From Candidatus Gastranaerophilales bacterium (GTDB lineage Bacteria > Cyanobacteriota > Vampirovibrionia > Gastranaerophilales > Gastranaerophilaceae): a stretch of DNA of 64,000 nucleotides. Location of the stretch: the NCBI GenBank assembly GCA_944324305.1, contig CALUVV010000010.1:1-64000 (forward strand), read 5' to 3'. The position numbers and the translations under genes were made by a program. Below the pieces are notes generated by a model. It saw nothing but the letters and a program-made list of their open reading frames with translations, had not been told where the DNA came from and did not search any database. Of the stretch, positions 1 to 64,000 are shown in pieces (positions within the stretch are counted from its first letter, which is position 1; every line of letters begins with the position of its first letter).

Positions 1-309
1 AATAAATGATTTATAAGTTTTTTTAGACCAAGACGATAGTTTACAATTTTTTATTTCCATAAATAAATTTATGGCATCAATTAAAGTTATATCGGAATTT
101 TGGGACAAAATATTTTTATCAATTATTTTAAATATTTCTTCTTTTTGTATTATTCCGACATATTCAAATTCGTTTTTGAATTTTTGAATATTATCAGACT
201 GATCTAAAAAATTTCTAACTGTATCAATCTCAAGTCCTGTAAACATAACAATATCTTCAAGAGTAAATGTTTTGAGTCTTTTGGCTATTTTTAAAATTTT
301 ATCAGTCAT
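1..309 (-). CDS. Hypothetical protein of Mu-like element (3' part outside window)
   Basis: An open frame of 103 codons starts at ATG 309 and runs off the left edge. The start overlaps the stop of the upstream ATPase gene by 4 nt, indicating translational coupling. The visible part begins MTDKILKIAKRLKTFTLEDI, which looks like a short helix-turn-helix segment. After about residue 80 the helical stretch SWSKKTYKSFI resembles the start of a tyrosine-recombinase core-binding domain, but this is only a resemblance. The gene is too short for the ORF cut-off because it is truncated. I do not recognise its function. Its position says it belongs to the transposition operon. Confidence 0.55.
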   Translation of the reverse strand, partial: MTDKILKIAKRLKTFTLEDIVMFTGLEIDTVRNFLDQSDNIQKFKNEFEYVGIIQKEEIFKIIDKNILSQNSDITLIDAINLFMEIKNCKLSSWSKKTYKSFI

Positions 310-989
310 CTAAAAACCTCCTGAATTATATTTTTATCAATCAATTTTATTCCATTTACTAGAGCTATATTTTCTAATGTGTTAATCATTTCAACAATCT
401 TTCTAAAACTTTTTGCTTTTTGATGAATAACGCTTATTACTTCTTTTGTCATATCAACTTCTGAAATTTCGTCTACAATTTGCTTTATATCTGAATATTC
501 AAATTCTGTATATTGATAAATCTCTGAAATTCTATCAAATAAATGTGTATGCTTTTTTAACTTGTGTTTAGCTAAACTCATTCCAACCAGAACAATTGGA
601 ATTCCAGTCTCATCGTGCAAGTCTCTTAATGTTTCTATTGTCTTAAAGTCACTTAAAAGATAATCAATTTCATCTACTATAATCATTTGAGGCTTATTTT
701 TTAGCACATTTACACATTGTCTAAAAATATCAGCAGTAAAAAATCTTGGAATTTCGTCAAGTTCTTTTGCAAGTTCTTCTAAAAACCATTTTGTGGTCAT
801 TTTATTAGTTGCTCTGATATAAATTGAATCAAATTGAAAAGATAAATACAAAGCTGTTTTTGTTTTGCCTAATCCAGCATTACCATATACCAAACCAATT
901 TTTGTAATATTTTCCGGTTTATTTTTTAAATCTTGAATCAGGTTTATAAATCCTTTAACATTCTTAGTATGTACAAATTTGGGTTTCAT
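306..989 (-). CDS. MuB/TnsC-like transposition AAA+ ATPase
   Basis: This 227-residue AAA ATPase is the partner of the upstream transposase. In Mu and Tn7-like systems such ATPases bind DNA, choose the target and activate the transposase. The Walker A motif GNAGLGKTKTA lies near residues 33-44 and the Walker B motif MIIVDEID near 100-107. The reading frame is open up to 1076, but the start at 989 is preferred because AAGGAG sits about 9 nt upstream. That start overlaps the end of the transposase gene by 26 nt, as expected for a coupled operon. The stop overlaps the next gene by 4 nt. An IS21 IstB-type helper is the alternative, but the partner transposase favours the Mu type. Confidence 0.85.
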   Translation of the reverse strand: MKPKFVHTKNVKGFINLIQDLKNKPENITKIGLVYGNAGLGKTKTALYLSFQFDSIYIRATNKMTTKWFLEELAKELDEIPRFFTADIFRQCVNVLKNKPQMIIVDEIDYLLSDFKTIETLRDLHDETGIPIVLVGMSLAKHKLKKHTHLFDRISEIYQYTEFEYSDIKQIVDEISEVDMTKEVISVIHQKAKSFRKIVEMINTLENIALVNGIKLIDKNIIQEVFR

Positions 990-3006
990 ATTCCAAATAC
1001 TCCTTAGATTTCTTATAGCTTGCAAGCCAAGCTCTATCCTCATTACAAGTGCACCCATATTCCAGCAGATATTCATATTTTTCTCTGCTAGTTCTAAATA
1101 ATGGTTTAACTTTTGGATTATACTTTTGAGGTTTTTCTTTTGTTTTCTTAATTTTTGAAGATACTACTGCGGTATGTACTTCTTCTTTTCCTTCTGCATG
1201 TTTACTCTCAATAAGGTTGCACGTAGCCTTTTCGCCACTCTGGTCATAATCCTCAATATCACACTTTAAAATTTCTAAATCTTCAATATTCAAAAACTCC
1301 TTGCAGGCTTTTATTGTCTTGTTTTTAAGCTGTTTTTGCTTTTGTATTTTTTGTTTGTAATCTTCAATGTCTTCTATTTCACCTGTATAATGAGCCAATG
1401 GGTGTGTTAAAGTAATTCTATCCGCACGGCACAAAAATTTGCCTGACATCGTATAAATATTGATATAGCTTAAATCAAAAAGACTGTATTTTATGATTAC
1501 TTTTTGTCTTATTCCGTACAAAGCATCATTAAAATACCAACTGTTTAAAAATCGTATTCCCTGACTTGAAATTGTTTTTATTTCTTGAGCTAACATCAAA
1601 TCATCTAATTCGTTGTTATTTATTTTATCTTTATTAACACCCTTAAACATTTCTTGAATAGTTTTTGATTTATCATTTGGGCAAGGCAAAGAATTTTTAT
1701 ATAAAAGCCAACTATTAATCATTTGAATTGTTTGTTGAATTGTAGGGATAAATTCTTTATGAATTGCGCAATGAAATTTCTCATTCCTTTTTAGCCTTGC
1801 AGGCTTATTTTCTATACTTGTTCCAATGTAACTTGGTAACAGCTTTTCAAAACTTTCCTGCATTTCAAGAAAGAATCTTTCAATAACTTTAGTCCTTGCA
1901 TTATATGGGTTTGCAAAAATTGTTGTTATTCTAAGTTTTTCATAAATTCCTTTTAACCCTATTTCACAGAATGCAGGGCTACCCATAAAATATTTACCCC
2001 TGAAGGCTCTGCCATTGTCTAAATAAACAAATTTTGGTATTTTACCCAAATTTAAAATTGCGTTGCGAAGTGCTGAAGCAATATTTTGAGTATTTTCTTC
2101 AAGCATAATTTCATAACCTACCAATGCAGTTGATTTCCAATCCAGAAAACCGATTAAAGTAGCTCGACAAGGTTTGCCGGTAAAAGGATTAATTACTTGA
2201 AAATTCAATCGTTTGCCATCAGCTACTAAAATTTCACCGACTTCTATTTTTGAAATATCTCTTTTAATATGAGGAATAACCTGTTCTTTTAGAGCTTTTT
2301 CACCTTCTCTTAAAAGCGTCCATCTGTCAAAATAATTTGACTTATACCAATTAGCAAATCTTCTAAAAGTTGGAGGAGCAGGGATATATTCTCTATTGTG
2401 CATTTTTAGGACATATTGGGTAAGTGAGATTGCTTTTCCTATGCTGAATTTATTAGGATTAAGTAAAAATTTTAGAAAAATTTGTTTTTCATATTCATCA
2501 AGTTTAGTTCTTGAATAATCCTCATAATGATACCCTGGAATTAAAAGCTCATAATTTTTACTGTTGCCTAAAACTCTTTTCCATCTTTGAAGGGTGCCTA
2601 TTGAGACTTTTCCAATTTTTGCATAAATTTCGGGATAAAGAGTATTAGAATTGTAAGCACTTAAAAAATTTGAATCAAATTGTTTTTTGCATACCTGAGG
2701 TTTTCTTTGATCTTTCCATAAATTAACCAAATTAAACCTTGCAAGGGCAATTATCTTTGCTTTATCTGGTTTATGAAAATCAGCGATAATCGGTAATTGT
2801 TTTATTGACGTGATTGAAACAAGTTTAGAATAATATTTTTCTTGTAAATCCTCTTCTATACTCGATAAAAGAATTTCAAAACTTTTTCCGCCTTTAACTT
2901 TTATTTCGCGAGTTTGATATTTCACCTTTGAAAGCCTAATCGCTCTGGTGCTTACACCTTTAAGTTCTGCTAATTCTTGAATTGTAATATATTTTTCTTT
3001 ATTCAT
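964..3006 (-). CDS. Mu-like DDE transposase (rve/Mu-transposase C family)
   Basis: This protein of about 680 residues cuts and joins transposon ends. The N-terminus (MNKEKYITIQELAELKGVST) is the winged-helix DNA-binding segment typical of MuA-type transposases. The RNase-H-fold catalytic residues are visible as VADGK (about 260), YLDNG (about 329) and KVIERF (about 372), giving D-D-E. A Mu-transposase C-terminal beta-barrel follows, then a Lys-rich tail. The frame is open to 3120, but the start at 3006 is chosen because the protein then begins with the family's usual N-terminus. No strong ribosome binding site is seen there. It leads the operon with the ATPase gene and is divergent from an HTH gene. 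Confidence 0.85.
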   Translation of the reverse strand: MNKEKYITIQELAELKGVSTRAIRLSKVKYQTREIKVKGGKSFEILLSSIEEDLQEKYYSKLVSITSIKQLPIIADFHKPDKAKIIALARFNLVNLWKDQRKPQVCKKQFDSNFLSAYNSNTLYPEIYAKIGKVSIGTLQRWKRVLGNSKNYELLIPGYHYEDYSRTKLDEYEKQIFLKFLLNPNKFSIGKAISLTQYVLKMHNREYIPAPPTFRRFANWYKSNYFDRWTLLREGEKALKEQVIPHIKRDISKIEVGEILVADGKRLNFQVINPFTGKPCRATLIGFLDWKSTALVGYEIMLEENTQNIASALRNAILNLGKIPKFVYLDNGRAFRGKYFMGSPAFCEIGLKGIYEKLRITTIFANPYNARTKVIERFFLEMQESFEKLLPSYIGTSIENKPARLKRNEKFHCAIHKEFIPTIQQTIQMINSWLLYKNSLPCPNDKSKTIQEMFKGVNKDKINNNELDDLMLAQEIKTISSQGIRFLNSWYFNDALYGIRQKVIIKYSLFDLSYINIYTMSGKFLCRADRITLTHPLAHYTGEIEDIEDYKQKIQKQKQLKNKTIKACKEFLNIEDLEILKCDIEDYDQSGEKATCNLIESKHAEGKEEVHTAVVSSKIKKTKEKPQKYNPKVKPLFRTSREKYEYLLEYGCTCNEDRAWLASYKKSKEYLEYETQICTY

Positions 3007-3177
3007 TGCATAAACATCTATCACTCTAAATTCGGAAGAATGGAAGTGTTTCAAATAAACATTTACCCCTTTTGTATCATTAAGACACACTCTAAACCCT
3101 TGCAGGACTTGAACTATCAAAAAACAGAGTTAAAATAGGTGTACGCAAAATGATTTAATTGTAAGGAAATTACCCCT

Positions 3178-3444
3178 ATGAAAAGAGAACTAATAGAAAA
3201 AATAAAAATACTTGAACAAAAAATGTCCAAATCTCCAAACAATGGAGGTAGTAGATTTTTGTATAAGCGTGAGAGAATGATAAGATTTCAACTTTTAATA
3301 AGGAACTTACCTCAAAAGCAACTGGCAAAACATTTGAAAATAACTGAAAGCTATCTTTCAAAATTAATCACCGGGGAAAGATACAGCCAAGATTTTGAAA
3401 TTTTTATTACTAAACATCTTGAAATAAATTATTGTTTTATATGA
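3178..3444 (+). CDS. Small HTH protein, probable repressor of the Mu-like element
   Basis: This 88-residue protein is transcribed divergently from the transposase gene, with about 170 bp between the two starts. Residues 45-75 (LPQKQLAKHLKITESYLSKL) form a Cro/C1-type helix-turn-helix. AAGGAAA lies upstream of the ATG. The position matches the repressor or Ner-type regulator at the early-region terminus of Mu-like elements, so control of the divergent transposase promoter is the likely role. This is inferred from context. The protein ends with a short aromatic tail. A host XRE regulator is the alternative. Confidence 0.65.
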   Translation: MKRELIEKIKILEQKMSKSPNNGGSRFLYKRERMIRFQLLIRNLPQKQLAKHLKITESYLSKLITGERYSQDFEIFITKHLEINYCFI

Positions 3445-3479
3445 ATAATAATTTAATAGGTTGCGTAATTTAATAAAAT

Positions 3480-3746
3480 TTATTTCTTGTTATTTTCACT
3501 ATTATAAGATTCAACTATTTTGTATATATTTTCTAAAAAATCAGTAGCATCCTTACCATTTTTTAGTTGTTCTTTTTTCAAATTATACTCATTATTTATT
3601 CTTTGTATAATATAATTTTTATAATCAGGACTTATCCAAGGATTTTGCATAACTTGTTGTATTGCTTGATTATATTGAAAATCAGTTGAATAATCTAAAC
3701 CGCTAAATAAAGCTTTAAAAAAATTAAAAATATCTTTATCTTGCAT
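3480..3746 (-). CDS. Small hypothetical protein
   Basis: This gene encodes 88 residues with no signal peptide or membrane segment. It is a helical, Asn/Gln/Lys-rich protein (MQDKDIFNFFKALFSG...) with no motif I recognise. An in-frame GTG lies at 3752, but AAGGAG placed 5 nt upstream of the ATG at 3746 decides the start. It lies just downstream of, and on the same strand as, the repeat protein at 3762-4172, with 15 bp between them, so the two are probably co-transcribed. Confidence 0.55.
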   Translation of the reverse strand: MQDKDIFNFFKALFSGLDYSTDFQYNQAIQQVMQNPWISPDYKNYIIQRINNEYNLKKEQLKNGKDATDFLENIYKIVESYNSENNKK

Positions 3747-3761
3747 ATACACTCCTTTTTT

Positions 3762-4172
3762 TTACTTGTAGCTTCCGACTTTTCTGCCGTATTTGTCGTA
3801 TTCTGTAATTCTACCTGATGAGTCTTTTTTGAATGAACCTACTTTTTGACCGTATTTATTGTATTTTGTTGTTACACCGTTAGAGTTTGTTTTGTAACTC
3901 CCAGTTTTCTGACTGTATTTGTCGTAGGAATTATACCCGGATGAAGTCTTTTTGAAGCTTCCTGTCTTTTGTCTATATTTGTCATATTTATTATACCCAG
4001 AGTAAGTTTCTTTATACGAGCCAGTTTTAGAACCGTATCTGTCATAAGAATTATATCCCGATGATGTTTGCTTGTAAAAACCTGTCTTTTGACCATAACA
4101 ATCATAAGAACTAACTGCAAAAGCAATATTTGCAGAGAACAACATTAATAATAAAACTAAGAATTTTTTCAC
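3762..4172 (-). CDS. Secreted tandem-repeat protein (YDKYGxKTGSYK repeats)
   Basis: This is a 136-residue exported protein. The first 19 residues form a clear signal peptide ending AFA. The rest is six units of about 19-20 residues on the pattern YDKYGQKTGSYK followed by a Ser/Gly-rich linker (SSGYN). The pattern recalls short extracellular beta-hairpin repeats such as MORN- or RHS/YD-like motifs, but I cannot assign a named family. The mature part is strongly basic and Tyr-rich. The repeat-encoding DNA is itself repetitive, so unit number may vary between strains. The function is unknown, and a surface or envelope role is inferred. Confidence 0.7.
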   Translation of the reverse strand: MKKFLVLLLMLFSANIAFAVSSYDCYGQKTGFYKQTSSGYNSYDRYGSKTGSYKETYSGYNKYDKYRQKTGSFKKTSSGYNSYDKYSQKTGSYKTNSNGVTTKYNKYGQKVGSFKKDSSGRITEYDKYGRKVGSYK

Positions 4173-4233
4173 ATTTATATCTCTTCAACTATTTTAGCAC
4201 TACTATTTATTTTATTTAAAAACTATTGTTGCA

Positions 4234-4253
4234 AAAATAGAATTTTCTATTTT
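4234..4253. promoter_or_regulatory. Palindrome upstream of restriction-modification locus
   Basis: AAAATAGAA and TTCTATTTT form a 9-bp inverted repeat around a 2-bp centre. It sits 35-54 nt before the start of the PLD-helicase gene, just before a TATGCT box at 4254-4259. Overlap with the promoter suggests an operator, but no cognate regulator is encoded beside it. Confidence 0.35.
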
Positions 4254-4287
4254 TATGCTATCATAAAAATAGCTCTGGAGGTTCTTA

Positions 4288-7200
4288 ATGGCTTGTAACA
4301 GTACAGATACTAGGTTTTTTACAAATTCTGATGGTTCTAATTTGTATGAACGTTTTAATCATACGCTGAAAAATGCTCAGTATTTTGATGCTCTGGTGGG
4401 TTATTTTCGTACAAGCGGTTTTCATAGATTATATAAATCTTTTGATAAAGTCGAAAAAATAAGAATATTAGTTGGAATCAATGTTGACAGGCAAGTTTTT
4501 GATGCTATTGAAACTATTAGACAGCAAAAACTGGATTTTAATTCTCAAATTAAAATAAAAGAACAATTTAAGGAAGAAATAAAAAGAGAATTTGAGAATT
4601 CTGAAGATACAGAAAATGTTGATTTTGGTGTAAAAAAATTTAAAGAGCTTTTGCAAGATGGGAAATTAGAACTTAGAGCTTGTCGCGAAAAAAATATCCA
4701 TGCAAAAGTGTATATTACAAGATATAATGAGGATATGCCAATATATGGTTCTGTAATAACAGGTTCAAGCAATTTTACTGAAAATGGATTAAATGCCCAG
4801 TATGAATTTAATGTAGAGTTAAAAGATACCCCTGATGTAAAATATGCCTTAGAAAGATTTGAAGAATTATGGGAAAAAGCCATCCCGATATCAGATGATT
4901 ATATTGATGCTATTGAAACAAAGACTTGGCTAAATGAAAAAATAACACCGTATGAAATTTATTTAAAATTTTTATACGAATATTTTTATGATGAAATTAA
5001 TATAGAGAACATTTTTACAAAGGATGATTTGCCGGATAACTACTTGAAACTTGATTATCAAGTAAATGCAATCGCAAAGATTGACAAAATTGTGAAAGAA
5101 TATAATGGTGTATTTATTTCAGATGTTGTTGGCTTGGGTAAAACTTATATTGCAGCTATGTATGCTAAAATTTTAACAGGAAAAATTTTAGTTATAGCAC
5201 CTCCTCCAATCATTCCAAACTGGATAGGTGCATTTAAAGATTTTGAGATAAAATCTAAGAATTACGATATTGAATCAAGCGGAATGTTGCACAAAATTGC
5301 AAATAGAATTGAGAAAGCAGATGCTTGTGGTGAAAAGTTATATGATTATATCTTCATAGATGAAGCTCACAGATTTAGGAATGGAAATAATACTCAATAT
5401 GATTTAATAAAAAGAATTTGCTTAAATAAAAAAGTTATTTTAATAAGTGCTACTCCTCTAAATAATACATTTTTTGACTTTTACCATTTAATTTCTCTAT
5501 TTCAAAATCCTGTTGATAGTGATATACCTGGTTTACCAAATTTAGAAGCATTTTTTGCGAATAGACGAAATGAAATTAAAACTATAGAAAAGCAATGTGG
5601 AGGTAAAGATTCTTCTGAATATATAAATGCAGTAAAAAGAGTTTCTCAAGAAGTTAGAGATAAAATTCTTAAATATTTAATGATAAGAAGAACCAGAACG
5701 GACATAAAGAAATATTTTCAAAAGGATATAAAGAAACAAGGTTTATTTTTCCCTGAAGTTCAAACCCCAGAAAGGCTTGTTTACGAATTTGATACACATA
5801 CAAATGAAGTATTTGAAAAAACAATAAAAACAATTGGAACTAAAAATACACCAAAAAATGAAAAATTAACCTATGCAAGGTATGCTCCGAAAACATATTT
5901 AACAAATAAACAATTAACTGCTTTTGAAGAAACTCAACAAAGAAATAGTGTGGGCTTTATGAAAAGCCGTTTGGTAAAAAGACTTGAAAGTTCCAAATAT
6001 GCATTTGAAATGACATTAAAACGTTCAATCAAGTCTCATGAAAAAATGATTAAAATGTATGAATTGGGCTCTATCTATATTAGTAAAGATATCAACGTCC
6101 TGGACTATATTGATGACGATACAAAAACAATAGAAGATTTATTGGAAAAAGGCAAAGAAAAAGAACTTGAAATATTTTCTTCAGCTGATTTCAGCGAAGA
6201 TTTTATAAAAAATATTAAACAAGATTTATCTTTATTAAAAGGATTATTATCAGAATGGCAAGCAATAAAGCACGATTATAAACAAGAAGAATTTATAAGT
6301 CAGCTTCATTTGAATAAATTATTGAAAGATAAAAAAATAGTAATTTTTACAGAATCCGCAGAAACTGCTGAAAACTTATATAATACTCTCAAAGATGAAT
6401 ATGGAGGTTCTGTATTATATTATTCTTCAGGGCAAAAAGATGAATTAAAAGATGTTATAAAATATAACTATGACCCAAATCAAAAAGAATATGAACAAGA
6501 AGATAAAATTAAATTATTAATAACAACCGATGTATTGGCAGAAGGTATAAACCTGCATCGTTCAAATATTATAGTAAATTATGACTTACCTTGGAATCCA
6601 ACCAGAGTCTTGCAAAGAGTAGGGCGTGTTAACCGTGTTGGGACAAAACACGACAAGGTCTATATTTTTAACTTTTTCCCAACATCAGAAACGGATAAAC
6701 AATTGGGTCTTGAAAACAGTATTATTGCAAAAATTCAAGCCTTTCATAATGCATTAGGTGAAGATGCAAAATATTTAAGCGAAGAGGAAGAAGTTGAATC
6801 ATATAATTTAAGAGGGGAACAGTTATACAGGACTCTAAAATCTAAAGAAACATTTAATGAAGAAGATGAAGAAAGTCCTGAATTAAAATATATTTCCATA
6901 TTAAGAGACATAAGAGATAAAAAAACAGAGTTATATGCGAGAATCGCAGAGCTTCCTAAAAAAATAAGAACTGCAAGATTTAATGAAGATATTACAGCAG
7001 ATTCTTTAGTAACCTTTTTTAGAAAGGGCAAATTACGAAAATTCTGCATTACAAAGGGAGATGCATCTGTTGAAATACCTTTTGATGAGGCTGTTAAATA
7101 TTTTGAATGCACTCCACAAGAAAAGGTGAAAAATTTACCAAGTGAATATTTTGATTTTCTTGCAAAAAACAAGGAATTATTTGGACAACCTATTGATACA

Positions 7201-7533
7201 GAACCAATGATGGTGCGAAAGGGACGTTCTAAAATGGACAAAATAGTTAAAGACCTGAAAGGACTTTTGAATTGTCCAAAATATACACAAGATGAAAAAG
7301 CTTATTTACAGACTGTTATCAATGCATTTGGCAATAGAAAAATCGCAGAAGCAATAGCTAAAAATTTAAGTAATTTCTTTGAAAGTGAATTTGATGATAT
7401 TAAATTGCTTGCAGGCATAAAATCAATTGTTCCAGACATTTATTTATATCAAGATGATAAAAACAAACCCGGAAATCCTGCTCAAAAAAGAGAAATTGTA
7501 CTGTCTGAATTTTTATATAAGAAAGGAGAATAA
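4288..7533 (+). CDS. PLD-nuclease/SNF2-type helicase, restriction subunit-like
   Basis: This 1081-residue protein fuses a phospholipase-D-like nuclease domain to a superfamily-2 translocase. The N-terminal PLD domain has IHAKVYI near residue 140 and TGSSNFTEN about 20 residues later. The helicase follows: Walker A GLGKTY (about 290), DEAH box FIDEAH (about 360), ISATPLNN (about 390) and motif VI LQRVGRVNRVG (about 775). TGGAGG lies upstream of the ATG. The stop overlaps the start of the methylase gene by one base, so the two are coupled. With the methylase it resembles a split type-ISP restriction enzyme in which PLD replaces the Mrr nuclease. DISARM or Mokosh-type helicases are the nearest alternatives. 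Confidence 0.8.
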   Translation: MACNSTDTRFFTNSDGSNLYERFNHTLKNAQYFDALVGYFRTSGFHRLYKSFDKVEKIRILVGINVDRQVFDAIETIRQQKLDFNSQIKIKEQFKEEIKREFENSEDTENVDFGVKKFKELLQDGKLELRACREKNIHAKVYITRYNEDMPIYGSVITGSSNFTENGLNAQYEFNVELKDTPDVKYALERFEELWEKAIPISDDYIDAIETKTWLNEKITPYEIYLKFLYEYFYDEINIENIFTKDDLPDNYLKLDYQVNAIAKIDKIVKEYNGVFISDVVGLGKTYIAAMYAKILTGKILVIAPPPIIPNWIGAFKDFEIKSKNYDIESSGMLHKIANRIEKADACGEKLYDYIFIDEAHRFRNGNNTQYDLIKRICLNKKVILISATPLNNTFFDFYHLISLFQNPVDSDIPGLPNLEAFFANRRNEIKTIEKQCGGKDSSEYINAVKRVSQEVRDKILKYLMIRRTRTDIKKYFQKDIKKQGLFFPEVQTPERLVYEFDTHTNEVFEKTIKTIGTKNTPKNEKLTYARYAPKTYLTNKQLTAFEETQQRNSVGFMKSRLVKRLESSKYAFEMTLKRSIKSHEKMIKMYELGSIYISKDINVLDYIDDDTKTIEDLLEKGKEKELEIFSSADFSEDFIKNIKQDLSLLKGLLSEWQAIKHDYKQEEFISQLHLNKLLKDKKIVIFTESAETAENLYNTLKDEYGGSVLYYSSGQKDELKDVIKYNYDPNQKEYEQEDKIKLLITTDVLAEGINLHRSNIIVNYDLPWNPTRVLQRVGRVNRVGTKHDKVYIFNFFPTSETDKQLGLENSIIAKIQAFHNALGEDAKYLSEEEEVESYNLRGEQLYRTLKSKETFNEEDEESPELKYISILRDIRDKKTELYARIAELPKKIRTARFNEDITADSLVTFFRKGKLRKFCITKGDASVEIPFDEAVKYFECTPQEKVKNLPSEYFDFLAKNKELFGQPIDTEPMMVRKGRSKMDKIVKDLKGLLNCPKYTQDEKAYLQTVINAFGNRKIAEAIAKNLSNFFESEFDDIKLLAGIKSIVPDIYLYQDDKNKPGNPAQKREIVLSEFLYKKGE

Positions 7534-10500
7534 TGGTTAATAATTTCAATAAAAATATTGTAAATGATACTTTTAATAGAGAATATAATGAAGATCAATT
7601 TAAAATTTTTATACATGATTTATTACCTGATGCAGATTTTACAAAAGAAGGACAAATACAATTACCGAATGAGTATAGAGAATTTATAAAAAGTGCAAAA
7701 CGTATTTGCAAATATAAATATTCAACATCTGAATTTGATGAAAATGTACTAACAGTATTAGCAGTAAAGCTTAGAAAAACTACTTCTGTCGACAGAGCTC
7801 GAACAGCACAAAGAAATTTTGTTGCTAGATATCTTAATAATAGCCGTAATTACTTAATGGACGCAGCATTAGTTGCATTTTATTCTGAAGATTCTCAAGG
7901 CGAAATTTCTCCTGACTGGCGATTTTCTCTTGTTCAAATGAACTATGTTACCGAAATTGTTGAGAAATCTAATGGTAAAAAGAAAAGAAAAACAGCAGTA
8001 GAACTCACTCCGGCTAAGAGATTTTCTTTTCTAGTTGGTTCTTCAGAAGATACTCATACTGCACAAAGCCAATTTTATCACTGTTTAGAAAAATCTTCAA
8101 AGGGGGAACAAATAACTCTTGAAGATTTAGTAGCAGCATTTGATATTGAAAAAGTTTCAAAAGAGTTTTTTGAGAAGTACAAAGAATTATATGGGAAATT
8201 GTTAAACGAATTAACTAGGCTCTATGATACAGATAAAGATATTAAACGAGATTTTGATGAACATTCAATTATAAAAGAAGATTTTGCAAAAAAAACAATG
8301 GGGCAACTCGTATTTTTATACTTTATTCAAAAAAAAGGTTGGCTTGGAGTTCCTAAAGATGGAATTTGGGGACAGGGTGATAAAAAATTTTTAAGAAATG
8401 TTTTTGAAAAAGATAAGCGTTATATATCAAATTACGATAATTTTTTTAATGATGTATTGGAACATTTATTTTATGAAGCTCTTGCACAAAAAAGAGAAAA
8501 TAATGATTGGTTTGATAGGTTAAATTGTAGAATTCCTTTCTTAAATGGAGGTTTATTTGAACCAGTTAACGGTTATGAATATGAAGTAACCAATTTAACT
8601 ATAGATAATGGTATTTTTAAAGATATTTTTGATACTTTTGATTTATACAATTTTACAGTGAAAGAAGATGAACCATTAGAAAAAGAAGTAGCTGTTGACC
8701 CTGAAATGCTCGGTAAAGTTTTTGAAAATTTGCTTCCTGAAAATACAAGAAAAGGTAATGGGGCATTTTATACTCCTCGAGAAATTGTACACTATATGTG
8801 TCAAGAAAGTTTGATTAATTATCTTTATAACAAATTAAATACCAAAATAGTCAAACTTTCCTCAGAAAAACAAGCAGAACAGCAATCTTTATTTAAGAAA
8901 AATAAAATAAAACAAATGGTTTTAACGGAAGAAATTTTCGAGGAGAATTTTTCTAGAGAGGATATTTCTTTTTTAATTCGAAAAGGTGATTCTATTTATT
9001 CTAATTCAAATGTCAAAGAAACAATGCCTGATTCAATTATAAATTCGGCAAGTATTATAGATGAAGCTCTTTCTACAATAAAAGTTTGCGATCCAGCGAT
9101 AGGTTCTGGTGCTTTCCCTGTTGGAATGATGAATGAAATTGTACGTGTTAGAGCGACATTAAGTAAATATATAGGAAAACCAGATAGAGCTGTATATGAC
9201 TTAAAAAGAAACGCCATAGAAAAATCAATTTATGGTGTTGATATTGATCCAGGTGCAGTAGAAATAGCCAAGTTAAGATTTTGGCTGTCGTTAGTAGTTG
9301 ATGAAGAAAATACAGCAAATATAAAACCTCTTCCAAACCTAGATTATAAAATAATGCAAGGAAACTCGCTAATTACTAGCTATGAAGGTATTGATTTTGA
9401 TGAAATAGTTGCAAATCAGCCAACGGAAAAACAACTAGATTTGTTTGCATCTAAAAGCGAAAAAATAACTGAAAAAATATCTCAAAAGCAACATGAATTT
9501 TTGAAAACCCCATATGCAACAAAAAAAAGAGAAATAAAACAAGAAATTGAAGATTTAATTATTGAACTTGTTAAAACAAAATTTGAAGAAAAAGCAGAAA
9601 AAGAAGGGAAATCAAAAGATTTCTACGAAGAAAAGATTAGAAATTTCGCACAAAATAAAGGAAACAGAGATTTCTTCCCATGGCAACTGTTTTTTGCAGA
9701 TGCGTTTGATAATGGTGGCTTTGATATAGTAATAGGCAATCCTCCATATGTACAGTTGCAAAAATTTAAAGGAGATCCTGTTCAAAAATTATATAAAGAT
9801 GCTGGATTTAAAGTTCATGATTCAAATGGGGATATCTATTGTTTATTTTATGAAAAGGGCATTGATATTTTAAGAAAAAATGGCTGTCTTTGTTATATAA
9901 CTTCAAATAAATGGATGAGAGCAGGTTATGGTGAAAAATTAAGAACTTATTTTGCTACTAAAACAAATCCTATAAGATTAATTGATTTTGGGGGAGTTAG
10001 TGTATTTGAAACAGCAACAGTAGATGTAAATATATTATTAGTTCAAAAATCACAAAACCTTCGAAATACAATGGCTTGCACTATCGAATCAAAAATGAAA
10101 CGTCTAAATAATTTGAGCGTTTATATTAGTCAAAATTCTATTCCGCAGAAGTTTGATTCTAGCAGTTGGTGTATTTTAAATCCGATTGAACAAAGTATTA
10201 AAAATAAAATAGAAAGTATCGGTACACCGCTAAAAGATTGGGATGTAAATATATATAGAGGTGTACTTACTGGTTTAAATGAGGCATTTATTATAGACGG
10301 TGCCAAAAAAGATGAATTAATCGCAAAAGATCCAAAAAGTGCCGAAATTATACGACCGATTTTACGTGGCAGAGATATTCAAAGATATTCCTATAATTTC
10401 GCTGATAAATGGTTAATAGCGACCTTTCCGAGTCGACATTACAATATAGATGAATATCCTGCAATAAAGGAGTATTTACTATCCTTTGATAAACGAATAT

Positions 10501-11051
10501 TGGAACAATCTGGAGAAAAAAATATCGATGGTATTGAAGGAAACAATGCAAGAAAAAAGACTTGCAATAAATGGTTTGAAACCCAAGATAGTATAGCTTA
10601 TTGGGACGATTTTTCTAAACAGAAATTAGTTTGGGCAGAAACTATAAAAATATATTTTTATGGAAGAAGAAATTATCCTCGTTTTTGTGCTGTAGATGAA
10701 AATTTTTATCTTGATAAAACAACATTTTTTATGCCATTAGAAAATAATTTATATTTTTTAGGTATTTTAAATTCAAAATTATCTGAATACTTATTAGATA
10801 ATGGCTATTGTAATTTACTTGGACCAGGTAGTAGAGGATTGCAAAAAAATCTTATAGAACAATTTCCAATGATCCAACGAAATAGGAATAGTAAAATCAT
10901 ACAACAAATCGAGCTTTTATTACAAAAAGTTTGGCAGACAGAAATTGATAATGATACGCAAATTGAAATAGATGAATTGGTTTTTGAGTTATACAATATT
11001 ACTCAGACAGAAAAATCATATATCTATGAACTTATGCTAAAAAACACATAG
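7533..11051 (+). CDS. Eco57I-type adenine-specific DNA methylase with invertible recognition region
   Basis: This 1172-residue protein probably methylates adenine and reads the target sequence for the restriction system. A helical N-terminal region leads to the family hallmark FYTPREIVHYM (about 410). SAM motif I CDPAIGSGAF lies near 518 and catalytic motif IV GNPPYVQ near 734. The target-recognition region begins around 860. AAAGGAG precedes the ATG, which shares a base with the stop of the helicase gene. Codons 861-960 lie inside one arm of a perfect 300-bp inverted repeat. Codons 961-1172 are therefore exchangeable with the silent cassette at 11055-11618. Inversion would give a 1147-residue version with a different C-terminus. 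Confidence 0.88.
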   Translation: MVNNFNKNIVNDTFNREYNEDQFKIFIHDLLPDADFTKEGQIQLPNEYREFIKSAKRICKYKYSTSEFDENVLTVLAVKLRKTTSVDRARTAQRNFVARYLNNSRNYLMDAALVAFYSEDSQGEISPDWRFSLVQMNYVTEIVEKSNGKKKRKTAVELTPAKRFSFLVGSSEDTHTAQSQFYHCLEKSSKGEQITLEDLVAAFDIEKVSKEFFEKYKELYGKLLNELTRLYDTDKDIKRDFDEHSIIKEDFAKKTMGQLVFLYFIQKKGWLGVPKDGIWGQGDKKFLRNVFEKDKRYISNYDNFFNDVLEHLFYEALAQKRENNDWFDRLNCRIPFLNGGLFEPVNGYEYEVTNLTIDNGIFKDIFDTFDLYNFTVKEDEPLEKEVAVDPEMLGKVFENLLPENTRKGNGAFYTPREIVHYMCQESLINYLYNKLNTKIVKLSSEKQAEQQSLFKKNKIKQMVLTEEIFEENFSREDISFLIRKGDSIYSNSNVKETMPDSIINSASIIDEALSTIKVCDPAIGSGAFPVGMMNEIVRVRATLSKYIGKPDRAVYDLKRNAIEKSIYGVDIDPGAVEIAKLRFWLSLVVDEENTANIKPLPNLDYKIMQGNSLITSYEGIDFDEIVANQPTEKQLDLFASKSEKITEKISQKQHEFLKTPYATKKREIKQEIEDLIIELVKTKFEEKAEKEGKSKDFYEEKIRNFAQNKGNRDFFPWQLFFADAFDNGGFDIVIGNPPYVQLQKFKGDPVQKLYKDAGFKVHDSNGDIYCLFYEKGIDILRKNGCLCYITSNKWMRAGYGEKLRTYFATKTNPIRLIDFGGVSVFETATVDVNILLVQKSQNLRNTMACTIESKMKRLNNLSVYISQNSIPQKFDSSSWCILNPIEQSIKNKIESIGTPLKDWDVNIYRGVLTGLNEAFIIDGAKKDELIAKDPKSAEIIRPILRGRDIQRYSYNFADKWLIATFPSRHYNIDEYPAIKEYLLSFDKRILEQSGEKNIDGIEGNNARKKTCNKWFETQDSIAYWDDFSKQKLVWAETIKIYFYGRRNYPRFCAVDENFYLDKTTFFMPLENNLYFLGILNSKLSEYLLDNGYCNLLGPGSRGLQKNLIEQFPMIQRNRNSKIIQQIELLLQKVWQTEIDNDTQIEIDELVFELYNITQTEKSYIYELMLKNT
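10113..10412 (+). repeat. Inverted repeat arm L of invertible segment
   Basis: This 300-bp segment is identical, on the opposite strand, to 11619-11918; I compared it line by line and saw no mismatch. Identity ends abruptly at both edges (T against A outside each end). It encodes methylase codons 861-960, from LSVYISQNS to SYNFADKW. It is the recombination arm that lets two alternative C-termini join the same methylase body in frame. Confidence 0.93.
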
Positions 11052-11054
11052 TAA

Positions 11055-11918
11055 TCATTTAATACGACTATTTATGATTTTTATTTCTTCATCAGAAATT
11101 TTATATATTTGATAAATTAATTTCTGTATTTTTCCCTCATTCGTATTACTAAATTCTTTAATCTGACTAATAATTAAATTATTAATTTTTTCTAGTAATT
11201 CTTCTTCTATCCGAGGTATTGTAATTTGTTCTACATATTGATTTGATAATCTAAAACCAGTATCACCATATTCATGTACATTTAATTTTGCCCAAAAATA
11301 AATTAAATCTGAGTTTAAAACAGCCAATAACCAATATTTCTGGCTTCCAATATTACTCAAAAAAGCCATACTATCTAAAACAATCATCTTTGGTTCTGTA
11401 AGGCAGAAAGTTGGTTTTTGTGTAATTCGTTGCCAAGAAATTATTTGTCTATTAAAATCGTCCATATAAGCACAACATCTCAAATTATAAGGAGTGTCAC
11501 CTTGGTCATCTCTTTTGACTAATTTGTCATAGTAATTATCTAAATGTTCTTTTATAGCAGGATATTCATTAATATCGATTCGTTTTTGAGTTTTGCTTCC
11601 ATTATGGGTATTAATAATCCATTTATCAGCGAAATTATAGGAATATCTTTGAATATCTCTGCCACGTAAAATCGGTCGTATAATTTCGGCACTTTTTGGA
11701 TCTTTTGCGATTAATTCATCTTTTTTGGCACCGTCTATAATAAATGCCTCATTTAAACCAGTAAGTACACCTCTATATATATTTACATCCCAATCTTTTA
11801 GCGGTGTACCGATACTTTCTATTTTATTTTTAATACTTTGTTCAATCGGATTTAAAATACACCAACTGCTAGAATCAAACTTCTGCGGAATAGAATTTTG
11901 ACTAATATAAACGCTCAA
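11055..11918 (-). pseudogene. Silent alternative C-terminal cassette of the DNA methylase
   Basis: This is an open frame of 287 codons without a proper start; its first codon is TTG, directly after the invertase stop. The first 100 residues are identical to methylase residues 861-960. The remaining 187 (from IINTHNGSKTQ) differ from the expressed C-terminus but share its plan (INEYPAIKEHL against IDEYPAIKEYL; WLLAVLNS against YFLGILNS). It is therefore not a separate gene but a stored recognition domain, expressed only after inversion. Read-through from the invertase transcript might make an N-truncated piece, but no ribosome binding site supports this. Confidence 0.88.
11619..11918 (-). repeat. 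Inverted repeat arm R of invertible segment
   Basis: This is the perfect partner of 10113-10412. Its outer end touches the stop codon of the invertase gene (TAA at 11919-11921) with no spacer. The segment between the arms (10413-11618) holds only the two alternative methylase 3' ends, facing each other with 3 bp between their stop codons. This is the layout of a two-state specificity switch. Confidence 0.93.
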
Positions 11919-12518
11919 TTAATTTATAATGTATCTCTTTATATAATTAGAAACAGTAATTCTATGTACACCAAGAATACGAGCTATTTCACTCTTAGAA
12001 ACCTTGCCGTTGTATAATTCCCTTATTTTTTTATCTTTTGATGATAACTTTAAATAACTACTTTTTGCTCCTTTAGGACGACCCAAAATTGTGCCTTCAG
12101 CTTTCTTTCTTGCCAATGCTTCTTTTGTCCTTTGAGAAATCAAATTGCGTTCTATCTCTGCTGATAATCCAAATGCAAAAGCAAGAACTTTGGATTGTAT
12201 ATCATCCCCTAACCTATAACCATCTTTTATTGTCCAAACTTTGCATTCTTTTTGCATACAAATATTTAAAATTTCCATAATCATAAAAAGATTACGACCT
12301 AATCTGGACAACTCAGAACAAATAATTAAATCATCTTTTTTAACCTTTTTTAACAATTTTCCTAAAGCTCTTTTATTATAAGCTTTTGTTCCAGATATTG
12401 TTTCTTCTATCCAACCATTAACAATTAAACTATTTTTTATAGCATATTGTTCAATTTCAAACCTTTGATTTTCAACTGTTTGCACATCTGTGCTAACTCT
12501 AATGTACCCGTATATCAT
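11919..12518 (-). CDS. Serine site-specific recombinase (Hin/Pin-type DNA invertase)
   Basis: This 199-residue protein has the length and plan of small DNA invertases. The catalytic N-terminal domain begins YGYIRVST (catalytic Ser near residue 9) and contains SRLGRN near 70. The long E-helix is marked by AEIERNLISQRT, followed by EGTILGRPKG. A C-terminal helix-turn-helix (VSKSEIARILGVHRITVSNYI) binds the crossover site. AAAGGAGG precedes the ATG. The gene ends exactly at the edge of the methylase inverted repeat, which makes this segment its obvious substrate. A resolvase role is less likely because the adjacent repeats are inverted. Confidence 0.9.
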   Translation of the reverse strand: MIYGYIRVSTDVQTVENQRFEIEQYAIKNSLIVNGWIEETISGTKAYNKRALGKLLKKVKKDDLIICSELSRLGRNLFMIMEILNICMQKECKVWTIKDGYRLGDDIQSKVLAFAFGLSAEIERNLISQRTKEALARKKAEGTILGRPKGAKSSYLKLSSKDKKIRELYNGKVSKSEIARILGVHRITVSNYIKRYIIN

Positions 12519-12595
12519 AAACTAACCTCCTTTAATTAAATTTGTCTATGATATATTGATAACTATAAAACAATCTAACAAGATTTAATTTAATA

Positions 12596-12870
12596 TTATT
12601 TTCTTAAAAATCTTTCGGTCATATTAAGGATTTCTTCAAAGTCGTCATTTCTAAGTTGTAAATAAGGTCTTGTAGGTATGGTTACAGATTGATTTTTACC
12701 GGCTTGGCCTCCAAGTTGATGAATTGCAGCATAATCAAGATTTGAACCAATAACAGCAGAATCATTGTCATAAAATGTGCTAATGGGAGATAATAATCTA
12801 CTTAAGCCATTCCAGCCTTTTTTCTTCTTGTTTAATTCTTTTGTAATAAGTAATAATTTGTCTTGATATT
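12596..12870 (-). pseudogene. 3' remnant of Mu gpG-like virion morphogenesis (tail) gene
   Basis: The last 90 or so codons of the frame ending at 12596 read as the C-terminal half of a Mu gpG-type tail-completion protein: AVIGSNLDYAAIHQLGG, then IPTRPYLQL. Upstream of about 12870 the frame continues only as antisense of the neighbouring gene (through MCYKYLQIV), so the N-terminal half and the start are missing. No other structural phage genes are nearby. It is a relic of a Mu-like prophage. It is not obviously part of the element at 1-3470, since it lies beyond that element's terminus. Confidence 0.65.
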
Positions 12871-12915
12871 TAATATCTTTCGAGTAATGAATACGACACC
12901 TAAAAAGGAGGTCGT

Positions 12916-13167
12916 ATGGAAGAAGGTTTTGTTTTAAAGAAGAAAGAATTTGAGTTTTTAAAAAAACTATCTGAAGATATTTATAACACAATTGTTGTAG
13001 CAGATTATTTCGTATCTAATCAACCGGAAATAGAAGAATTGTGGAATCTTTCCCCTATTATAAAAGATCTAAGAAAAGATTCTGATAAGTTATGTACATT
13101 TTTTATTAATTATGGAGCTAAAGATTCTATCTCTAATGAAAATCTAAATATTGGAGATAAAATATGA
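12916..13167 (+). CDS. Small hypothetical protein (83 aa)
   Basis: A strong ribosome binding site (AAAGGAGG, 12904-12911) lies just before the ATG. The protein is helical, acidic and Lys-rich (MEEGFVLKKKEFEFLKKLSE...) with no membrane segment or motif I recognise. It overlaps the next gene by ATGA, so the two are translationally coupled. It is the last operon of the accessory island before the tRNA genes. Its role is unknown. Paired small coupled genes can be toxin-antitoxin modules, but nothing in the sequence shows this. Confidence 0.65.
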   Translation: MEEGFVLKKKEFEFLKKLSEDIYNTIVVADYFVSNQPEIEELWNLSPIIKDLRKDSDKLCTFFINYGAKDSISNENLNIGDKI

Positions 13168-13397
13168 TTCTAAAAAACAAACTTGCTCGTGAAATATTAG
13201 AAATAACATATCCTGAATTTAGAAAAAAGTTTGCAAAAGAAATCCGGACTGCTTTTGAAAGTTATCGAAGAACACAATTAAATAAGTATTCTTATAACTT
13301 TAAAGATGATAATTCTATGGAATACAATTTCTACTTCCAATTACAATGGAACTTCAATCACTTTGGAAATTCTAATTGGTATATTGAAAATATGTAA
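13164..13397 (+). CDS. Small hypothetical protein (77 aa), coupled to the preceding gene
   Basis: The ATG overlaps the stop of the upstream gene (ATGA at 13164-13167). The 77-residue product is basic at the N-terminus (MILKNKLAREILEITYPEF) and aromatic-rich at the C-terminus (YFQLQWNFNHFGNSNWYIENM). I do not recognise a family. It is followed by a 26-bp palindrome at 13422-13447 that could end transcription. Confidence 0.6.
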   Translation: MILKNKLAREILEITYPEFRKKFAKEIRTAFESYRRTQLNKYSYNFKDDNSMEYNFYFQLQWNFNHFGNSNWYIENM

Positions 13398-13421
13398 TTT
13401 TTGAACATTTATTAAACAGTT

Positions 13422-13447
13422 GTTAAACGGTATTTAAATACCGTTTA
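13422..13447 (+). terminator. 26-bp palindrome after the small-gene pair
   Basis: This is a perfect palindrome with arms TTAAACGGTATTT and AAATACCGTTTAA, 24 bp after the stop of the 77-aa gene. The T-run behind it is poor (AAATTTCTC), so it is either a weak terminator or a binding site. The stretch 13448-13596 shows no gene. Confidence 0.4.
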
Positions 13448-13596
13448 AATTTCTCTCATTTTTCAAAATCTTTTTAATAATAAGTATTTTTTGTCAAAAA
13501 CTTTCCTACTTGCATGTCAAACTCGCGATACTTTTTCTCAAAATCCCTGATACACGACATTAAACATTAACACAAAAGATTTATTTGATAGTTAAT

Positions 13597-13630
13597 AAAA
13601 AAGGAACAGATAAATTCTGTTCCTTTTTTA
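13597..13630. terminator. Terminator downstream of tRNA-Ala genes
   Basis: GGAACAGA and TCTGTTCC pair around a 5-nt loop, flanked by six A on one side and six T on the other. It therefore works on both strands. It ends the minus-strand tRNA transcript. Confidence 0.8.
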
Positions 13631-13632
13631 TA

Positions 13633-13705
13633 TGGAGCGTAGGGGATTCGAACCCCTGACCCCGACACTGCCAGTGTCGTGCGCTACCAACTGCGCTAAC
13701 GCCCC
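13633..13705 (-). tRNA. tRNA-Ala (anticodon GGC)
   Basis: This 73-nt cloverleaf is on the minus strand. Acceptor stem GGGGCGT pairs with ACGCTCC (one G-U). The anticodon stem CGACA/TGTCG carries loop CTGGCAG, giving anticodon GGC. The T-arm contains TTCGAAT. CCA is not encoded. It borders the accessory region and so could mark an integration boundary. Confidence 0.93.
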
Positions 13706-13716
13706 GTAAATACTAT

Positions 13717-13740
13717 AAAAGAGCCTTGCGGCTCTTAATT
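13717..13740 (-). terminator. Hairpin between the two tRNA genes
   Basis: AAGAGCC and GGCTCTT form a 7-bp stem with a 4-nt loop. On the minus strand it is followed by TTTTATAG, a weak T-run. It may be a partial terminator or a processing signal between the co-oriented tRNA genes. Confidence 0.5.
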
Positions 13741-13746
13741 TAATGG

Positions 13747-13819
13747 TGGAGGTTAGGAGATTCGAACTCCTGACCCCCTGCGTGCAAAGCAGGTGCTCTA
13801 CCAGCTGAGCTAAACCCCC
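13747..13819 (-). tRNA. tRNA-Ala (anticodon TGC)
   Basis: This is a 73-nt cloverleaf. Acceptor stem GGGGGTT pairs with AACCTCC. The anticodon stem CCTGC/GCAGG has loop TTTGCAC, giving anticodon TGC. The T-arm contains TTCGAAT. CCA is encoded (13744-13746), unlike in the neighbouring tRNA-Ala. It lies 41 bp upstream of that gene in the same direction. Confidence 0.93.
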
Positions 13820-13910
13820 ACAAGAGTTCTTATTTATTTGTCACATTATTTATTGTACATGCTGATTTTTTTTTGTAAAGACCCTTTTTTGTAATTTATT
13901 TCTTTTTACA

Positions 13911-13948
13911 AAAAAAAGCAGCCAAAATATATCAGGCTGCCTTTTTTT
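13911..13948. terminator. Bidirectional terminator
   Basis: GCAGCC (13918-13923) pairs with GGCTGC (13935-13940). There are A-runs before and T-runs after the stem, so it works on either strand. It lies 18 bp after the stop of the 186-aa gene on the minus strand. Confidence 0.8.
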
Positions 13949-13965
13949 ATGTTTAAATTTATTAA

Positions 13966-14526
13966 CTACATTGAACAAACCATTTCTATTTCGTTTGATG
14001 AAACCACATTTGAAAAATTGTAGTTTTCTACCAAATCTCTTTGTTCAAAATAAATACTTTCATCTAATACTAATTCATCACATTGTTTCAGTGTTAACAG
14101 TGAAAGATGTTTAGCTGATTTTGAATCTGTTATTAATTTATGTACTTTCAGATTTTTAGGTAAGGAAGATATTTTTGTTCCTCTAATATTAAATACATTT
14201 GTTCTTATATCAGTATTTAATTTTTCAATATTGCTTTTTTCCATGTTTAAACTGTCTGTCCAAATATGCTCAGGTAATTTACCGATTTTAGCACCTGACA
14301 TGTTTACTGAATTTGCATCAATAGGTGTTTCTATTTTTTTAATCTCAGCACCTGACATGTTTAAAGTATCAGACACCCATCCGATTGATAATTTGCCTAT
14401 TACACATTTTGATAAATTCAGGCTGCCTTCAATGTGACCTAATTCAAGACTTTTGATTTCACACCCTGATAAATCAAGGTCACCGCCTTGATAATTGTTA
14501 ATTAATTCCTGATAATCTCTTTTCAT
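13966..14526 (-). CDS. Leucine-rich/beta-solenoid repeat protein
   Basis: This 186-residue protein has no signal peptide. Residues 15-130 consist of about five units of 20-23 residues on a pattern like SLNLSKCVIGKL and SVNMSGAKIGKLPEHI, which predicts a leucine-rich-repeat or beta-solenoid fold. Proteins of this type usually bind other proteins. The last 50 residues are non-repetitive. TTTGGAGG lies before the ATG. It stands alone, ending at a terminator. No partner or function can be named. Confidence 0.65.
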   Translation of the reverse strand: MKRDYQELINNYQGGDLDLSGCEIKSLELGHIEGSLNLSKCVIGKLSIGWVSDTLNMSGAEIKKIETPIDANSVNMSGAKIGKLPEHIWTDSLNMEKSNIEKLNTDIRTNVFNIRGTKISSLPKNLKVHKLITDSKSAKHLSLLTLKQCDELVLDESIYFEQRDLVENYNFSNVVSSNEIEMVCSM

Positions 14527-14613
14527 AAAAAAACCTCCAAAATTTTATATTTATATAATATACATATAAATATTATAAATTTTATCCTCCGGTTAAATGT
14601 TTTTTTTTAATTA

Positions 14614-14976
14614 TTAAAAGATTAAAAACTTTTCAAGTATATTCAAAATGTTCTGTAAACGTTGTTTATCATGGAAGTACAACCATCCGATTAAGGCTTC
14701 AAAAGCCGTTGCCTGACGGTATTCTGCTTGAATTTGACGTCTGCCCACAGGTATTGAAAGATTTCTTGCACGACGGGATAATTCTTTTTCTTCATCTGTT
14801 AAAAAATCTTCAATACTACGGAGTAATTCCGCTTGAAAAGATGCTTTCACTTTATCTGTTGTGATTTTGTGAAGTTTTTGGGCATTTTCTGTTATTTTTG
14901 TTGTTTTTTCCCTAACATATAATTCCCAGACAGCGTCACCTATATAAGCATAATTTCTCAAATTCATTTCTTCCAT
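14614..14976 (-). CDS. mrnC: Mini-ribonuclease III
   Basis: This 120-residue protein is a Mini-III RNase, made of the RNase III catalytic domain without the double-stranded RNA-binding domain. It matures 23S rRNA precursor in Bacillus and cyanobacterial relatives. The RNase III signature appears as YIGDAVWELYVRE near residues 11-23. The second acidic helix FEALIGWLYFH lies near 92-102. The conserved RRQIQAEYRQ lies between them. Its length matches the family. It is divergent from the secreted protein at 15050. Confidence 0.9.
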   Translation of the reverse strand: MEEMNLRNYAYIGDAVWELYVREKTTKITENAQKLHKITTDKVKASFQAELLRSIEDFLTDEEKELSRRARNLSIPVGRRQIQAEYRQATAFEALIGWLYFHDKQRLQNILNILEKFLIF

Positions 14977-15049
14977 AAAAAGAGTGTACTACAAAATGTT
15001 GAATAAAGTAAAACATTATGAGATAATTTTTTCAGAAAGAGAGAATTTT

Positions 15050-15676
15050 ATGAAAAAACAAGTAATAATGTTCGTATTATGCGCAATGCTTTCAAGTTGC
15101 TGTTCAATCGGAGCGGAAACAACGGTTTTTGCTGAAAATCAAAGACCTGACTGCGGCTGCTCCAAACAGACAAAATGTCTTGATTTAATGACATCGATGT
15201 ATAATGAACGCGCCACATTATATAATGTATTGAACCTTTCAAATGACCAGCAGAAATGCAAGGATGTCATTGATAAAAAACGTTATGAAGAATTGGGTGA
15301 ACAGTTCAAATTGTATGAACAGGAAAAATTTGTACTGGCAAACATGTGCAAACATAACGCAAGTGAAGAAGCAATAAAAAAACAGAAAAAAGTTGTAAAA
15401 GATATCGAAAAATGCATGAAAAAAATCGGGAAAAAATATGATAAAGAGTTTAAATCCATTTTGAATTCCGAACAAAAAGCAAAATACAATACCGTTAGAA
15501 AAATGGAGAAAAAAGAAATTAAGTATTGTATGAAAAATAAAGCATTTTACAAACGTGACCCTAAACTTCGACCCTTTGGCGACAAAATGTATTACGGCGA
15601 GCAAAATAATGTATTGTGCCCCGTTCACAAGAAATGGCATATTTTCGGGCTTAAACACAAAACTGAAACCAAATAA
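15050..15676 (+). CDS. Secreted Spy/CpxP-like (LTxxQ-type) protein
   Basis: This 208-residue exported protein starts at the ATG at 15050 (MKKQVIMFVLCAML...), because only this start gives an N-terminal signal peptide. The frame is open upstream to 14984. The mature part begins with a Cys-rich stretch (CGCSKQTKC). Two helical segments follow, containing LNLSNDQQ and LNSEQKAKY, which resemble the LTxxQ repeats of periplasmic Spy/CpxP chaperones. A basic C-terminal tail contains CPVHKKWH. A chaperone or metal-stress role is inferred from this resemblance only. Confidence 0.65.
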   Translation: MKKQVIMFVLCAMLSSCCSIGAETTVFAENQRPDCGCSKQTKCLDLMTSMYNERATLYNVLNLSNDQQKCKDVIDKKRYEELGEQFKLYEQEKFVLANMCKHNASEEAIKKQKKVVKDIEKCMKKIGKKYDKEFKSILNSEQKAKYNTVRKMEKKEIKYCMKNKAFYKRDPKLRPFGDKMYYGEQNNVLCPVHKKWHIFGLKHKTETK

Positions 15677-15722
15677 ATTAAACATATGATGATTTTTTAT
15701 AAATAATTATTATAATTATTGT

Positions 15723-16394
15723 ATGAGGAAGTTGGCGGTTTTATGTTTAGCAATAATATTAAGCAGTACAAGCTGTTTTGCGTGGGGCTGGCGGAACAAA
15801 GATACTAAAAAAAATACTTCTCAGGCAGAAATTGAAGTTGAACCTGACGGGAACGGCTATGTGGGCAAACTTCCTGATTTAACCAAGGGATTTAAAACTT
15901 CAGAACCGCAAAATACAAAACCTGTTTTTGAAAAAACAAAAAATTTTAATTCTTCCGAAGAAATAAAACCTGTACCAAGAGAAAACCCTGCATTTGTAAA
16001 TATAATTTTAAAACAGGATAAAATTTCTCCATATTTAAATGATATTAATGAGCTTTTACCTCAGCTTGAAAATTTGCTTATATGTATTGAAGATAATTAT
16101 GATGTACAAAAGTTTAACGCTAAAGCATATTTTTTTACCAAGACCGTAGAATTTTTAAAAAACAAGTATGAAGGTTTACCTGAAAGCAGTTATTATTCTT
16201 TCCAAAAACTTTTGGAATTAAGCACACATACAAAATCATTGGCAAATTTACGCGCGGAAGCAGAGAAATATCGTCCGTACCTTGCATATACAGGTGCCGG
16301 CTATTTATACAATGATAATGTAATTAACGAACAGCTGGAATATTTAAAGACTGAAATTGAAGACACAATTGTAATTTTAAAAGAAGCTAATTAA
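15723..16394 (+). CDS. Secreted hypothetical protein
   Basis: This 223-residue protein has a signal peptide (MRKLAVLCLAIILSSTSCFA). A low-complexity linker rich in Lys, Pro and Thr follows, up to about residue 95. After that comes a helical domain (LPQLENLLICIEDNY... YSFQKLLELSTHTKSL). I recognise no family. TATAAT (15711-15716) ends 6 nt before the ATG and no ribosome binding site is present, so the transcript is probably leaderless. Confidence 0.65.
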   Translation: MRKLAVLCLAIILSSTSCFAWGWRNKDTKKNTSQAEIEVEPDGNGYVGKLPDLTKGFKTSEPQNTKPVFEKTKNFNSSEEIKPVPRENPAFVNIILKQDKISPYLNDINELLPQLENLLICIEDNYDVQKFNAKAYFFTKTVEFLKNKYEGLPESSYYSFQKLLELSTHTKSLANLRAEAEKYRPYLAYTGAGYLYNDNVINEQLEYLKTEIEDTIVILKEAN

Positions 16395-16406
16395 GTTACC
16401 CGCAGA

Positions 16407-16456
16407 AAAACTCCCGCCCAAATTAAGCGGGAGAAGGAATGAAAGTAAGCCCGGCG
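16407..16456 (-). terminator. Conserved 50-bp terminator of an S74 pilin-like gene (copy 1)
   Basis: Read on the minus strand, a GCCGGGCTTACTTTCATTC leader is followed by the hairpin CTCCCGC/GGCGGGAG and a run of T. The same 50 bp occurs exactly, in the opposite orientation, at 40581-40630. In both places it lies downstream of a pilin-leader/S74 gene. The stretch 16457-16526 between the gene and this element also looks structured but is not conserved. Confidence 0.8.
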
Positions 16457-16526
16457 GCTTAACCCGCCACTTGGATTACCGTGATATTTACACGATAATG
16501 GCTTGCTTATTTTTTCAGTATGAAAT

Positions 16527-18796
16527 TTATTTTATTTTTGCTTCAAGTTTTTCTATTCTTGCTTCAAGTTCATTAATCCGTTTTTCTTGTGCCTGATATT
16601 TTAAATCAAGTTCTTTGATTGCATTTATCATGGCAAAGAACATATCTTCAAAACGAATTGTTAAAAAGCCGTCCGTACCTTTTTTAACTGCGTCGGGAAA
16701 TACTTTTTGCAAATCCTGAGCGATTACACCGACATGAGGTGTTTTAGTTTCGTCCTTTTTAAAGGTATAATTAAATACCTTGAGGTCGCGAATTTTATCT
16801 AAACCTGATGTAAATTCATTCCCGACATATTTTAAACGACGGTCGGAAAAAGGGGAAGAAGGAGGGAAACCGGGACGGGTTTCATTATATAATTCCACCT
16901 GGTTCTTCCAAGTTTTTGAGCGGAAAAAACCGATGGCATCACCATGCCCGGATTTTCCACCGACTTGGGTCCAGGTAAAGCCGTTTACAACCAAATCAGC
17001 ATTTAAAAAAGCTACTGCATAATTTCCTTTTTTATGTAATTCAAGAATACCGTTTGTACTTATATCTGTTGAACCAGAAGTGAAGTGACCTCCTGAGCCA
17101 AAATATAAACTTTCTGTTGAAGTATCTGAACGCTGCGCCGAATCGCTGGGGCCGGAATGGTTACCGATACAAACCTTATTACTTCCCGTTACCATTCCAC
17201 AAGCAGCTGTTCCGATAGCAATATTATCATCTCCATAAATATTTGCATTCAATGCTCCTGCACCGATGGCAATATTATGGTCACCGGTTGTAACATTACC
17301 CATTACACTCGAAATTACATCAATGCCGTCGCCGTTTTCAGAATATTCTCCGCCGATACCGACATTTTCCGAACCGGTTGTTATCTTATACCCCGCGGCT
17401 TTACCTATCATAACATTACCGCGGCCGCTTGTTACGCTATACATACTGTGAGCACCGATTGCGGTATTCTCTTCGCCTGTTTTATTATTGTACATACTCA
17501 AATAACCGATGGCTACATTATCCTCTATAAAAGATGAATTAGTACTGCTGGATGCTGCACCGCTGCTGTATAATGCTTGATAACCAACAGCTACATTTTG
17601 AGAGCCGCGTTTATTACTTGCTAATGCATTGTAGCCGACCCCTACGTTTGTATTTCCTGATGTATTATTTAACATTGAATAAGCTCCGAGAGCTGTGTTA
17701 TAGCTGCCGGTATTGTTCTGGGTTAACGTTTCATTACCGAAAGCCGAATTACCGGAACCTGATGTATTAGAATAAAGAGAACTGTTGCCAACAGAAGTAT
17801 TATAATCCCCGTTTGTGTTGTTATATAAAGAATTATAACCTGTTCCCAAATTATAATTACCTGTAGTATTACTGTGCAAAGCTCCTGTACCGATACCTGT
17901 ATTATATTTACCTGTGGTATTGTAATATAAAGCAGGTGCACCTAAACCTATATTATATGAACCGGTGGTATTTCTATAAAGAGTATTCTGGCCCAAGGCT
18001 ATATTATAATCTCCGTTTGTGTTTGAATATAACGGATTGCTTCCCAAAGCTAAATTGTATCTGCCGGCAGTATTAGAATATAAAGCTTGTGAACCTATAG
18101 CCACATTACGTTCTCCGGTCGTATTTAAGCGCAGTGACTGATTTCCTAATGCAACATTACTGCTTCCTCTTGTATTATTTAATAAAGTTTCTGTTCCTGC
18201 AGCAATGTTATTTTCCCCGCTGGTGTTAGAACGTAATGCTTCATTTCCTAAAGCTATATTATTGCTGCCGCTGGTATTACTGAGCAAAGTATTTGAACCT
18301 GCAGCAATATTTTTTTCTCCTGAGGTATTCGAACGCAAACTTTCATAACCAATGGCAATATTGTTTTGACCTGTATTATTAGCAATGTTTATATCACTGT
18401 TTCCTAATAATACATTATTACTGCTGTCCATGTATAAACGGCCGACAGTGGTATTATCACGTTTAAAAGATAAATGAAAAGGTAAAGAAGAACTTGAGTT
18501 AATAATTAAACGAGCTTTATCATCTGTTTCAAGTGCATTTGGCTGGCCTATCATGGCTATCTGGCTTTCGCCAGCACCAAAATAAGCATCGGATAAATTC
18601 TCGGGGGAATAACGCCAGGGAGACGAACTGTCAGCTTTACTACGGGTTGTCATGACGGGAGCCATGGCAGCTAAAATTATGCTCATTATGAGCATGACGA
18701 CCATCATTTCTGCCAGAGTGAATGCTGTAAAACCTTGACTACAGCGGCTTAGTCTGCCCCCCCCCCGAAATTAAGATTAATAAATATTTTTTTCAT
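16527..18796 (-). CDS. Pilin-leader, head-repeat, S74-chaperone surface protein; phase-variable, OFF here
   Basis: A start at 18796 (ribosome binding site AAAGGAG) reads MKKIFINLNF and then a 10-G tract. At n=10 it stops at TAA after two more codons. One more G would join it to the prepilin motif GFTAFTLAEMMVV and a 726-residue body starting at 18707. The body has a hydrophobic pilin helix, then about 16 head-like units of 17 residues (SNTSGSNNIALGNEALR). An S74 intramolecular chaperone closes the protein (SDRRLKYVG, with Ser-Lys autoproteolysis residues) and ends in a coiled coil. In phage tail spikes S74 directs trimer folding and is then cleaved off. A cell-surface adhesin is inferred. Confidence 0.75.
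18757..18766 (-). repeat. G10 homopolymer tract (phase-variation site)
   Basis: There are ten C on the plus strand, which is ten G in the coding direction, 30 nt after the start codon. Frame arithmetic gives a full-length product only at n=8 or 11 (n = 2 mod 3). The downstream bases CAGACTAAGCCGCT closely match those after the tract at 38405. Confidence 0.8.
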
Positions 18797-18860
18797 ACTT
18801 TCACTCCTTTTTTTATAATTATAAACGATTTTTAATATTTTTCAAGTAGCAATTATGATT

Positions 18861-19637
18861 TTATTTAATTCCCCACTTCTCCTGCAGTCTGTTTAATCGT
18901 CCTGTACTTTGGAGATTTTGTAAAATATAATTTACCTTTGCCATAAGTCTTTCAGTTCCGTCTTCTTTTCTGAAGGCTATTGCATAAGGTTCTTTCGAAT
19001 AGCGTTTTGGCAACAATTTAACCGATTTGTCTTTTACCGCAAAACCCAAAAGCACTGTATCATCCGCAACTATGCCGTCTGCTTTATTTTCCTTTAATGC
19101 TCTGTATGCGTCATTATAATTTCTGTAACCTATAACTGTAACTTCAGGAACATTTGAACGAAGATTTTTTTCACCGGTTGAACCGAATACAATTATCAGT
19201 TTTTTGCCTTGAAAATCGCTTAAAGTTTTTGCTTTGCTTGAACTGTTAACAAGTATTGCCTGCCCCGCAATATAGTAAGGTACGGAAAAATTCAAAATTT
19301 GCTGTCTTTGATTTGTAATTGACATTGTTGCGATTAAAAAATCAACTTCGGCCGAACTCAGTTTCATTATACGATTAGATGCGGTAACTGGTACAAACTC
19401 AACTTTATTTCCGTCACCGAGAATTCCTTCTGCAATAATTCTTGCGAGGTCTATATCATAACCTGTTAAATTACCTTTATTATCTTTAAAACCGAAAGGT
19501 GCAGCATCGTCACGCACCCCGACAATTAATTTGCCGCGTCTGGTAATATTTGCAAAGTCATCATTTATAACCTCTTTCTTACCGCAGCCTGAAAATAATA
19601 ACAAACAACAAAATAATAATAGGATTATCTTTTTCAT
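18861..19637 (-). CDS. Polar amino-acid ABC transporter substrate-binding lipoprotein
   Basis: This 258-residue protein of family 3 extracellular solute-binding proteins captures a polar amino acid for an ABC importer. The lipoprotein signal peptide ends FSGCGKK, with Cys 19 lipidated. The family signature is clear: GKLIVGVRDDAAPFGF near residue 36, GYDIDLARIIAE near 58, and FSVPYYIAGQAILV near 117. No permease or ATPase gene is adjacent, so it is an orphan binding protein here. The bound amino acid cannot be told from sequence. It separates two S74 pilin-like genes. Confidence 0.88.
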   Translation of the reverse strand: MKKIILLLFCCLLLFSGCGKKEVINDDFANITRRGKLIVGVRDDAAPFGFKDNKGNLTGYDIDLARIIAEGILGDGNKVEFVPVTASNRIMKLSSAEVDFLIATMSITNQRQQILNFSVPYYIAGQAILVNSSSKAKTLSDFQGKKLIIVFGSTGEKNLRSNVPEVTVIGYRNYNDAYRALKENKADGIVADDTVLLGFAVKDKSVKLLPKRYSKEPYAIAFRKEDGTERLMAKVNYILQNLQSTGRLNRLQEKWGIK

Positions 19638-19656
19638 AATAAAGATATAATACTTT

Positions 19657-19690
19657 AAAAAAAACAGCCGAGCAAGAAGACCCGACTATT
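19657..19690 (-). terminator. Terminator of the second S74 gene
   Basis: On the minus strand, AGTCGGG and CTCGGCT form a 7-bp stem (two G-U pairs) followed by eight T. It lies just after the stop at 19697 and differs from the conserved 50-bp terminator of the other two S74 genes. Confidence 0.65.
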
Positions 19691-19696
19691 TTTAAT

Positions 19697-21841
19697 TTAT
19701 TTAAGTTTTGCTTCAAGCTTTTCTATACGGGCTTCAAGCTCATTAATCCGTTTTTCCTGTGCCTGATATTTTAAATCAAGTTCTTTGATTGCATTAATCA
19801 TGGCATAAAACATATCTTCCATACGGATTATTAAAAAGCCGTCTGTGCCTTTTTTAACGGCATCAGGAAATATTTTCTGCAAATCCTGTGCAACAACACC
19901 AACATGAGGGGTTTTGGTTTTGTCTTTTTTCAAAGTATAGTTAAATACTTTCAATTGACGAATTTTATCCAAACCGGAGGTAAATTCTTTACCTATGTAT
20001 TTTAGACGTTTATCTGAAAAAGTAAAAGGATTACCGCTGTTAGGAGATTTAAAATAGCCGCGTGATGCGCTTCCAAATTCACCGCTTACCTGGTTTGACG
20101 AGCCGTTCCAATCCATATTTATAGGTTCTAATTGTCCGCCGGTACGGCCGATACCGTTTACACCACCTTCACCGTCAAATGATCGGTCATCTACCCATGC
20201 CATTGAAGTTACAATACCGCCTTTTACAATCAGTGCTCCGTTAACTACAACAGTAGCAGGTGCAATTGTTCGTCCTCCTGACATTACATAGTTCCAGCCT
20301 ATGCCGTTATGAATTTCCAAAGGTGCGGCACCATCGTTATATGCTGATCGGCTTCCGATAAATATTCTTTCAACACTGTCACTTGCCCAACTGTCACCGC
20401 TTTTAGGACCCGAATTAGCACCTATACAAATTTTATTGGCACCGGTAGCATATTTACAGGCATTGTAACCGATAGCAACGGTATTGCCAGCTATTGCTTT
20501 AGCTCCTGCACCTATAGCCGTACTGCCAACGCCGCCGGCTTGAGAAGAAACTGCTATGGATGTACTGTCGAATCCACTGGCATTAGCAGATGGACCAATT
20601 GCAAGGTTATCACCACCACTGGCACTAGCAGAATAACCTATAGCCATGTCAAGTAACGCATCGGCTTTTGAGTGATTTCCAATAGCCATTGTAAATAAAT
20701 CAGAAGCATTAGTTTGATAACCTATTGCTAATGTTTCCTTAGCTCCTGCAGTTGATAAAGAACCCAGACTTACGCTGTAGTCACCTGTTGTTATAGCACC
20801 ATCCCCAATTGCCACTGATTCTTCACCTGAAGATGTTGTTGTTCTTCCACTTGCAGCACTTCCTATAGCTACCGCACTTTCTCCACTTGCTGTAACATTA
20901 TTACCTATAGCTATACTATCATTATCTTCGGCACTTGATGATAAGCCAATTGCTACAGAAGAATCACCGCTTGCATTAGAAGATGCCCCCAAAGCTACAG
21001 AACCTGTGCCCCCTGCATATGAAGAAAAGCCGACAGCAGTTGTATTTGTAAAATCTGTTAACGTTGTTGTTTTATAATTTGAATTGGCTCCGATGGCTAC
21101 GTTGCCGTCGCCATTACCGTACCATAAAGAATTTGTTCCGACGGCGACATTGTTTTGACCGCTGCCTTCAGACATGGCATCGCCGCCAATTATGGTATTG
21201 CTGCCACCGGTGCCCAATTGATAGGCGTTTCTCCCTACAACTGTATTCCAGCTGCTGTTAGCTCTGGTTAAAGAATCATCTCCTACAGCAACATTATTAT
21301 TGCCGTCAATATTACCCGTTAATGTTGTTCCTATTCCGATGTTATTACCGCCGCTGGTTGTTGATAACATTGCATTATCACCAATCGCAATGTTACTGCC
21401 GCCGCTGGTGACCTGAGTTAAATTATTCGGGCCGATACTGATATTATTACCACCACCGTTTAAATGATCCATACTACCGCTGCCTAAGATGAGATTTGTA
21501 TCTATAAATTGTAAGCGACCCAAGGTCGTATTATCTCGTTTAAAGGACAAATGAACGGGCAAGGAAGAACTTGCGTTTAATATTAAACGAGCGGCATCAT
21601 CGGTTTCCAATTTATTAGGCTGGCCGATTAGTGCGATCTGGCTTTCACCTGCGCCGAAATAGGCGTCGGATAAGTTCTCCGGGGAATAACGCCACGGAGA
21701 AGAACTGTCCGCTTTACTACGGGTTGTCATGACAGGGGCCATAGCAGCCAAAATTATGCTCATTATAAGCATGACGACCATCATTTCTGCCAGAGTAAAT
21801 GCAGAATAATACCTTTGCGGCAGTTTACAATATTTCCTCAT
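19697..21841 (-). CDS. Pilin-leader, YadA-head-like, S74-chaperone surface protein (in frame)
   Basis: This 714-residue protein is the only member of the family here with an intact leader: MRKYCKLPQRYYSA, then FTLAEMMVV at the prepilin cleavage site. AAAGGG precedes the ATG and no G tract is present. The middle part has YadA-like head repeats of about 14 residues (SVAIGLSSSAEDN type), which build left-handed beta-rolls in trimeric adhesins. The C-terminus is an S74 chaperone (FSDKRLKYIG) with a coiled-coil tail. It is close in sequence to the protein at 38321-40536. Anchoring by the pilin helix and trimeric display are inferred. Confidence 0.82.
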   Translation of the reverse strand: MRKYCKLPQRYYSAFTLAEMMVVMLIMSIILAAMAPVMTTRSKADSSSPWRYSPENLSDAYFGAGESQIALIGQPNKLETDDAARLILNASSSLPVHLSFKRDNTTLGRLQFIDTNLILGSGSMDHLNGGGNNISIGPNNLTQVTSGGSNIAIGDNAMLSTTSGGNNIGIGTTLTGNIDGNNNVAVGDDSLTRANSSWNTVVGRNAYQLGTGGSNTIIGGDAMSEGSGQNNVAVGTNSLWYGNGDGNVAIGANSNYKTTTLTDFTNTTAVGFSSYAGGTGSVALGASSNASGDSSVAIGLSSSAEDNDSIAIGNNVTASGESAVAIGSAASGRTTTSSGEESVAIGDGAITTGDYSVSLGSLSTAGAKETLAIGYQTNASDLFTMAIGNHSKADALLDMAIGYSASASGGDNLAIGPSANASGFDSTSIAVSSQAGGVGSTAIGAGAKAIAGNTVAIGYNACKYATGANKICIGANSGPKSGDSWASDSVERIFIGSRSAYNDGAAPLEIHNGIGWNYVMSGGRTIAPATVVVNGALIVKGGIVTSMAWVDDRSFDGEGGVNGIGRTGGQLEPINMDWNGSSNQVSGEFGSASRGYFKSPNSGNPFTFSDKRLKYIGKEFTSGLDKIRQLKVFNYTLKKDKTKTPHVGVVAQDLQKIFPDAVKKGTDGFLIIRMEDMFYAMINAIKELDLKYQAQEKRINELEARIEKLEAKLK

Positions 21842-22130
21842 AAGTTACCCTTTCTCAATACAGAAAACTAACTATTTTTTTTTACAAAAATAGCCGACTG
21901 CATTTTTATATTTTATTCTTTCATTCCTTGTAATACCATTATAACCTTTTTTTTAAATTTTGCAACATATATATTTACATTATATGTCTCCGTAATCAAA
22001 TAGCCCGACCGAATAACCGCTTACGGTAATGTTTATAAAGAAGAATAAAGTACATAATCTAGTATTAGTTTGTTTTTTAAAAATATTTTTGGGGTTTTTA
22101 GTAAAAAGCCCATAACACAAGGAGGTAAAA
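21842..22130 (+). promoter_or_regulatory. Long upstream region of the SLH protein
   Basis: These 289 bp contain no gene. They are AT-rich, with an inverted motif CATTACCGTAA/TTACGGAGA area near 21980-22040 and A/T runs at 22073-22095. AAGGAGG lies 5 nt before the ATG at 22131. Such a long leader is usual for abundant envelope proteins, but no clear -35/-10 pair can be chosen. Confidence 0.3.
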
Positions 22131-24185
22131 ATGACTATTAAAAAACTTACTGTGGCAGCTGCAATTGCCGTTGGAATAGCAACGTGTTCCTTGAATCAAG
22201 CAATGGCGGCTTGTCCTTGCGAAGTACCGGAGACACCGGCACCTTGCGCTGAACCCTTACCTGTAGTAACAGGTCCTGCATGTCCGTGTGAGACTGCAAA
22301 ACCGAACACTTGTACAAAGTGCAAAAAAGCATTACCTGACTGTGACTGCCAGAAGCCGGACCCGTGCGAAGATCCGTGCAAAGATCCGTGCGACCCGTGC
22401 GAAACACAGAAAAAATCAGACTGCGGATGTCCTGATGAAATAAGCTGCGACCAACCGCCAGAACCTGCATGTGCTATTTGCCCTCAAACAGGTAAACCCG
22501 ACAGAAAAGATATGAAACAAGTTTACGGTTACCCGAACGCAATTTACGGAACCAACAACTACGTAGGCCAGCCTGCAAACTCTATCTTTTCAACAGACAC
22601 ACCCTTAGCAGGAACACCGAGAACTTTATCATCAACAGTTAACGGTACAACAGTAGCTTCTCAAGGTCAGGTAACCGGTGCAGCTACCCAAATGCCTTGT
22701 CTTAACGAAGCTCCTACAAGACACAACGGTATTCCTATTGACAGAAATGACAGACTAATGGACGGCAACAATTGCCCGATTGACTTCCAGTCAACAAACT
22801 CAATTGATGCAGTAAGAAAATCTTTCGTTCCTTACGAAATTCCAAACCAAATTATGCAGACAACAGGTGCTGCAGCAAACCTCGGCGGATGTCAGTTTCC
22901 CGACGTCCCAAACGGTTTCTGGGCAGCATGCGACATCGATAAACTAGCTATTAATGACGTAGTGGTAGGTTACCCTGACGGTTATTTCAAACCTAACAGA
23001 AATATTTCACGTGCAGAATTCGCAACTATATTAGTTAAAGGCTTCAACCTTGACCAGTGCGATATGCCGCGTGAAGGCTTATTCAAAGACGTTCCGAAAA
23101 GCAACTGGGCAAATGCCGCAATTGCTAAAGCGGTTGATGAAGACCTGTTAAAAGGTTATCCCGACGGAAATTTCAAACCTAACCATCCTGTAACAAGGGT
23201 TGAAGCATTGACAACAATTGCTAAAGGTATGACTTGCGACATCGATGAATGCAAAGCAGACGAAATCTTAAGCAAATACGCAGACGGCTGCTCAATTCCT
23301 AACTGGGCAAAAATTCCGGTTGCAAAATCACTTGAAAGCGGTGCTTTAAAAGATATGCCTAATCCGAACATGATTATGCCTAACAAAGAAGCATCCCGTG
23401 CAGAAGTTGCATCAATGATGCAGACTGTACGTGTAGCACTGGGCTACGACACAAACCCGAAAACAGCTAACAATATATGCCCTGCTTGTCCTGTAAACAA
23501 AAACGCTTTTGTAGAACAGGAAGAAATCGTTAAAATTCCTACATTAAAAGTAAAAATGATTGACCAGTTAACAGCAAAATCATCTCACGTAGGACAATAC
23601 TTCAGAGCTAACACTCTTGAAGACGTAACAATTAACGGTGTAACTTATCCATGCGGTTCTACCGTAACAGGTCAGGTTGTAGAAGTAATCAGACCTTCAG
23701 GCTGTGATAAAGGTGCTTTAAAATTGTCATTCACCGAAATCAAAAGCGGAAAATGCAAAACAAAATTACCGAAACAAATCTTGCAGGCACAGGTTAACAA
23801 ATCAAAACAGGTTAACCCTGTAGCAAGACTGGTAGAAATGCCGTTTACACTTGCCGGTTCGCTAATCGGTGTAACAGGCAGAACAGTCGGCGGTATCATT
23901 ACAAACGTCGGTAACGCCGCAGAAAACGTATCTAACGATGCAGGTTATATGTTAGGGCACGCATTCCAGGGACAATTCGGTGCAGCTGCACGTAACCTCG
24001 GAGACGGCTTATGGGAAACTGTTAAGGCTCCTGTTGACGTAACAAGAACCGCATTATCAGGTACAATGGGCTTATTCCAAACTACAGGCGACGAATTTGC
24101 TTACCTTGTTGACCCGCGCGGATATAAGATATCTGCTGTAAATCCAAGAGAACACATTACTATTGCGTTTGGCTGCAGCGAGTAA
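22131..24185 (+). CDS. SLH-domain envelope protein with Cys/Pro-rich N-terminus
   Basis: This 684-residue exported protein has a signal peptide ending QAMA. A Cys/Pro-rich segment covers about residues 25-125 (repeats such as DPCEDPCKDPCD). Three S-layer-homology domains follow: FPDVPNGFWAACDI (about 256), FKDVPKSNWANAAI (about 322) and a third near 385. Each carries the GYPDGxFKPN/ISRAE-type signature. The C-terminal half includes TVTGQVVEVIRPSGCDKG and a Gly-rich hydrophobic stretch (ITNVGNAAENVSN). SLH domains bind cell-wall polymers, and in cyanobacteria they link the outer membrane to peptidoglycan. Its codon use is less AT-biased than its neighbours, suggesting high expression. No porin barrel is evident. 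Confidence 0.85.
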   Translation: MTIKKLTVAAAIAVGIATCSLNQAMAACPCEVPETPAPCAEPLPVVTGPACPCETAKPNTCTKCKKALPDCDCQKPDPCEDPCKDPCDPCETQKKSDCGCPDEISCDQPPEPACAICPQTGKPDRKDMKQVYGYPNAIYGTNNYVGQPANSIFSTDTPLAGTPRTLSSTVNGTTVASQGQVTGAATQMPCLNEAPTRHNGIPIDRNDRLMDGNNCPIDFQSTNSIDAVRKSFVPYEIPNQIMQTTGAAANLGGCQFPDVPNGFWAACDIDKLAINDVVVGYPDGYFKPNRNISRAEFATILVKGFNLDQCDMPREGLFKDVPKSNWANAAIAKAVDEDLLKGYPDGNFKPNHPVTRVEALTTIAKGMTCDIDECKADEILSKYADGCSIPNWAKIPVAKSLESGALKDMPNPNMIMPNKEASRAEVASMMQTVRVALGYDTNPKTANNICPACPVNKNAFVEQEEIVKIPTLKVKMIDQLTAKSSHVGQYFRANTLEDVTINGVTYPCGSTVTGQVVEVIRPSGCDKGALKLSFTEIKSGKCKTKLPKQILQAQVNKSKQVNPVARLVEMPFTLAGSLIGVTGRTVGGIITNVGNAAENVSNDAGYMLGHAFQGQFGAAARNLGDGLWETVKAPVDVTRTALSGTMGLFQTTGDEFAYLVDPRGYKISAVNPREHITIAFGCSE

Positions 24186-24242
24186 CCTCATAATCAGCTG
24201 AACACCATTAAAACAAACAGTAATTAATTTGTTCGAAGCCTG

Positions 24243-24283
24243 AGAAAACCGGTATCTGAATAAGATGCCGGTTTTCTGTTTTT
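24243..24283 (+). terminator. Terminator after the SLH gene
   Basis: AGAAAACCGGTATCT and AGATGCCGGTTTTCT form a stem of about 15 bp with a 5-nt loop and are followed by T-rich sequence. It also faces the end of the convergent MFS gene. Confidence 0.85.
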
Positions 24284-24296
24284 ATTATATTCTTAA

Positions 24297-25847
24297 TTAT
24301 GCTTTCTTCAGTTTCTTCATCAAAAGAAGCAGAGGGATTACCGCAAAGCACAAAGCACCGAATATTCTAAATGAATCTATAAATGCCCATAAAGTTGATT
24401 GCTTTATAAGCTGTCCGTAATACGAATATTGTGCCATATACTGCGCAACCGAATGTTCGGCATAACCTGCAAGAGCAGCCGCTGTCGATTGTACTCTTTC
24501 TATAAAAGCAGGATTTAACTCGCTTGTCTTGCCGACCATCATATACTGGTGAACCTGTGCAAATCTTGTCAGCATTGTTGCTACAAGTGATGTCCCGATT
24601 GCACTTCCGATATTTTTCAAAAGGTTTTGAATACCTGTTGCGTTTGTCATCTGCTCGTTTCTCAATGTATCAACTGATAAATTCATAATCGGAACCATAG
24701 AAAGCCCCATACCGATACCCATTACAAAGTTAGGAATTGCAATATTCATATTTGAAATCTGTAAGTTTAATGAACCGAATATCAATGTTGAGCCGCCAAG
24801 TAAACTTAAACCTACAGCAACAAGAATTCTGTTATCAATTCTATTTGACAATGTTGCAGTCATAAGCATCGCTGTCATACTGCCTAAGCCTCTCGGCATC
24901 ATTGTTGCACCGCTTAAAAATGCCGTATATCCGAGCATACTCTGCAAAAATTGTGGAAGAATTGCAAGAGATGCATATAATACAGCCTGAATTACAACGG
25001 AAATTATTGTTCCTGCCGAAAAGTTTCTGTCTTTGAATACTGATAAATCTATCAAAGAATGTTTATTGGTAATCTGTGAATGGAAAAACAAAACACAAGC
25101 AATGCAAGAAACAGCAAAAGTCCAGCAAATCCATGTTGCATTAAACCAATCCGCGTTGTTGCCTTTATCAAGAACGGTTTGAAGCGTCACAAGCCAGATT
25201 GTAAGAAAGAAAAAGCCTTTTCCGTCTATTTTAACATTTTTCTGTTTTTTCGCATACGGCGGATCTTCGACGAGTTTTTGGGAAAGCAAAGCAGCCAGAC
25301 AGCCGAAAGGAACGTTTATATAAAAAATCCACGGCCATGTCCAGTTATCCGTAATCCAGCCGCCTAAAACAGGACCGATAATAGGAGCAAGGATTACGCC
25401 CATACCGAAAACGGACATCGCAATTCCGCGCTTTTCTTTCGGAAAGCTTTCAATAATTATAGCCTGCGAAATAGGCAGGATTCCGCCGCCGCCAAACCCT
25501 TGCAGAACACGCGCGAATATCATAAATTCAATATTTTTCGCCATACCGCAAAGCATTGACGCTATTGTAAATGTTAAAATACTTATTATAAAAAAGTTTT
25601 TACGTCCGAAAACTTTACTGAAAAAGTCAACCGCAGGGATTACGATACCCGCGGCAATCAAATAGCTTGTTAAAATCCACATTGACTCGTCGCGCGTCGC
25701 AGAAAAGCTGCCCGCCATATGAGGCAATGCTACGTTTCCGATTGTTCCGTCAAGTACATAAATGAATACCGAAAGCATTACGGGTATAATCATTATCCAC
25801 GGATTGACTGATGGGGTCCATTGTTCTTTTATTTCCTGATTTGACAT
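24297..25847 (-). CDS. DHA2-family MFS multidrug efflux transporter (EmrB-like), second copy
   Basis: This 516-residue inner-membrane drug/proton antiporter has the 14-helix DHA2 plan. The motifs of the family are present: LDGTIGNVALPHMAGS in helix 1, GFGGGGILPISQAI, and motif C GPVLGGWITDNWTWPWIF. It starts 6 bp after the stop of the very similar gene upstream and is the last gene of the marR-emrA-emrB-type operon. The two MFS proteins may be alternative partners for the same EmrA-like adaptor. Substrates are unknown. Confidence 0.88.
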   Translation of the reverse strand: MSNQEIKEQWTPSVNPWIMIIPVMLSVFIYVLDGTIGNVALPHMAGSFSATRDESMWILTSYLIAAGIVIPAVDFFSKVFGRKNFFIISILTFTIASMLCGMAKNIEFMIFARVLQGFGGGGILPISQAIIIESFPKEKRGIAMSVFGMGVILAPIIGPVLGGWITDNWTWPWIFYINVPFGCLAALLSQKLVEDPPYAKKQKNVKIDGKGFFFLTIWLVTLQTVLDKGNNADWFNATWICWTFAVSCIACVLFFHSQITNKHSLIDLSVFKDRNFSAGTIISVVIQAVLYASLAILPQFLQSMLGYTAFLSGATMMPRGLGSMTAMLMTATLSNRIDNRILVAVGLSLLGGSTLIFGSLNLQISNMNIAIPNFVMGIGMGLSMVPIMNLSVDTLRNEQMTNATGIQNLLKNIGSAIGTSLVATMLTRFAQVHQYMMVGKTSELNPAFIERVQSTAAALAGYAEHSVAQYMAQYSYYGQLIKQSTLWAFIDSFRIFGALCFAVIPLLLLMKKLKKA

Positions 25848-25853
25848 ATATCT

Positions 25854-27413
25854 TTAATTCTCTGCTTTCCTCTCTCCTTTTAATAAAAACATAAAAGGAA
25901 TTAAAATAAAACAAGCCAAAGCGAATACTTTAAAAGTAGTCATATAGGCACATAGGGTAGACTGCTGGATTAGCTCGTTATAAAGCATTTTACCTGCCAT
26001 ATAAGTTGCGTTCATCATATCACCTGCATGATGAACAAATGAACCTGCATATGTACTTAATTTTTCCATAAATACGGAATTTGAAATACTTAAATTTTTT
26101 ACAAGAGCGTTCTGGTGAATTTGTGAAAATCGCGAAATCATTGTTGCAACAAGAGAAGTCCCGATTGCTCCGCCGATTGTTTTTAAAAGGTTTTGCAAAC
26201 CCGATGCGTTTGTCATCTGGTCATTTCTTAATGTTATACAGGACAAGGTAGTTATAGGCATAAAAGAAAATACTAATCCCATACCAAAAATATAATTCGG
26301 AATAGCAATATTAAAAGGGTTAATTTCAAGGTTTAAAAGACCTAACATCCAGCCTCCTATCCCTAAAGCACACAACCCCATAATCCCGTATGTTTTGTAA
26401 CTGATTTTTCCTCCGAGACCTCCGAAAATTAATAATGCAGTAAGACACCCTAAACCTCGCGGCATTATTGCCAAACCGCTTAAAAAAGAATCATATCCGA
26501 GCATATATTGAAGCATCTGGGGTAAAATAGCAAGTGATGCAAGTAATACTGCATTAATTAAAATCAACATAACTGTGCCGAAAACATAATTTGAATCTTT
26601 TAGAACTTCAAGTTTCACAAGAGGATTTTTGCCCTTAACCTGTGAATAGAAAAACAATACAGCTCCACAAACTGCAACGGCACTTAACCAGCATATCCAC
26701 GGTGCATTAAACCAGTCAGCATCATTACCCTTATCAAAAACTATTTGTAATGGAACAAGCCAAACACAAAGCCATAAAAATCCCCACTTATCCAAATGAA
26801 TATTGTCTTGCTTTGAAGCATACGGAGGATCTTCAAGAAATCTTTTAGCAAGAGCAATACAGAAAAAACCAACAGGGACATTTATAAAAAAGATATAAGG
26901 CCACGACCAGTTTTCAGTAATATAACCGCCCATAACAGGACCTAAAATAGGTGCAACAATAACAACAAGACCGAAAACAGCCATTGCCTTATTTCTTGCT
27001 TCTCCTGAAAAACATTCCATACAAACCGCCTGAGCCATTGGCATTAGACAGCCCCCGCCGAAACCTTGCATTGCACGTGCTAATACAATCATACCTATAG
27101 AATTTGAAATCCCGCATAAAAACGATGCTATTGTAAATATAAAAACACCGAGCATGAAGAAATTTTTTCTTCCGAGAAATTTACAGAAAAAATCTATCAT
27201 TGGAATTACTATGCTGCTCGCCATCAGGTAGCTTGTCAAAACCCAAATAGATTCCTGACTGCTGACGGAATATGAACCGGCAATATGCGGCAATGCAACG
27301 TTTGCAACTGTTTCATCCAATGCATACATAAATGTTGCAAGCATTACGGGTAAAATTATTAACCATGGATTGGTTTTAGGTTTCCACTCCTGAACTTGTT
27401 CTTGTGTAGACAT
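25854..27413 (-). CDS. DHA2-family MFS multidrug efflux transporter (EmrB-like), first copy
   Basis: This 519-residue transporter is paralogous to the gene just downstream. It shows LDETVANVALPHIAGSYS in helix 1, GFGGGCLMPMAQAV and GPVMGGYITENWSWPYIF. It would pump amphipathic drugs through the EmrA-like adaptor and the TolC-like channel encoded nearby. A hairpin in the 53-bp gap to emrA may adjust its expression. Confidence 0.88.
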   Translation of the reverse strand: MSTQEQVQEWKPKTNPWLIILPVMLATFMYALDETVANVALPHIAGSYSVSSQESIWVLTSYLMASSIVIPMIDFFCKFLGRKNFFMLGVFIFTIASFLCGISNSIGMIVLARAMQGFGGGCLMPMAQAVCMECFSGEARNKAMAVFGLVVIVAPILGPVMGGYITENWSWPYIFFINVPVGFFCIALAKRFLEDPPYASKQDNIHLDKWGFLWLCVWLVPLQIVFDKGNDADWFNAPWICWLSAVAVCGAVLFFYSQVKGKNPLVKLEVLKDSNYVFGTVMLILINAVLLASLAILPQMLQYMLGYDSFLSGLAIMPRGLGCLTALLIFGGLGGKISYKTYGIMGLCALGIGGWMLGLLNLEINPFNIAIPNYIFGMGLVFSFMPITTLSCITLRNDQMTNASGLQNLLKTIGGAIGTSLVATMISRFSQIHQNALVKNLSISNSVFMEKLSTYAGSFVHHAGDMMNATYMAGKMLYNELIQQSTLCAYMTTFKVFALACFILIPFMFLLKGERKAEN

Positions 27414-27436
27414 ACTTCCCCACGTTTTATATTTGT

Positions 27437-27461
27437 AAGGAGCCTTTAATTAAGGCTCCTT
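27437..27461 (-). promoter_or_regulatory. Intercistronic hairpin between emrA-like and emrB-like genes
   Basis: AAGGAGCC and GGCTCCTT form a stem of at least 8 bp. Neither side has a proper T-run in the operon direction, so it is more likely an RNA-stability or processing hairpin than a terminator. Confidence 0.45.
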
Positions 27462-27466
27462 GTTTG

Positions 27467-28465
27467 CTATTTAACCCTTACTTTAGGAACAACTGACATG
27501 CCGGGAACGATATTATATTCATTCGGGTCAATTTTTTCTGTAAATACGATTTTTACAGGTATTCTCTGTACAATCTTAACGAATGACCCTACAGCATTTT
27601 CTGGCGGGAATAAACTTGATTTTGCACCTGATGCGCGCTGAATACTGTCAATTTTTCCTTTAAATACTTTATTCGGATATGTATCAACTTTAATATCAAC
27701 TTCCTGACCCGGTTTCATGTGGCGGAGTTGATTTTCTTTAAAGTTTGCGACTACCCATACATCTTCCGGAACAATTACGAAAAGTGGAGAACCTACATTT
27801 ACGTACATACCTTTTTCAACACGTCTTGATGATACTGTTCCTGTCTGAGGTGCATAAATGTTTGTATATCCGAGATTTAATTTTGCTTTATCTCTTAAAG
27901 CTTTAATTTCTTTTAAGTCAGCATCGGCAACTTTGTTTCCGTTTTCCGAAAGCAAAGCTTCTTCGGATTGGGTTAAATTAGCCTGAGCGGAATCGTATTT
28001 TGCCTGTGCAGTGTCAAGTGTCTGCTTGGAAACAGCACCTTGAGCATACAAATTTTTATATCTGTCCAAATCTTTTTTTGCAACATCAATATTTGTCTGC
28101 ATTGCTTTAAAGTTAGCTTTTGCATTTTTCTGGTTTAACAGAGTTCTTTCATATTTAGCCTCTGCCTGTGCAAGAGCGACTTCATAGTCAGCAGGGTCGA
28201 TTTTTGCAACAAGATCGCCTTCTTTAACCTTCTGGTTATCGGTAATATAAACATCGGTAATCTGGCCGCTTACACGCGGAGCAACCTGAACTGTTGTAGT
28301 TTCGACATAGGCGTCATCCGTTGACTGGTACATTAATGCATCATGAATTACAAAAGCACCCGCAATTGCAACCACAATCCCTACTCCCAATGCAATATAT
28401 CTTTTAAACGGTTTGTGTTCTTTTTTAACTTCTTGTTCTTCTACATTTGTATTTTGTTCTTCCAT
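27467..28465 (-). CDS. EmrA/HlyD-type membrane-fusion protein
   Basis: This 332-residue periplasmic adaptor links an MFS pump to an outer-membrane channel. A single N-terminal membrane helix (IALGVGIVVAIAGAFVI, residues 27-43) is followed by the biotinyl-lipoyl-like half motif VQVAPRVSGQITDVYI. A coiled-coil hairpin comes next (about 85-175), then the second half motif IYAPQTGTVSSRRVEKGMYV. The beta-barrel domain has VVANFKENQLRHMKPGQEV. Its length is slightly shorter than E. coli EmrA. It lies 25 bp downstream of the marR-type gene in the same operon. Confidence 0.9.
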   Translation of the reverse strand: MEEQNTNVEEQEVKKEHKPFKRYIALGVGIVVAIAGAFVIHDALMYQSTDDAYVETTTVQVAPRVSGQITDVYITDNQKVKEGDLVAKIDPADYEVALAQAEAKYERTLLNQKNAKANFKAMQTNIDVAKKDLDRYKNLYAQGAVSKQTLDTAQAKYDSAQANLTQSEEALLSENGNKVADADLKEIKALRDKAKLNLGYTNIYAPQTGTVSSRRVEKGMYVNVGSPLFVIVPEDVWVVANFKENQLRHMKPGQEVDIKVDTYPNKVFKGKIDSIQRASGAKSSLFPPENAVGSFVKIVQRIPVKIVFTEKIDPNEYNIVPGMSVVPKVRVK

Positions 28466-28490
28466 TTTCTACCTCATGTTATCAATTATA

Positions 28491-28958
28491 TTATATGTTC
28501 ATATTAACATTTTTTTCCAAATCGAGCCTAAATTTTTTCAGAGCTTCATGAACCCTGTCTACTTCTTCGGTTGAAATCTTTTTGGTAATACCGTCAAAGT
28601 ATCTTTTAATTTTTTTATTAATTGAACCGAGTTCTCTCAAGCCTGCTTCGGTAATGCCCATTTTTTTTACAAGTCTGTTGTTTTTCGTGTCAATAAATCG
28701 TGTAATAAATCCTTTTTCTTCCAGAGAATTTAAAATTCTGCCGGTATTTGCTCTATCTTTCAAAAGTAATTTTGCAAGATCTCTCTGACATATCCCTGCA
28801 TTAATCGACACTGTATCAAGTGCAAAATATTCATCGGGGGATATGGAAATCTCAAGTTTTTCAAACAGCTGGAGCGTAAGTATACGCATTAATCTTGCAG
28901 TCTGTTCAAGTTCATAATGTATGCTGTCTGTATAATGTTGTAATTTTGAATCCGTCAT
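28491..28958 (-). CDS. MarR-family transcriptional regulator
   Basis: This 155-residue winged-helix regulator has the MarR signature: LLKDRANTGRILNSLEEKGFI, then a beta-wing and KKMGITEAGLRELGS. It leads the efflux operon and is divergent from the TolC-like gene, so ligand-relieved repression of both directions is expected for the family. The -10 box TATAAT ends 6 nt before the ATG and no Shine-Dalgarno sequence is present, suggesting a leaderless mRNA. The likely operator is the inverted repeat at 28995-29024. Confidence 0.87.
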   Translation of the reverse strand: MTDSKLQHYTDSIHYELEQTARLMRILTLQLFEKLEISISPDEYFALDTVSINAGICQRDLAKLLLKDRANTGRILNSLEEKGFITRFIDTKNNRLVKKMGITEAGLRELGSINKKIKRYFDGITKKISTEEVDRVHEALKKFRLDLEKNVNMNI

Positions 28959-28994
28959 AAGTTTATTATAATTTAAATTATTATTTTAATATAT

Positions 28995-29024
28995 GTTGTA
29001 AAAAAAATATGTTGCATTTACAAC
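28995..29024. promoter_or_regulatory. Candidate MarR operator in divergent efflux promoter
   Basis: GTTGTAAA (28995-29002) and TTTACAAC (29017-29024) are exact inverted repeats with a 14-bp spacer. A further GTTGCA lies inside. The site is in the 128-bp gap between the marR-type and TolC-type genes, about 37 bp upstream of the marR start, where it could block both promoters. Confidence 0.55.
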
Positions 29025-29086
29025 AGTATTATGCTAACATATGATTATTAAAAATGCAAGCATTAAATATAGAGGAATATAATAAA

Positions 29087-30502
29087 GTGAGAAAGATTAT
29101 ATCAATAGCATTACTGGCAAGTTTTATGAGCATGAATATCATGCCTGTATTTGCGCTTGAAAACAGCAACAGCGCATCTACAGCAACACCGAAACAATTT
29201 AAAAGCATGGTGAAGAAAAATAAAAAAACATCAGATGATTATAAATTCGCTTATGTAAATATGAACTGGTGGGATAACTTTAACGATGATATTTTAACAT
29301 CATATATTCAAAAAGCTATATTAAATAATTACGATTTAAAAATGGCTTCCTTAAACGTTCAGGAATATTACCAGAATGTTAAAATTCAGTTTGCAAATGA
29401 ATTGCCTCAGGCAGGCGTCGGATTTTCCCCAGCTTACATTAAAGGACTTAATACCACAAGCACTGATTGGTCGTTCATTGCTCCAGCTATGATTAACTAT
29501 GAAGTTGATATTTTTCTGAAAAACAGAGATAAAACAAAAGCGGTTAAGAAACTTTATGAAGGTTCTAAACTTGATGAAAGAGCCGCATATATCTCGATTG
29601 CGTCAGCTGTCGGAACAACATATTTAAATATTGTTAAACTTGACAAAACAATTGAACTTCAGGAACAAATTGTTAAGCAAAGACAAGATATTTATAATCT
29701 TATGCTTGCAAGAAACAAAGAAGGTTTAACATCAACCGCAGACACAGTAAAAGCTAATAAAGCACTGGTTCAAGGCCAAACCGATTTAATTGAGTTAAAG
29801 AAACAGAGAGAGAAATTATTGCATCAATTCTGCGTGCTTATCGGCGAAAGCCCCGAAAATGCAAATTCTATTGAAAGAACTTCATTAGATCAGCTTGTAT
29901 ATGATTTAAATATTCCAGCAAGCATTCCGTCAGAAATCATCATGCAGAGACCTGACTACATGAGAGCGGAATTAATGGTTGAAAAAGCAGGACTTGATGT
30001 AAGAGTTGCTAAAAAAGAACTCCTTCCGACAATTAATATTTCGGGATTTGCATTGTTTAATGCAGGCGATTTGGGAAGCATTTTGACAACCAAAAACGCA
30101 TTAATGGGACTTGCGGGTGGTGCAATATTACCTTTGTTTACGGGCGGAAGAAGACTTGCAAACATCAGATTGAAAAAAGCAGCTTATGAAAGAATTTTGC
30201 AAGACTATTACAAAACAAATTTGACAGCTATTCAGGAAGTTAACGATGCACTTGTGGCTTCGAGAATGGACAAAGAGAAAATGAATCAAACATTAACTCA
30301 GTCAAATTTGGAAAAAGCGGATTACAAATACAACGAACATAAATTCAACGAAGGAACGATTTCCAAACTTGATTTAATTCAATATCATGAAAATCTGCTA
30401 ACTATAGACAAACTCGTTGCCCAGCAAAAAGTTGAATGTATGGTAGATGCAATCGGACTTTACAAAGCAACGGGAAGCAAACCTTATGACTATGTAAATT
30501 AA
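29087..30502 (+). CDS. TolC/NodT-type outer-membrane efflux channel
   Basis: This is an outer-membrane factor of about 471 residues that completes the tripartite pump with the EmrA/EmrB-like proteins. The GTG at 29087 is preferred over the ATG at 29054: it follows GAGGAA and puts the signal peptide (MRKIISIALLASFMS... VFA) at the N-terminus. The outer-membrane efflux repeats show as YDLKMASLNVQEYYQNVK and RPDYMRAELMVEKAGLDV, with a beta-barrel stretch near LPTINISGFALF. No lipobox Cys follows the signal. It is divergent from the marR-type regulator. Confidence 0.87.
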   Translation: MRKIISIALLASFMSMNIMPVFALENSNSASTATPKQFKSMVKKNKKTSDDYKFAYVNMNWWDNFNDDILTSYIQKAILNNYDLKMASLNVQEYYQNVKIQFANELPQAGVGFSPAYIKGLNTTSTDWSFIAPAMINYEVDIFLKNRDKTKAVKKLYEGSKLDERAAYISIASAVGTTYLNIVKLDKTIELQEQIVKQRQDIYNLMLARNKEGLTSTADTVKANKALVQGQTDLIELKKQREKLLHQFCVLIGESPENANSIERTSLDQLVYDLNIPASIPSEIIMQRPDYMRAELMVEKAGLDVRVAKKELLPTINISGFALFNAGDLGSILTTKNALMGLAGGAILPLFTGGRRLANIRLKKAAYERILQDYYKTNLTAIQEVNDALVASRMDKEKMNQTLTQSNLEKADYKYNEHKFNEGTISKLDLIQYHENLLTIDKLVAQQKVECMVDAIGLYKATGSKPYDYVN

Positions 30503-30550
30503 ATTCACATATAATCATCACCTCTTTACTTTAATCCAATTAAAGTAATG

Positions 30551-30585
30551 TGCCGGCAAGCCTCACTATTGCCGGCATTTCTTTA
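30551..30585 (+). terminator. Terminator after the TolC-like gene
   Basis: TGCCGGCAA and TTGCCGGCA form a 9-bp stem with a 9-nt loop, followed by TTTCTTTATT. Confidence 0.82.
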
Positions 30586-30702
30586 TTGTAACGTGCCTGG
30601 TTCAAATTCAATATTATTATATAATTCTTTTGTTCTTAATCTTTTTCCTATATTATTTATTTTTTGAGCTGTTTCGTAATCTAACTTACAAGAACTATTC
30701 AT
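30583..30702 (-). CDS. Small protein (39 aa) divergent from an XRE regulator
   Basis: This is a short frame, MNSSCKLDYETAQKINNIGK..., ending ...EFEPGTLQ. AAGGAGACAAAAT lies directly before the ATG, which supports translation. The protein is soluble and mixed-charge, with no motif I recognise. It is divergent from the XRE gene at 30806, and a shared operator lies between. An analogous arrangement (small protein plus XRE) occurs at 61156-61686. It could be a small regulated peptide or an antitoxin-like partner; the sequence does not decide. Confidence 0.6.
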   Translation of the reverse strand: MNSSCKLDYETAQKINNIGKRLRTKELYNNIEFEPGTLQ

Positions 30703-30737
30703 TATTTTGTCTCCTTGTTTATAAAATTTAGTCAAAT

Positions 30738-30760
30738 ATAGTTGTTTATTAGTCAACTAT
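30738..30760. promoter_or_regulatory. Candidate XRE operator
   Basis: ATAGTTG and CAACTAT are inverted around a 9-bp centre in the gap between the 39-aa gene and the XRE gene. TAGTCAA and TGTCAATA (30779-30786) recur nearby. Autoregulation by the XRE protein is inferred. Confidence 0.5.
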
Positions 30761-30805
30761 ATAATATTGAATATATACTGTCAATAGTCTAATATAATTG
30801 GTATT

Positions 30806-31042
30806 ATGACAAATACAGATAATAATTTACGTATTAAAATTGGCCTTAAAATCAGAATTGAAAGAACTAAAAGAAAACTTTCTCAAGAAAAATTGAGCGA
30901 ATTATCAGACATAAGCAAAACCTATATCGGCTCTATTGAACGCGGAGAAAGTGTTCCTACAATTGATATATTAAACAAAATTGCAATTGCATTTGAGATG
31001 GAATTAAAAGAACTTGTTGATGTTTCAAAGGTTGATTTATAA
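30806..31042 (+). CDS. XRE-family regulator, single HTH domain
   Basis: This 78-residue protein consists almost entirely of a Cro/C1-type helix-turn-helix (LSQEKLSELSDISKTYIGSI, then ERGESVPTIDILNKIA). TATAAT (30793-30798) ends 7 nt before the ATG and no ribosome binding site is seen, so the mRNA is probably leaderless. It likely represses itself and the divergent 39-aa gene through the palindrome at 30738-30760. Its 3' end converges on prmC, 3 bp away. Confidence 0.8.
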   Translation: MTNTDNNLRIKIGLKIRIERTKRKLSQEKLSELSDISKTYIGSIERGESVPTIDILNKIAIAFEMELKELVDVSKVDL

Positions 31043-31045
31043 CAA

Positions 31046-31882
31046 TTATATATTCTTTCCTGTTATAACCCTGTCAATTCCCGCAAGGTCTTTTATGATT
31101 TCAATCTCTTTAAATCCGTTTTGCTGCATTATTGATTTTACGTCCTGTGATTGACCTATACCGAGTTCAAACATTAAATATCCGCCTTTGTTTAATACTT
31201 TATGAGCATCGACTGTTATTTTTTCGTAAAACTCAAGGCCTTTTTCATCTTTTGTAAAAAGTGCCTGTTCAGGGTCAAACTTAACCTCAATTTGAATATT
31301 TTCTTTTTCAAATGGCGGTATATAAGGCGGGTTTGAAATAATAATATCAAAGCTTTCACCCGGTTTAACGTTTGAAAAAACATCGGATTTTCTGAAAATA
31401 GCCTTATTAAATAAATTCAGCCTTGAAGCGTTATCAAGGGCAGTATTTAATGCATCCGTCGAAATATCAAGCCCGATAATTTGGCATTCGGTGTGTTTTG
31501 CAATCATGCAGGCAATACAGCCCGAACCTGTTCCCACATCAAGAGCTGTTTTAAAATTATTTTTATTAATTGTTTCAATAGCTTTTCTTACAAGAATTTC
31601 AGTTTCATCGCGGGGAATTAAAACAGACGGGTTTACGATAAACTTTTCTCCCATAAAATCGGCAAATCCTATTATATGCTGAACAGGCTGCCTTGTTTTT
31701 GCACGAAGTTCAGCTTTTTCTTTGACTAATTCAAGTTTTTCGGCCGTAAGTTTATTTCCCGCAATTATATCTTTTACTCCGTAATCAGCAAAATGCTCGA
31801 GCAGCATCTTGACTTCAACATTTGCTTCATTAGGTTCTATTCCGCTATCTGTCAATATTTTCAAAATCTCTTGAATACTCAT
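31046..31882 (-). CDS. prmC: Peptide chain release factor N5-glutamine methyltransferase
   Basis: This 278-residue PrmC (HemK) protein methylates the Gln of the GGQ motif in release factors, using SAM. An N-terminal helical domain contains RQPVQHIIGFADFMG. Motif I ALDVGTGSGCIACMIA lies near residue 118. The substrate-binding motif SNPPYIPP lies near 192. Its length is typical. Its start overlaps the end of the upstream gene by 38 nt, so they are translated as a coupled operon. Confidence 0.93.
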   Translation of the reverse strand: MSIQEILKILTDSGIEPNEANVEVKMLLEHFADYGVKDIIAGNKLTAEKLELVKEKAELRAKTRQPVQHIIGFADFMGEKFIVNPSVLIPRDETEILVRKAIETINKNNFKTALDVGTGSGCIACMIAKHTECQIIGLDISTDALNTALDNASRLNLFNKAIFRKSDVFSNVKPGESFDIIISNPPYIPPFEKENIQIEVKFDPEQALFTKDEKGLEFYEKITVDAHKVLNKGGYLMFELGIGQSQDVKSIMQQNGFKEIEIIKDLAGIDRVITGKNI

Positions 31883-32348
31883 TTAATATACTTTCTATTT
31901 CGTTTCTAGCCTCTAATTTTGAGGTTAAATCTTTTTTCTTTATATTATATTTTTTGCACAAACGGTCGTAATAATAAAGCTGTTTTTTTGTGGGAGTTTC
32001 CTTTGACATTTTAACTTCTTTGAGGAAGTTCCGTTTTTTCTTTTCAAACTCTTTCTGCGCCTGAATTAAAGGTTCCTGCTTTTTCTTATAATCATAATAT
32101 TTTCGGCACTCTTTTAAATAAAGAAGTGTTTCTTCGGTAAATTTAGGGTTATCCAAATAATTTTCCAGAAATTCAAAATGCGGATTGTTAATCTCAAAAT
32201 AATATCTTTCATCATCAAGAAATTTTTCAAGAATATCTTCCGCACACAATTCGGGAGATTTTTTAACAAGAGCGCGCAAAAAATTACACAGAGCGGATTT
32301 CTGTGTTTTTGTCATATCCTTGTAAATTTGATTTTTAATAAGGTACAT
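31845..32348 (-). CDS. Lys-rich helical protein upstream of prmC
   Basis: This 167-residue soluble protein is predicted to be mostly helical. A charged central part (KKKQEPLIQAQKEFEKKKRN) is followed by a C-terminal segment TPTKKQLYYYDRLCKKYNI, which resembles a DNA- or RNA-binding helical tail. I cannot assign a family. Its ATG shares one base with the stop of a 53-aa gene upstream, and its end overlaps prmC by 38 nt. The three genes are therefore a tightly coupled operon. Confidence 0.6.
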   Translation of the reverse strand: MYLIKNQIYKDMTKTQKSALCNFLRALVKKSPELCAEDILEKFLDDERYYFEINNPHFEFLENYLDNPKFTEETLLYLKECRKYYDYKKKQEPLIQAQKEFEKKKRNFLKEVKMSKETPTKKQLYYYDRLCKKYNIKKKDLTSKLEARNEIESILNEYSRDFENIDR

Positions 32349-32509
32349 TATTTCTTAAAAAGATCTTTTACGCTGAATTTACCGATATTTTCCTGATGAA
32401 ACTCTGCAAATTTTTTAACAATAGGATTTGTTTGAAGAACGGTTTTCTTTTGAACCTTTTCTTCTGTTTTAGTTTCATTTTCAATTACGGTAAACTCTCT
32501 GTTATCCAT
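32348..32509 (-). CDS. Small protein (53 aa), first gene of the prmC operon
   Basis: This short frame (MDNREFTVIENETKTEEKVQ... KFSVKDLFKK) has AGAGG upstream. Its TAA overlaps the next ATG by one base (TAATG), so translation of the two is coupled. The protein is charged and soluble. I do not recognise it. The stretch 32510-32615 upstream shows no further gene, only AT-rich promoter-like DNA. Confidence 0.6.
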   Translation of the reverse strand: MDNREFTVIENETKTEEKVQKKTVLQTNPIVKKFAEFHQENIGKFSVKDLFKK

Positions 32510-32615
32510 AAAATAATTATACCTCTTTATATATGTATAAAAAAGTTTGTTAAGAAAAAATTGACTTTTTCTTATATAAAAAGTATATAATGTTACAATT
32601 TGTAACTACATGGAA

Positions 32616-33374
32616 CTATGCAGCCGTTACCGAATTTTTCTTATCGACAAGTGCGGCGAGCTGTTTTTCAAGCTCATTTGTATTCTTTCCGAAACGTTTA
32701 GTACCTGCAATTCGTCTTTCAAGATTTTTAATAGAACCTTCAAGCGAAGCTATTTCCTGCTCTTTCTGAGAGGGCGAAAATTCAATCTTTCTTCCTTTTC
32801 GGGTAATTTCATCCAAATTTGCTTCAACAGAATTTTTAAGCTCACGTTCAGCTTTATTGTTCATTTGTAATTCAGCCAGTTTATTTTTTTGCTGTGTATT
32901 TAAAGGCTGGTATGAAATGCTTCTGTCGTAAGCTGTCTGATGTTCGGGCGTAACTATATTTTGTGAAGAATTTTCAACTAATCTTCTGCTTTTTGCGTCA
33001 ACATGTTGAGTATTTAAATTTTGAATTATTTGAGCTTCACGTTCGTTTGATACAGGTTTTGGGTTGCAATTAGCAGAAGTATTTTTTATCCTTTTCTTTT
33101 TGGAAACGGATGGAATATCCCAATTTTTATCTTTTGCTTTATCCAAAGCGGATTTAGTCTGAGAAACAACTTCTTGTGCAGTTTCTTTAACGGGTTTAGA
33201 ATTTTTTCTAAGCAGCATATAAGCACCAATTCCTGCCAGAGCTGTTAATGAACCCCATAAAATATATTCATATCCCTTATCAACTTTTTCCTTTTGTTTT
33301 TTATCCGAAATATTTTGATTTTTTATATCGGCCGAAACAGCTGTATTAGAGGTAAATGCTACTTTTTCTATCAT
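32616..33374 (-). CDS. Single-pass membrane protein with coiled-coil tail
   Basis: This 252-residue protein has one membrane helix at about residues 36-55 (YILWGSLTALAGIGAYMLLR). A basic, Asn/Gln-rich linker follows, then a C-terminal coiled coil (SPSQKEQEIASLEGSIKNLERRI). It has no cleavable signal peptide. The same plan of short N-terminal segment, glycine-containing helix and charged tail recurs in the proteins at 46833, 47858 and 57716, and looks typical of this lineage. The function is unknown. Confidence 0.6.
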   Translation of the reverse strand: MIEKVAFTSNTAVSADIKNQNISDKKQKEKVDKGYEYILWGSLTALAGIGAYMLLRKNSKPVKETAQEVVSQTKSALDKAKDKNWDIPSVSKKKRIKNTSANCNPKPVSNEREAQIIQNLNTQHVDAKSRRLVENSSQNIVTPEHQTAYDRSISYQPLNTQQKNKLAELQMNNKAERELKNSVEANLDEITRKGRKIEFSPSQKEQEIASLEGSIKNLERRIAGTKRFGKNTNELEKQLAALVDKKNSVTAA

Positions 33375-33517
33375 TTTTAAAATTAACCTTTCACTTTAAC
33401 ACACATTATAATAAAAACGTGTAAATTTAATTTTTTGCCTTAAAACACACTTATTGCATGCTTTTTAAAGTATTATAACCGCGCAGATACTTAATTAAAA
33501 GCATTTTTAATAAATTG

Positions 33518-34231
33518 TTACAATTGTAGTTTTGCAATCGGAACATCAAAAACAGCTTCTATGTCAACACCGTTTAATATTTCCGTAATAAGGTCATTCG
33601 GATTTAAATTTCTGTCAAACGAAGGAAGAATTCCCAGTATTTTAACATCGGTATATTCTTCAATAAGCCTCGGCATTAATTTAATATTCGCATCATCGGT
33701 ATTTTCGGGGTAATTTCCGAGGATTACTCCGCGGAATTTTATATTTTTTTCTTTTGCATGATTTATTGATAAAATTACATTATTTATCGCGGACGTATTA
33801 GCGGAAACTACCATTAATAATGGTAAGTCAAGCATTTTTATCATATCTTCTTCAAGAAAATTTTTACTCAAGGGAGTAGCAACACCGGACACGCCGTCTA
33901 CAATTAAGCACTCATTAATATCCTGAATTCGTTGAAAATCCTGTAAAATTGTATTTTTCTCAATAATCAGATTTTCAGCGGCCGCGGCTATTAAAGGTGC
34001 AGAATTTTGTTTCAAAAGATATGAGTAATAAGTTTTAATATACGGATCAATGAATTTTATAAAAGCTATATCATGTGATTGTACAAACCCGTTAATCTTT
34101 ACCGCACCGACTTCCACAGGCTTGTACACACCAGTGGAATATCCCAAACTTTGCATTGTTGCCGTAAGTCCCGCTGTAACGAAAATTTTATCCGAATTAT
34201 TGTCTGCACCTGTAATAAATAGCTCGAGCAT
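33518..34231 (-). CDS. Dethiobiotin-synthetase-like (BioD/AAA_26) protein with degenerate P-loop
   Basis: This 237-residue protein follows the BioD fold: N-terminal strand LELFITGADNNSDKIF, then GYSTGVYKPVEVGA and CLIVDGVSGVATPLS. A strand near LLMVVSANTSAINNVIL corresponds to the BioD segment before the adenine site. In true BioD the P-loop is GTDTGxGKT; here it is GADNNSDKI, without the Gly-Lys-Thr core. ATP use by the normal mechanism is therefore doubtful. No other biotin gene is near. It may be a divergent BioD or a related accessory protein. Confidence 0.6.
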   Translation of the reverse strand: MLELFITGADNNSDKIFVTAGLTATMQSLGYSTGVYKPVEVGAVKINGFVQSHDIAFIKFIDPYIKTYYSYLLKQNSAPLIAAAAENLIIEKNTILQDFQRIQDINECLIVDGVSGVATPLSKNFLEEDMIKMLDLPLLMVVSANTSAINNVILSINHAKEKNIKFRGVILGNYPENTDDANIKLMPRLIEEYTDVKILGILPSFDRNLNPNDLITEILNGVDIEAVFDVPIAKLQL

Positions 34232-34273
34232 AGACTAATACTAACACGCGGGAATTATAATTGTAAAGAAAAA

Positions 34274-35329
34274 TCAAAATCTGTTCTTAATTTCTTTTAA
34301 ACTGTCGCCGCCGAATTTTAGAAGGAATTCATCAACAAGCACACATGCAATTCTGCTTTCTGCAACAACCGCACACGCCTCAACCGCACAGGTATCGGAG
34401 CGTTCAAAATGTGCTTCGGTTTCGCTCAAATCTTTTAAATCAACGGTATTCAATGGTTTACGCAATGTGGGAATAGGCTTCATAACCGCAGTAACAACAA
34501 TCGGTTCTCCGTTTGACATTCCGCCTTCAATCCCGCCTGCATTATTTGTTTTTCTCACGATTTTTCCGTCCCCAAGATACATTTGATCGTGAAATTCACT
34601 GCCGAACATTTTATATGCATGATGATTTCCGATAGAAACGGATTTTATGGCAGGAATACTCATTACGGCCTGAGCAATTTTACCGTCAAGCATTCTGTCC
34701 CAGTGAACATGAGAGCCTAAACCTACAGGAAGATTTTCAAACACAACTTCAAATTTTCCGCCGAGAGTGTCGCCTGCTTCTTTTGCTTTATCAATTTCCG
34801 CATGAAATTCTTCTTCTGTTTTTCCATGCCCTATCTGAATAATTCTTGAACTGCATTTTACATCAAATTGTGAAAGAATTTGTTTTGCCACGGCACCGAC
34901 AGCAACTTCTATTGCAGTTTTGCGCGCGCTTGAACGTTCAAGAATATTTCTTAAATCAGTTTGATTATATTTTACGCTTCCTGCATAATCCGCATGACCG
35001 GGGCGGTATTTTGAAAAAGATTTTTCATCGGTAAAATCTTCGGGATTTATGCTCATAATCTTCTGCCAGTTTTGAAAATCCCTGTTTTGAATTACCAGTG
35101 TAACAGGTGAACCGAGAGTTTTGCCGAAACGCACGCCCGATGTAATTTCAACGGTATCTGTTTCAATTTTCATTCTTCCGCCGCGTCCGTAACCGCCCTG
35201 ACGGCGTTTTAATTCCGCATTGATAAAGTCAGGGTTTATTTCAAACCCTGACGGAATTCCTTCTATTATTGCGGTTAAGCACTTTCCGTGGCTTTCACCT
35301 GCTGTTAAAAATCTGAATTTATCGAGCAT
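34274..35329 (-). CDS. aroC: Chorismate synthase
   Basis: This 351-residue enzyme converts EPSP to chorismate, the last common step to aromatic amino acids, using reduced FMN. The family signatures are all visible: GESHGKCL near residue 12, RRQGGYGRGGRMKIE near 47, and GGIEGGMSNGEPI near 245. The length is typical. Its start lies 6 bp after the stop of the secreted protein upstream (35336-35818). The partners aroB and aroK lie at 58-60 kb. Confidence 0.95.
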   Translation of the reverse strand: MLDKFRFLTAGESHGKCLTAIIEGIPSGFEINPDFINAELKRRQGGYGRGGRMKIETDTVEITSGVRFGKTLGSPVTLVIQNRDFQNWQKIMSINPEDFTDEKSFSKYRPGHADYAGSVKYNQTDLRNILERSSARKTAIEVAVGAVAKQILSQFDVKCSSRIIQIGHGKTEEEFHAEIDKAKEAGDTLGGKFEVVFENLPVGLGSHVHWDRMLDGKIAQAVMSIPAIKSVSIGNHHAYKMFGSEFHDQMYLGDGKIVRKTNNAGGIEGGMSNGEPIVVTAVMKPIPTLRKPLNTVDLKDLSETEAHFERSDTCAVEACAVVAESRIACVLVDEFLLKFGGDSLKEIKNRF

Positions 35330-35335
35330 AATCCC

Positions 35336-35818
35336 CTATTTTTTGTTTGCATATTTAAGGAAAGTTTGAACCTTAGTCTGCATCATTTCTTCTGTAATCT
35401 TCCAGCTGCCGTTTTGTTTTTTTACAATCATATATGTTTTTAATTTATAGTTTTCTCCTGTGGGCTGTCTTAAAGAACTTACCTTATAAGCTCCGTTTCC
35501 GAGAGAAGCTACGGAAACATTAGTATAATTATTTTTGTATCCTCTTAATTTTGCGCCTGCCTGACCGAGTTTCATTTGTCTTATATAAGTTGCAGTGTCT
35601 GTTGTAACATCAACAAGTTTACCGTCAGGTTTTACGACCTGTCTTATGATTTTGGCATTCGGGGCATACATTGACGCAACAGCAGGACTATATGAATTTG
35701 CAGCTGCAACGTAGCTGTTGAAAAATTTCAAAGCTTCCTGAGCGTCATCGGCAAATGCTTTCAAACCTGCAGCCATAAACATTGTAAATACCATTAATAT
35801 TGATAATAATTTTTTCAT
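35336..35818 (-). CDS. Secreted NTF2/SnoaL-like protein
   Basis: This 160-residue exported protein has a signal peptide ending KAFA. The mature part fits a cystatin/NTF2-like fold: a helical start (AQEALKFFNSYVAA), conserved VASMYAPNAKIIRQV and a C-terminal beta-sheet with SWKITEEMMQTKV. Such domains bind small ligands or stabilise partners, and no catalytic residue can be named. AAGGAGAAAAAAG precedes the ATG. It is 6 bp upstream of aroC and probably co-transcribed with it. Confidence 0.65.
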   Translation of the reverse strand: MKKLLSILMVFTMFMAAGLKAFADDAQEALKFFNSYVAAANSYSPAVASMYAPNAKIIRQVVKPDGKLVDVTTDTATYIRQMKLGQAGAKLRGYKNNYTNVSVASLGNGAYKVSSLRQPTGENYKLKTYMIVKKQNGSWKITEEMMQTKVQTFLKYANKK

Positions 35819-35931
35819 TCTTTTTTCTCCTTCTACGTTTATACAACGACAAAAGTCAAATTTTTGTTCATTTTAATTATATCATATAAACGTTGAATGT
35901 CATTAAACTAAATATGTAGTATAAATTGTTT

Positions 35932-36789
35932 ATGAATATGCAAATTTTATCGGAATATTTGGATTTTCTGGAAATTGAAAAAGGGCTTGCGGAAAATACT
36001 CTCGAAGCTTACAGGAGAGATTTAAGCGATTTCTTTAATTTCTGCGGTGATATTGAGGTAAACGACATACAGAGAACAAAAATTAATTCATATGTCAGAA
36101 ATCTGCATGAAATGAAGTTTTCAGCAACAAGCATAATGAGAAAAATTGCATCGCTGCGCGGTTTCTTCAAATGGACCTGCGTAAACGAAATTACGAGGAC
36201 AAATCCCGCTCTTACACTCGAACAGCCGAAAGTCCCTCAAAAACTTCCGAAAGTTCTTACGGTTGAAGAAATTAATAATCTGTTAAATCAGGATTTAACA
36301 AAGCTTCACAGGGTTATAGCAGAACTTTTATACGGCTGCGGGCTGCGTGTTTCCGAACTTGTTAATCTTAAAGTCAACGATTACGATTTGAAAAGCAAAT
36401 TCCTCGAATGCACAGGAAAAGGCTCAAAAGACAGAATTGTTCCGCTCGGAAAAAAGGCTATTCAGGCTATTAAAAATTTTCTTCCGGAAAGAGATTATTT
36501 GTTGAAAAAATTTAATTTACATACAAAATTTCTTTTGATTAACGATAAAGGAAAAAGAGTAACACGTCAGGAAGTTTATACATTTATTCATGAGCAGGGG
36601 AAAAAACTTCACAAATCTATTTCCCCGCATACTTTAAGGCACAGCTTCGCAACGCATCTGCTTGAAAACGGTGCGGATTTAAGAGTTGTGCAGGAGCTTT
36701 TAGGGCACAGCAATGTATCCACAACACAGCTTTACACGCATATAAGCAAAAAGCGTCTTAAAGAAGTTTACTTTGCAATAAACGGTTAA
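35932..36789 (+). CDS. XerC/XerD-type tyrosine recombinase
   Basis: This recombinase of about 285 residues has the size and plan of those that resolve chromosome dimers at dif with FtsK. The N-terminal core-binding domain shows GLAENTLEAYRRDLSDF. The catalytic set is complete: Arg in YGCGLRVSEL, Lys in GKGSKDRIV, HTLRH, GHSNV and the nucleophile Tyr in TTQLYTHI. The ATG at 35932 is chosen; TATAAA ends 6 nt before it, suggesting a leaderless mRNA. An in-frame TTG at 35926 is possible. Its place near dnaN and the candidate oriC fits a core gene, not a mobile one. Confidence 0.88.
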   Translation: MNMQILSEYLDFLEIEKGLAENTLEAYRRDLSDFFNFCGDIEVNDIQRTKINSYVRNLHEMKFSATSIMRKIASLRGFFKWTCVNEITRTNPALTLEQPKVPQKLPKVLTVEEINNLLNQDLTKLHRVIAELLYGCGLRVSELVNLKVNDYDLKSKFLECTGKGSKDRIVPLGKKAIQAIKNFLPERDYLLKKFNLHTKFLLINDKGKRVTRQEVYTFIHEQGKKLHKSISPHTLRHSFATHLLENGADLRVVQELLGHSNVSTTQLYTHISKKRLKEVYFAING

Positions 36790-36796
36790 TGTTTTT

Positions 36797-37918
36797 TTAT
36801 CTGATTTGTACAGGCATAATCAGGCAGACGTAATCTTCTTCGCTGTTAGGTTTGAACATTGTAGCCGAAAGCGGTGTATTTAATCCGATTTTAACCTCAT
36901 CGGAATCAATATTTTTCAAAGCTTCCAATACAAATTTATAATTAAATGCAATTGCAAGTTCTTCTCCTGCATAATCTATGTCTATATTTTCTTCAGACTT
37001 ACCGGAATCAGGAGTATCAGCTGAAAGTTTTAAATTATTATGCGTGAATTCAAGTTTTACGATACTTGTTTTTTCGTTAACCATAATAGATACACGCTCA
37101 AGAGCCGATGTCATCTGTGAAACATTAACAAGAGCTTCTTTGGGGCTTTCTGCAGGAATTAACTGGTTGTATTTAGGGAACTGGCCTTCAAGAAGTCTTG
37201 AAATAGTCGTTGTTTTTTCCGATTTAATGATTAATTTTGATTTTTCGGTGTAAATTTTTACAGCATCTTCATCAATAAAACTGCTCATTTTAATAAATTC
37301 ATTCAATGTTTTTGAAGGAATAATTAATTGTTTTGAGTGATTGTCTTTATTATCAATATTTTCGCGGACTCTTGCAAGACGATTTCCGTCGGTTGATGCA
37401 ATTTCCATAATATTTTGCGAAATATCGCAGACAATACCTGATAAAAGATTGCTTGTTTCATAACTTGCGGCAGCAAAACCGGCTTGTCTTACAGCTTTTA
37501 CAAAAGGTCTGATTTCAATTTCAAAACCTTCTTCTTCTTTCACATCGATTGATGCAAATTCGGGAGGAAATTCAGAGGCTGAAATACCGATTATGTCAAA
37601 CTTTGAGTTCTGGCAGGTAATGTTTACAGAGGTCTCGCCTTCGTTCATTTCGAAAGTTATAAGTTTATCGCCGAGCTTTGAAACTATCTCATTGAGGGTC
37701 TTTGAAGGAAGTGTGATTTTTCCTTCTTCTTCAACCTGAGCATCAACTTCAGCTATTACCGTCAAATCCAAATCTGTTGCTACAAGTTTAATTGTACCTT
37801 TGTCAATAGTTTCAATTAAAATGTTTAAAAGAACAGGCTGTAAAGCTTTCATTGAAGTAGCTCTTTCAACTATTTTAATACCGTTATACAAATCTTCTTT
37901 TTTTACGACAAATTTCAT
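36797..37918 (-). CDS. dnaN: DNA polymerase III beta sliding clamp
   Basis: This 373-residue protein is the ring-shaped clamp that holds the replicative polymerase on DNA. The start MKFVVKKEDLYNGIKIVERA, the middle (FPPEFASID), and the C-terminal clamp motif ...YVCLIMPVQIR are all typical. Its length is that of the family. GGGAG lies upstream of the ATG. The 400 bp upstream hold the candidate replication origin, and in cyanobacteria oriC commonly lies beside dnaN. Its 3' end converges on the xer gene, 7 bp away. Confidence 0.95.
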   Translation of the reverse strand: MKFVVKKEDLYNGIKIVERATSMKALQPVLLNILIETIDKGTIKLVATDLDLTVIAEVDAQVEEEGKITLPSKTLNEIVSKLGDKLITFEMNEGETSVNITCQNSKFDIIGISASEFPPEFASIDVKEEEGFEIEIRPFVKAVRQAGFAAASYETSNLLSGIVCDISQNIMEIASTDGNRLARVRENIDNKDNHSKQLIIPSKTLNEFIKMSSFIDEDAVKIYTEKSKLIIKSEKTTTISRLLEGQFPKYNQLIPAESPKEALVNVSQMTSALERVSIMVNEKTSIVKLEFTHNNLKLSADTPDSGKSEENIDIDYAGEELAIAFNYKFVLEALKNIDSDEVKIGLNTPLSATMFKPNSEEDYVCLIMPVQIR

Positions 37919-37960
37919 AATATTTACTCCCGATTACTAATTCTATAATAAAATTATATA

Positions 37961-38270
37961 TGTTAAAAATTCAAATTAAATAAAATAATACAAAAAATTT
38001 ACTTTTTAAGTTTTGAACAATCGAATTTATATTATTTATTATATTAATAAATATAATAATATATTTAATAGTAATAATAAGCTGTCAATATTTGTAGAAA
38101 ACTATGTGAAACTATGATTATTATTAGGTTTTGTATGTAGATAATTTTGTAGAAAATTTTATAATAATTATATTGTTTTTGTAGAAAACTTTATTTTCAA
38201 TAATTTATTGTAGAAAACTCATGAATTTTCTACAGTTCAACATGAAGTTTTCTACAATATTTGTTCAAAC
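37961..38270. other. Candidate chromosomal replication origin (oriC) beside dnaN
   Basis: This gene-free stretch begins with about 130 bp of extreme AT content (37961-38090), suitable as an unwinding element. Six copies of TGTAGAAAA follow (complement TTTTCTACA): four direct at 38093, 38148, 38180 and 38209, and two inverted at 38226 and 38248. TTTTCTACA differs at one base from TTTTCCACA, the DnaA box known in cyanobacteria. Box starts are 17-55 bp apart. Location next to dnaN supports oriC. The alternative is an operator array for the phase-variable gene at 38321. Confidence 0.55.
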
Positions 38271-38320
38271 TTGAAAAAATTTAAAAAATCGTTTATAATC
38301 ATAAAAAAGGAGTGGAAGCA

Positions 38321-40536
38321 ATGAATAAGTTATTAAGAGAAACAGATGCCCAATTATCGCAAGTTCAACCAGGCTTGTGTAGTGGTGTCTGCGCCCGTAA
38401 TGTCGGGGGGGGGGCAATCTAAGCCGCTCCAATCAACGTTTTTGGGGATTTACCCTTGCGGAAATGATGGTTGTAATGCTCATCATGAGCATAATTTTGG
38501 CTGCCATGGCGCCCGCCATGACAACTCGCAGCAGAGCAGACGGTTCGGTTAATTCTTCCCCGTGGCGCTATTCTCCCGAGAATTTATCCGATGCCTATTT
38601 TGGAGCAGGCCAAAGCCAGATAGCCATGATAGGTCAGCCCAATAAGCTTGAAACGGATGATGCAGCTCGGTTAATATTGAATGCTAGTGCTTCATTACCA
38701 ATTCATTTGTCCTTTAAACGTGACAATACCACTGTCGGGCGCTTACAGCTTGTCGATACTAACCTTGTTTTAGGCAGCGGGAGTATGGACCATTTAACAA
38801 CGGGCGGCAGTAATAATATCAGTATCGGTCCTAATAATTTAACTCAAGTAACGAGCGGCAGCAGTAATATTGCCGTAGGTGATAATGCCCTAATATTAAC
38901 CACAAGCGGCAATAATAATATCGGCATCGGTACCGCACTTGCATCAAATGTCGACGGCAGTTATAATGTCGCCGTAGGTGATGATTCATTAACGAAAGCA
39001 AACAGCAGCTGGAACACCGCAGTCGGTCATAATGCCTATCAGTTAGGCACCGGCGGGAGTAATACTATAGTCGGCGGCGATGCCATGTCTGAAGGCAGCG
39101 GAACAAATAACGTTGCCGTTGGCACCAATTCTTTATGGTACGGCAATGGTGACGGCAATGTAGCTGTGGGAGCCAATTCAAATTATAGAGATAAAACGTT
39201 AACCAATTTTACGAACACAACTGCCGTAGGTTTTTCTTCTTATGCAAGCGGTGATGGATCTGTTGCAATAGGTTATAATTCATATGCAAATAGCGGGTGT
39301 GCTATAGGTAATCAAGCTCAAGCAACGAACTCCGGTATGGCAATAGGAACCGAAGCTAATGCAAGCTCGACAGTTTCAATAGCAATCGGGCTTGGAGCAG
39401 AGGCAAGCGATTCGGTAGCACTCGCTATAGGACGCGGCTCCGCGGCTAAGAGGCCGGAAACAGTTGCTATAGGCTCCGCTGCGTTAGCTGATGGAACTGC
39501 TTCAATTGCCATTGGGTTAAATTCAAGCTCTTCTAATAGCAGCTCTGTTGCTCTAGGTGACAGTGCTTATGTAATGCGTTCAGGAGGTATAGCAATAGGC
39601 AAAAATGCAAGAGTAGGTTCTTCCAATTCGACTATGTATGGTGACAATAGTATTGCTATAGGTCAAGGTGCAAGTGCAGGGAGTGATTATAGTATATCAA
39701 TAGGTTTAAATGCCGGTAATACTAATAAAGGTTCCGGTAATATCGCAATCGGTTCTTCGGCTTGCAGTAATGTAACCGGCAGTCATAAGGTTTGTATAGG
39801 TAATTATTCAGGACCTAAAAGCGGTGACAGCTGGGCAAGTGACAGTGAAGAACGTATATTTATCGGCGGACACTCTAAATTTAATGACGGTAATGCCGTT
39901 CTTGAAGTACACAATAAATCAGGTTATGAAGGAAGAATATTTGATGGTAAATATTTACCCGGCTCTGTCGTTGTTGTAAATGGCGCGTTATTGGTAAAAG
40001 GCGGTATTATAACATCAATGCCCTGGGCTGATGACGGTCATTTTAAAGGTGACGGCGGTTTGAATATGGTAGGTCGTACAGGCGGCCAGCTGGAGCCGAT
40101 TAATACGGAAGGCGGTACTGCTGAACTTGATTTTCAAGAGATTTTTTCAACAAGTGAACGTGGGCAATTCCGCTCTCCAAATAACTACACAAACAAAAGT
40201 GTTTATAACGGATGGTCAGACTTTCGTTTAAAATATGTCGGTAAAGAGTTCAAGTCCGGCTTAGATAAAATTCGAGAATTAAAAGTATTTAATTATACCT
40301 TTAAAAAAGACGCAGCTAAAACACCTCATGTCGGTGTAATCGCTCAGGATTTGGAAAAAGTATTTCCGGAAGCAGTAAAAAAAGGAGCTGACGGTTTCCT
40401 GACAATTCGCATGGAAGACATGTTCTATGCCATGATAAATGCAATCAAAGAACTTGATTTAAAATATCAAGCACAAGAAAAACGGATTAATGAACTTGAA
40501 GTCCGTATAGAAAAACTTGAAGCAAGATTAAAGTAA
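38321..40536 (+). CDS. Pilin-leader, YadA-head-like, S74-chaperone protein; phase-variable, OFF here
   Basis: AAAAAAGGAG precedes the ATG at 38321. The leader reads MNKLLRETDAQLSQVQ..., reaches a 10-G tract and ends at TAA three codons later. With 11 G it would join GNLSRSNQRFWG and the prepilin motif FTLAEMMVV, producing a protein of about 739 residues. The body (from 38464) has YadA-like 14-residue head repeats (VAIGLGAEASDS type), an S74 chaperone (WSDFRLKYVG) and a coiled-coil tail. The internal ATG at 38464 would lack the leader. It is closely related to the in-frame protein at 19697-21841. It ends at the conserved 50-bp terminator. Confidence 0.75.
38405..38414 (+). repeat. G10 homopolymer tract (phase-variation site)
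   Basis: Ten G lie 84 nt after the start codon. A full-length product needs n = 2 mod 3 (8 or 11). The next bases, CAATCTAAGCCGCT, match those after the tract at 18757-18766 almost exactly, showing common descent of the switch. Confidence 0.8.
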
Positions 40537-40580
40537 ATTTTATACTGAAAAAAGATAAGCCCAAAAATGGTGTGGTAAGA

Positions 40581-40630
40581 CGCCGGGCTTACTTTCATTC
40601 CTTCTCCCGCTTAATTTGGGCGGGAGTTTT
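40581..40630 (+). terminator. Conserved 50-bp terminator of an S74 pilin-like gene (copy 2)
   Basis: This is an exact 50-bp match, opposite in orientation, to 16407-16456. It starts 45 bp after the stop of the S74 gene. The hairpin CTCCCGC/GGCGGGAG with a T-run is preceded by a conserved linker. Upstream, AAGCCC (40557-40562) can also pair with GGGCTT inside the element. Confidence 0.82.
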
Positions 40631-40661
40631 CCTTATATAAAAAAAATATATTTATTACCTG

Positions 40662-40690
40662 TTGACAAATTATTTGTTTTGTGATATAAA
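40662..40690 (+). promoter_or_regulatory. Sigma-70-type promoter of the YeiH-like gene
   Basis: TTGACA (40662-40667) and TATAAA (40685-40690) are separated by exactly 17 bp. Transcription would start near 40697, giving a leader of about 100 nt before the ATG at 40799. Confidence 0.75.
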
Positions 40691-40715
40691 GAATGTGGGG
40701 TAAATGTATATTTAT

Positions 40716-40746
40716 AAGTCTTGTCAAACGACGAGACTTTCTTTTT
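40716..40746 (+). terminator. Leader hairpin/possible attenuator before the YeiH-like gene
   Basis: AAGTCTTGTC (40716-40725) pairs with GACGAGACTT (40730-40739) across a 4-nt loop and is followed by TCTTTTT. It looks like an intrinsic terminator but lies between the promoter and the gene, so it may attenuate transcription. No known riboswitch fold is recognised in the 20-nt stretch before it. Confidence 0.55.
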
Positions 40747-40798
40747 CGGGAAACCGTGTTTTTATGATATACTTATAAAACCAACTTACGGAGGAATT

Positions 40799-41794
40799 AT
40801 GATTAAGAAAATATATACAGGTGTACTGTTTTGCGCCTTATTTGCCCTGATTTGCTATTTTACTTGCAAATGTCATTTTTGCACTGCAATTAATTTAAAT
40901 TCATTAACACTTGCAATAATTGTAGGCATGCTTATCGGAAATTTACTGCATAAATTTATTCCTGAAAATTTAAGGAACGGAATTGCTTTTGCTTCAAAAA
41001 AGATATTAAGATTTGCAATTGTTTTATACGGTTTCAGAATAACATTCCAACAAATATTTGCCGTAGGCTTGGACGGTTTATTTGCTGATATTGTAATGCT
41101 TACTACCACATATCTTTTCGGGTATTATCTCGGAACACGCGTGTTTAAATTGGATAAAGATTTGTGTATGCTGACTGCAATCGGTTCGTCAGTCTGCGGC
41201 GCTGCGGCTGTTTTGGGTACGGATGCGGTATTAAAAGCAAAATCGCATAAAGTTTCTTTAGCTGTTGCAACTGTTGTGTTATTCGGAACAATTTCGATGT
41301 TTTTATACCCTTTCTTGTTTAAGCTCGGAATTTTAAGTCCTGAATTCTTCGGGATATATATAGGTTCAACCGTTCACGAAGTTGCACAGGTTGTTGCGGC
41401 CGGAAGTGCTGTTTCTCCCGTAGCTATGGATACGGCTGTTATAGTAAAGCTTACAAGAGTAATGATGCTTGTACCTTATTTGTTCTTGCTTGGCATGTAT
41501 TTATCCAGGAAATCAGGTACAAAGTGCGAAAAAATTCCTATGCCTTTGTTTGCAATATTTTTTGTAGCGGTTTGCGGTTTTAATTCTCTTAATATTGTGC
41601 CGCTTCCCGTAAAGTCATTTATAATAGAGTTTGATGTATTTTTACTTACAATGGCAATGTTTGCTCTGGGATTGGAAACTAATTTTGAAAAAATAAAGGG
41701 GCTTGGTTTAAAGCCTATATTGCTCGCAGGTTTGATGTTTATATGGCTTGTCGGCGGCGGAATGCTTGTTAACAAGGTTTTATATCTTTTGTAA
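40799..41794 (+). CDS. YeiH/UPF0324-family membrane transporter (putative sulfate exporter)
   Basis: This protein of about 331 residues has roughly ten membrane helices. It matches the YeiH family by CTAINLNSLTLAIIVGMLIGN, YGFRITFQQI, CGAAAVLGTDAV and GSTVHEVAQVVAAGSA. The family is annotated as putative sulfate exporters, but the substrate has rarely been tested. The ATG at 40799 follows GGAGGAAT; the frame is open upstream to 40721 but would cover the leader hairpin. Expression may be set by that hairpin. Confidence 0.82.
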   Translation: MIKKIYTGVLFCALFALICYFTCKCHFCTAINLNSLTLAIIVGMLIGNLLHKFIPENLRNGIAFASKKILRFAIVLYGFRITFQQIFAVGLDGLFADIVMLTTTYLFGYYLGTRVFKLDKDLCMLTAIGSSVCGAAAVLGTDAVLKAKSHKVSLAVATVVLFGTISMFLYPFLFKLGILSPEFFGIYIGSTVHEVAQVVAAGSAVSPVAMDTAVIVKLTRVMMLVPYLFLLGMYLSRKSGTKCEKIPMPLFAIFFVAVCGFNSLNIVPLPVKSFIIEFDVFLLTMAMFALGLETNFEKIKGLGLKPILLAGLMFIWLVGGGMLVNKVLYLL

Positions 41795-41895
41795 ACTTAA
41801 TGTAACAAAACATTCTTTTTGTTAAAGATTTTTGAAAAAATTACCGAGATTAAATTTACGGACAGAGCAATATATAATTGGAGGTAAATTTTTAA

Positions 41896-42255
41896 ATGGA
41901 ATCAAAAACTGAAAATGTTATGGTCATGGACTGTAACACGGTTGCCAATGGCATTATGCGCGACATAACAGACATTGACGCAATGGAGAGAATGCTTAGC
42001 AGTGAATTGAGTTCCGAAGACTTATTCAAAATTGATTGTGCTATTTTATCATCATTAAGAAATACTGCGGATTTTTCGCGTGATTTACTGCGCCAGCTTG
42101 AAGAAGGCAGATTTGAAACAGTTGCAGTCAAGCCGCAAAAATCACTTGACAGCGAACTTGCCGAAATTCAGCGTGAAACTATGGTGGATATTACATTACC
42201 CTTGCAGAATATGTTTGATGACATGATTAATTATGTTTCGGAAGCATTTGTTTAA
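41896..42255 (+). CDS. Hypothetical soluble protein (119 aa)
   Basis: GGAGG lies 11 nt before the ATG. The protein is acidic and helical (MESKTENVMVMDCNTVANGI... LSSELSSEDLFKIDCAILSSL), with no signal peptide or membrane helix. I do not recognise a family. It stands alone between the YeiH-like gene and der and ends at a strong bidirectional terminator shared with der. Confidence 0.6.
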   Translation: MESKTENVMVMDCNTVANGIMRDITDIDAMERMLSSELSSEDLFKIDCAILSSLRNTADFSRDLLRQLEEGRFETVAVKPQKSLDSELAEIQRETMVDITLPLQNMFDDMINYVSEAFV

Positions 42256-42264
42256 GGTTTAAAA

Positions 42265-42293
42265 AAAAGAGAGAGGTTATACCTCTCTTTTTT
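42265..42293. terminator. Bidirectional terminator between the 119-aa gene and der
   Basis: AGAGAGAGGT and ACCTCTCT pair across a 3-nt loop, with A-runs before and T-runs after. It serves both convergent genes. Confidence 0.85.
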
Positions 42294-43623
42294 ACTTTTT
42301 ATCTTTTTCTGAGCGTTCTCTGACTGAAAGTTTAATCGGAGTACCGAAAAATCCGAAAGCTTCACGAAGTTTATTTTCAATATAGCGTTTATAATGGTCT
42401 TTCATTAAATCCGCGTTATTGGCAAAGATTACAATATGCGGCGGCTGTACGCCCGTTTGTGTTACGTACATAATTTTGAGGCGTTTGCCTTTTGAAGATG
42501 CGGGAGGATTAAGCATATAGGCTTCTTTTATAATTTTATTTAAAAGACCTGTTGAAATGCGTTTAGTACACTCTGCATAAACCTCTTCGGCTTCCGTAAA
42601 AATTTGATGTAATCTTTGTTTTGTAACTGCTGAAATATAAATTTTCGGTGCATATTCCAGAAACGGGATATCATTAGCGAGTCTTTTGTTGTACTGATTA
42701 ATTGTGTTTGATTTTTTATCTTCAATCAAATCCCATTTGTTGATTGCAATAATTAATCCCTTACCAGCTTCTGTTATAATAGATGCAATCTTTTTATCCT
42801 GATCGGAAATTCCCTGTGTTGCATCAATTACAAGCAGTGCAACGTCGCAGTCTCTGATTGAGCGGATTGCTCTGTCTACTGCAAATTTTTCAACACCCCA
42901 GTCAACTTTTGATTTTTTTCTGATACCTGCAGTATCTACAATTATAAATTCTCTGTCTTTGTAAGTTATTGAGCTGTCGATGCTGTCGCGGGTTGTTCCC
43001 GAAATATCCGAAACTATTACTCTGTTTTCGTTTAAAAGGGCATTTACTATTGAAGATTTACCCGCATTCGGTCTGCCGACAATTGCAATTTTAATTGTAT
43101 CATCATCTTCCTGTTCAATGTCCTGCGAAAAATCTTCGGTAACTAAATCTAACAAGTCGCCAACACCGCCTGAACCATGTAGAGCTGATATTCCGATTGG
43201 TTCTCCTATTGCAAGAGAATAAAAATCATTTACCATTAACAGGGATTCGGGATTGTCTGATTTATTAACGGCAAGAAAAACAGGTTTTCCCGATTGTCTG
43301 AGAATATTTGCAATATCGTAATCCACAGGGTTAACACCTTCTTTGCCGTCAACAATGAAAATAATTTTGTCGGCTTCTTCACAGGCAATTTTTGCCTGAT
43401 CAAAAATAGAAAGCATAATTTCGTCTTCATCACCCGGAATAATTCCGCCCGTGTCAATTACCGTAAAAATTTTGTTCTGCCATTCGACATCAAAATAAAT
43501 TCTGTCGCGTGTAACCCCCGGCAAATCGTCAACTATAGAATTTCTTGTTCCTATAAGACGGTTTACAAAGGTTGATTTGCCTACATTCGGGCGTCCTACT
43601 ATTGCTACAATCGGTATTCTCAT
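42292..43623 (-). CDS. der: Ribosome-assembly GTPase Der (EngA)
   Basis: This 443-residue protein has two tandem GTPase domains and a C-terminal KH-like domain and is needed for 50S ribosome maturation. The P-loops are GRPNVGKST (about residue 9) and GRPNAGKSS (about 185). The G3 motifs DTGG and DTAG and the G4 motifs NKSD and NKWD are visible. The ORF continues upstream to 43746, but that extension is translated from a duplicated intergenic repeat. The ATG at 43623 gives the family's normal N-terminus (MRIPIVAIVG). TATAAT ends 6 nt before this ATG, so the transcript is probably leaderless. Confidence 0.95.
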   Translation of the reverse strand: MRIPIVAIVGRPNVGKSTFVNRLIGTRNSIVDDLPGVTRDRIYFDVEWQNKIFTVIDTGGIIPGDEDEIMLSIFDQAKIACEEADKIIFIVDGKEGVNPVDYDIANILRQSGKPVFLAVNKSDNPESLLMVNDFYSLAIGEPIGISALHGSGGVGDLLDLVTEDFSQDIEQEDDDTIKIAIVGRPNAGKSSIVNALLNENRVIVSDISGTTRDSIDSSITYKDREFIIVDTAGIRKKSKVDWGVEKFAVDRAIRSIRDCDVALLVIDATQGISDQDKKIASIITEAGKGLIIAINKWDLIEDKKSNTINQYNKRLANDIPFLEYAPKIYISAVTKQRLHQIFTEAEEVYAECTKRISTGLLNKIIKEAYMLNPPASSKGKRLKIMYVTQTGVQPPHIVIFANNADLMKDHYKRYIENKLREAFGFFGTPIKLSVRERSEKDKK

Positions 43624-43698
43624 AAGGCTATTATAGCATAAATATTTTTTTAAGCCGTAAATTGTAATATGTGAAGTCAATCGGCATATGTTACAATA

Positions 43699-43786
43699 TG
43701 TAAATATGAATTTTAATATGCCTGAAACCTGCTTATAATGCCTCATAGGATAGGATAGGATAGGATGGGGTGCGGGCGTGGCAACA
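43699..43786 (+). repeat. 88-bp duplicated promoter/leader block, copy A
   Basis: It is nearly identical to 46681-46768; the last 55 bp match exactly. It holds a TATAAT box (43734-43739) reading right, then four tandem AGGAT pentamers and TGGGGTGCGGGCGTGGCAACA. The gene at 43839 follows, and der reads left from the other side. The pentamers lie where the 5' end of the mRNA would be. Confidence 0.82.
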
Positions 43787-43838
43787 ATTTTTATTTATAT
43801 AGTTTGTCTTTGCTGTAATTAATAAAAGGAGATAAATT

Positions 43839-44222
43839 ATGGACATCAATTGTAAAGTATTAACTTTAAAAGGAAAATTATTATTATGCCAAAAATTTGG
43901 GGATAAACTTTATCTGCGTGATGGGAGATTTCCCGATAAAATTCTGCAATCCAAAAGTTATGAATACGGCTATATTGTCCGTGAAGATTTTGTAAACAAA
44001 CGTTCATCTTCGGTTCCTCATGCTTCTATAAAAGATGTCGGCGAGTTTAATGTAAAAGACGGAACAATGCGAATGGGGGGTACTCAAAAAAAACAGAATA
44101 TTTTAAGTTTGGATATCTTCAACATACCTTCCGGCAAAAATTACGGCTCTGCTGAATTGGGACCTCTGGGTAAAAAGTATCTGGAGAAAGTAATTACTTA
44201 TATAAAAAATAGTGTAAAATAA
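43839..44222 (+). CDS. Hypothetical soluble protein (127 aa)
   Basis: AAAAGGAG lies 8 nt before the ATG. The product is a basic protein with alternating strands (INCKVLTLKGKLLLCQKFGD... YLRDGRFPDKIL), probably a small beta-rich fold, with no signal peptide. I do not recognise it. Its transcript would begin within the AGGAT-repeat leader shared with the gene at 46833, suggesting common regulation. A CCCG/CGGG terminator follows. Confidence 0.6.
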   Translation: MDINCKVLTLKGKLLLCQKFGDKLYLRDGRFPDKILQSKSYEYGYIVREDFVNKRSSSVPHASIKDVGEFNVKDGTMRMGGTQKKQNILSLDIFNIPSGKNYGSAELGPLGKKYLEKVITYIKNSVK

Positions 44223-44241
44223 ATATTTTCCTACTTTTTAA

Positions 44242-44266
44242 ACCCGTTTTTACGGGATTTTTTTTT
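44242..44266 (+). terminator. Terminator after the 127-aa gene
   Basis: CCCG and CGGG form a short stem with flanking A/T pairs around a TTTTTA loop, followed by nine T. Confidence 0.7.
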
Positions 44267-44274
44267 GAAAAAAT

Positions 44275-46617
44275 TTAAATCAGAAGTGAATAAACATCAT
44301 CTTCCAGCAGGCTTTTTTGAAATTCTTCACATTCATCAATCATATCAGTGAGAATTGCATATTTCGGTGAATGCAGCACCTGTGAAATATCAAAAGCCGC
44401 ATTGTAATCAACTACATAATAATCTTTTGTGCGTTCTTTTATTGTAATCATTCCCATATCATCAAAAATTGAGAAAAGAAGCTCAAATACCTGATATGAT
44501 TTCCCCAGAAAGCTTGCACAGCGGCGAAGTTCAACTTTTCCGCCGTTGTTGTGGCAGGCAAATTTAAGCATTCCGCAAACAGTTTTTAAAAATTCTTCTT
44601 CATCCATATATTTTATGTCATAGTTCATAAAATGAATTGAAAGCGGATTTGTTTGGTTAAGAATTCTGTCAAAAGTTTCCTTATCCGCGGGGTAGTCAAA
44701 AAACATCAAAGCATCACAGGGACGTAAATTGTCACGGGTTATAATACGTGCATACAGCTCTGAAAAAGGTTTTAATTTATCCGATACTGATTTGCTCTCT
44801 GCAAAAATAAGAATATTTTGTTTTGAATTTTTAACATAGTCATTGACCTGCGGCAGAATATCCGTTTTTTTACGGTGGTCATAGAGTTTCTGCTGAGGAA
44901 GATTTTCTTCTTCTTTTAAAAATTCTGAATGAATATCATCAATAATAAGCTGAACGCTTGTAACCCCGTTATATTCATTGATTTGCGGGTGAAATGCAAT
45001 GTCAAGCGTGTCGCCTTTTACAAGAGAAATATCTCCGTCTTTCCAGCGTATACAGTTAAATTCGCCTGTTCCTGCCTGACAGGTAAGCCGTAAGTGGTTT
45101 TTATTTTCACCCATTAAGCGTTTTTCTTTAATTTTAAGATTTTTTATGGCAAAAACAGGGCTCGGGTTATTTTGTCCGAAAGGTTCGAGCATAGATATTT
45201 GTTCAACTAAATCAACGTCAATATCATCGGGCATAAGCTCTAAATCAATATTGATAAACGGTTTTAAATCTTTACCCTGCGACATTTCTTTAACGGTTTT
45301 GCAAAGTGCGGATTTCACTTTATCAAAAGATGCTTTTTCTTCACTGAAAGCAAGTCCCGCAGCCATAGCGTGGCCGCCGAAACCGTCCAAAAGTTCGGCA
45401 TTCATTGAAATTGTTTCATAAAGGTTAATTCCCTCAACGCTTCTTGCAGAACATCTGAACTGTTTTGTTTCATCCGAATATGTCATTAAAAAAGTCGGTT
45501 TGTAATACTTTTCAACAAGCATAGAGGCAACAATACCGATAATTCCTATATGCCATTCTTTATTAAATAATACTATTGCGGAATTTCTGTTCCCTTCGGC
45601 TTTAACCATTTCATCAGCTTCGGCAAAAATATTCTGGCAGAGTTCCTGACGAACTTTGTTGAATTCGTTTAGGGTTTGAACAGACATTTCAATTTCCTGT
45701 TTGTTGTCGGAGATTAAAACCTTCAAAGCTGCATCAACCGTATCAAGTCGTCCCGATGCATTAATTCTCGGTGCAACGCCGAATGCAATTTGTTCGGACG
45801 TAATCTGGCCTTTATAGCCTGCGCTGTCTAAAAGTCTTGATAAACCGTAATGTTTTCCGTTAGAAATAAGTTCAAGACCCTTTGTAACGTAATATCTGTT
45901 TTCTCCGATTAAAGGAACCAGATCCGCAACGGTACCTACTGCAACGTAGGGTAAAATTTCCGGTATAAATTCAAGTTTGTTGTATTTTTCTAATAGTCCT
46001 TGTGCAACTTTAAACGCAACCCCGACACCTGCAAGAGAAGTAAGACTTTCAATTTGTCTTGCCGTTAAATTTTCATCCAGAGCATCAGGAGCTTTAGGGT
46101 TGATAATTCCGTATGCTTTAGGCAAGATTTCAGGCGCTTCGTGGTGGTCTGTTATTATTACGTCAATTTTAAAGCTGTTTAAAAAGTTAACGGCATCAAC
46201 GTCTGAAATTCCGCAGTCACAGGAAATAATTACTTTCGGCTTAACCTGTGTCATTAATTTTACAAGAGCTTTAGTGTCAAAGCCGTGTCCTTCTTTTTCT
46301 CTGTTCGGAATAAAGTAATGCACATCGGCGTTTAAGTATTTAAAAGTTCTGTAAAGCAGAGAAGTGGATGTAACACCGTCAGCATCGAAATCACCGTGAA
46401 TAACTATTTTTTCGCCGTTATCAATTGCCGATGCAAGCCTTTCAACACATTTTTCCATATCGGTGAAAGCTTTCGGGTGGGTTAATTTCATCTCAAGAGG
46501 GTGTATAAATTCGTAAATTTCCTCATCGGATTTTATTCCTCTTGAATGTAAAAGTCTTTTTAAAAGTGATTTTTCTTGTCCGTCGTATTTATTAAATATC
46601 CACTCTTTCATTGCCAT
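44275..46617 (-). CDS. recJ: Single-stranded-DNA exonuclease RecJ
   Basis: This 780-residue 5'-3' exonuclease acts in RecF-type recombination and mismatch repair. The DHH-family motifs are visible: DFDADGVTST near residue 60, SCDCGISD near 113, DHHE near 135, and the DHHA1 motif GGHAMAAG near 415. An OB-fold and an extra C-terminal region of about 190 residues follow, making it longer than E. coli RecJ (577) as in several other phyla. The ORF extends to 46728 only through the duplicated intergenic repeat. TATGAT ends 6 nt before the ATG at 46617, suggesting a leaderless mRNA. Confidence 0.92.
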   Translation of the reverse strand: MAMKEWIFNKYDGQEKSLLKRLLHSRGIKSDEEIYEFIHPLEMKLTHPKAFTDMEKCVERLASAIDNGEKIVIHGDFDADGVTSTSLLYRTFKYLNADVHYFIPNREKEGHGFDTKALVKLMTQVKPKVIISCDCGISDVDAVNFLNSFKIDVIITDHHEAPEILPKAYGIINPKAPDALDENLTARQIESLTSLAGVGVAFKVAQGLLEKYNKLEFIPEILPYVAVGTVADLVPLIGENRYYVTKGLELISNGKHYGLSRLLDSAGYKGQITSEQIAFGVAPRINASGRLDTVDAALKVLISDNKQEIEMSVQTLNEFNKVRQELCQNIFAEADEMVKAEGNRNSAIVLFNKEWHIGIIGIVASMLVEKYYKPTFLMTYSDETKQFRCSARSVEGINLYETISMNAELLDGFGGHAMAAGLAFSEEKASFDKVKSALCKTVKEMSQGKDLKPFINIDLELMPDDIDVDLVEQISMLEPFGQNNPSPVFAIKNLKIKEKRLMGENKNHLRLTCQAGTGEFNCIRWKDGDISLVKGDTLDIAFHPQINEYNGVTSVQLIIDDIHSEFLKEEENLPQQKLYDHRKKTDILPQVNDYVKNSKQNILIFAESKSVSDKLKPFSELYARIITRDNLRPCDALMFFDYPADKETFDRILNQTNPLSIHFMNYDIKYMDEEEFLKTVCGMLKFACHNNGGKVELRRCASFLGKSYQVFELLFSIFDDMGMITIKERTKDYYVVDYNAAFDISQVLHSPKYAILTDMIDECEEFQKSLLEDDVYSLLI

Positions 46618-46680
46618 AATAAAATCATAGCATAAAGTTTTAAGACCAAAAAGAGAAGTCAGGCATCTCAAGTTAAGATT

Positions 46681-46768
46681 TGTAAATATGAATTTAAAAT
46701 AGCCTGAAATCCTCTTATAATGCCTCATAGGATAGGATAGGATAGGATGGGGTGCGGGCGTGGCAACA
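46681..46768 (+). repeat. 88-bp duplicated promoter/leader block, copy B
   Basis: This is the partner of 43699-43786, with a TATAAT box (46716-46721), four AGGAT pentamers and the same GGGGTGCGGGCGTGGCAACA tail. It lies between recJ (left) and the 319-aa gene (right), the same geometry as copy A between der and the 127-aa gene. Confidence 0.82.
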
Positions 46769-46832
46769 TTTTTCGTCTTATTGACTTTTCATGTGTATAA
46801 CCGATTTATAAATAGAAAGGAAACAGGGAAAA

Positions 46833-47792
46833 ATGGTTGCAGCAGTTAATGTTAATACCGTTGTGAGCGGTTTTGTGCACGAATATTTAAAACATAACAA
46901 AAAAGCTACGGAACAGGATTGTCAGGCGGCAGTCCGCAGTCATCTTCAGGAATTAAAGAAAAACGGTGCAAAAATCAGCGACAAAAAAATAGTACAGGCA
47001 AGTGCTCAGGTGACAGAGCTTTATAAAGCAAATTTCATGACACAGCCGACAAAAACCGCTGTAAAAGCAGTTCAATCACTTAACACATCACAGGCAGCTC
47101 ATAATTATCCTAAATATAACGCTCACCTGGCTTCTGATTATCATTATGATGAATTTCATAAATTAGGGAAAAAAGCAAAAAAAAGATTACATCAGAAAAA
47201 TATGAATGATGCAAAAGCTGCATTCAGTCAGTTGGAAGTTGAAAACTTGCCGCAAACTGAACCTTCAAACAATCAAAACAAAAAACTTATGCGCGAAAGC
47301 AAAGATGCTTATATCAGTTCAAAGAAACGCAAGCAGATGAAAAAAGAAGCGGAAGCGGCGTCACAGGCAGAACATAAAGCGCAAAGGCTTAGAAATAATT
47401 CGAAAGATAAGGCGCTAAGAAAAGCAAAAGGAAATGCCGAATACTGTACTTCACAGGGTATAATGACTAAAAATGCAAGAAAAATTTTCAAAAATATTTC
47501 TCAAAAGCTTGACAGAAAATTTGTTCTAACTGAAAAACCAAATCTTGAATTACAAGCATTAAATGATTATTATAGAAGTCTTGAAAGCATCTCTTCTCCC
47601 GTAACAATCGAAATACCTAAACCTAAGGCAAATGTGCATGGGGCTGTTGAAACTGCAACAACAGCCGGCACAAAAGCCGCCAAAACGGGCGGTAAAACAG
47701 GCTGGCTGTTTGCTGGATTTGCGGCAATGACAGCACTTGGTGCGGCTTTGATTTCTTCTGATAAAAAAGAACAACAGAAAAATATTGCATAA
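46833..47792 (+). CDS. Basic protein with C-terminal membrane anchor
   Basis: This 319-residue protein is Lys-rich and helical through most of its length (KKRKQMKKEAEAASQAEHKAQ), with a C-terminal membrane helix (GWLFAGFAAMTALGAALIS, about 290-308) and a short charged end. The plan is that of a tail-anchored protein. AAAGGAAACAGGG lies before the ATG. It shares its leader block with the gene at 43839 and is followed at 65 bp by another membrane protein. I recognise no family. Confidence 0.6.
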   Translation: MVAAVNVNTVVSGFVHEYLKHNKKATEQDCQAAVRSHLQELKKNGAKISDKKIVQASAQVTELYKANFMTQPTKTAVKAVQSLNTSQAAHNYPKYNAHLASDYHYDEFHKLGKKAKKRLHQKNMNDAKAAFSQLEVENLPQTEPSNNQNKKLMRESKDAYISSKKRKQMKKEAEAASQAEHKAQRLRNNSKDKALRKAKGNAEYCTSQGIMTKNARKIFKNISQKLDRKFVLTEKPNLELQALNDYYRSLESISSPVTIEIPKPKANVHGAVETATTAGTKAAKTGGKTGWLFAGFAAMTALGAALISSDKKEQQKNIA

Positions 47793-47857
47793 TTTTTGCA
47801 AAAATAGCAATAATTTATATTTTAATGTTTTAATAAAAATTAAGAAAGGTTAGATAA

Positions 47858-50014
47858 ATGAACGTAGCTCCGATTAGTGAAAAGAATATTAAACCTGATT
47901 TTCAGGCAAAGAAAAAGAAAGAACATGATTTTGATTCAGCTGTTGAAAATCAAGAAGAAACATACAGCAAAAGTAAAGTTAACGGAATGATTCTTGCAAC
48001 TGCTTTGTCGGCGGCAGCACTCGGAGGAGCTGTAATGTACGGACACGGCAAGTGGAAAATAAGCAGTCTTAAAAACAAGGTTTCGGAACTTACAAGCGAT
48101 AACGAAACAATAAAAAATACTTTGAAAACGGCTGAAGAAAAAGTTGATACTCTTTCAAGTATAAATAAGAGATTAAAGGAAGAAGCACAAAAAGCTAAAG
48201 ACAGACTTACAGATATTTTTGAAGGTGATATCGCCCCCAAAGATATGCGTGATAAGATTTTTAACGAATTAAAAACCAAAATAGAAAAAGGCGACTATGG
48301 TTATGATATTGCACAACCGCCTGTCACAGGTAAAGGCGGTGCGGAAGTTTATAATGACGCAATTCCATTGCCTTCATCTGTCGGAACTCAAAATCGTGCA
48401 GGCATAAGAGAATTACAAATTCCTGAAATTACTTCTGACGGAAGATTTACTTATGAAATTCCTATGTCTGATGAGGTTAAAATCACACATATGCAATCTG
48501 TTGACTTTAAACCTGTAAAGTCACAACCTACGAATATTTCTGAAAGTTATGCAGATTCTGTTAAGTGGGATAACGATAAAATTGCACGTGATGTTCTACA
48601 GAATTTCTATGACGGTCATGGCCAGACACTTGACGGTGTAAAATTACATTTCGAACCGACCGGAACAGGAAAATACAAGGTTAGAATTGAAGGTAAATCT
48701 ACTTATACTCCGGATAAAGCGGTTTATATAGGTGAATCTACAAAACGAAATGATGCAAAAGCAGCCGGAAACTACGGCGAAGGGTTGAAAATGGCTACGC
48801 TTAAACTTTTAAAAGACTGCGGAGCACAGGATGTAAAAATTGCATCAGATAACTGGAAAGTAGCATACAGCCTTGATAAGGGAAATCTTTCGGATAAACG
48901 GGTTTTATCATACTCTCTTGATAAAACTGATAAATATAACGGAAATTATATTGAATTTGAAACTTCTGATAAGGAATTGCTTACATCATTAAGAAATTCA
49001 TTAAACCGTTTCTATAGCTCAGGTAATACTCATTTCAAATGTCCAGATTTTGAAAATGAAATAATTGGTATAAAAAATCTTCCGAAAGGTGAAAAAGGCG
49101 GAATTTATATAGCAGGTCAAAGGTTTGAATTTGACGGAAAATACGACGGACTTGATGATATTGTTATTTTCCTGAAAGAAAAACCTCCCGTTAAAATTCT
49201 TGATCCCTCACGTGACAGAACTTCTTTGAATACCGCAAATATTCAAGAAATCGCAAAATGGCTTGCGGAAGATGAACGAATGTCAAATGATGACAAAGTT
49301 AAATTGTTAAAATCTCTTGAAGGCTATTGGGATATAAAAAATATATTGGAGAATAAGCATCCGATGTACAACTTTGTCGAAGGCTTTTTATCCTGGACTA
49401 ATTGGAACAGCGGTAAAGCTAAGTTACATATAAAATTCCCTGAAAAATATGTTGCATATTCATATGCAAGTCCGGATGTCATTGCAGATTTAACGATGAA
49501 CGGATATAAAGTATGCCAATCAGGTTTTTCAAAACTTGGAATGCCGACAATCCGTGATATTTTAGGTGATGCAAGAGCACATGATGTTGTTATTCCAAAC
49601 GATAATCAGAAAAAGAAAATTTTAATCCTCAAAGAAGCTTTGAACAAACTTTCACCGTCTTTGAAAGATAAACATTTTACTGCGGATGAACTTGATACGC
49701 ACATTTATATGTTTGACAGAGCATCTGCAAAAGACAGTAAAATGTATTCGGATTGTAATGCAGAAGCTATTATAGATAAAGGGGTTTCAAAAGGTTTTTG
49801 GATTGATAAATCTTATCTGGATAGATCAAGTTTTTCAGATGTACTTGAAACTGCTCTGCATGAACTTTCACATAAAGCCGGAGGAGATGAATCTGCGGAA
49901 TTTTCTTATAAGCTTACAAACGTAAATAAAGATGCTATCGGTCAGCTTATTAATGATATTCAGGCAAGACATGAGATGCAGGCTTTGAATAATCTCTGGA
50001 ACAGCTTAATATAA
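47858..50014 (+). CDS. Membrane-anchored protein with GHKL-like ATPase and HELSH metallopeptidase-like motifs
   Basis: This 718-residue protein has one N-terminal membrane helix (about 45-62, MILATALSAAALGGAVMYG). A coiled coil follows (about 70-120), then a region resembling the GHKL/HSP90 ATPase fold. Its N-box is DVLQNFYDG (about 248; Asp in place of the usual Glu) and its G2-like box AGNYGEGLKMA (about 303). Near residue 666 it has ALHELSHKAGGDESAEF, an HExxH zinc-peptidase motif with an acidic residue further on. Both assignments rest on motifs only. It is 65 bp downstream of the tail-anchored protein gene and probably co-transcribed with it. Confidence 0.6.
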   Translation: MNVAPISEKNIKPDFQAKKKKEHDFDSAVENQEETYSKSKVNGMILATALSAAALGGAVMYGHGKWKISSLKNKVSELTSDNETIKNTLKTAEEKVDTLSSINKRLKEEAQKAKDRLTDIFEGDIAPKDMRDKIFNELKTKIEKGDYGYDIAQPPVTGKGGAEVYNDAIPLPSSVGTQNRAGIRELQIPEITSDGRFTYEIPMSDEVKITHMQSVDFKPVKSQPTNISESYADSVKWDNDKIARDVLQNFYDGHGQTLDGVKLHFEPTGTGKYKVRIEGKSTYTPDKAVYIGESTKRNDAKAAGNYGEGLKMATLKLLKDCGAQDVKIASDNWKVAYSLDKGNLSDKRVLSYSLDKTDKYNGNYIEFETSDKELLTSLRNSLNRFYSSGNTHFKCPDFENEIIGIKNLPKGEKGGIYIAGQRFEFDGKYDGLDDIVIFLKEKPPVKILDPSRDRTSLNTANIQEIAKWLAEDERMSNDDKVKLLKSLEGYWDIKNILENKHPMYNFVEGFLSWTNWNSGKAKLHIKFPEKYVAYSYASPDVIADLTMNGYKVCQSGFSKLGMPTIRDILGDARAHDVVIPNDNQKKKILILKEALNKLSPSLKDKHFTADELDTHIYMFDRASAKDSKMYSDCNAEAIIDKGVSKGFWIDKSYLDRSSFSDVLETALHELSHKAGGDESAEFSYKLTNVNKDAIGQLINDIQARHEMQALNNLWNSLI

Positions 50015-50049
50015 TTTTTCATGATATAATCTTGTAAGGAGATGTGTGT

Positions 50050-50451
50050 ATGAAAGAAAAAGCTGTAGAATATTTTAAAAACGGTTATTCGTGTTCTGAA
50101 AGCGTAATTAAAGCGGCAGCCGAAGCGGGTTTGTGTCCGTCAGAATTACTGCCTCTTGCAACTGCCTTTTCGGGCGGAATGGCATCAGGATGCGCATGCG
50201 GAGCATTAACTGCAGCACAAATGATTAACGGTTACAACTTCGGGCGTGAAAATAGCTGCGTTAATGAAGCTTTAGCACGTCAAAACGCTAAAGAAATTGT
50301 TGATGAATTTAAAAACAGAAATAAAGTTACCTGCTGCCGTGTTTTATCGGGCGGTCTTGAGGGAGCCGCCAGAAAAGAACGCTGCTCAAAATATGTAGCG
50401 GATGCGTGCGAAATAATCGAAAAACTCTTAAAGGCGAAAGTTGATGCTTAA
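50050..50451 (+). CDS. C_GCAxxG_C_C-family redox protein
   Basis: This protein of about 133 residues has the family's Cys pattern: GYSCSES (about 13), SGGMASGCACGALTAA (about 43), NSCVNEAL (about 75), VTCCRVL (about 97) and RCSKYV (about 115). The family is thought to be redox-active or metal-binding, with no established reaction. AAGGAG lies 8 nt before the ATG at 50050; an in-frame GTG at 50044 is the alternative. Its 3' end overlaps crcB by 8 nt, so the two are coupled. Confidence 0.85.
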   Translation: MKEKAVEYFKNGYSCSESVIKAAAEAGLCPSELLPLATAFSGGMASGCACGALTAAQMINGYNFGRENSCVNEALARQNAKEIVDEFKNRNKVTCCRVLSGGLEGAARKERCSKYVADACEIIEKLLKAKVDA

Positions 50452-50818
50452 TCTGATTGCAATATTTACAGGCGGCGGAATTGGTGCTGTCACAAGATAT
50501 TTAATAAGTTTTAATATGGCAAAACATTTTGAAATAAATCTGCCGGCCGCGACTTTTGGCGTTAATATAATCGGAAGTTTTATAATAGGATTTTTGTACT
50601 TCCTGTTTATAGAAAAAGCGGATTTAAGTCCTGCATTGAAACTTGCTTTAACTGTTGGTTTCTGCGGCGGGCTTACCACATTCAGCACTTTTTCTCTTGA
50701 ACTTTTTGAAATGATTGCAAATCATCAGTTTATTCATGCATTTTCTTATGCTATACTGAGTGTTACGGTATGTTTATTAATGACAGCAACGGGAGCGTAT
50801 TTTGCAAAACTTATTTAA
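50444..50818 (+). CDS. crcB: Fluoride channel CrcB/Fluc
   Basis: This 124-residue protein with four membrane helices is a dimeric fluoride exporter that prevents fluoride poisoning. The signatures are GGGIGAVTRYLIS, NIIGSFIIGFLY and GFCGGLTTFSTFSLE. The start ATG at 50444 lies within the end of the upstream redox gene, and its own end overlaps the next gene by 17 nt. No fluoride riboswitch is seen upstream of the operon, where they are often found. Confidence 0.93.
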   Translation: MLNLIAIFTGGGIGAVTRYLISFNMAKHFEINLPAATFGVNIIGSFIIGFLYFLFIEKADLSPALKLALTVGFCGGLTTFSTFSLELFEMIANHQFIHAFSYAILSVTVCLLMTATGAYFAKLI

Positions 50819-51644
50819 ATTCGATAAATTAAATTTCATAACTGCCGGCATGCCTTTAAGAACCGGTAAAGGCAGTTACGTGTCAGCGTTTGGCGTTTTA
50901 GAGGAAATGAACCTTGACGGTATGGAACTTGAATTTGTCCATGGCGTTAGAATGAACAATGAGCACAGAACTTTTGTAAAAGAAAAGTCAAATAATTTTG
51001 TTATTACTGCTCATGGTCCGTTTTATATTAATCTTAATTCAAAAGAAGAAGAAAAGATTGATGCAAGTGTGCAAAGAATTATTGATACAGCCTCTGTTGC
51101 ATCTCAGGCAGGTGCTTTCAGCATAACTTACCATGCGGCATTTTATATGGGAGCAGATAAAGAAACTGTTTACAATCAGGTTAAAAAACAGACCAAACGC
51201 ATAATTGATGTTCTGGAACGCGAAAAAATAAAAGTCTGGGTCAGACCTGAAACTACAGGCAAAGCTACTCAATGGGGTGATGAGGATGAAATTATCAGAC
51301 TTTCAAAAGAGTTTGAACAAGTTCTTCCTTGTATAGATTTTTCACACCTTCATGCAAGATCAGCAGGTGAATATAATACTTATGATGAATTTTCAAGAGT
51401 TCTGGAAAAATTAGGCAAAGAAGTCGGGCAATACGCTCTTGATAATTTTCACGGGCATCTGGCAGGTATTGAATACACTGCAAAAGGTGAAAGACAGCAT
51501 CTTAATCTCGAAGAATCCGATATGAATTATAAAGACCTTATAAAAGTTCTCAAAGAGTTTAATGTAAAAGGCGCGCTTGTCTGCGAAAGCCCGAACATTG
51601 AGGACGACTGCAAACTTTTAAAAGAATATTATAATTCTATTTAG
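50802..51644 (+). CDS. Endonuclease IV-like TIM-barrel protein
   Basis: This 280-residue protein of the AP-endonuclease-2/xylose-isomerase-like barrel family has candidate metal ligands in the order expected for endonuclease IV: ELEF (Glu), VITAHGPF (His), ITYHAAF (His), VRPETTG (Glu), IDFSHLHAR (Asp/His), FHGHL (His) and VCESPN (Glu). Endonuclease IV cuts DNA at abasic sites. It probably starts at TTG 50802, inside the end of crcB, with GGGAG upstream. It is a short archaeal-like version, and a sugar-isomerase-like role cannot be excluded. Confidence 0.8.
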   Translation: MQNLFKFDKLNFITAGMPLRTGKGSYVSAFGVLEEMNLDGMELEFVHGVRMNNEHRTFVKEKSNNFVITAHGPFYINLNSKEEEKIDASVQRIIDTASVASQAGAFSITYHAAFYMGADKETVYNQVKKQTKRIIDVLEREKIKVWVRPETTGKATQWGDEDEIIRLSKEFEQVLPCIDFSHLHARSAGEYNTYDEFSRVLEKLGKEVGQYALDNFHGHLAGIEYTAKGERQHLNLEESDMNYKDLIKVLKEFNVKGALVCESPNIEDDCKLLKEYYNSI

Positions 51645-51714
51645 TATAAACGTATGATTTAATTAAAGATTTTTTATAAACTGCCGATAAGTTATAAAAA
51701 ATGAGGCATCCTAT

Positions 51715-52080
51715 ATGTTTAATAATGTGAATAATCCCTTTAACAGGGCAATTTCATCTTCGACATCCTCTGACAGCAACGGCAGACGGCAGAAAGAGGA
51801 CCCGAAAGAGGAATTAAAAAAATATATTGATGAAGATGAGCCCGATGAGGTTTTAATCGGCGGCCAGCCTATTTTGAGTGAAGATGAAGTTCTTGCTATG
51901 ACTAAACAGTATATTGCAAAGCTTAAAAATGAGCATGAAAATAACGAAAAAGTTCAAAAAAAACTTGATAAATATCTTGAAAACTTTGATGTTAAAAAAT
52001 TCATGAAAAAAAATCCGAATATGACAAGCCCTGATTTTTACATGGTTATGTTTAACGAAACAGAAGGTTTGGTTAAGTAA
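51715..52080 (+). CDS. Small acidic protein, paralogous to the next gene
   Basis: This 121-residue soluble protein has a Ser/Asn-rich N-terminus, an acidic middle (YIDEDEPDEVLIGG) and a helical C-terminus, YLENFDVKKFMKKNPNMTSP. The C-terminus matches that of the gene at 52174 (YLNTFDVAKFIKNYGPFTSS). I do not recognise a wider family. ATGAGGCATCCTAT precedes the ATG, without a clear ribosome binding site. Confidence 0.55.
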   Translation: MFNNVNNPFNRAISSSTSSDSNGRRQKEDPKEELKKYIDEDEPDEVLIGGQPILSEDEVLAMTKQYIAKLKNEHENNEKVQKKLDKYLENFDVKKFMKKNPNMTSPDFYMVMFNETEGLVK

Positions 52081-52173
52081 TTAATATCTCTTTACAAAAT
52101 TTTAAAGTTTTCTTATTCGGTGTCCGATATACGTACATGTAAAAGAGTAGTTTTTACAGAAAGGACAGGTATT

Positions 52174-52572
52174 ATGGAAATTTCAGGAGTATCATCAAAA
52201 GCTTACACATCAGCAGCAGCTGCGGTTGAAGAGGATGATGAATTAAAAGAAACGCAGGAAGAAAATGCAGCAGAAGAAGCAAAAGAATACGGCGTGGCTT
52301 CAAAAGAAATGCAAGAAAAGGATGTAACACAGTTTTCATCTTCCGAATACGATGAAGATGATGTGGAAGACAAAGCAAGAAATTACATTCAGAATATAAT
52401 GTTTACAACAAACCTGACTGATAAATCATCTGCGGCTTTACAGAATTATTTGAACACATTTGATGTGGCAAAATTTATAAAAAACTATGGTCCGTTTACT
52501 TCATCAGCTGAAATTTCAGCTGCCATGTATGCGGCTACTGCCGGCCTGATTAAGCAGCAGCAGGATGAATAA
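52174..52572 (+). CDS. Small acidic protein, paralogous to the previous gene
   Basis: This protein of about 132 residues starts at ATG 52174 after GGACAGG; the frame is open to 52120 but lacks a better start there. It has an Ala/Ser-rich N-terminus (GVSSKAYTSAAAAVEEDDE), an acidic linker, and the shared C-terminal unit with FDVAKF. The pair probably arose by duplication. The function is unknown. A strong terminator follows. Confidence 0.58.
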   Translation: MEISGVSSKAYTSAAAAVEEDDELKETQEENAAEEAKEYGVASKEMQEKDVTQFSSSEYDEDDVEDKARNYIQNIMFTTNLTDKSSAALQNYLNTFDVAKFIKNYGPFTSSAEISAAMYAATAGLIKQQQDE

Positions 52573-52577
52573 GTATT

Positions 52578-52610
52578 AAAAAGGCGGTTTTAAACAAAAA
52601 CCGCCTTTTA
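52578..52610. terminator. Bidirectional terminator
   Basis: AAAGGCGGTTTT and AAAACCGCCTTT form a 12-bp stem with a short loop. It serves the gene ending at 52572 and the convergent pilin gene ending at 52613. Confidence 0.87.
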
Positions 52611-52612
52611 TA

Positions 52613-53335
52613 TTAATAAGTCATTTCCCAATTGTCGTTAAGAATTTTACCGAAACATCCCCACCATGAGGTTGTTGATGAGATACAATATTTTTCAAAA
52701 TTATCCTCTCTGACATCTGTCGAACACGGGGCCTGAGCACAGTCATCATCAATTACACCGTTGCTAAAAAGATTAAGTGCAAAAGTATCTCTCCCTAAAA
52801 TATTGGGTCCTTTTTTGCCGTTTATATCAAGATGAATTTGTATTTGATATGTAGAAACAGCCCCCAAACTTATTAGTGAGCCGTTTGCAAGAATATAATG
52901 CTTAAAATCATATTTTTCATCATCAGTGAAAGGTTTACTGCTTGTTCCATCCATTTTTTTGTAATCTGTAGCGATACAATCTGCCGTATCTGTATTACAA
53001 TCCTGAACAATTTTAAAATATTTTTTCATAAACGCATCAATTGCATTACCGTCCATAAGTCCTGCCTCTGTTAGGTTTATTGCATTTTTATCAGTCATAT
53101 ATTGCAATGCAGCCTGAGAAAGTTCATTATATACCTTATGTAATTGCGTAACATAAGTTTTGCGCTGATGATTTTGCATCAAAGAAGGAACGGTCATTGC
53201 GGAAACTACACCTATAATCCCTAAAGTTACCAAAACTTCTGCTAAGGTAAATGCAATTTTACGAACGTTGCTAAAGGTTCCTGCGTGTCTGGCATCTTTT
53301 GCCGGAATAAATCCGTTTATGCAAATCTTATTCAT
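52613..53335 (-). CDS. Type IV pilin-like protein (in-frame paralogue)
   Basis: This 240-residue protein has a long leader (MNKICINGFIPAKDARHAGT...) and then the prepilin site AFTLAEVLVTLGIIG. A hydrophobic helix and an exposed domain with several Cys follow (DCNTDTADC, CAQAPCSTD, WWGCFG). Pilins of this kind are cleaved by PilD and assembled into type IV pili or secretion pseudopili. GGAGTAAGAT lies before the ATG. It has no homopolymer tract. It is nearly identical in most of the body to the gene at 53663-54372 and is divergent from an XRE regulator. Confidence 0.85.
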   Translation of the reverse strand: MNKICINGFIPAKDARHAGTFSNVRKIAFTLAEVLVTLGIIGVVSAMTVPSLMQNHQRKTYVTQLHKVYNELSQAALQYMTDKNAINLTEAGLMDGNAIDAFMKKYFKIVQDCNTDTADCIATDYKKMDGTSSKPFTDDEKYDFKHYILANGSLISLGAVSTYQIQIHLDINGKKGPNILGRDTFALNLFSNGVIDDDCAQAPCSTDVREDNFEKYCISSTTSWWGCFGKILNDNWEMTY

Positions 53336-53370
53336 ATCTTACTCCTATAAATTAGTAATATATCTTATTT

Positions 53371-53392
53371 TATACTGAATATATTCAGTATA
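53371..53392. promoter_or_regulatory. Perfect 22-bp palindrome between pilin gene and XRE gene
   Basis: The arms TATACTGAATA and TATTCAGTATA form an exact palindrome, and a further half site ATACTGA follows at 53393-53399. It lies in the divergent promoter region of the pilin gene (start 53335) and the XRE gene (start 53447), making it the natural operator for the XRE protein. Confidence 0.65.
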
Positions 53393-53446
53393 ATACTGAT
53401 TATAACATATATAATATTAAAAAACAATATTATAAAATTTTATTAT

Positions 53447-53662
53447 ATGGATATGTCGTATTACAATAATGAACTTGCAAAAAATATGCGTGTTGAGCGT
53501 GCGAAATTAAAAATTTCGCAGCTTAAACTTGCAGAAATGGCAGATGTTTCATTAGATACCATTAATATGATAGAAAGAGGTGCAGGCAATCCCAGGCTAT
53601 GTACTATAATAGCAATAGCCAAAGCGTTGAATGTTGATCTTAATACTCTTTTGCAATTGTAA
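53447..53662 (+). CDS. XRE-family regulator between duplicated pilin genes
   Basis: This 71-residue protein is a single Cro/C1-type HTH domain (ISQLKLAEMADVSLDTINMI, then ERGAGNPRLCTIIAIA). It sits between the two pilin paralogues, divergent from the first and convergent with the second (0 bp between stops). Control of the first pilin and of itself through the palindrome at 53371-53392 is the likely role. No Shine-Dalgarno sequence is seen; TATAAA lies 10-11 nt upstream of the ATG. Confidence 0.8.
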   Translation: MDMSYYNNELAKNMRVERAKLKISQLKLAEMADVSLDTINMIERGAGNPRLCTIIAIAKALNVDLNTLLQL

Positions 53663-54372
53663 TCAGTAAGTCATTTCCCAGTTGTCGTTAAGAATTTTAC
53701 CGAAACATCCCCACCATGAGGATGTTGTTGATGAAATACAATATTTTTCAAAATAATTCTCTCTGGCATCTGTCGAACATGGAGGCTGAACACATTCATC
53801 ATCAATTATACCGGTGCTATAAAGATTAAAAGCAAAAGTATCTCTCCCTATAATGTTCGGACCTTTTTTACCGTTTATATCAAGATGAACTTGTATTTTA
53901 TTGTTAGAATAAGCACCTAAACTTATTAGTGAGCCGTTTGCAAGAACATAATGCCTAAAATCATATTTTTCATCATCAGAGAAAGGTTCAATGCCTGCCC
54001 CATCCATTTTTTTGTAATCTGTAGCGATACAATCTGCCGTATCTGTATTACAATCCTGAACAATTTTAAAATATTTTTTCATAAACGCATCAATTGCATT
54101 ACCGTCCATAAGTCCTGCCTCTGTTAGGTTTATTGCATTTTTATCAGTCATATATTGCAATGCAGCCTGAGAAAGTTCATTATATACCTTATGTAATTGT
54201 GTAACATAAGTTTTTCTCTGGTGATTTTGCATCAAAGAAGGAACGGTCATTGCGGAAACTACTCCGATAATTCCTAAAGTTACTAAAACTTCTGCTAAGG
54301 TAAACCCGGATCCCCTTGCTATACAATAACTACAACGGGGGGGGGGCAGTTCAAAGCTTTTAATGTCAACAT
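53663..54372 (-). CDS. Type IV pilin-like protein; phase-variable, OFF here
   Basis: A start at 54372 (AGGAGG upstream) reads MLTLKALNCPPP through a run of ten C in the coding strand, and at n=10 ends at TAG six codons later. With 11 C the frame would enter RCSYCIARGSG and the prepilin motif FTLAEVLVTLG, then the pilin body. The body (from about 54250) is almost the same as that of the in-frame paralogue at 52613, including DCNTDTADC and the C-terminal WWGCFG, but differs in several surface loops. It is therefore a switchable second copy of the same pilin. Confidence 0.75.
54337..54346 (-). repeat. C10 homopolymer tract (phase-variation site)
   Basis: There are ten G on the plus strand, which is ten C in the coding direction, 26 nt after the start codon. 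Full-length translation requires n = 2 mod 3 (8 or 11). Unlike the two S74 tracts, here the coding strand carries C, so the switch arose independently or was inverted. Confidence 0.75.
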
Positions 54373-54421
54373 TTTTCTACCTCCTGTTTTTATTTATTAT
54401 AAACTATTTATTAAAATTTTT

Positions 54422-55984
54422 CTAGCTTTTTTTTGCTGATTTATCGGCAAGCTCTGAATCAAGCCTTAAAAATACGGGTTTAATATCTTCTTTAGATATT
54501 AGTTTTCCGTATTTAATGTTGTCTGCTGTTAAATCATCCAGTTTAGTGCTTAAATCGAATGAAAGCTGTCTTGCCATATCACGCGCAATATTAGGGCAAT
54601 ACGGATAAATCAATGATGCGATTATACACATAACGTCAAGCACGTTTACAAGTACCTGTCCGCATTCTGTCATTTTTTCTTCTTTAGCAAGCGTCCATGG
54701 TGCAGTGTCTTGAACATATTTGTTTGCCGCATCAACCAATGATGTAATTTCAAGTCCTGCTTCGGCTATTTCAAAATTATCGAAGTGGTTTTTAACAATT
54801 TGAACTGTTCCTAATGCTTTTTTAGCTAAAGGATTTTCACCTTTAAATTCAGGTTTAACTTCTCCGTCAAAGTATTTAACGAGCATTGATAATGTTCTGT
54901 TTAAAAGGTTCCCCATGCTGTTGGCGAGGTGTGCGTTAACCTTTTCTTTAAAATCTTCATCCGAATAATTTCCGTCACGTCCGCAAGGAGCTGATGTTGC
55001 CATGTAATATCTGAAAGCATCGGGATGTTCAAGATTAAAGCTTTCAAGAACCGATGTCGGAGAAATTACATTTCCTAAAGATTTTGACATTTTTGATTCA
55101 TCAATTGTAATCCAGCCGTGTGCCAAAATATGTTTAGGCAAAGGCAAATTCAAAGCCATTAAAAACGCAGGCCAGTAAATACTGTGGAATTTAAGAATAT
55201 CTTTACCTATTACCTGAACATCTGCAGGCCAGTATTTTTTGAAAGTTTCCGACGGATTTTCCGTATCGTAGCCGAGTGCCGTAATATAGTTTGAAAGTGC
55301 ATCAATCCAGACATAAATTGATTGTTCTTCGTCTCCGAGAACATCAATACCCCACTGAACATTTGACTTAGCACGTGAAACAGAAATGTCTTGAATATCT
55401 TCGAGCTGATTGATAACTTCGTTTGCTCTGAATTCGGGTACGATAAAATCCGGATGTTCTTTAATATATTTTATTATTGCGTCTTTGTATTTTGTAAGTT
55501 TGAAAAAGTAATTTTCTTCGCTGACAACTTCGGGCTTTTTCCGGTGGTCGGGGCAAAGTCCATCCTCTGTAAGGTCTTTAGGATTAAGGAAGCATTCGCA
55601 CCCTGTGCAGTAAAGCCCTTCGTAAGAGTGTTTATATATATCGCCCTGTTCTAAAAGTTTATTGAAAATTTGCTGAACAATTTTTTCATGCTCTTCATCA
55701 GTTGTTCTGATAAATTTTGTATAATCAACATCTAACGCTTTCCAGGCATCTTTAAACTTCTGTGCATTTTCGTCGCAGAGTTCTTTCGGTGTAATCCCTT
55801 TTTCTGCCGCTGTTTTTTGAATTTTTATACCGTGTTCGTCAGTTCCCGTCAGGAAAAACACATCATCGCATCGTTGTGTATAGTGTCTTGCGATTATATC
55901 AGTCAGAATTTTTTCGTAAGCGTGTCCGATATGCGGTGCGCCGTTAACGTAGTCTATTGCAGTTGTTAAATAAAACTTTTCCAT
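54422..55984 (-). CDS. metG: Methionyl-tRNA synthetase
   Basis: This 520-residue class I synthetase charges tRNA-Met. The HIGH motif appears as GAPHIGHAYEK near residue 15 and KMSKS as ESKMSKSLGNV near 300. The connective peptide has CTGCECFLNPKDL followed by CPDH, a partly changed zinc site. There is no C-terminal Trbp111-like domain, so it is the short form. It is a single gene with AGAGAGG upstream. Confidence 0.95.
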   Translation of the reverse strand: MEKFYLTTAIDYVNGAPHIGHAYEKILTDIIARHYTQRCDDVFFLTGTDEHGIKIQKTAAEKGITPKELCDENAQKFKDAWKALDVDYTKFIRTTDEEHEKIVQQIFNKLLEQGDIYKHSYEGLYCTGCECFLNPKDLTEDGLCPDHRKKPEVVSEENYFFKLTKYKDAIIKYIKEHPDFIVPEFRANEVINQLEDIQDISVSRAKSNVQWGIDVLGDEEQSIYVWIDALSNYITALGYDTENPSETFKKYWPADVQVIGKDILKFHSIYWPAFLMALNLPLPKHILAHGWITIDESKMSKSLGNVISPTSVLESFNLEHPDAFRYYMATSAPCGRDGNYSDEDFKEKVNAHLANSMGNLLNRTLSMLVKYFDGEVKPEFKGENPLAKKALGTVQIVKNHFDNFEIAEAGLEITSLVDAANKYVQDTAPWTLAKEEKMTECGQVLVNVLDVMCIIASLIYPYCPNIARDMARQLSFDLSTKLDDLTADNIKYGKLISKEDIKPVFLRLDSELADKSAKKS

Positions 55985-56022
55985 TCTTTACCTCTCTTAT
56001 AGGTTTAATTTTAGCATAAACA

Positions 56023-57624
56023 TTATTTGTGTTTAAAGATTATATATCTAAATCCTTCATTAATAACGGTTGCGGGGTTGTAATTTTCCTGTACAAACCC
56101 GCAGAATGAAAGAGCATAATCCTGACAAATGTAATTAAAATAATAATCTTTCATATTAAGGTTGTTAAAAATAATGTATTCGGGCATTGTTTTTTTGTAA
56201 TGTTCTATAATTTTATTTTCTCCGAAACTTTCAATATACAGCGGCAGAAGCGAATTATAAAAATCATCGGATTTACGGTCTGCAAGAAAATTAATTGTCA
56301 TTCCTTCAGGAAAAATTACAACTCTGTCTTTTTTATCTGTAGAATTTAAAAATTCTATAAGCTTATTTGTACTGTCTGATAAATTTTTTACTGTGTAAAT
56401 CGTTCCTTTATTGGTTTGAATTTTTCCGTTCGTAAATGTTCTTAAATAAAAGTTCTGACACATTAAAATTACGGAAACAGTAATCAAACATATTCCCGCA
56501 GTTTTTTCTGGTTTTTCGGTAAGATATCTGAACAGAAGTGCAAAAACGGCAATAAGAACAATTGAAACATAATAGTTTCCGTAACTTCCGAGAAGCAATA
56601 CCCAGAATACTTTTGCACATGCGACAAGTGCGGAAATTATTAATATTGCAAGGCTTGAGTTAATCTTTTTATATCCTGCACAGGCAAATACAAGTAAAAA
56701 CAACGGTAAAAAACCGAACATTGTTTTTGTATTAAGAAGCAGTAAAAACAAAATACAGGAAATCACCGTAATAATTTTTTTGTTTTTGCTTACCCCGAAA
56801 AGTATTCCGCCGAAAGGAACTGCCGTTTTTAAAAAGATTATGAAATCCGTAAGCAGTGCTTTCGGGTGAAAATAAATACCGCTGTTCTGGTAAAAATAAG
56901 TTAAAGTTTTGCTTTTAGCCATTGATGCCGTAATCGCAAGCTGATTAATTAAATCTTCAACCCTCATTCCCTGAATAAACAATGCCCCGAAACTTAATAT
57001 CGGCACAGAAATGAAGCTTAAAAAAGCTTTCAGGTCTTTTGCCTTAAATATAAAAAACAAAACAATAAACGCATACAGCAGAAAATCATATTTGCAGGCT
57101 GCGGAAATTCCTGCCAGAAACGAGCTTATGCAGAGAAAATAAGATTTTTTTTCCCCGTCATATTTTAGAAGAAAATACAATGAGAACAAAAAAGCATTCA
57201 ACCCGTATAGCATTGCCCATGAATAAGGAAAATGAAAGTTAAAAATATTTGTTGAAGTTACCCCAACAGCTATTGTAAAAAGGCCGATACAGAAACTTAA
57301 AAATTTACTCAAAAACCTTTTTGCAATAAGATAAATTCCGCTCACAGTTAAGATTGAGCAAATGCAGCCCGGGCCGTAAAGCGTTGAAAGCTTTTCACCG
57401 AATATCTTATATAACACTGCATTAATTTGATAAGACAGCGGTCCGTAAATATTAAACAAATCTTTGTATAATACTTTTCCGTTCAAAATCTGTTCGGGGT
57501 AGTAAACTTCGCGTCCGAAGTCAATTAAAATTCCCGAATAATGACCGCAAAAAAATATTAATCCCGCAATACACAATATCCATAAAATAAGCAGATATTT
57601 GTTTTCTTTTAAAACCTCTTTCAT
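56023..57624 (-). CDS. GT-C-fold membrane glycosyltransferase-like protein
   Basis: This 533-residue polytopic protein has about 11-12 membrane helices. After helix 1 it has IDFGREVYYPEQILNG and LYKDLFNIYGPLSY, the acidic loop and following motif typical of PMT/ArnT-type glycosyltransferases that use lipid-linked sugars. A C-terminal extracytoplasmic domain of about 130 residues follows. Substrates are unknown, and cell-envelope glycan or protein glycosylation is inferred. Other GT-C families cannot be excluded. Confidence 0.75.
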   Translation of the reverse strand: MKEVLKENKYLLILWILCIAGLIFFCGHYSGILIDFGREVYYPEQILNGKVLYKDLFNIYGPLSYQINAVLYKIFGEKLSTLYGPGCICSILTVSGIYLIAKRFLSKFLSFCIGLFTIAVGVTSTNIFNFHFPYSWAMLYGLNAFLFSLYFLLKYDGEKKSYFLCISSFLAGISAACKYDFLLYAFIVLFFIFKAKDLKAFLSFISVPILSFGALFIQGMRVEDLINQLAITASMAKSKTLTYFYQNSGIYFHPKALLTDFIIFLKTAVPFGGILFGVSKNKKIITVISCILFLLLLNTKTMFGFLPLFLLVFACAGYKKINSSLAILIISALVACAKVFWVLLLGSYGNYYVSIVLIAVFALLFRYLTEKPEKTAGICLITVSVILMCQNFYLRTFTNGKIQTNKGTIYTVKNLSDSTNKLIEFLNSTDKKDRVVIFPEGMTINFLADRKSDDFYNSLLPLYIESFGENKIIEHYKKTMPEYIIFNNLNMKDYYFNYICQDYALSFCGFVQENYNPATVINEGFRYIIFKHK

Positions 57625-57715
57625 ATTACAAAATTTAACAAATAATTATGTAAAAAGCAATTTTTGCGGAAAAAAATATTTTATATACATGTGTACAAAG
57701 GTAAAAGGCGGTTTT

Positions 57716-58135
57716 ATGTCTCCGGCATGGGCAGATAATTTGGATATGTTAGCACAAAGCGGTGTATTGGATTTTGATGCACCCGCATACGTAACAGGCC
57801 AGGCTCCACGTTATGTCGGCGGACTTTCGGCTCCCCCGTCACCGTTTGACGGTCCTGCGCCTAAGGGTAAAAATCTTGCCCAGCCAAAGGTTGATGAATT
57901 CCAATATCAGAAAAGCGACAAAAAAGATATTGTATCAAATCCTTCGTGGAAAAAATGGGCATTCGGCTTAATCGCTGCGGGCGGGTTAATCTTTGGCGGC
58001 TTGAAGTTTAAATCAAAAATTATACCAAAACTTAAAAATCTTCCTAAAACTTTAAAATTAGATAAAGCTGCTGATTTCTTTAAAAAGGGCTGGCAAAAAT
58101 TTACGGGAATTTTCAAAAGCAAGAAAACTTCTTAA
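57716..58135 (+). CDS. Small single-pass membrane protein
   Basis: This 139-residue protein starts at ATG 57716, after AAAAGGCGG; the frame is open to 57599. A Pro-rich cytoplasmic-like N-terminus (APPSPFDGPAPKG) leads to one membrane helix (WAFGLIAAGGLIFGGLKF, about 81-98) and a very basic tail. The same helix-then-basic-tail plan is seen in other unknown proteins of this window. Its stop overlaps the end of convergent aroB by 4 nt. Confidence 0.6.
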   Translation: MSPAWADNLDMLAQSGVLDFDAPAYVTGQAPRYVGGLSAPPSPFDGPAPKGKNLAQPKVDEFQYQKSDKKDIVSNPSWKKWAFGLIAAGGLIFGGLKFKSKIIPKLKNLPKTLKLDKAADFFKKGWQKFTGIFKSKKTS

Positions 58136-59196
58136 AAAATTTCATCCGCTTTCAGTTCAAAAGCTTCCGCAGCCGAGTAGTCAGTAGGCAATATAAATAC
58201 AATGCTGTTTTGTGTTGCTTTTTTATCCATCTGCATTAATTCAATCATTTTTTCAGGATTAAATTGCGGAATTTCACGGAAATTATATTTTTTCATTACG
58301 TCTTCTGCAAGAAACTTATAGTTTTTATCTATGAGATTTCTTTTGACGGCAAGGTTAAATGCAAATTTCATCCCCTCAACTATTGCTTCGCCATGGGTGT
58401 ATTTTTTGTATTTTGTAATTTTTTCTATTGCATGGCCGTATGTGTGGCCGAAGTTTAGTATCCTTCTTAAGCCGTTTTCCTTTTCGTCTTTTTCAACAAC
58501 GGAAATCTTTAGTTTTACACAGATTTCAATGAGTTTTGACAGGGTTTTTTCATTACGGCTTAATATTTCTTCTGATTTTTCACTGAGAAAATTTGTGAGA
58601 TTTAATTCCTCTTCACACCTGCAGCTTTTTTCAATAAAAGAATATTTTACAACTTCGCCTAAACCTGTTTTAAACTGTCTTTCATCCAGTGTTTTTAAAA
58701 ATTTGGGGTTAATGAAAACGATTTTGGGCTGATAAAAAGCCCCGACAAGGTTTTTTCCGTAATCCGTGTCAATTGCGACTTTTCCACCGACTGAACTGTC
58801 AACGCATGCCAGTAAAGTTGTCGGAACCTGTATGAAATCAATTCCTCTCATATAAGTTGATGCAACAAAACCCGCTAAATCCCCTGCAACTCCTCCGCCT
58901 ATTGCCAGTATTGCATCCTGCCTTGTAAGTTTCATTTTCAGGGCGCGGTCTGTTATTTTTTTGAAATTTTTAAAATTCTTTTCTTTTTCCCCGTCCTTAA
59001 GTATAAACTTATTCTCTTTGGGGATGTTAAGTGCTTTCCCGTATAATTTTTCTACCTTTTCGGAAATTACGGCAAGATAATTTTTTCCCTTTAAAAAGGT
59101 CAGAATTTCCTCTGCCAAATCCGTAATTTCTTCATTTTTTATTATAATAGGATAACTTTTCTCATCCTGTTTTATTTTTACGGATAAATCAGCCAT
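58132..59196 (-). CDS. aroB: 3-dehydroquinate synthase
   Basis: This 354-residue enzyme makes 3-dehydroquinate from DAHP in the shikimate pathway, using NAD and a divalent metal. Key motifs are AIGGGVAGDLAGFVASTY, VPTTLLACVDSSVGGKVAID and NFGHTYGHAIE (metal-binding His). The length is typical. Its start overlaps the end of aroK by 8 nt, so aroK-aroB form a coupled operon. Confidence 0.95.
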   Translation of the reverse strand: MADLSVKIKQDEKSYPIIIKNEEITDLAEEILTFLKGKNYLAVISEKVEKLYGKALNIPKENKFILKDGEKEKNFKNFKKITDRALKMKLTRQDAILAIGGGVAGDLAGFVASTYMRGIDFIQVPTTLLACVDSSVGGKVAIDTDYGKNLVGAFYQPKIVFINPKFLKTLDERQFKTGLGEVVKYSFIEKSCRCEEELNLTNFLSEKSEEILSRNEKTLSKLIEICVKLKISVVEKDEKENGLRRILNFGHTYGHAIEKITKYKKYTHGEAIVEGMKFAFNLAVKRNLIDKNYKFLAEDVMKKYNFREIPQFNPEKMIELMQMDKKATQNSIVFILPTDYSAAEAFELKADEIF

Positions 59197-59698
59197 TCAG
59201 CACCCCTAAAATTTCTTTTACAATATCGTAAGGCTTTTTGCCTGTTGTGTCAATTGTAAAATGCGCTTTTTGATAATTTTTTTCACGAAGCTGCATTATG
59301 GAAGCGATTTTTTCTACGGAAAAATTTTTCTTTAAAAGCGGCCGATGGTTTTCTTGTTTTATTCTCTCGTAAATTTCCTGCGGTGTTGCCTTCAGGTAGA
59401 TTACGTCGGCATTTTCAAGCATGATTTGACGGTTTTCTACGCTTTCAAAAGCTCCGCCGCCGGCTGAAATTATGTAATTTTTCTCTTTGCAGAATTTTTT
59501 TATCTTTTCGGTTTCAAGCATTCTGAAAAAGGGTTCTCCGTGTTTGAGGAAAATTTCGGAGATTTTTTTCTGCGTGCTTTTTTCTATCTCCGCGTCTATG
59601 TCGGTATAAAGATAATCAGGAAGTTCCCTGCTTAATTCTGCTCCCACAGTCGTTTTCCCGCTGCCCATCATGCCGATTAATACAATATTGTTCTTCAT
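59189..59698 (-). CDS. aroK: Shikimate kinase
   Basis: This 169-residue kinase phosphorylates shikimate with ATP. The P-loop is GMMGSGKTTVG (about residue 8). The substrate residues are DIDAEIE (about 37), FRMLETE (about 58) and GGGAF (about 80), with the lid motif NHRPLL near 117. The length is typical. It is the first gene of the aroK-aroB operon and lies 67 bp downstream of the processing-protease gene, with a terminator between. Confidence 0.93.
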   Translation of the reverse strand: MKNNIVLIGMMGSGKTTVGAELSRELPDYLYTDIDAEIEKSTQKKISEIFLKHGEPFFRMLETEKIKKFCKEKNYIISAGGGAFESVENRQIMLENADVIYLKATPQEIYERIKQENHRPLLKKNFSVEKIASIMQLREKNYQKAHFTIDTTGKKPYDIVKEILGVLNG

Positions 59699-59715
59699 AA
59701 CTCATATTTTACAAT

Positions 59716-59753
59716 AAAAAAAGACTTGCTTATACAACAGCAAGTCTTTTTCT
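59716..59753 (+). terminator. Hairpin terminator between the protease gene and aroK
   Basis: AAAGACTTGCT and AGCAAGTCTTT form an 11-bp stem with an 8-nt loop. A-runs and T-runs flank the stem, so it works on either strand; on the minus strand it ends the protease transcript. Confidence 0.83.
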
Positions 59754-59765
59754 TATTTCTTTTAT

Positions 59766-60986
59766 TTATTGAGCTGCTATTTCCTGTCCGTTTGTCATTT
59801 TTGTAAGAACTTCGATAGCTTTTTTCAATTGTAAGTCATTTTTGTTTTTAACGTCGTCTTCCGTTAATTTTACCTCAATATCGGGTGTAATCCCTTTTTT
59901 GTTAATATCTGTTCCGTTAGGTGTGAGATATTTTTGGATTGTGATATTAATGCCTGATTCGTACGGAAGTTTGTTAATTTCCTGTACCAAGCCTTTACCG
60001 AAAGACTGTTCTCCGATAATAACTGCTCTGTGGTTGTCTTTCATTGCTCCCGAGAAAATTTCTGAAGCTGATGCGGAACCTTTGTTGATAAGTACTACAA
60101 CAGGTTTTTTTGTATAAACTCCTGCGGAAGCTCTCTGTGTTTCTTTGTAACCGTCCCTGTCAACCGTGCTTACGATTGTACCGCCGTCAAGAAACATGTC
60201 CGAAATATAGATTGCGTTTGTCAAAAGCCCGCCCGGGTTTGAGCGAAGGTCAATGATAAACCCTTTTTTATCTCTGTTGTTATTTAAAATCGTACCGAAT
60301 TCCGTTGCAGCATTTCTGCTTATGAACGAGCTTAATCTTATGTAGCAGAAATCTTCGGGAAGTTTTACGTCTGTCGGAAGTTTCTGTGAGATAGATTTAA
60401 CTTCTATTTCTGCACGTGTAATTACGTATTTTTTAGGAGCTGTATCTTTGCGTTTAACAAGCAAAGTAACCTGTGTTCCTTCTTTACCTCTGATTTTGTC
60501 GGCAGCTTTGTCAACCGTAATACCTTTGGTGCTCATGCCGTCAATTTCAAGAATTTCGTCATCGGCCTGCAATCCTGCCTTTTCTGCGGGAGTATCTTCA
60601 ATCGGAGCAATTACCGTCAGTTTTCCGTCTTTAACGGCGATTTGAATACCGATACCCTTTAAAGAACCTTTAATCGAACTTGTTTCGTCTGCAAATTCTT
60701 TGGGATCCAAAAATTTTGTGTAAGGGTCGTTTAAACTTGCAACCATAGTGTTTATGGCAACGTAAGCATCTTCGTTTGTGTGAATTTTGCTGTCATATTT
60801 GTGCCGCCATTTAGCCCAATCCTGCCGGTTGTTTGACTGGTCTACAAATTTGTTGTTGATTAATCTCCAGACATTGTCGTATAAATCCGTCGGGCTGTAA
60901 GCAAATACATTATCTCTGATTACCCAGCCTGAGAGGAACAAAAATGCCCCCAAAAATATAATGCTTTTTTTCATAATGTTTCTCAT
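59766..60986 (-). CDS. C-terminal processing peptidase (S41, CtpA/Prc-like)
   Basis: This 406-residue exported serine protease trims C-termini of envelope proteins. An N-terminal signal/anchor helix (IIFLGAFLFLSGWVI) is followed by a PDZ domain (about 110-190, GIGIQIAVKDGKLTV). The S41 core has GSASASEIF with the catalytic Ser and EQSFGKGLVQ with the Lys. In cyanobacteria the relative CtpA matures photosystem II D1; here the substrate must be different. The ATG at 60986 has GGAGGG about 14 nt upstream; an alternative ATG is at 60974. Confidence 0.92.
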   Translation of the reverse strand: MRNIMKKSIIFLGAFLFLSGWVIRDNVFAYSPTDLYDNVWRLINNKFVDQSNNRQDWAKWRHKYDSKIHTNEDAYVAINTMVASLNDPYTKFLDPKEFADETSSIKGSLKGIGIQIAVKDGKLTVIAPIEDTPAEKAGLQADDEILEIDGMSTKGITVDKAADKIRGKEGTQVTLLVKRKDTAPKKYVITRAEIEVKSISQKLPTDVKLPEDFCYIRLSSFISRNAATEFGTILNNNRDKKGFIIDLRSNPGGLLTNAIYISDMFLDGGTIVSTVDRDGYKETQRASAGVYTKKPVVVLINKGSASASEIFSGAMKDNHRAVIIGEQSFGKGLVQEINKLPYESGINITIQKYLTPNGTDINKKGITPDIEVKLTEDDVKNKNDLQLKKAIEVLTKMTNGQEIAAQ

Positions 60987-61155
60987 TCTTTAACTGTTTC
61001 CCTCCAAATACTCTTAACCTTTTTGTGCACAACTTAATTATTAAGATGTAAATTTAATAAAAAAGTTTCCTGAGTGACGGCAAGAATTAAAAGTGTTTTT
61101 TATTACATAATATCATAATTTTTTCAAAATAGGAAATTTTCATTACACTTTAAAA
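60987..61155. other. Intergenic stretch without gene
   Basis: This AT-rich stretch lies between the protease gene and the 52-aa gene. Promoter-like A/T runs are present, but I see no convincing hairpin, RNA or frame. Confidence 0.4.
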
Positions 61156-61314
61156 CTATTTTTTATCCTCGCACAGGAGCAAATAGGTTAACATTTCAAG
61201 CCGTGAGAGAATTTCAATGTAGCATTCCAAAGTAATGTCAAGATTGTTTTTTGCAGCTTCTTTGCTGATTTCGATTGTTTTCAAGATTTCTTTTTTCAAG
61301 TTTTGGTTCATCAT
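61156..61314 (-). CDS. Small protein (52 aa) divergent from an XRE regulator
   Basis: This short frame, MMNQNLKKEILKTIEISKEA, ends ...LTYLLLCEDKK. GAGGAATAAAAT lies directly before the first ATG. The protein is an amphipathic helix pair. It is divergent from the XRE gene at 61471, with direct repeats in the gap, and so mirrors the module at 30583-31042. I do not recognise it. Confidence 0.6.
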   Translation of the reverse strand: MMNQNLKKEILKTIEISKEAAKNNLDITLECYIEILSRLEMLTYLLLCEDKK

Positions 61315-61420
61315 ATTTTATTCCTCATTTTTTCTAACAAAAGTATTATATAACGCAACAAAAAATAAATCAAGAAAAAACGGAAATAAAATTAAAATAA
61401 TTAAATTTAAAGCAGAAAAA

Positions 61421-61454
61421 TGTCAATATGGCTGATTTTCAGAAGTGTCAATAT
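61421..61454 (+). promoter_or_regulatory. Direct repeats TGTCAATAT upstream of XRE gene
   Basis: TGTCAATAT occurs at 61421-61429 and 61446-61454, 25 bp apart start to start. TGTCAATA also occurs upstream of the XRE gene at 30806. They are candidate operator half sites. Confidence 0.45.
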
Positions 61455-61470
61455 AGTTGATAATAAGGGC

Positions 61471-61686
61471 ATGGATAATGAATATCTGAAGAAATTTGCA
61501 CAGCATTTAAAAAAAATCAGGAAAGAGAAAAATATTAAGCAGGATGACTTTTTAGATGTAAACGGAATTTCGAGATCAACCATTGCTATGGTTGAAACTG
61601 CCAAGACGGATATCACTCTCTCAAAATTAAAAATTATAGCAGATGTACTGGGTGTAAACCTGAAAGAATTGCTTGATTTTGACTAA
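61471..61686 (+). CDS. XRE-family regulator, single HTH domain
   Basis: This 71-residue Cro/C1-type HTH protein (NIKQDDFLDVNGISRSTIAM, then VETAKTDITLSKLKII) starts at ATG 61471 after ATAAGGG. The frame continues upstream to 61420 but would run through the TGTCAATAT repeats. Its C-terminus overlaps the end of the convergent phosphoesterase gene by 4 nt. It is one of three single-domain XRE regulators in the window. Confidence 0.78.
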   Translation: MDNEYLKKFAQHLKKIRKEKNIKQDDFLDVNGISRSTIAMVETAKTDITLSKLKIIADVLGVNLKELLDFD

Positions 61687-62447
61687 TCAAAGGTTATTAC
61701 GGTTATTTCCGGCGGACAATTAAATCTTACGGGCAGAATACTTGTTCCCAGACCATATGTTGTATATATTTTCTTACCGTTATCATCCAAAAAGCCGTCA
61801 GAGTATTTTTTTCCGAATTTAGACGGCACAATTAAAGCGTTTTTAAGTCTTATCTGGCCGCCATGAAGATGTCCTGCCAGTGTTAGATTTACGCTGTAAG
61901 GTACATCAGGCATTATGTCAGGTGTATGACTTAGCAATATAACGGGTTTTCCGTTTAATGGCAGTGCTTTTTTTACATCAGGATTTCCCGTCTGCAAATC
62001 GTCAACACCGGCTATGCAGAAATAATCAAAACATACATTACTGTTTAATAAAACTTTTATTTTATTTTTTTCAAGTTCCGTAATAACTTCTTCTTTTCCC
62101 TGCCACCCGTCGTGATTGCCTATAACTGCGTATGTTCCGTACTTTGAGTGTATGTTTGAGAATTCTTTTGCAATTTTGTCAATTGTCATTGACATTCCTT
62201 TTTTGTGGCCGTTTACGTAATCTCCGCCCAATAGCACAATATCTGGGTTCTGTTCGTTTATTGCTCTTATAACTCTTTTAAGCCTGAACATTTCATACGG
62301 TTTTATGTGAAAATCACTCGCAAAAACTACTTTGAGGCCTTTAAGATTTTTGTCATTGATTTTTATATGTTTGACGGTTAAAATATTGGGTTCGATAAAA
62401 ACCGCCCAAACACTAATACAAATTAAAATTAAAATAATAAATTTCAT
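61683..62447 (-). CDS. Calcineurin-like metallophosphoesterase (YkuE/YaeI type)
   Basis: This 254-residue enzyme has an N-terminal membrane anchor (IILILICISVWAVF). All metallophosphoesterase motifs are visible: ASDFH (about 44), GGDYVNG (about 75), GNHDGW (about 112), SHTPD (about 173) and GHLHGGQ (about 195). Relatives act on UDP-diacylglucosamine-like or other membrane lipids; the substrate here is unknown. TATAAT ends 7 nt before the ATG, with no ribosome binding site, suggesting a leaderless mRNA. Confidence 0.88.
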   Translation of the reverse strand: MKFIILILICISVWAVFIEPNILTVKHIKINDKNLKGLKVVFASDFHIKPYEMFRLKRVIRAINEQNPDIVLLGGDYVNGHKKGMSMTIDKIAKEFSNIHSKYGTYAVIGNHDGWQGKEEVITELEKNKIKVLLNSNVCFDYFCIAGVDDLQTGNPDVKKALPLNGKPVILLSHTPDIMPDVPYSVNLTLAGHLHGGQIRLKNALIVPSKFGKKYSDGFLDDNGKKIYTTYGLGTSILPVRFNCPPEITVITFD

Positions 62448-62477
62448 AATATTTATTATAACATATAGGATTATAAT

Positions 62478-62493
62478 ATACCCGAACGGGTAT
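62478..62493. promoter_or_regulatory. Palindrome upstream of the phosphoesterase gene
   Basis: ATACCCG and CGGGTAT are inverted around a 2-bp centre, 31 bp upstream of the start codon, near the expected -35 position. It is a candidate operator; no regulator can be named. Confidence 0.4.
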
Positions 62494-62556
62494 TTTAATA
62501 AATACGGGAAATATAATTAATTATATTCGGGCAAATATATAATATACATATAATAT

Positions 62557-62582
62557 AAAAAAACTCCCTTTTGGGAGTTTTT
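62557..62582 (-). terminator. Terminator after rpoD
   Basis: AAAAACTCCC and GGGAGTTTTT form a 10-bp stem with a 4-nt loop. The minus-strand T-run continues for seven bases. It lies 4 bp after the rpoD stop. Confidence 0.87.
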
Positions 62583-62586
62583 ATGT

Positions 62587-63687
62587 TTAAGATTCAACGT
62601 ATTCTCTTAAGCGCTTGCTTCTGTTCGGGTGGCGTAATTTTCTCAGAGCCTTTGCCTCAATTTGTCTGATACGTTCACGGGTTACACCGAACAATTGCCC
62701 GACTTCTTCAAGAGTTCTCTGGCGGCCGTCGTCCATGCCGAAACGAAGTCTTAATACATCACGTTCTCTCGGTGAGAGTGTGCAGAGTACTTCTGCCAAA
62801 TCTTCCCTTAAAAGTTCGGAAGCTACCGTTTTGATAGGCGCATCGGCTTCTTTGTCTTCGATAAAATCACCTAAGCGTGAATCTTCTTCTTTACCGATAG
62901 GAGTTTCCAATGATAAAGGTTCTTGTGCAATTTTGATGATTTCGCGGAGTTTCGGGATTGAAACATTCATTTCAATAGCAAGTTCGTCTTCTGTCGGTTT
63001 TCTTGAAAGTTCCTGAGCAAGACGTCTGGTAACTTTTTTCAATTTATTAATTGTTTCAACCATGTGAACAGGAATACGGATAGTTCTTGCCTGATCCGCG
63101 ATTGCTCTTGTAATTGCCTGTCTAATCCACCAGGTTGCGTATGTTGAGAATTTAAAACCTCTTTCGTGGTCAAATTTTTCTGCGGCGCGGATAAGACCTA
63201 AGTTACCTTCCTGAATAAGGTCTAAGAAAAGCATGCCGCGTCCGACATATTTTTTAGCAATGCTTACAACCAAACGAAGGTTAGCCTGAACGAGTTTTCT
63301 TTTGGCGATAGCACCGGGGGTTCCGCCTTCAAGAATTTTTCTGGCAAGTTCGATTTCTTCGTTTGCCGATAAAAGTTTAATTCTTCCGATTTCTCTTAAA
63401 TATAATCTTACGGGGTCGTCAACAGCAATTCCTTTGGGTACTTCAAAATCGGATTCCGAGCCTTCCTCATGGCTGTTCATCATATATATATCGTCTAAAT
63501 TGACTTTGCTTTCCATTTTTTCGGTAACGATATCTTCGATGTTATCGGTGCTTATGTCCATGTTCATGTAGTTAACACCGTCGGCATCGCCTGATAGGGC
63601 GCCGTCTTCATCTATTTCATGCAAGTCAAGATTATCTTCATCCATAATGCTTACGATAGAGGAGCTGCTTTGTCTTTTTTTACTCAT
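62587..63687 (-). CDS. rpoD: Primary sigma factor RpoD (sigma-70)
   Basis: This 366-residue protein is the housekeeping sigma factor. After an acidic N-terminus come region 1.2 ([16 protein letters not shown]), region 2 ([20 protein letters not shown]), region 3 ([15 protein letters not shown]) and region 4 with the -35-binding helix ([18 protein letters not shown]). No large non-conserved insert separates regions 1.2 and 2, as in cyanobacterial and Firmicute sigma-A. Its start overlaps the end of dnaG by 8 nt, the classic macromolecular-synthesis operon order. Confidence 0.95.
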
Positions 63688-64000
63688 TCATTTTCTCCAA
63701 TTTTAATCTGTTATTTATCTTATCTCTTAGCTGCATTTGAATTTTCAGGGCTTCTGTTTCGTTATCATTTGCGCTTTTATATAAATTACGTATTTGTTCT
63801 TGTTCTTGTTTTACCTGACATTCTTTGATTTTGTTAATATTCTCTTTGATTGCCGTTGCAAAATCATTATCTTCAAGGTTTTGGAAAGTTTCGGAAATAC
63901 TTATCAAATCCGTTATAATTTTTTGTGTTTCCGGTTCATTAACGAAGGCTGTGTAGAGCTTTTCGATTAATTCTTTCACATTATTTACGGTACATGTTAA
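63680..64000 (-). CDS. dnaG: C-terminal end of DNA primase DnaG (partial)
   Basis: This frame is open to the right edge of the window, so only the last 107 or so codons are present. The visible part is a helical bundle ([19 protein letters not shown] ... [17 protein letters not shown]), which resembles the helicase-binding C-terminal domain of DnaG. The identification rests mostly on its 8-nt overlap with rpoD, the usual dnaG-rpoD order. A GTG at 63979 is not needed as a start because the frame continues upstream. Confidence 0.7.

Follow-up and report, generated by a model that had tools for sequence, protein, structure and literature searches.

Three genes in the window (the whole stretch of DNA analysed here, 64,000 nucleotides of contig CALUVV010000010.1 from Candidatus Gastranaerophilales bacterium) appear to join a type IV prepilin N-terminus, YadA-like head repeats and an S74 chaperone domain. 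They raise the question of whether these parts belong to one polypeptide and, if so, how such a protein would be displayed and controlled. An earlier note on this DNA had proposed the three-way fusion for all three genes. The domain order is indeed the same in the three proteins, referred to here as S74-pilins, but a continuous ORF from a plausible start is found only at 19697-21841 on the minus strand (Table 1). This ORF encodes one chain of 714 residues with Pfam matches to N_methyl (E 2.5e-6), YadA_head (E 9e-22) and Peptidase_S74 (E 2.1e-15).

In the copies at 16527 and 38321 the Peptidase_S74 match is strong (E 2e-15 and 2e-14, respectively), the YadA_head cut-off of Pfam is passed by the 38321 copy only, and N_methyl scores 17.5 and 20.5 bits, just under the curated cut-off of 21.2, with input sequences that began 3-4 residues before the motif. 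When scanned with its neighbours in frame, the copy at 16527 passes the N_methyl cut-off. All three proteins end in the same order, SDxRLK and then a coiled coil. In both of these copies a run of ten G residues (G10) lies between the start codon and FTLAE, so that start and FTLAE differ in frame by one base. The start previously assigned at 38321 is a plausible start codon, yet it is out of frame with the remainder of the gene, G10 standing between ATG and GFTLAE. That reading had overlooked the leader's poly-G gate, on whose state the production of two of the three S74-pilins depends.

Table 1. Positions in the window of the three S74-pilin genes, of their parts and of one ordinary prepilin gene.
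Feature	Coordinates	Strand	Remarks
S74-pilin copy 1, gated	16527..18796	-	ATG 18796, G10 in leader, AFTLAE from 18725, stop 16527; one base out of frame in the assembly
G10 tract, copy 1 leader	18757..18766	-	
Peptidase_S74 of copy 1 (SDRRLK)	16683..16847	-	62.2 bits
S74-pilin copy 2, tract-free	19697..21841	-	In frame from ATG 21841
Copy 2 prepilin cleavage motif and hydrophobic helix	21728..21802	-	AFTLAEMMVVMLIMSIILAAMAPVM
Copy 2 YadA-like beta-roll, residues 266-478	20408..21046	-	Model pLDDT mostly above 90; Pfam, Foldseek
Copy 2 hypervariable tip, residues 531-608	20018..20251	-	Predicted new C-terminus if S74 cleaves
Copy 2 Peptidase_S74 (SDKRLK, Ser609/Lys614)	19853..20017	-	Coiled coil follows, to 19700
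S74-pilin copy 3, gated	38321..40536	+	ATG 38321, G10, GFTLAE from 38446, stop ends 40536; one base out of frame in the assembly
G10 tract, copy 3 leader	38405..38414	+	
Peptidase_S74 of copy 3 (SDFRLK)	40216..40380	+	59 bits
Ordinary prepilin gene, C10 in leader	53663..54372	-	ATG 54372, GFTLAE 54307, stop ends 53663; one base out of frame
G10 on + strand (C10 in leader of the 53663..54372 prepilin gene)	54337..54346	+	Regime as in the S74 copies

Both ends of the protein carry conserved motifs. Across 43 aligned homologues, the pilin motif has an invariant mature Phe, Leu and Glu5 (F15, L17 and E19; 43/43), and the S-D-x-R-L-K of S74, in which S609 and K614 constitute an intact Ser-x4-Lys dyad, is invariant too (43/43). 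The N-terminus has the sequence features of a type IV (pseudo)pilin, namely a class III leader, an A or G before F-T-L-x-E, Glu5 and a hydrophobic helix, while the S74 domain occupies the C-terminal position and carries the dyad typical of its family. Mean pairwise identity amounts to 77% in the pilin helix and 79% in S74, to 31-35% in the beta-roll and to 26% in the stretch just before S74, which is hypervariable, ranges in length from 10 to 82 among the homologues and, judging from its position, would form the distal tip once S74 cleaves.

In the monomer model of copy 2 (mean pLDDT 71), residues 17-39 form an N-terminal helix, a beta-roll spans about 280-500, where pLDDT mostly exceeds 90, and another helix lies at the C-terminus; the S74 and tip parts are of low confidence, as is the stretch 549-620. 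Its best PDB matches in Foldseek are the trimeric YadA-like heads of BpaC, BoaA and YadA, and both trimerisation and S74 autocleavage are predicted for the S74-pilins. S74 domains and YadA heads are also known in phage fibres and autotransporters, as would be expected if the proteins were prophage tail fibres or trimeric autotransporters with no more than a resemblance to a pilin. This is hardly credible given that the C-terminal YadA anchor is absent in Pfam scans, that the C-terminus consists of S74 and a coiled coil, that the FTLAE motif with Glu5 is invariant and that in other families the genes lie within pilin operons. Moreover, viral relatives match segments of S74 or of the beta-roll only, never the pilin N-terminus, and a phage origin of the whole protein was rejected on this ground.

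The homologue search yielded 344 relatives, from which 78 loci were kept, all from MAGs of Gastranaerophilales or Melainabacteria apart from a few with loose names. The same domain order, which the earlier note looked to find in other Gastranaerophilales, is indeed widespread: S74 occurs in 29 of the 33 genomes of the genus and in 36 of all 58 genomes searched, and in the relatives' stretches that were checked the pilin motif shares its ORF with S74. The window's genome alone has 11 S74 domains and 8 strong matches to the S74-pilin N-terminus. In this genus the S74-pilin genes are dispersed singletons. Two further families of the order have runs in which three S74-pilin genes overlap or abut and a fourth pilin gene comes next (L131, 5683-11605; L255, 1015-5822), S74 being confirmed by Pfam in 6/6 genes tested. 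In L131, 3/3 genes pass the N_methyl cut-off; in L255 the match is too weak or missing, with the motif still readable in the sequence. As far as gene order can tell, this layout is that of a minor-pilin tip complex, and the presence of three chains per operon together with a trimeric chaperone suggests that the three S74-pilins may form a heterotrimer. Several S74 genes of the set sit at contig ends (L054, L055, L056, L058 and L060), suggesting recombination, or assembly collapse, among near-identical S74 ends.

The window's genome encodes PilB/PilT-type ATPases and one A24 prepilin peptidase. The best reading is that an S74-pilin works like a minor-pilin tip adhesin. The prepilin peptidase would cut the leader before FTLAE, after which the pilin helix would be inserted into a type IV filament. 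There the protein would serve as a minor pilin with a probable place at the tip, a pseudopilus being an alternative location. Its beta-roll would supply the stalk of the trimer, and the variable region beyond it would be the part that binds. The C-terminal S74 would drive trimerisation and then cut off itself and the coiled coil at Ser609, presumably leaving a pilin-anchored trimer.

Each of these parts has known counterparts. The YadA head beta-roll is shared with the trimeric autotransporters YadA, BpaC and BoaA. These are anchored via a C-terminal beta-barrel, unlike the S74-pilins, in which the anchor is the N-terminal pilin helix and the C-terminus is S74. The claim of the earlier note that such a trimer would be a different way to build an adhesin was overstated, considering the precedents of TcpB and CofB (PMC9565799) and of the S74-tipped MAT proteins of Bdellovibrio (PMC10769870). 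Like the S74-pilins, TcpB of Vibrio cholerae and CofB of ETEC combine a pilin helix with a large C-terminal module, and they are modelled as a homotrimer atop the pilus that binds a partner; in contrast to the S74-pilins, they have neither a YadA-type beta-roll nor S74 and stand outside any large gated family (PMC9565799). The Bdellovibrio MAT proteins are likewise bacterial fibres with a beta-helix, a self-cleaving S74 chaperone and varied tips, and in one of them the S74 cleavage, predicted in the present case, has been seen and is blocked in a serine mutant, but their N-terminal domain is not a pilin, has no structural homologue in the PDB and is described in a paper from which the word "pilin" is absent (PMC10769870). 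Also, the S74/ICA domains of phage tailspikes and MYRF are self-cleaving trimerisation chaperones (PMC8326128, PMC3742443), a function predicted here, and differ in their N-terminal cargo; a solved MYRF relative was recovered by sequence search. The literature search found no paper meaningfully joining S74 and pilin. Three known devices, a pilus anchor, a trimeric adhesin stalk and a self-cleaving fibre chaperone, thus come together in one protein, in a common but hardly cultured gut lineage related to cyanobacteria.

With respect to control, the G tracts of the window are not due to chance, since 9 matches to G8 occur against 0.19 expected in shuffled sequence. G or C runs in 622 kb of the genome's own sequence number 117 of length 5, 4 of length 6, 1 of length 8, 106 of length 10 and 6 of length 11, with none of length 7 or 9, a distribution on which chance homopolymers were rejected. 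Genome-wide (G000), 169 G10, 6 G11 and no G9 tracts were counted, about 175 in total.

The same 2.2 Mb genome has at least 146 prepilin-motif genes (for example in L067, L068, L084 and L085), and in most of the small prepilins sampled a tract of ten G or C residues is present and the frame is off by one base. Of the 86 that combine a start codon with a 10-base tract, 85 lack one base (60 G10, 25 C10) and 1 is in frame. Small prepilins of this genome with G11 are in frame in 3 of 4 cases, those without a tract in 24 of 25, and the frame rule of small prepilins recurs in relatives. The S74-pilins are more mixed: the genome's own genes with tract and start, sampled in full, comprise 1 in frame and 3 not, those of relatives 7 in frame and 9 not, with mixed states over G9, G10 and G11, and tract-free ones of relatives 21 in frame and 3 not. 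In all these counts start codons were called by a simple rule, and single cases may be wrong. Re-initiation after the tract was rejected, since in the examples read the FTLAE frame offers no start codon between the tract and the motif.

Taken at face value, these genes have the sequence signature of phase variation, i.e. a homopolymer of at least 8 in the 5' coding region whose length sets the frame. The uniform tract length of 10 could also arise from homopolymer under-calling, in which case the genes would truly be in frame and the gate would be a sequencing or assembly artefact. We regard this as very improbable, because the frame relation recurs in independent MAGs whose contigs have short-read-assembler names (NODE_; G007, G026 and G015), and because tract-free genes are in frame, G11 occurs and non-pilin genes are in frame at G10.

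A second alternative is programmed slippage, by which RNA polymerase or ribosomes would slip by one at G10 or C10 and produce a fixed in-frame fraction of pilin from every gene, the tract being no mutable switch. It would account for the shortage of one base in a single direction in 85 of 86 gated prepilins and for a length almost fixed at 10 genome-wide. However, slippage must then act alike on G10 and C10 of the coding strand, in-frame genes with G10 do exist (the S74 copy of L059 and non-pilin genes), homologous leaders with G11 are in frame, the strand of the tract follows GC skew, which is a trait of the DNA, and, in the classical manner of phase variation, glycan-type genes of a sister genus contain poly-G tracts of 9-12. 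On balance, programmed slippage seems unlikely.

Homologous leaders in ON and OFF states point instead to a switch. In one MAG, the leaders of two paralogues match from the Shine-Dalgarno sequence to well past the tract except for one G, the G11 copy being in frame and the G10 copy not, and comparable pairs are present in the window's genome. Length polymorphism with both states was thus seen between paralogues and between species, and it is from such differences between homologues that slippage of the tract in living cells is inferred. Median pN/pS is 0.32 in tract-bearing and 0.31 in tract-free prepilins; since the two are practically equal, the gated prepilins are used proteins, and purifying selection on them is normal.

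These values also bear on the notion that gated genes are silent recombination donors for in-frame copies, as pilS is for pilE in Neisseria, or decaying pseudogenes. Leaders resemble one another more closely than do the downstream coding regions, several contig ends carry S74 genes and silent stores of pilin sequence have been described (PMC5953494), all of which would suit donors. Every gated gene, however, has its own Shine-Dalgarno sequence and start codon, the leaders vary in length in steps of three bases, pN/pS matches the low value of ungated genes and in-frame G11 copies exist, making donors or pseudogenes a distinctly poor explanation.

Overall, the S74-pilins are probably pilin-anchored, trimeric, S74-assembled adhesins with variable tips, many of them under poly-G phase control within a very large set of gated prepilins. 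In many copies the G tract of the leader sets the frame, gated prepilins being mostly out of frame at G10 and in frame at G11, and one added G would turn a gene ON; with the tract slipping in living cells, each cell would make a small random set of pilins. Live switching of the gated genes and incorporation of the S74-pilins into pili are both predicted, and the pilus tip would be under a control that looks like bet-hedging.

The striking uniformity of the genome's own tracts counts against phase variation, known phase-variable poly-G loci being more varied, as in Campylobacter (G9 53%, G10 26%; PMC6321876). If the assembly gives the population majority at each site, uniform G10 may be observed even though cells differ. 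The G strand matches the local GC skew in 85 of 103 own tracts and in 41 of 46 tracts of relatives, whatever the direction of the gene, and C flanks the tract on both sides in nearly all cases. Some ten bases past the tract stands an AGCTY-like motif, present in 63 of 73 sense cases and in 21 of 24 antisense ones, where the background is 11%. Because this motif is common to both gene orientations, we tentatively raise the possibility, itself rather unlikely, that G10 is an actively maintained DNA element rather than a passive repeat, with its G's on the G-rich strand, which is probably the leading one. About a hundred pilin genes would then be held one base from ON, with cells drawing small random sets from them.

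PilC of Neisseria is not known to be a pilin. Its gene, a pilus gene like the gated prepilins, resembles them in being switched ON and OFF by frame changes at a poly-G tract near the 5' end; there are two such genes, with tract lengths of 9-15 between strains (Jonsson 1991 in PMC5320596), compared with about a hundred gated prepilins here. Many poly-G gated surface genes also make up the phasomes of Campylobacter and Neisseria, which reach maxima of 81 and 90 genes per genome, respectively, with varied tract lengths (PMC6321876, PMC5953494), versus about 175 tracts here, nearly all G10 and mostly in prepilins. As the gated prepilin set exceeds these phasomes, existing metagenome reads could serve to test the default-OFF rule and whether the replication strand affects how stable the tracts are. 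Melainabacteria and phase variation were joined in only one paper, on flagellin, in the literature search.

Poly-G tracts are also found outside the prepilins. Non-pilin genes with an internal G10 are mostly in frame, and one needs G11 (L066 reverse strand, 8925, 12406 and 17935; L244, 10142 and 11308). In the sister genus (L259, G034), tracts of 9-12 occur in genes resembling glycan biosynthesis genes more than prepilins. Finally, some prepilins (L063, L069, L080 and L083) are preceded, about 120 bases upstream, by a mini-ORF that contains G10; a promoter-like sequence comes next, and then a new start codon in frame beside FTLAE, as if the gate had been bypassed.
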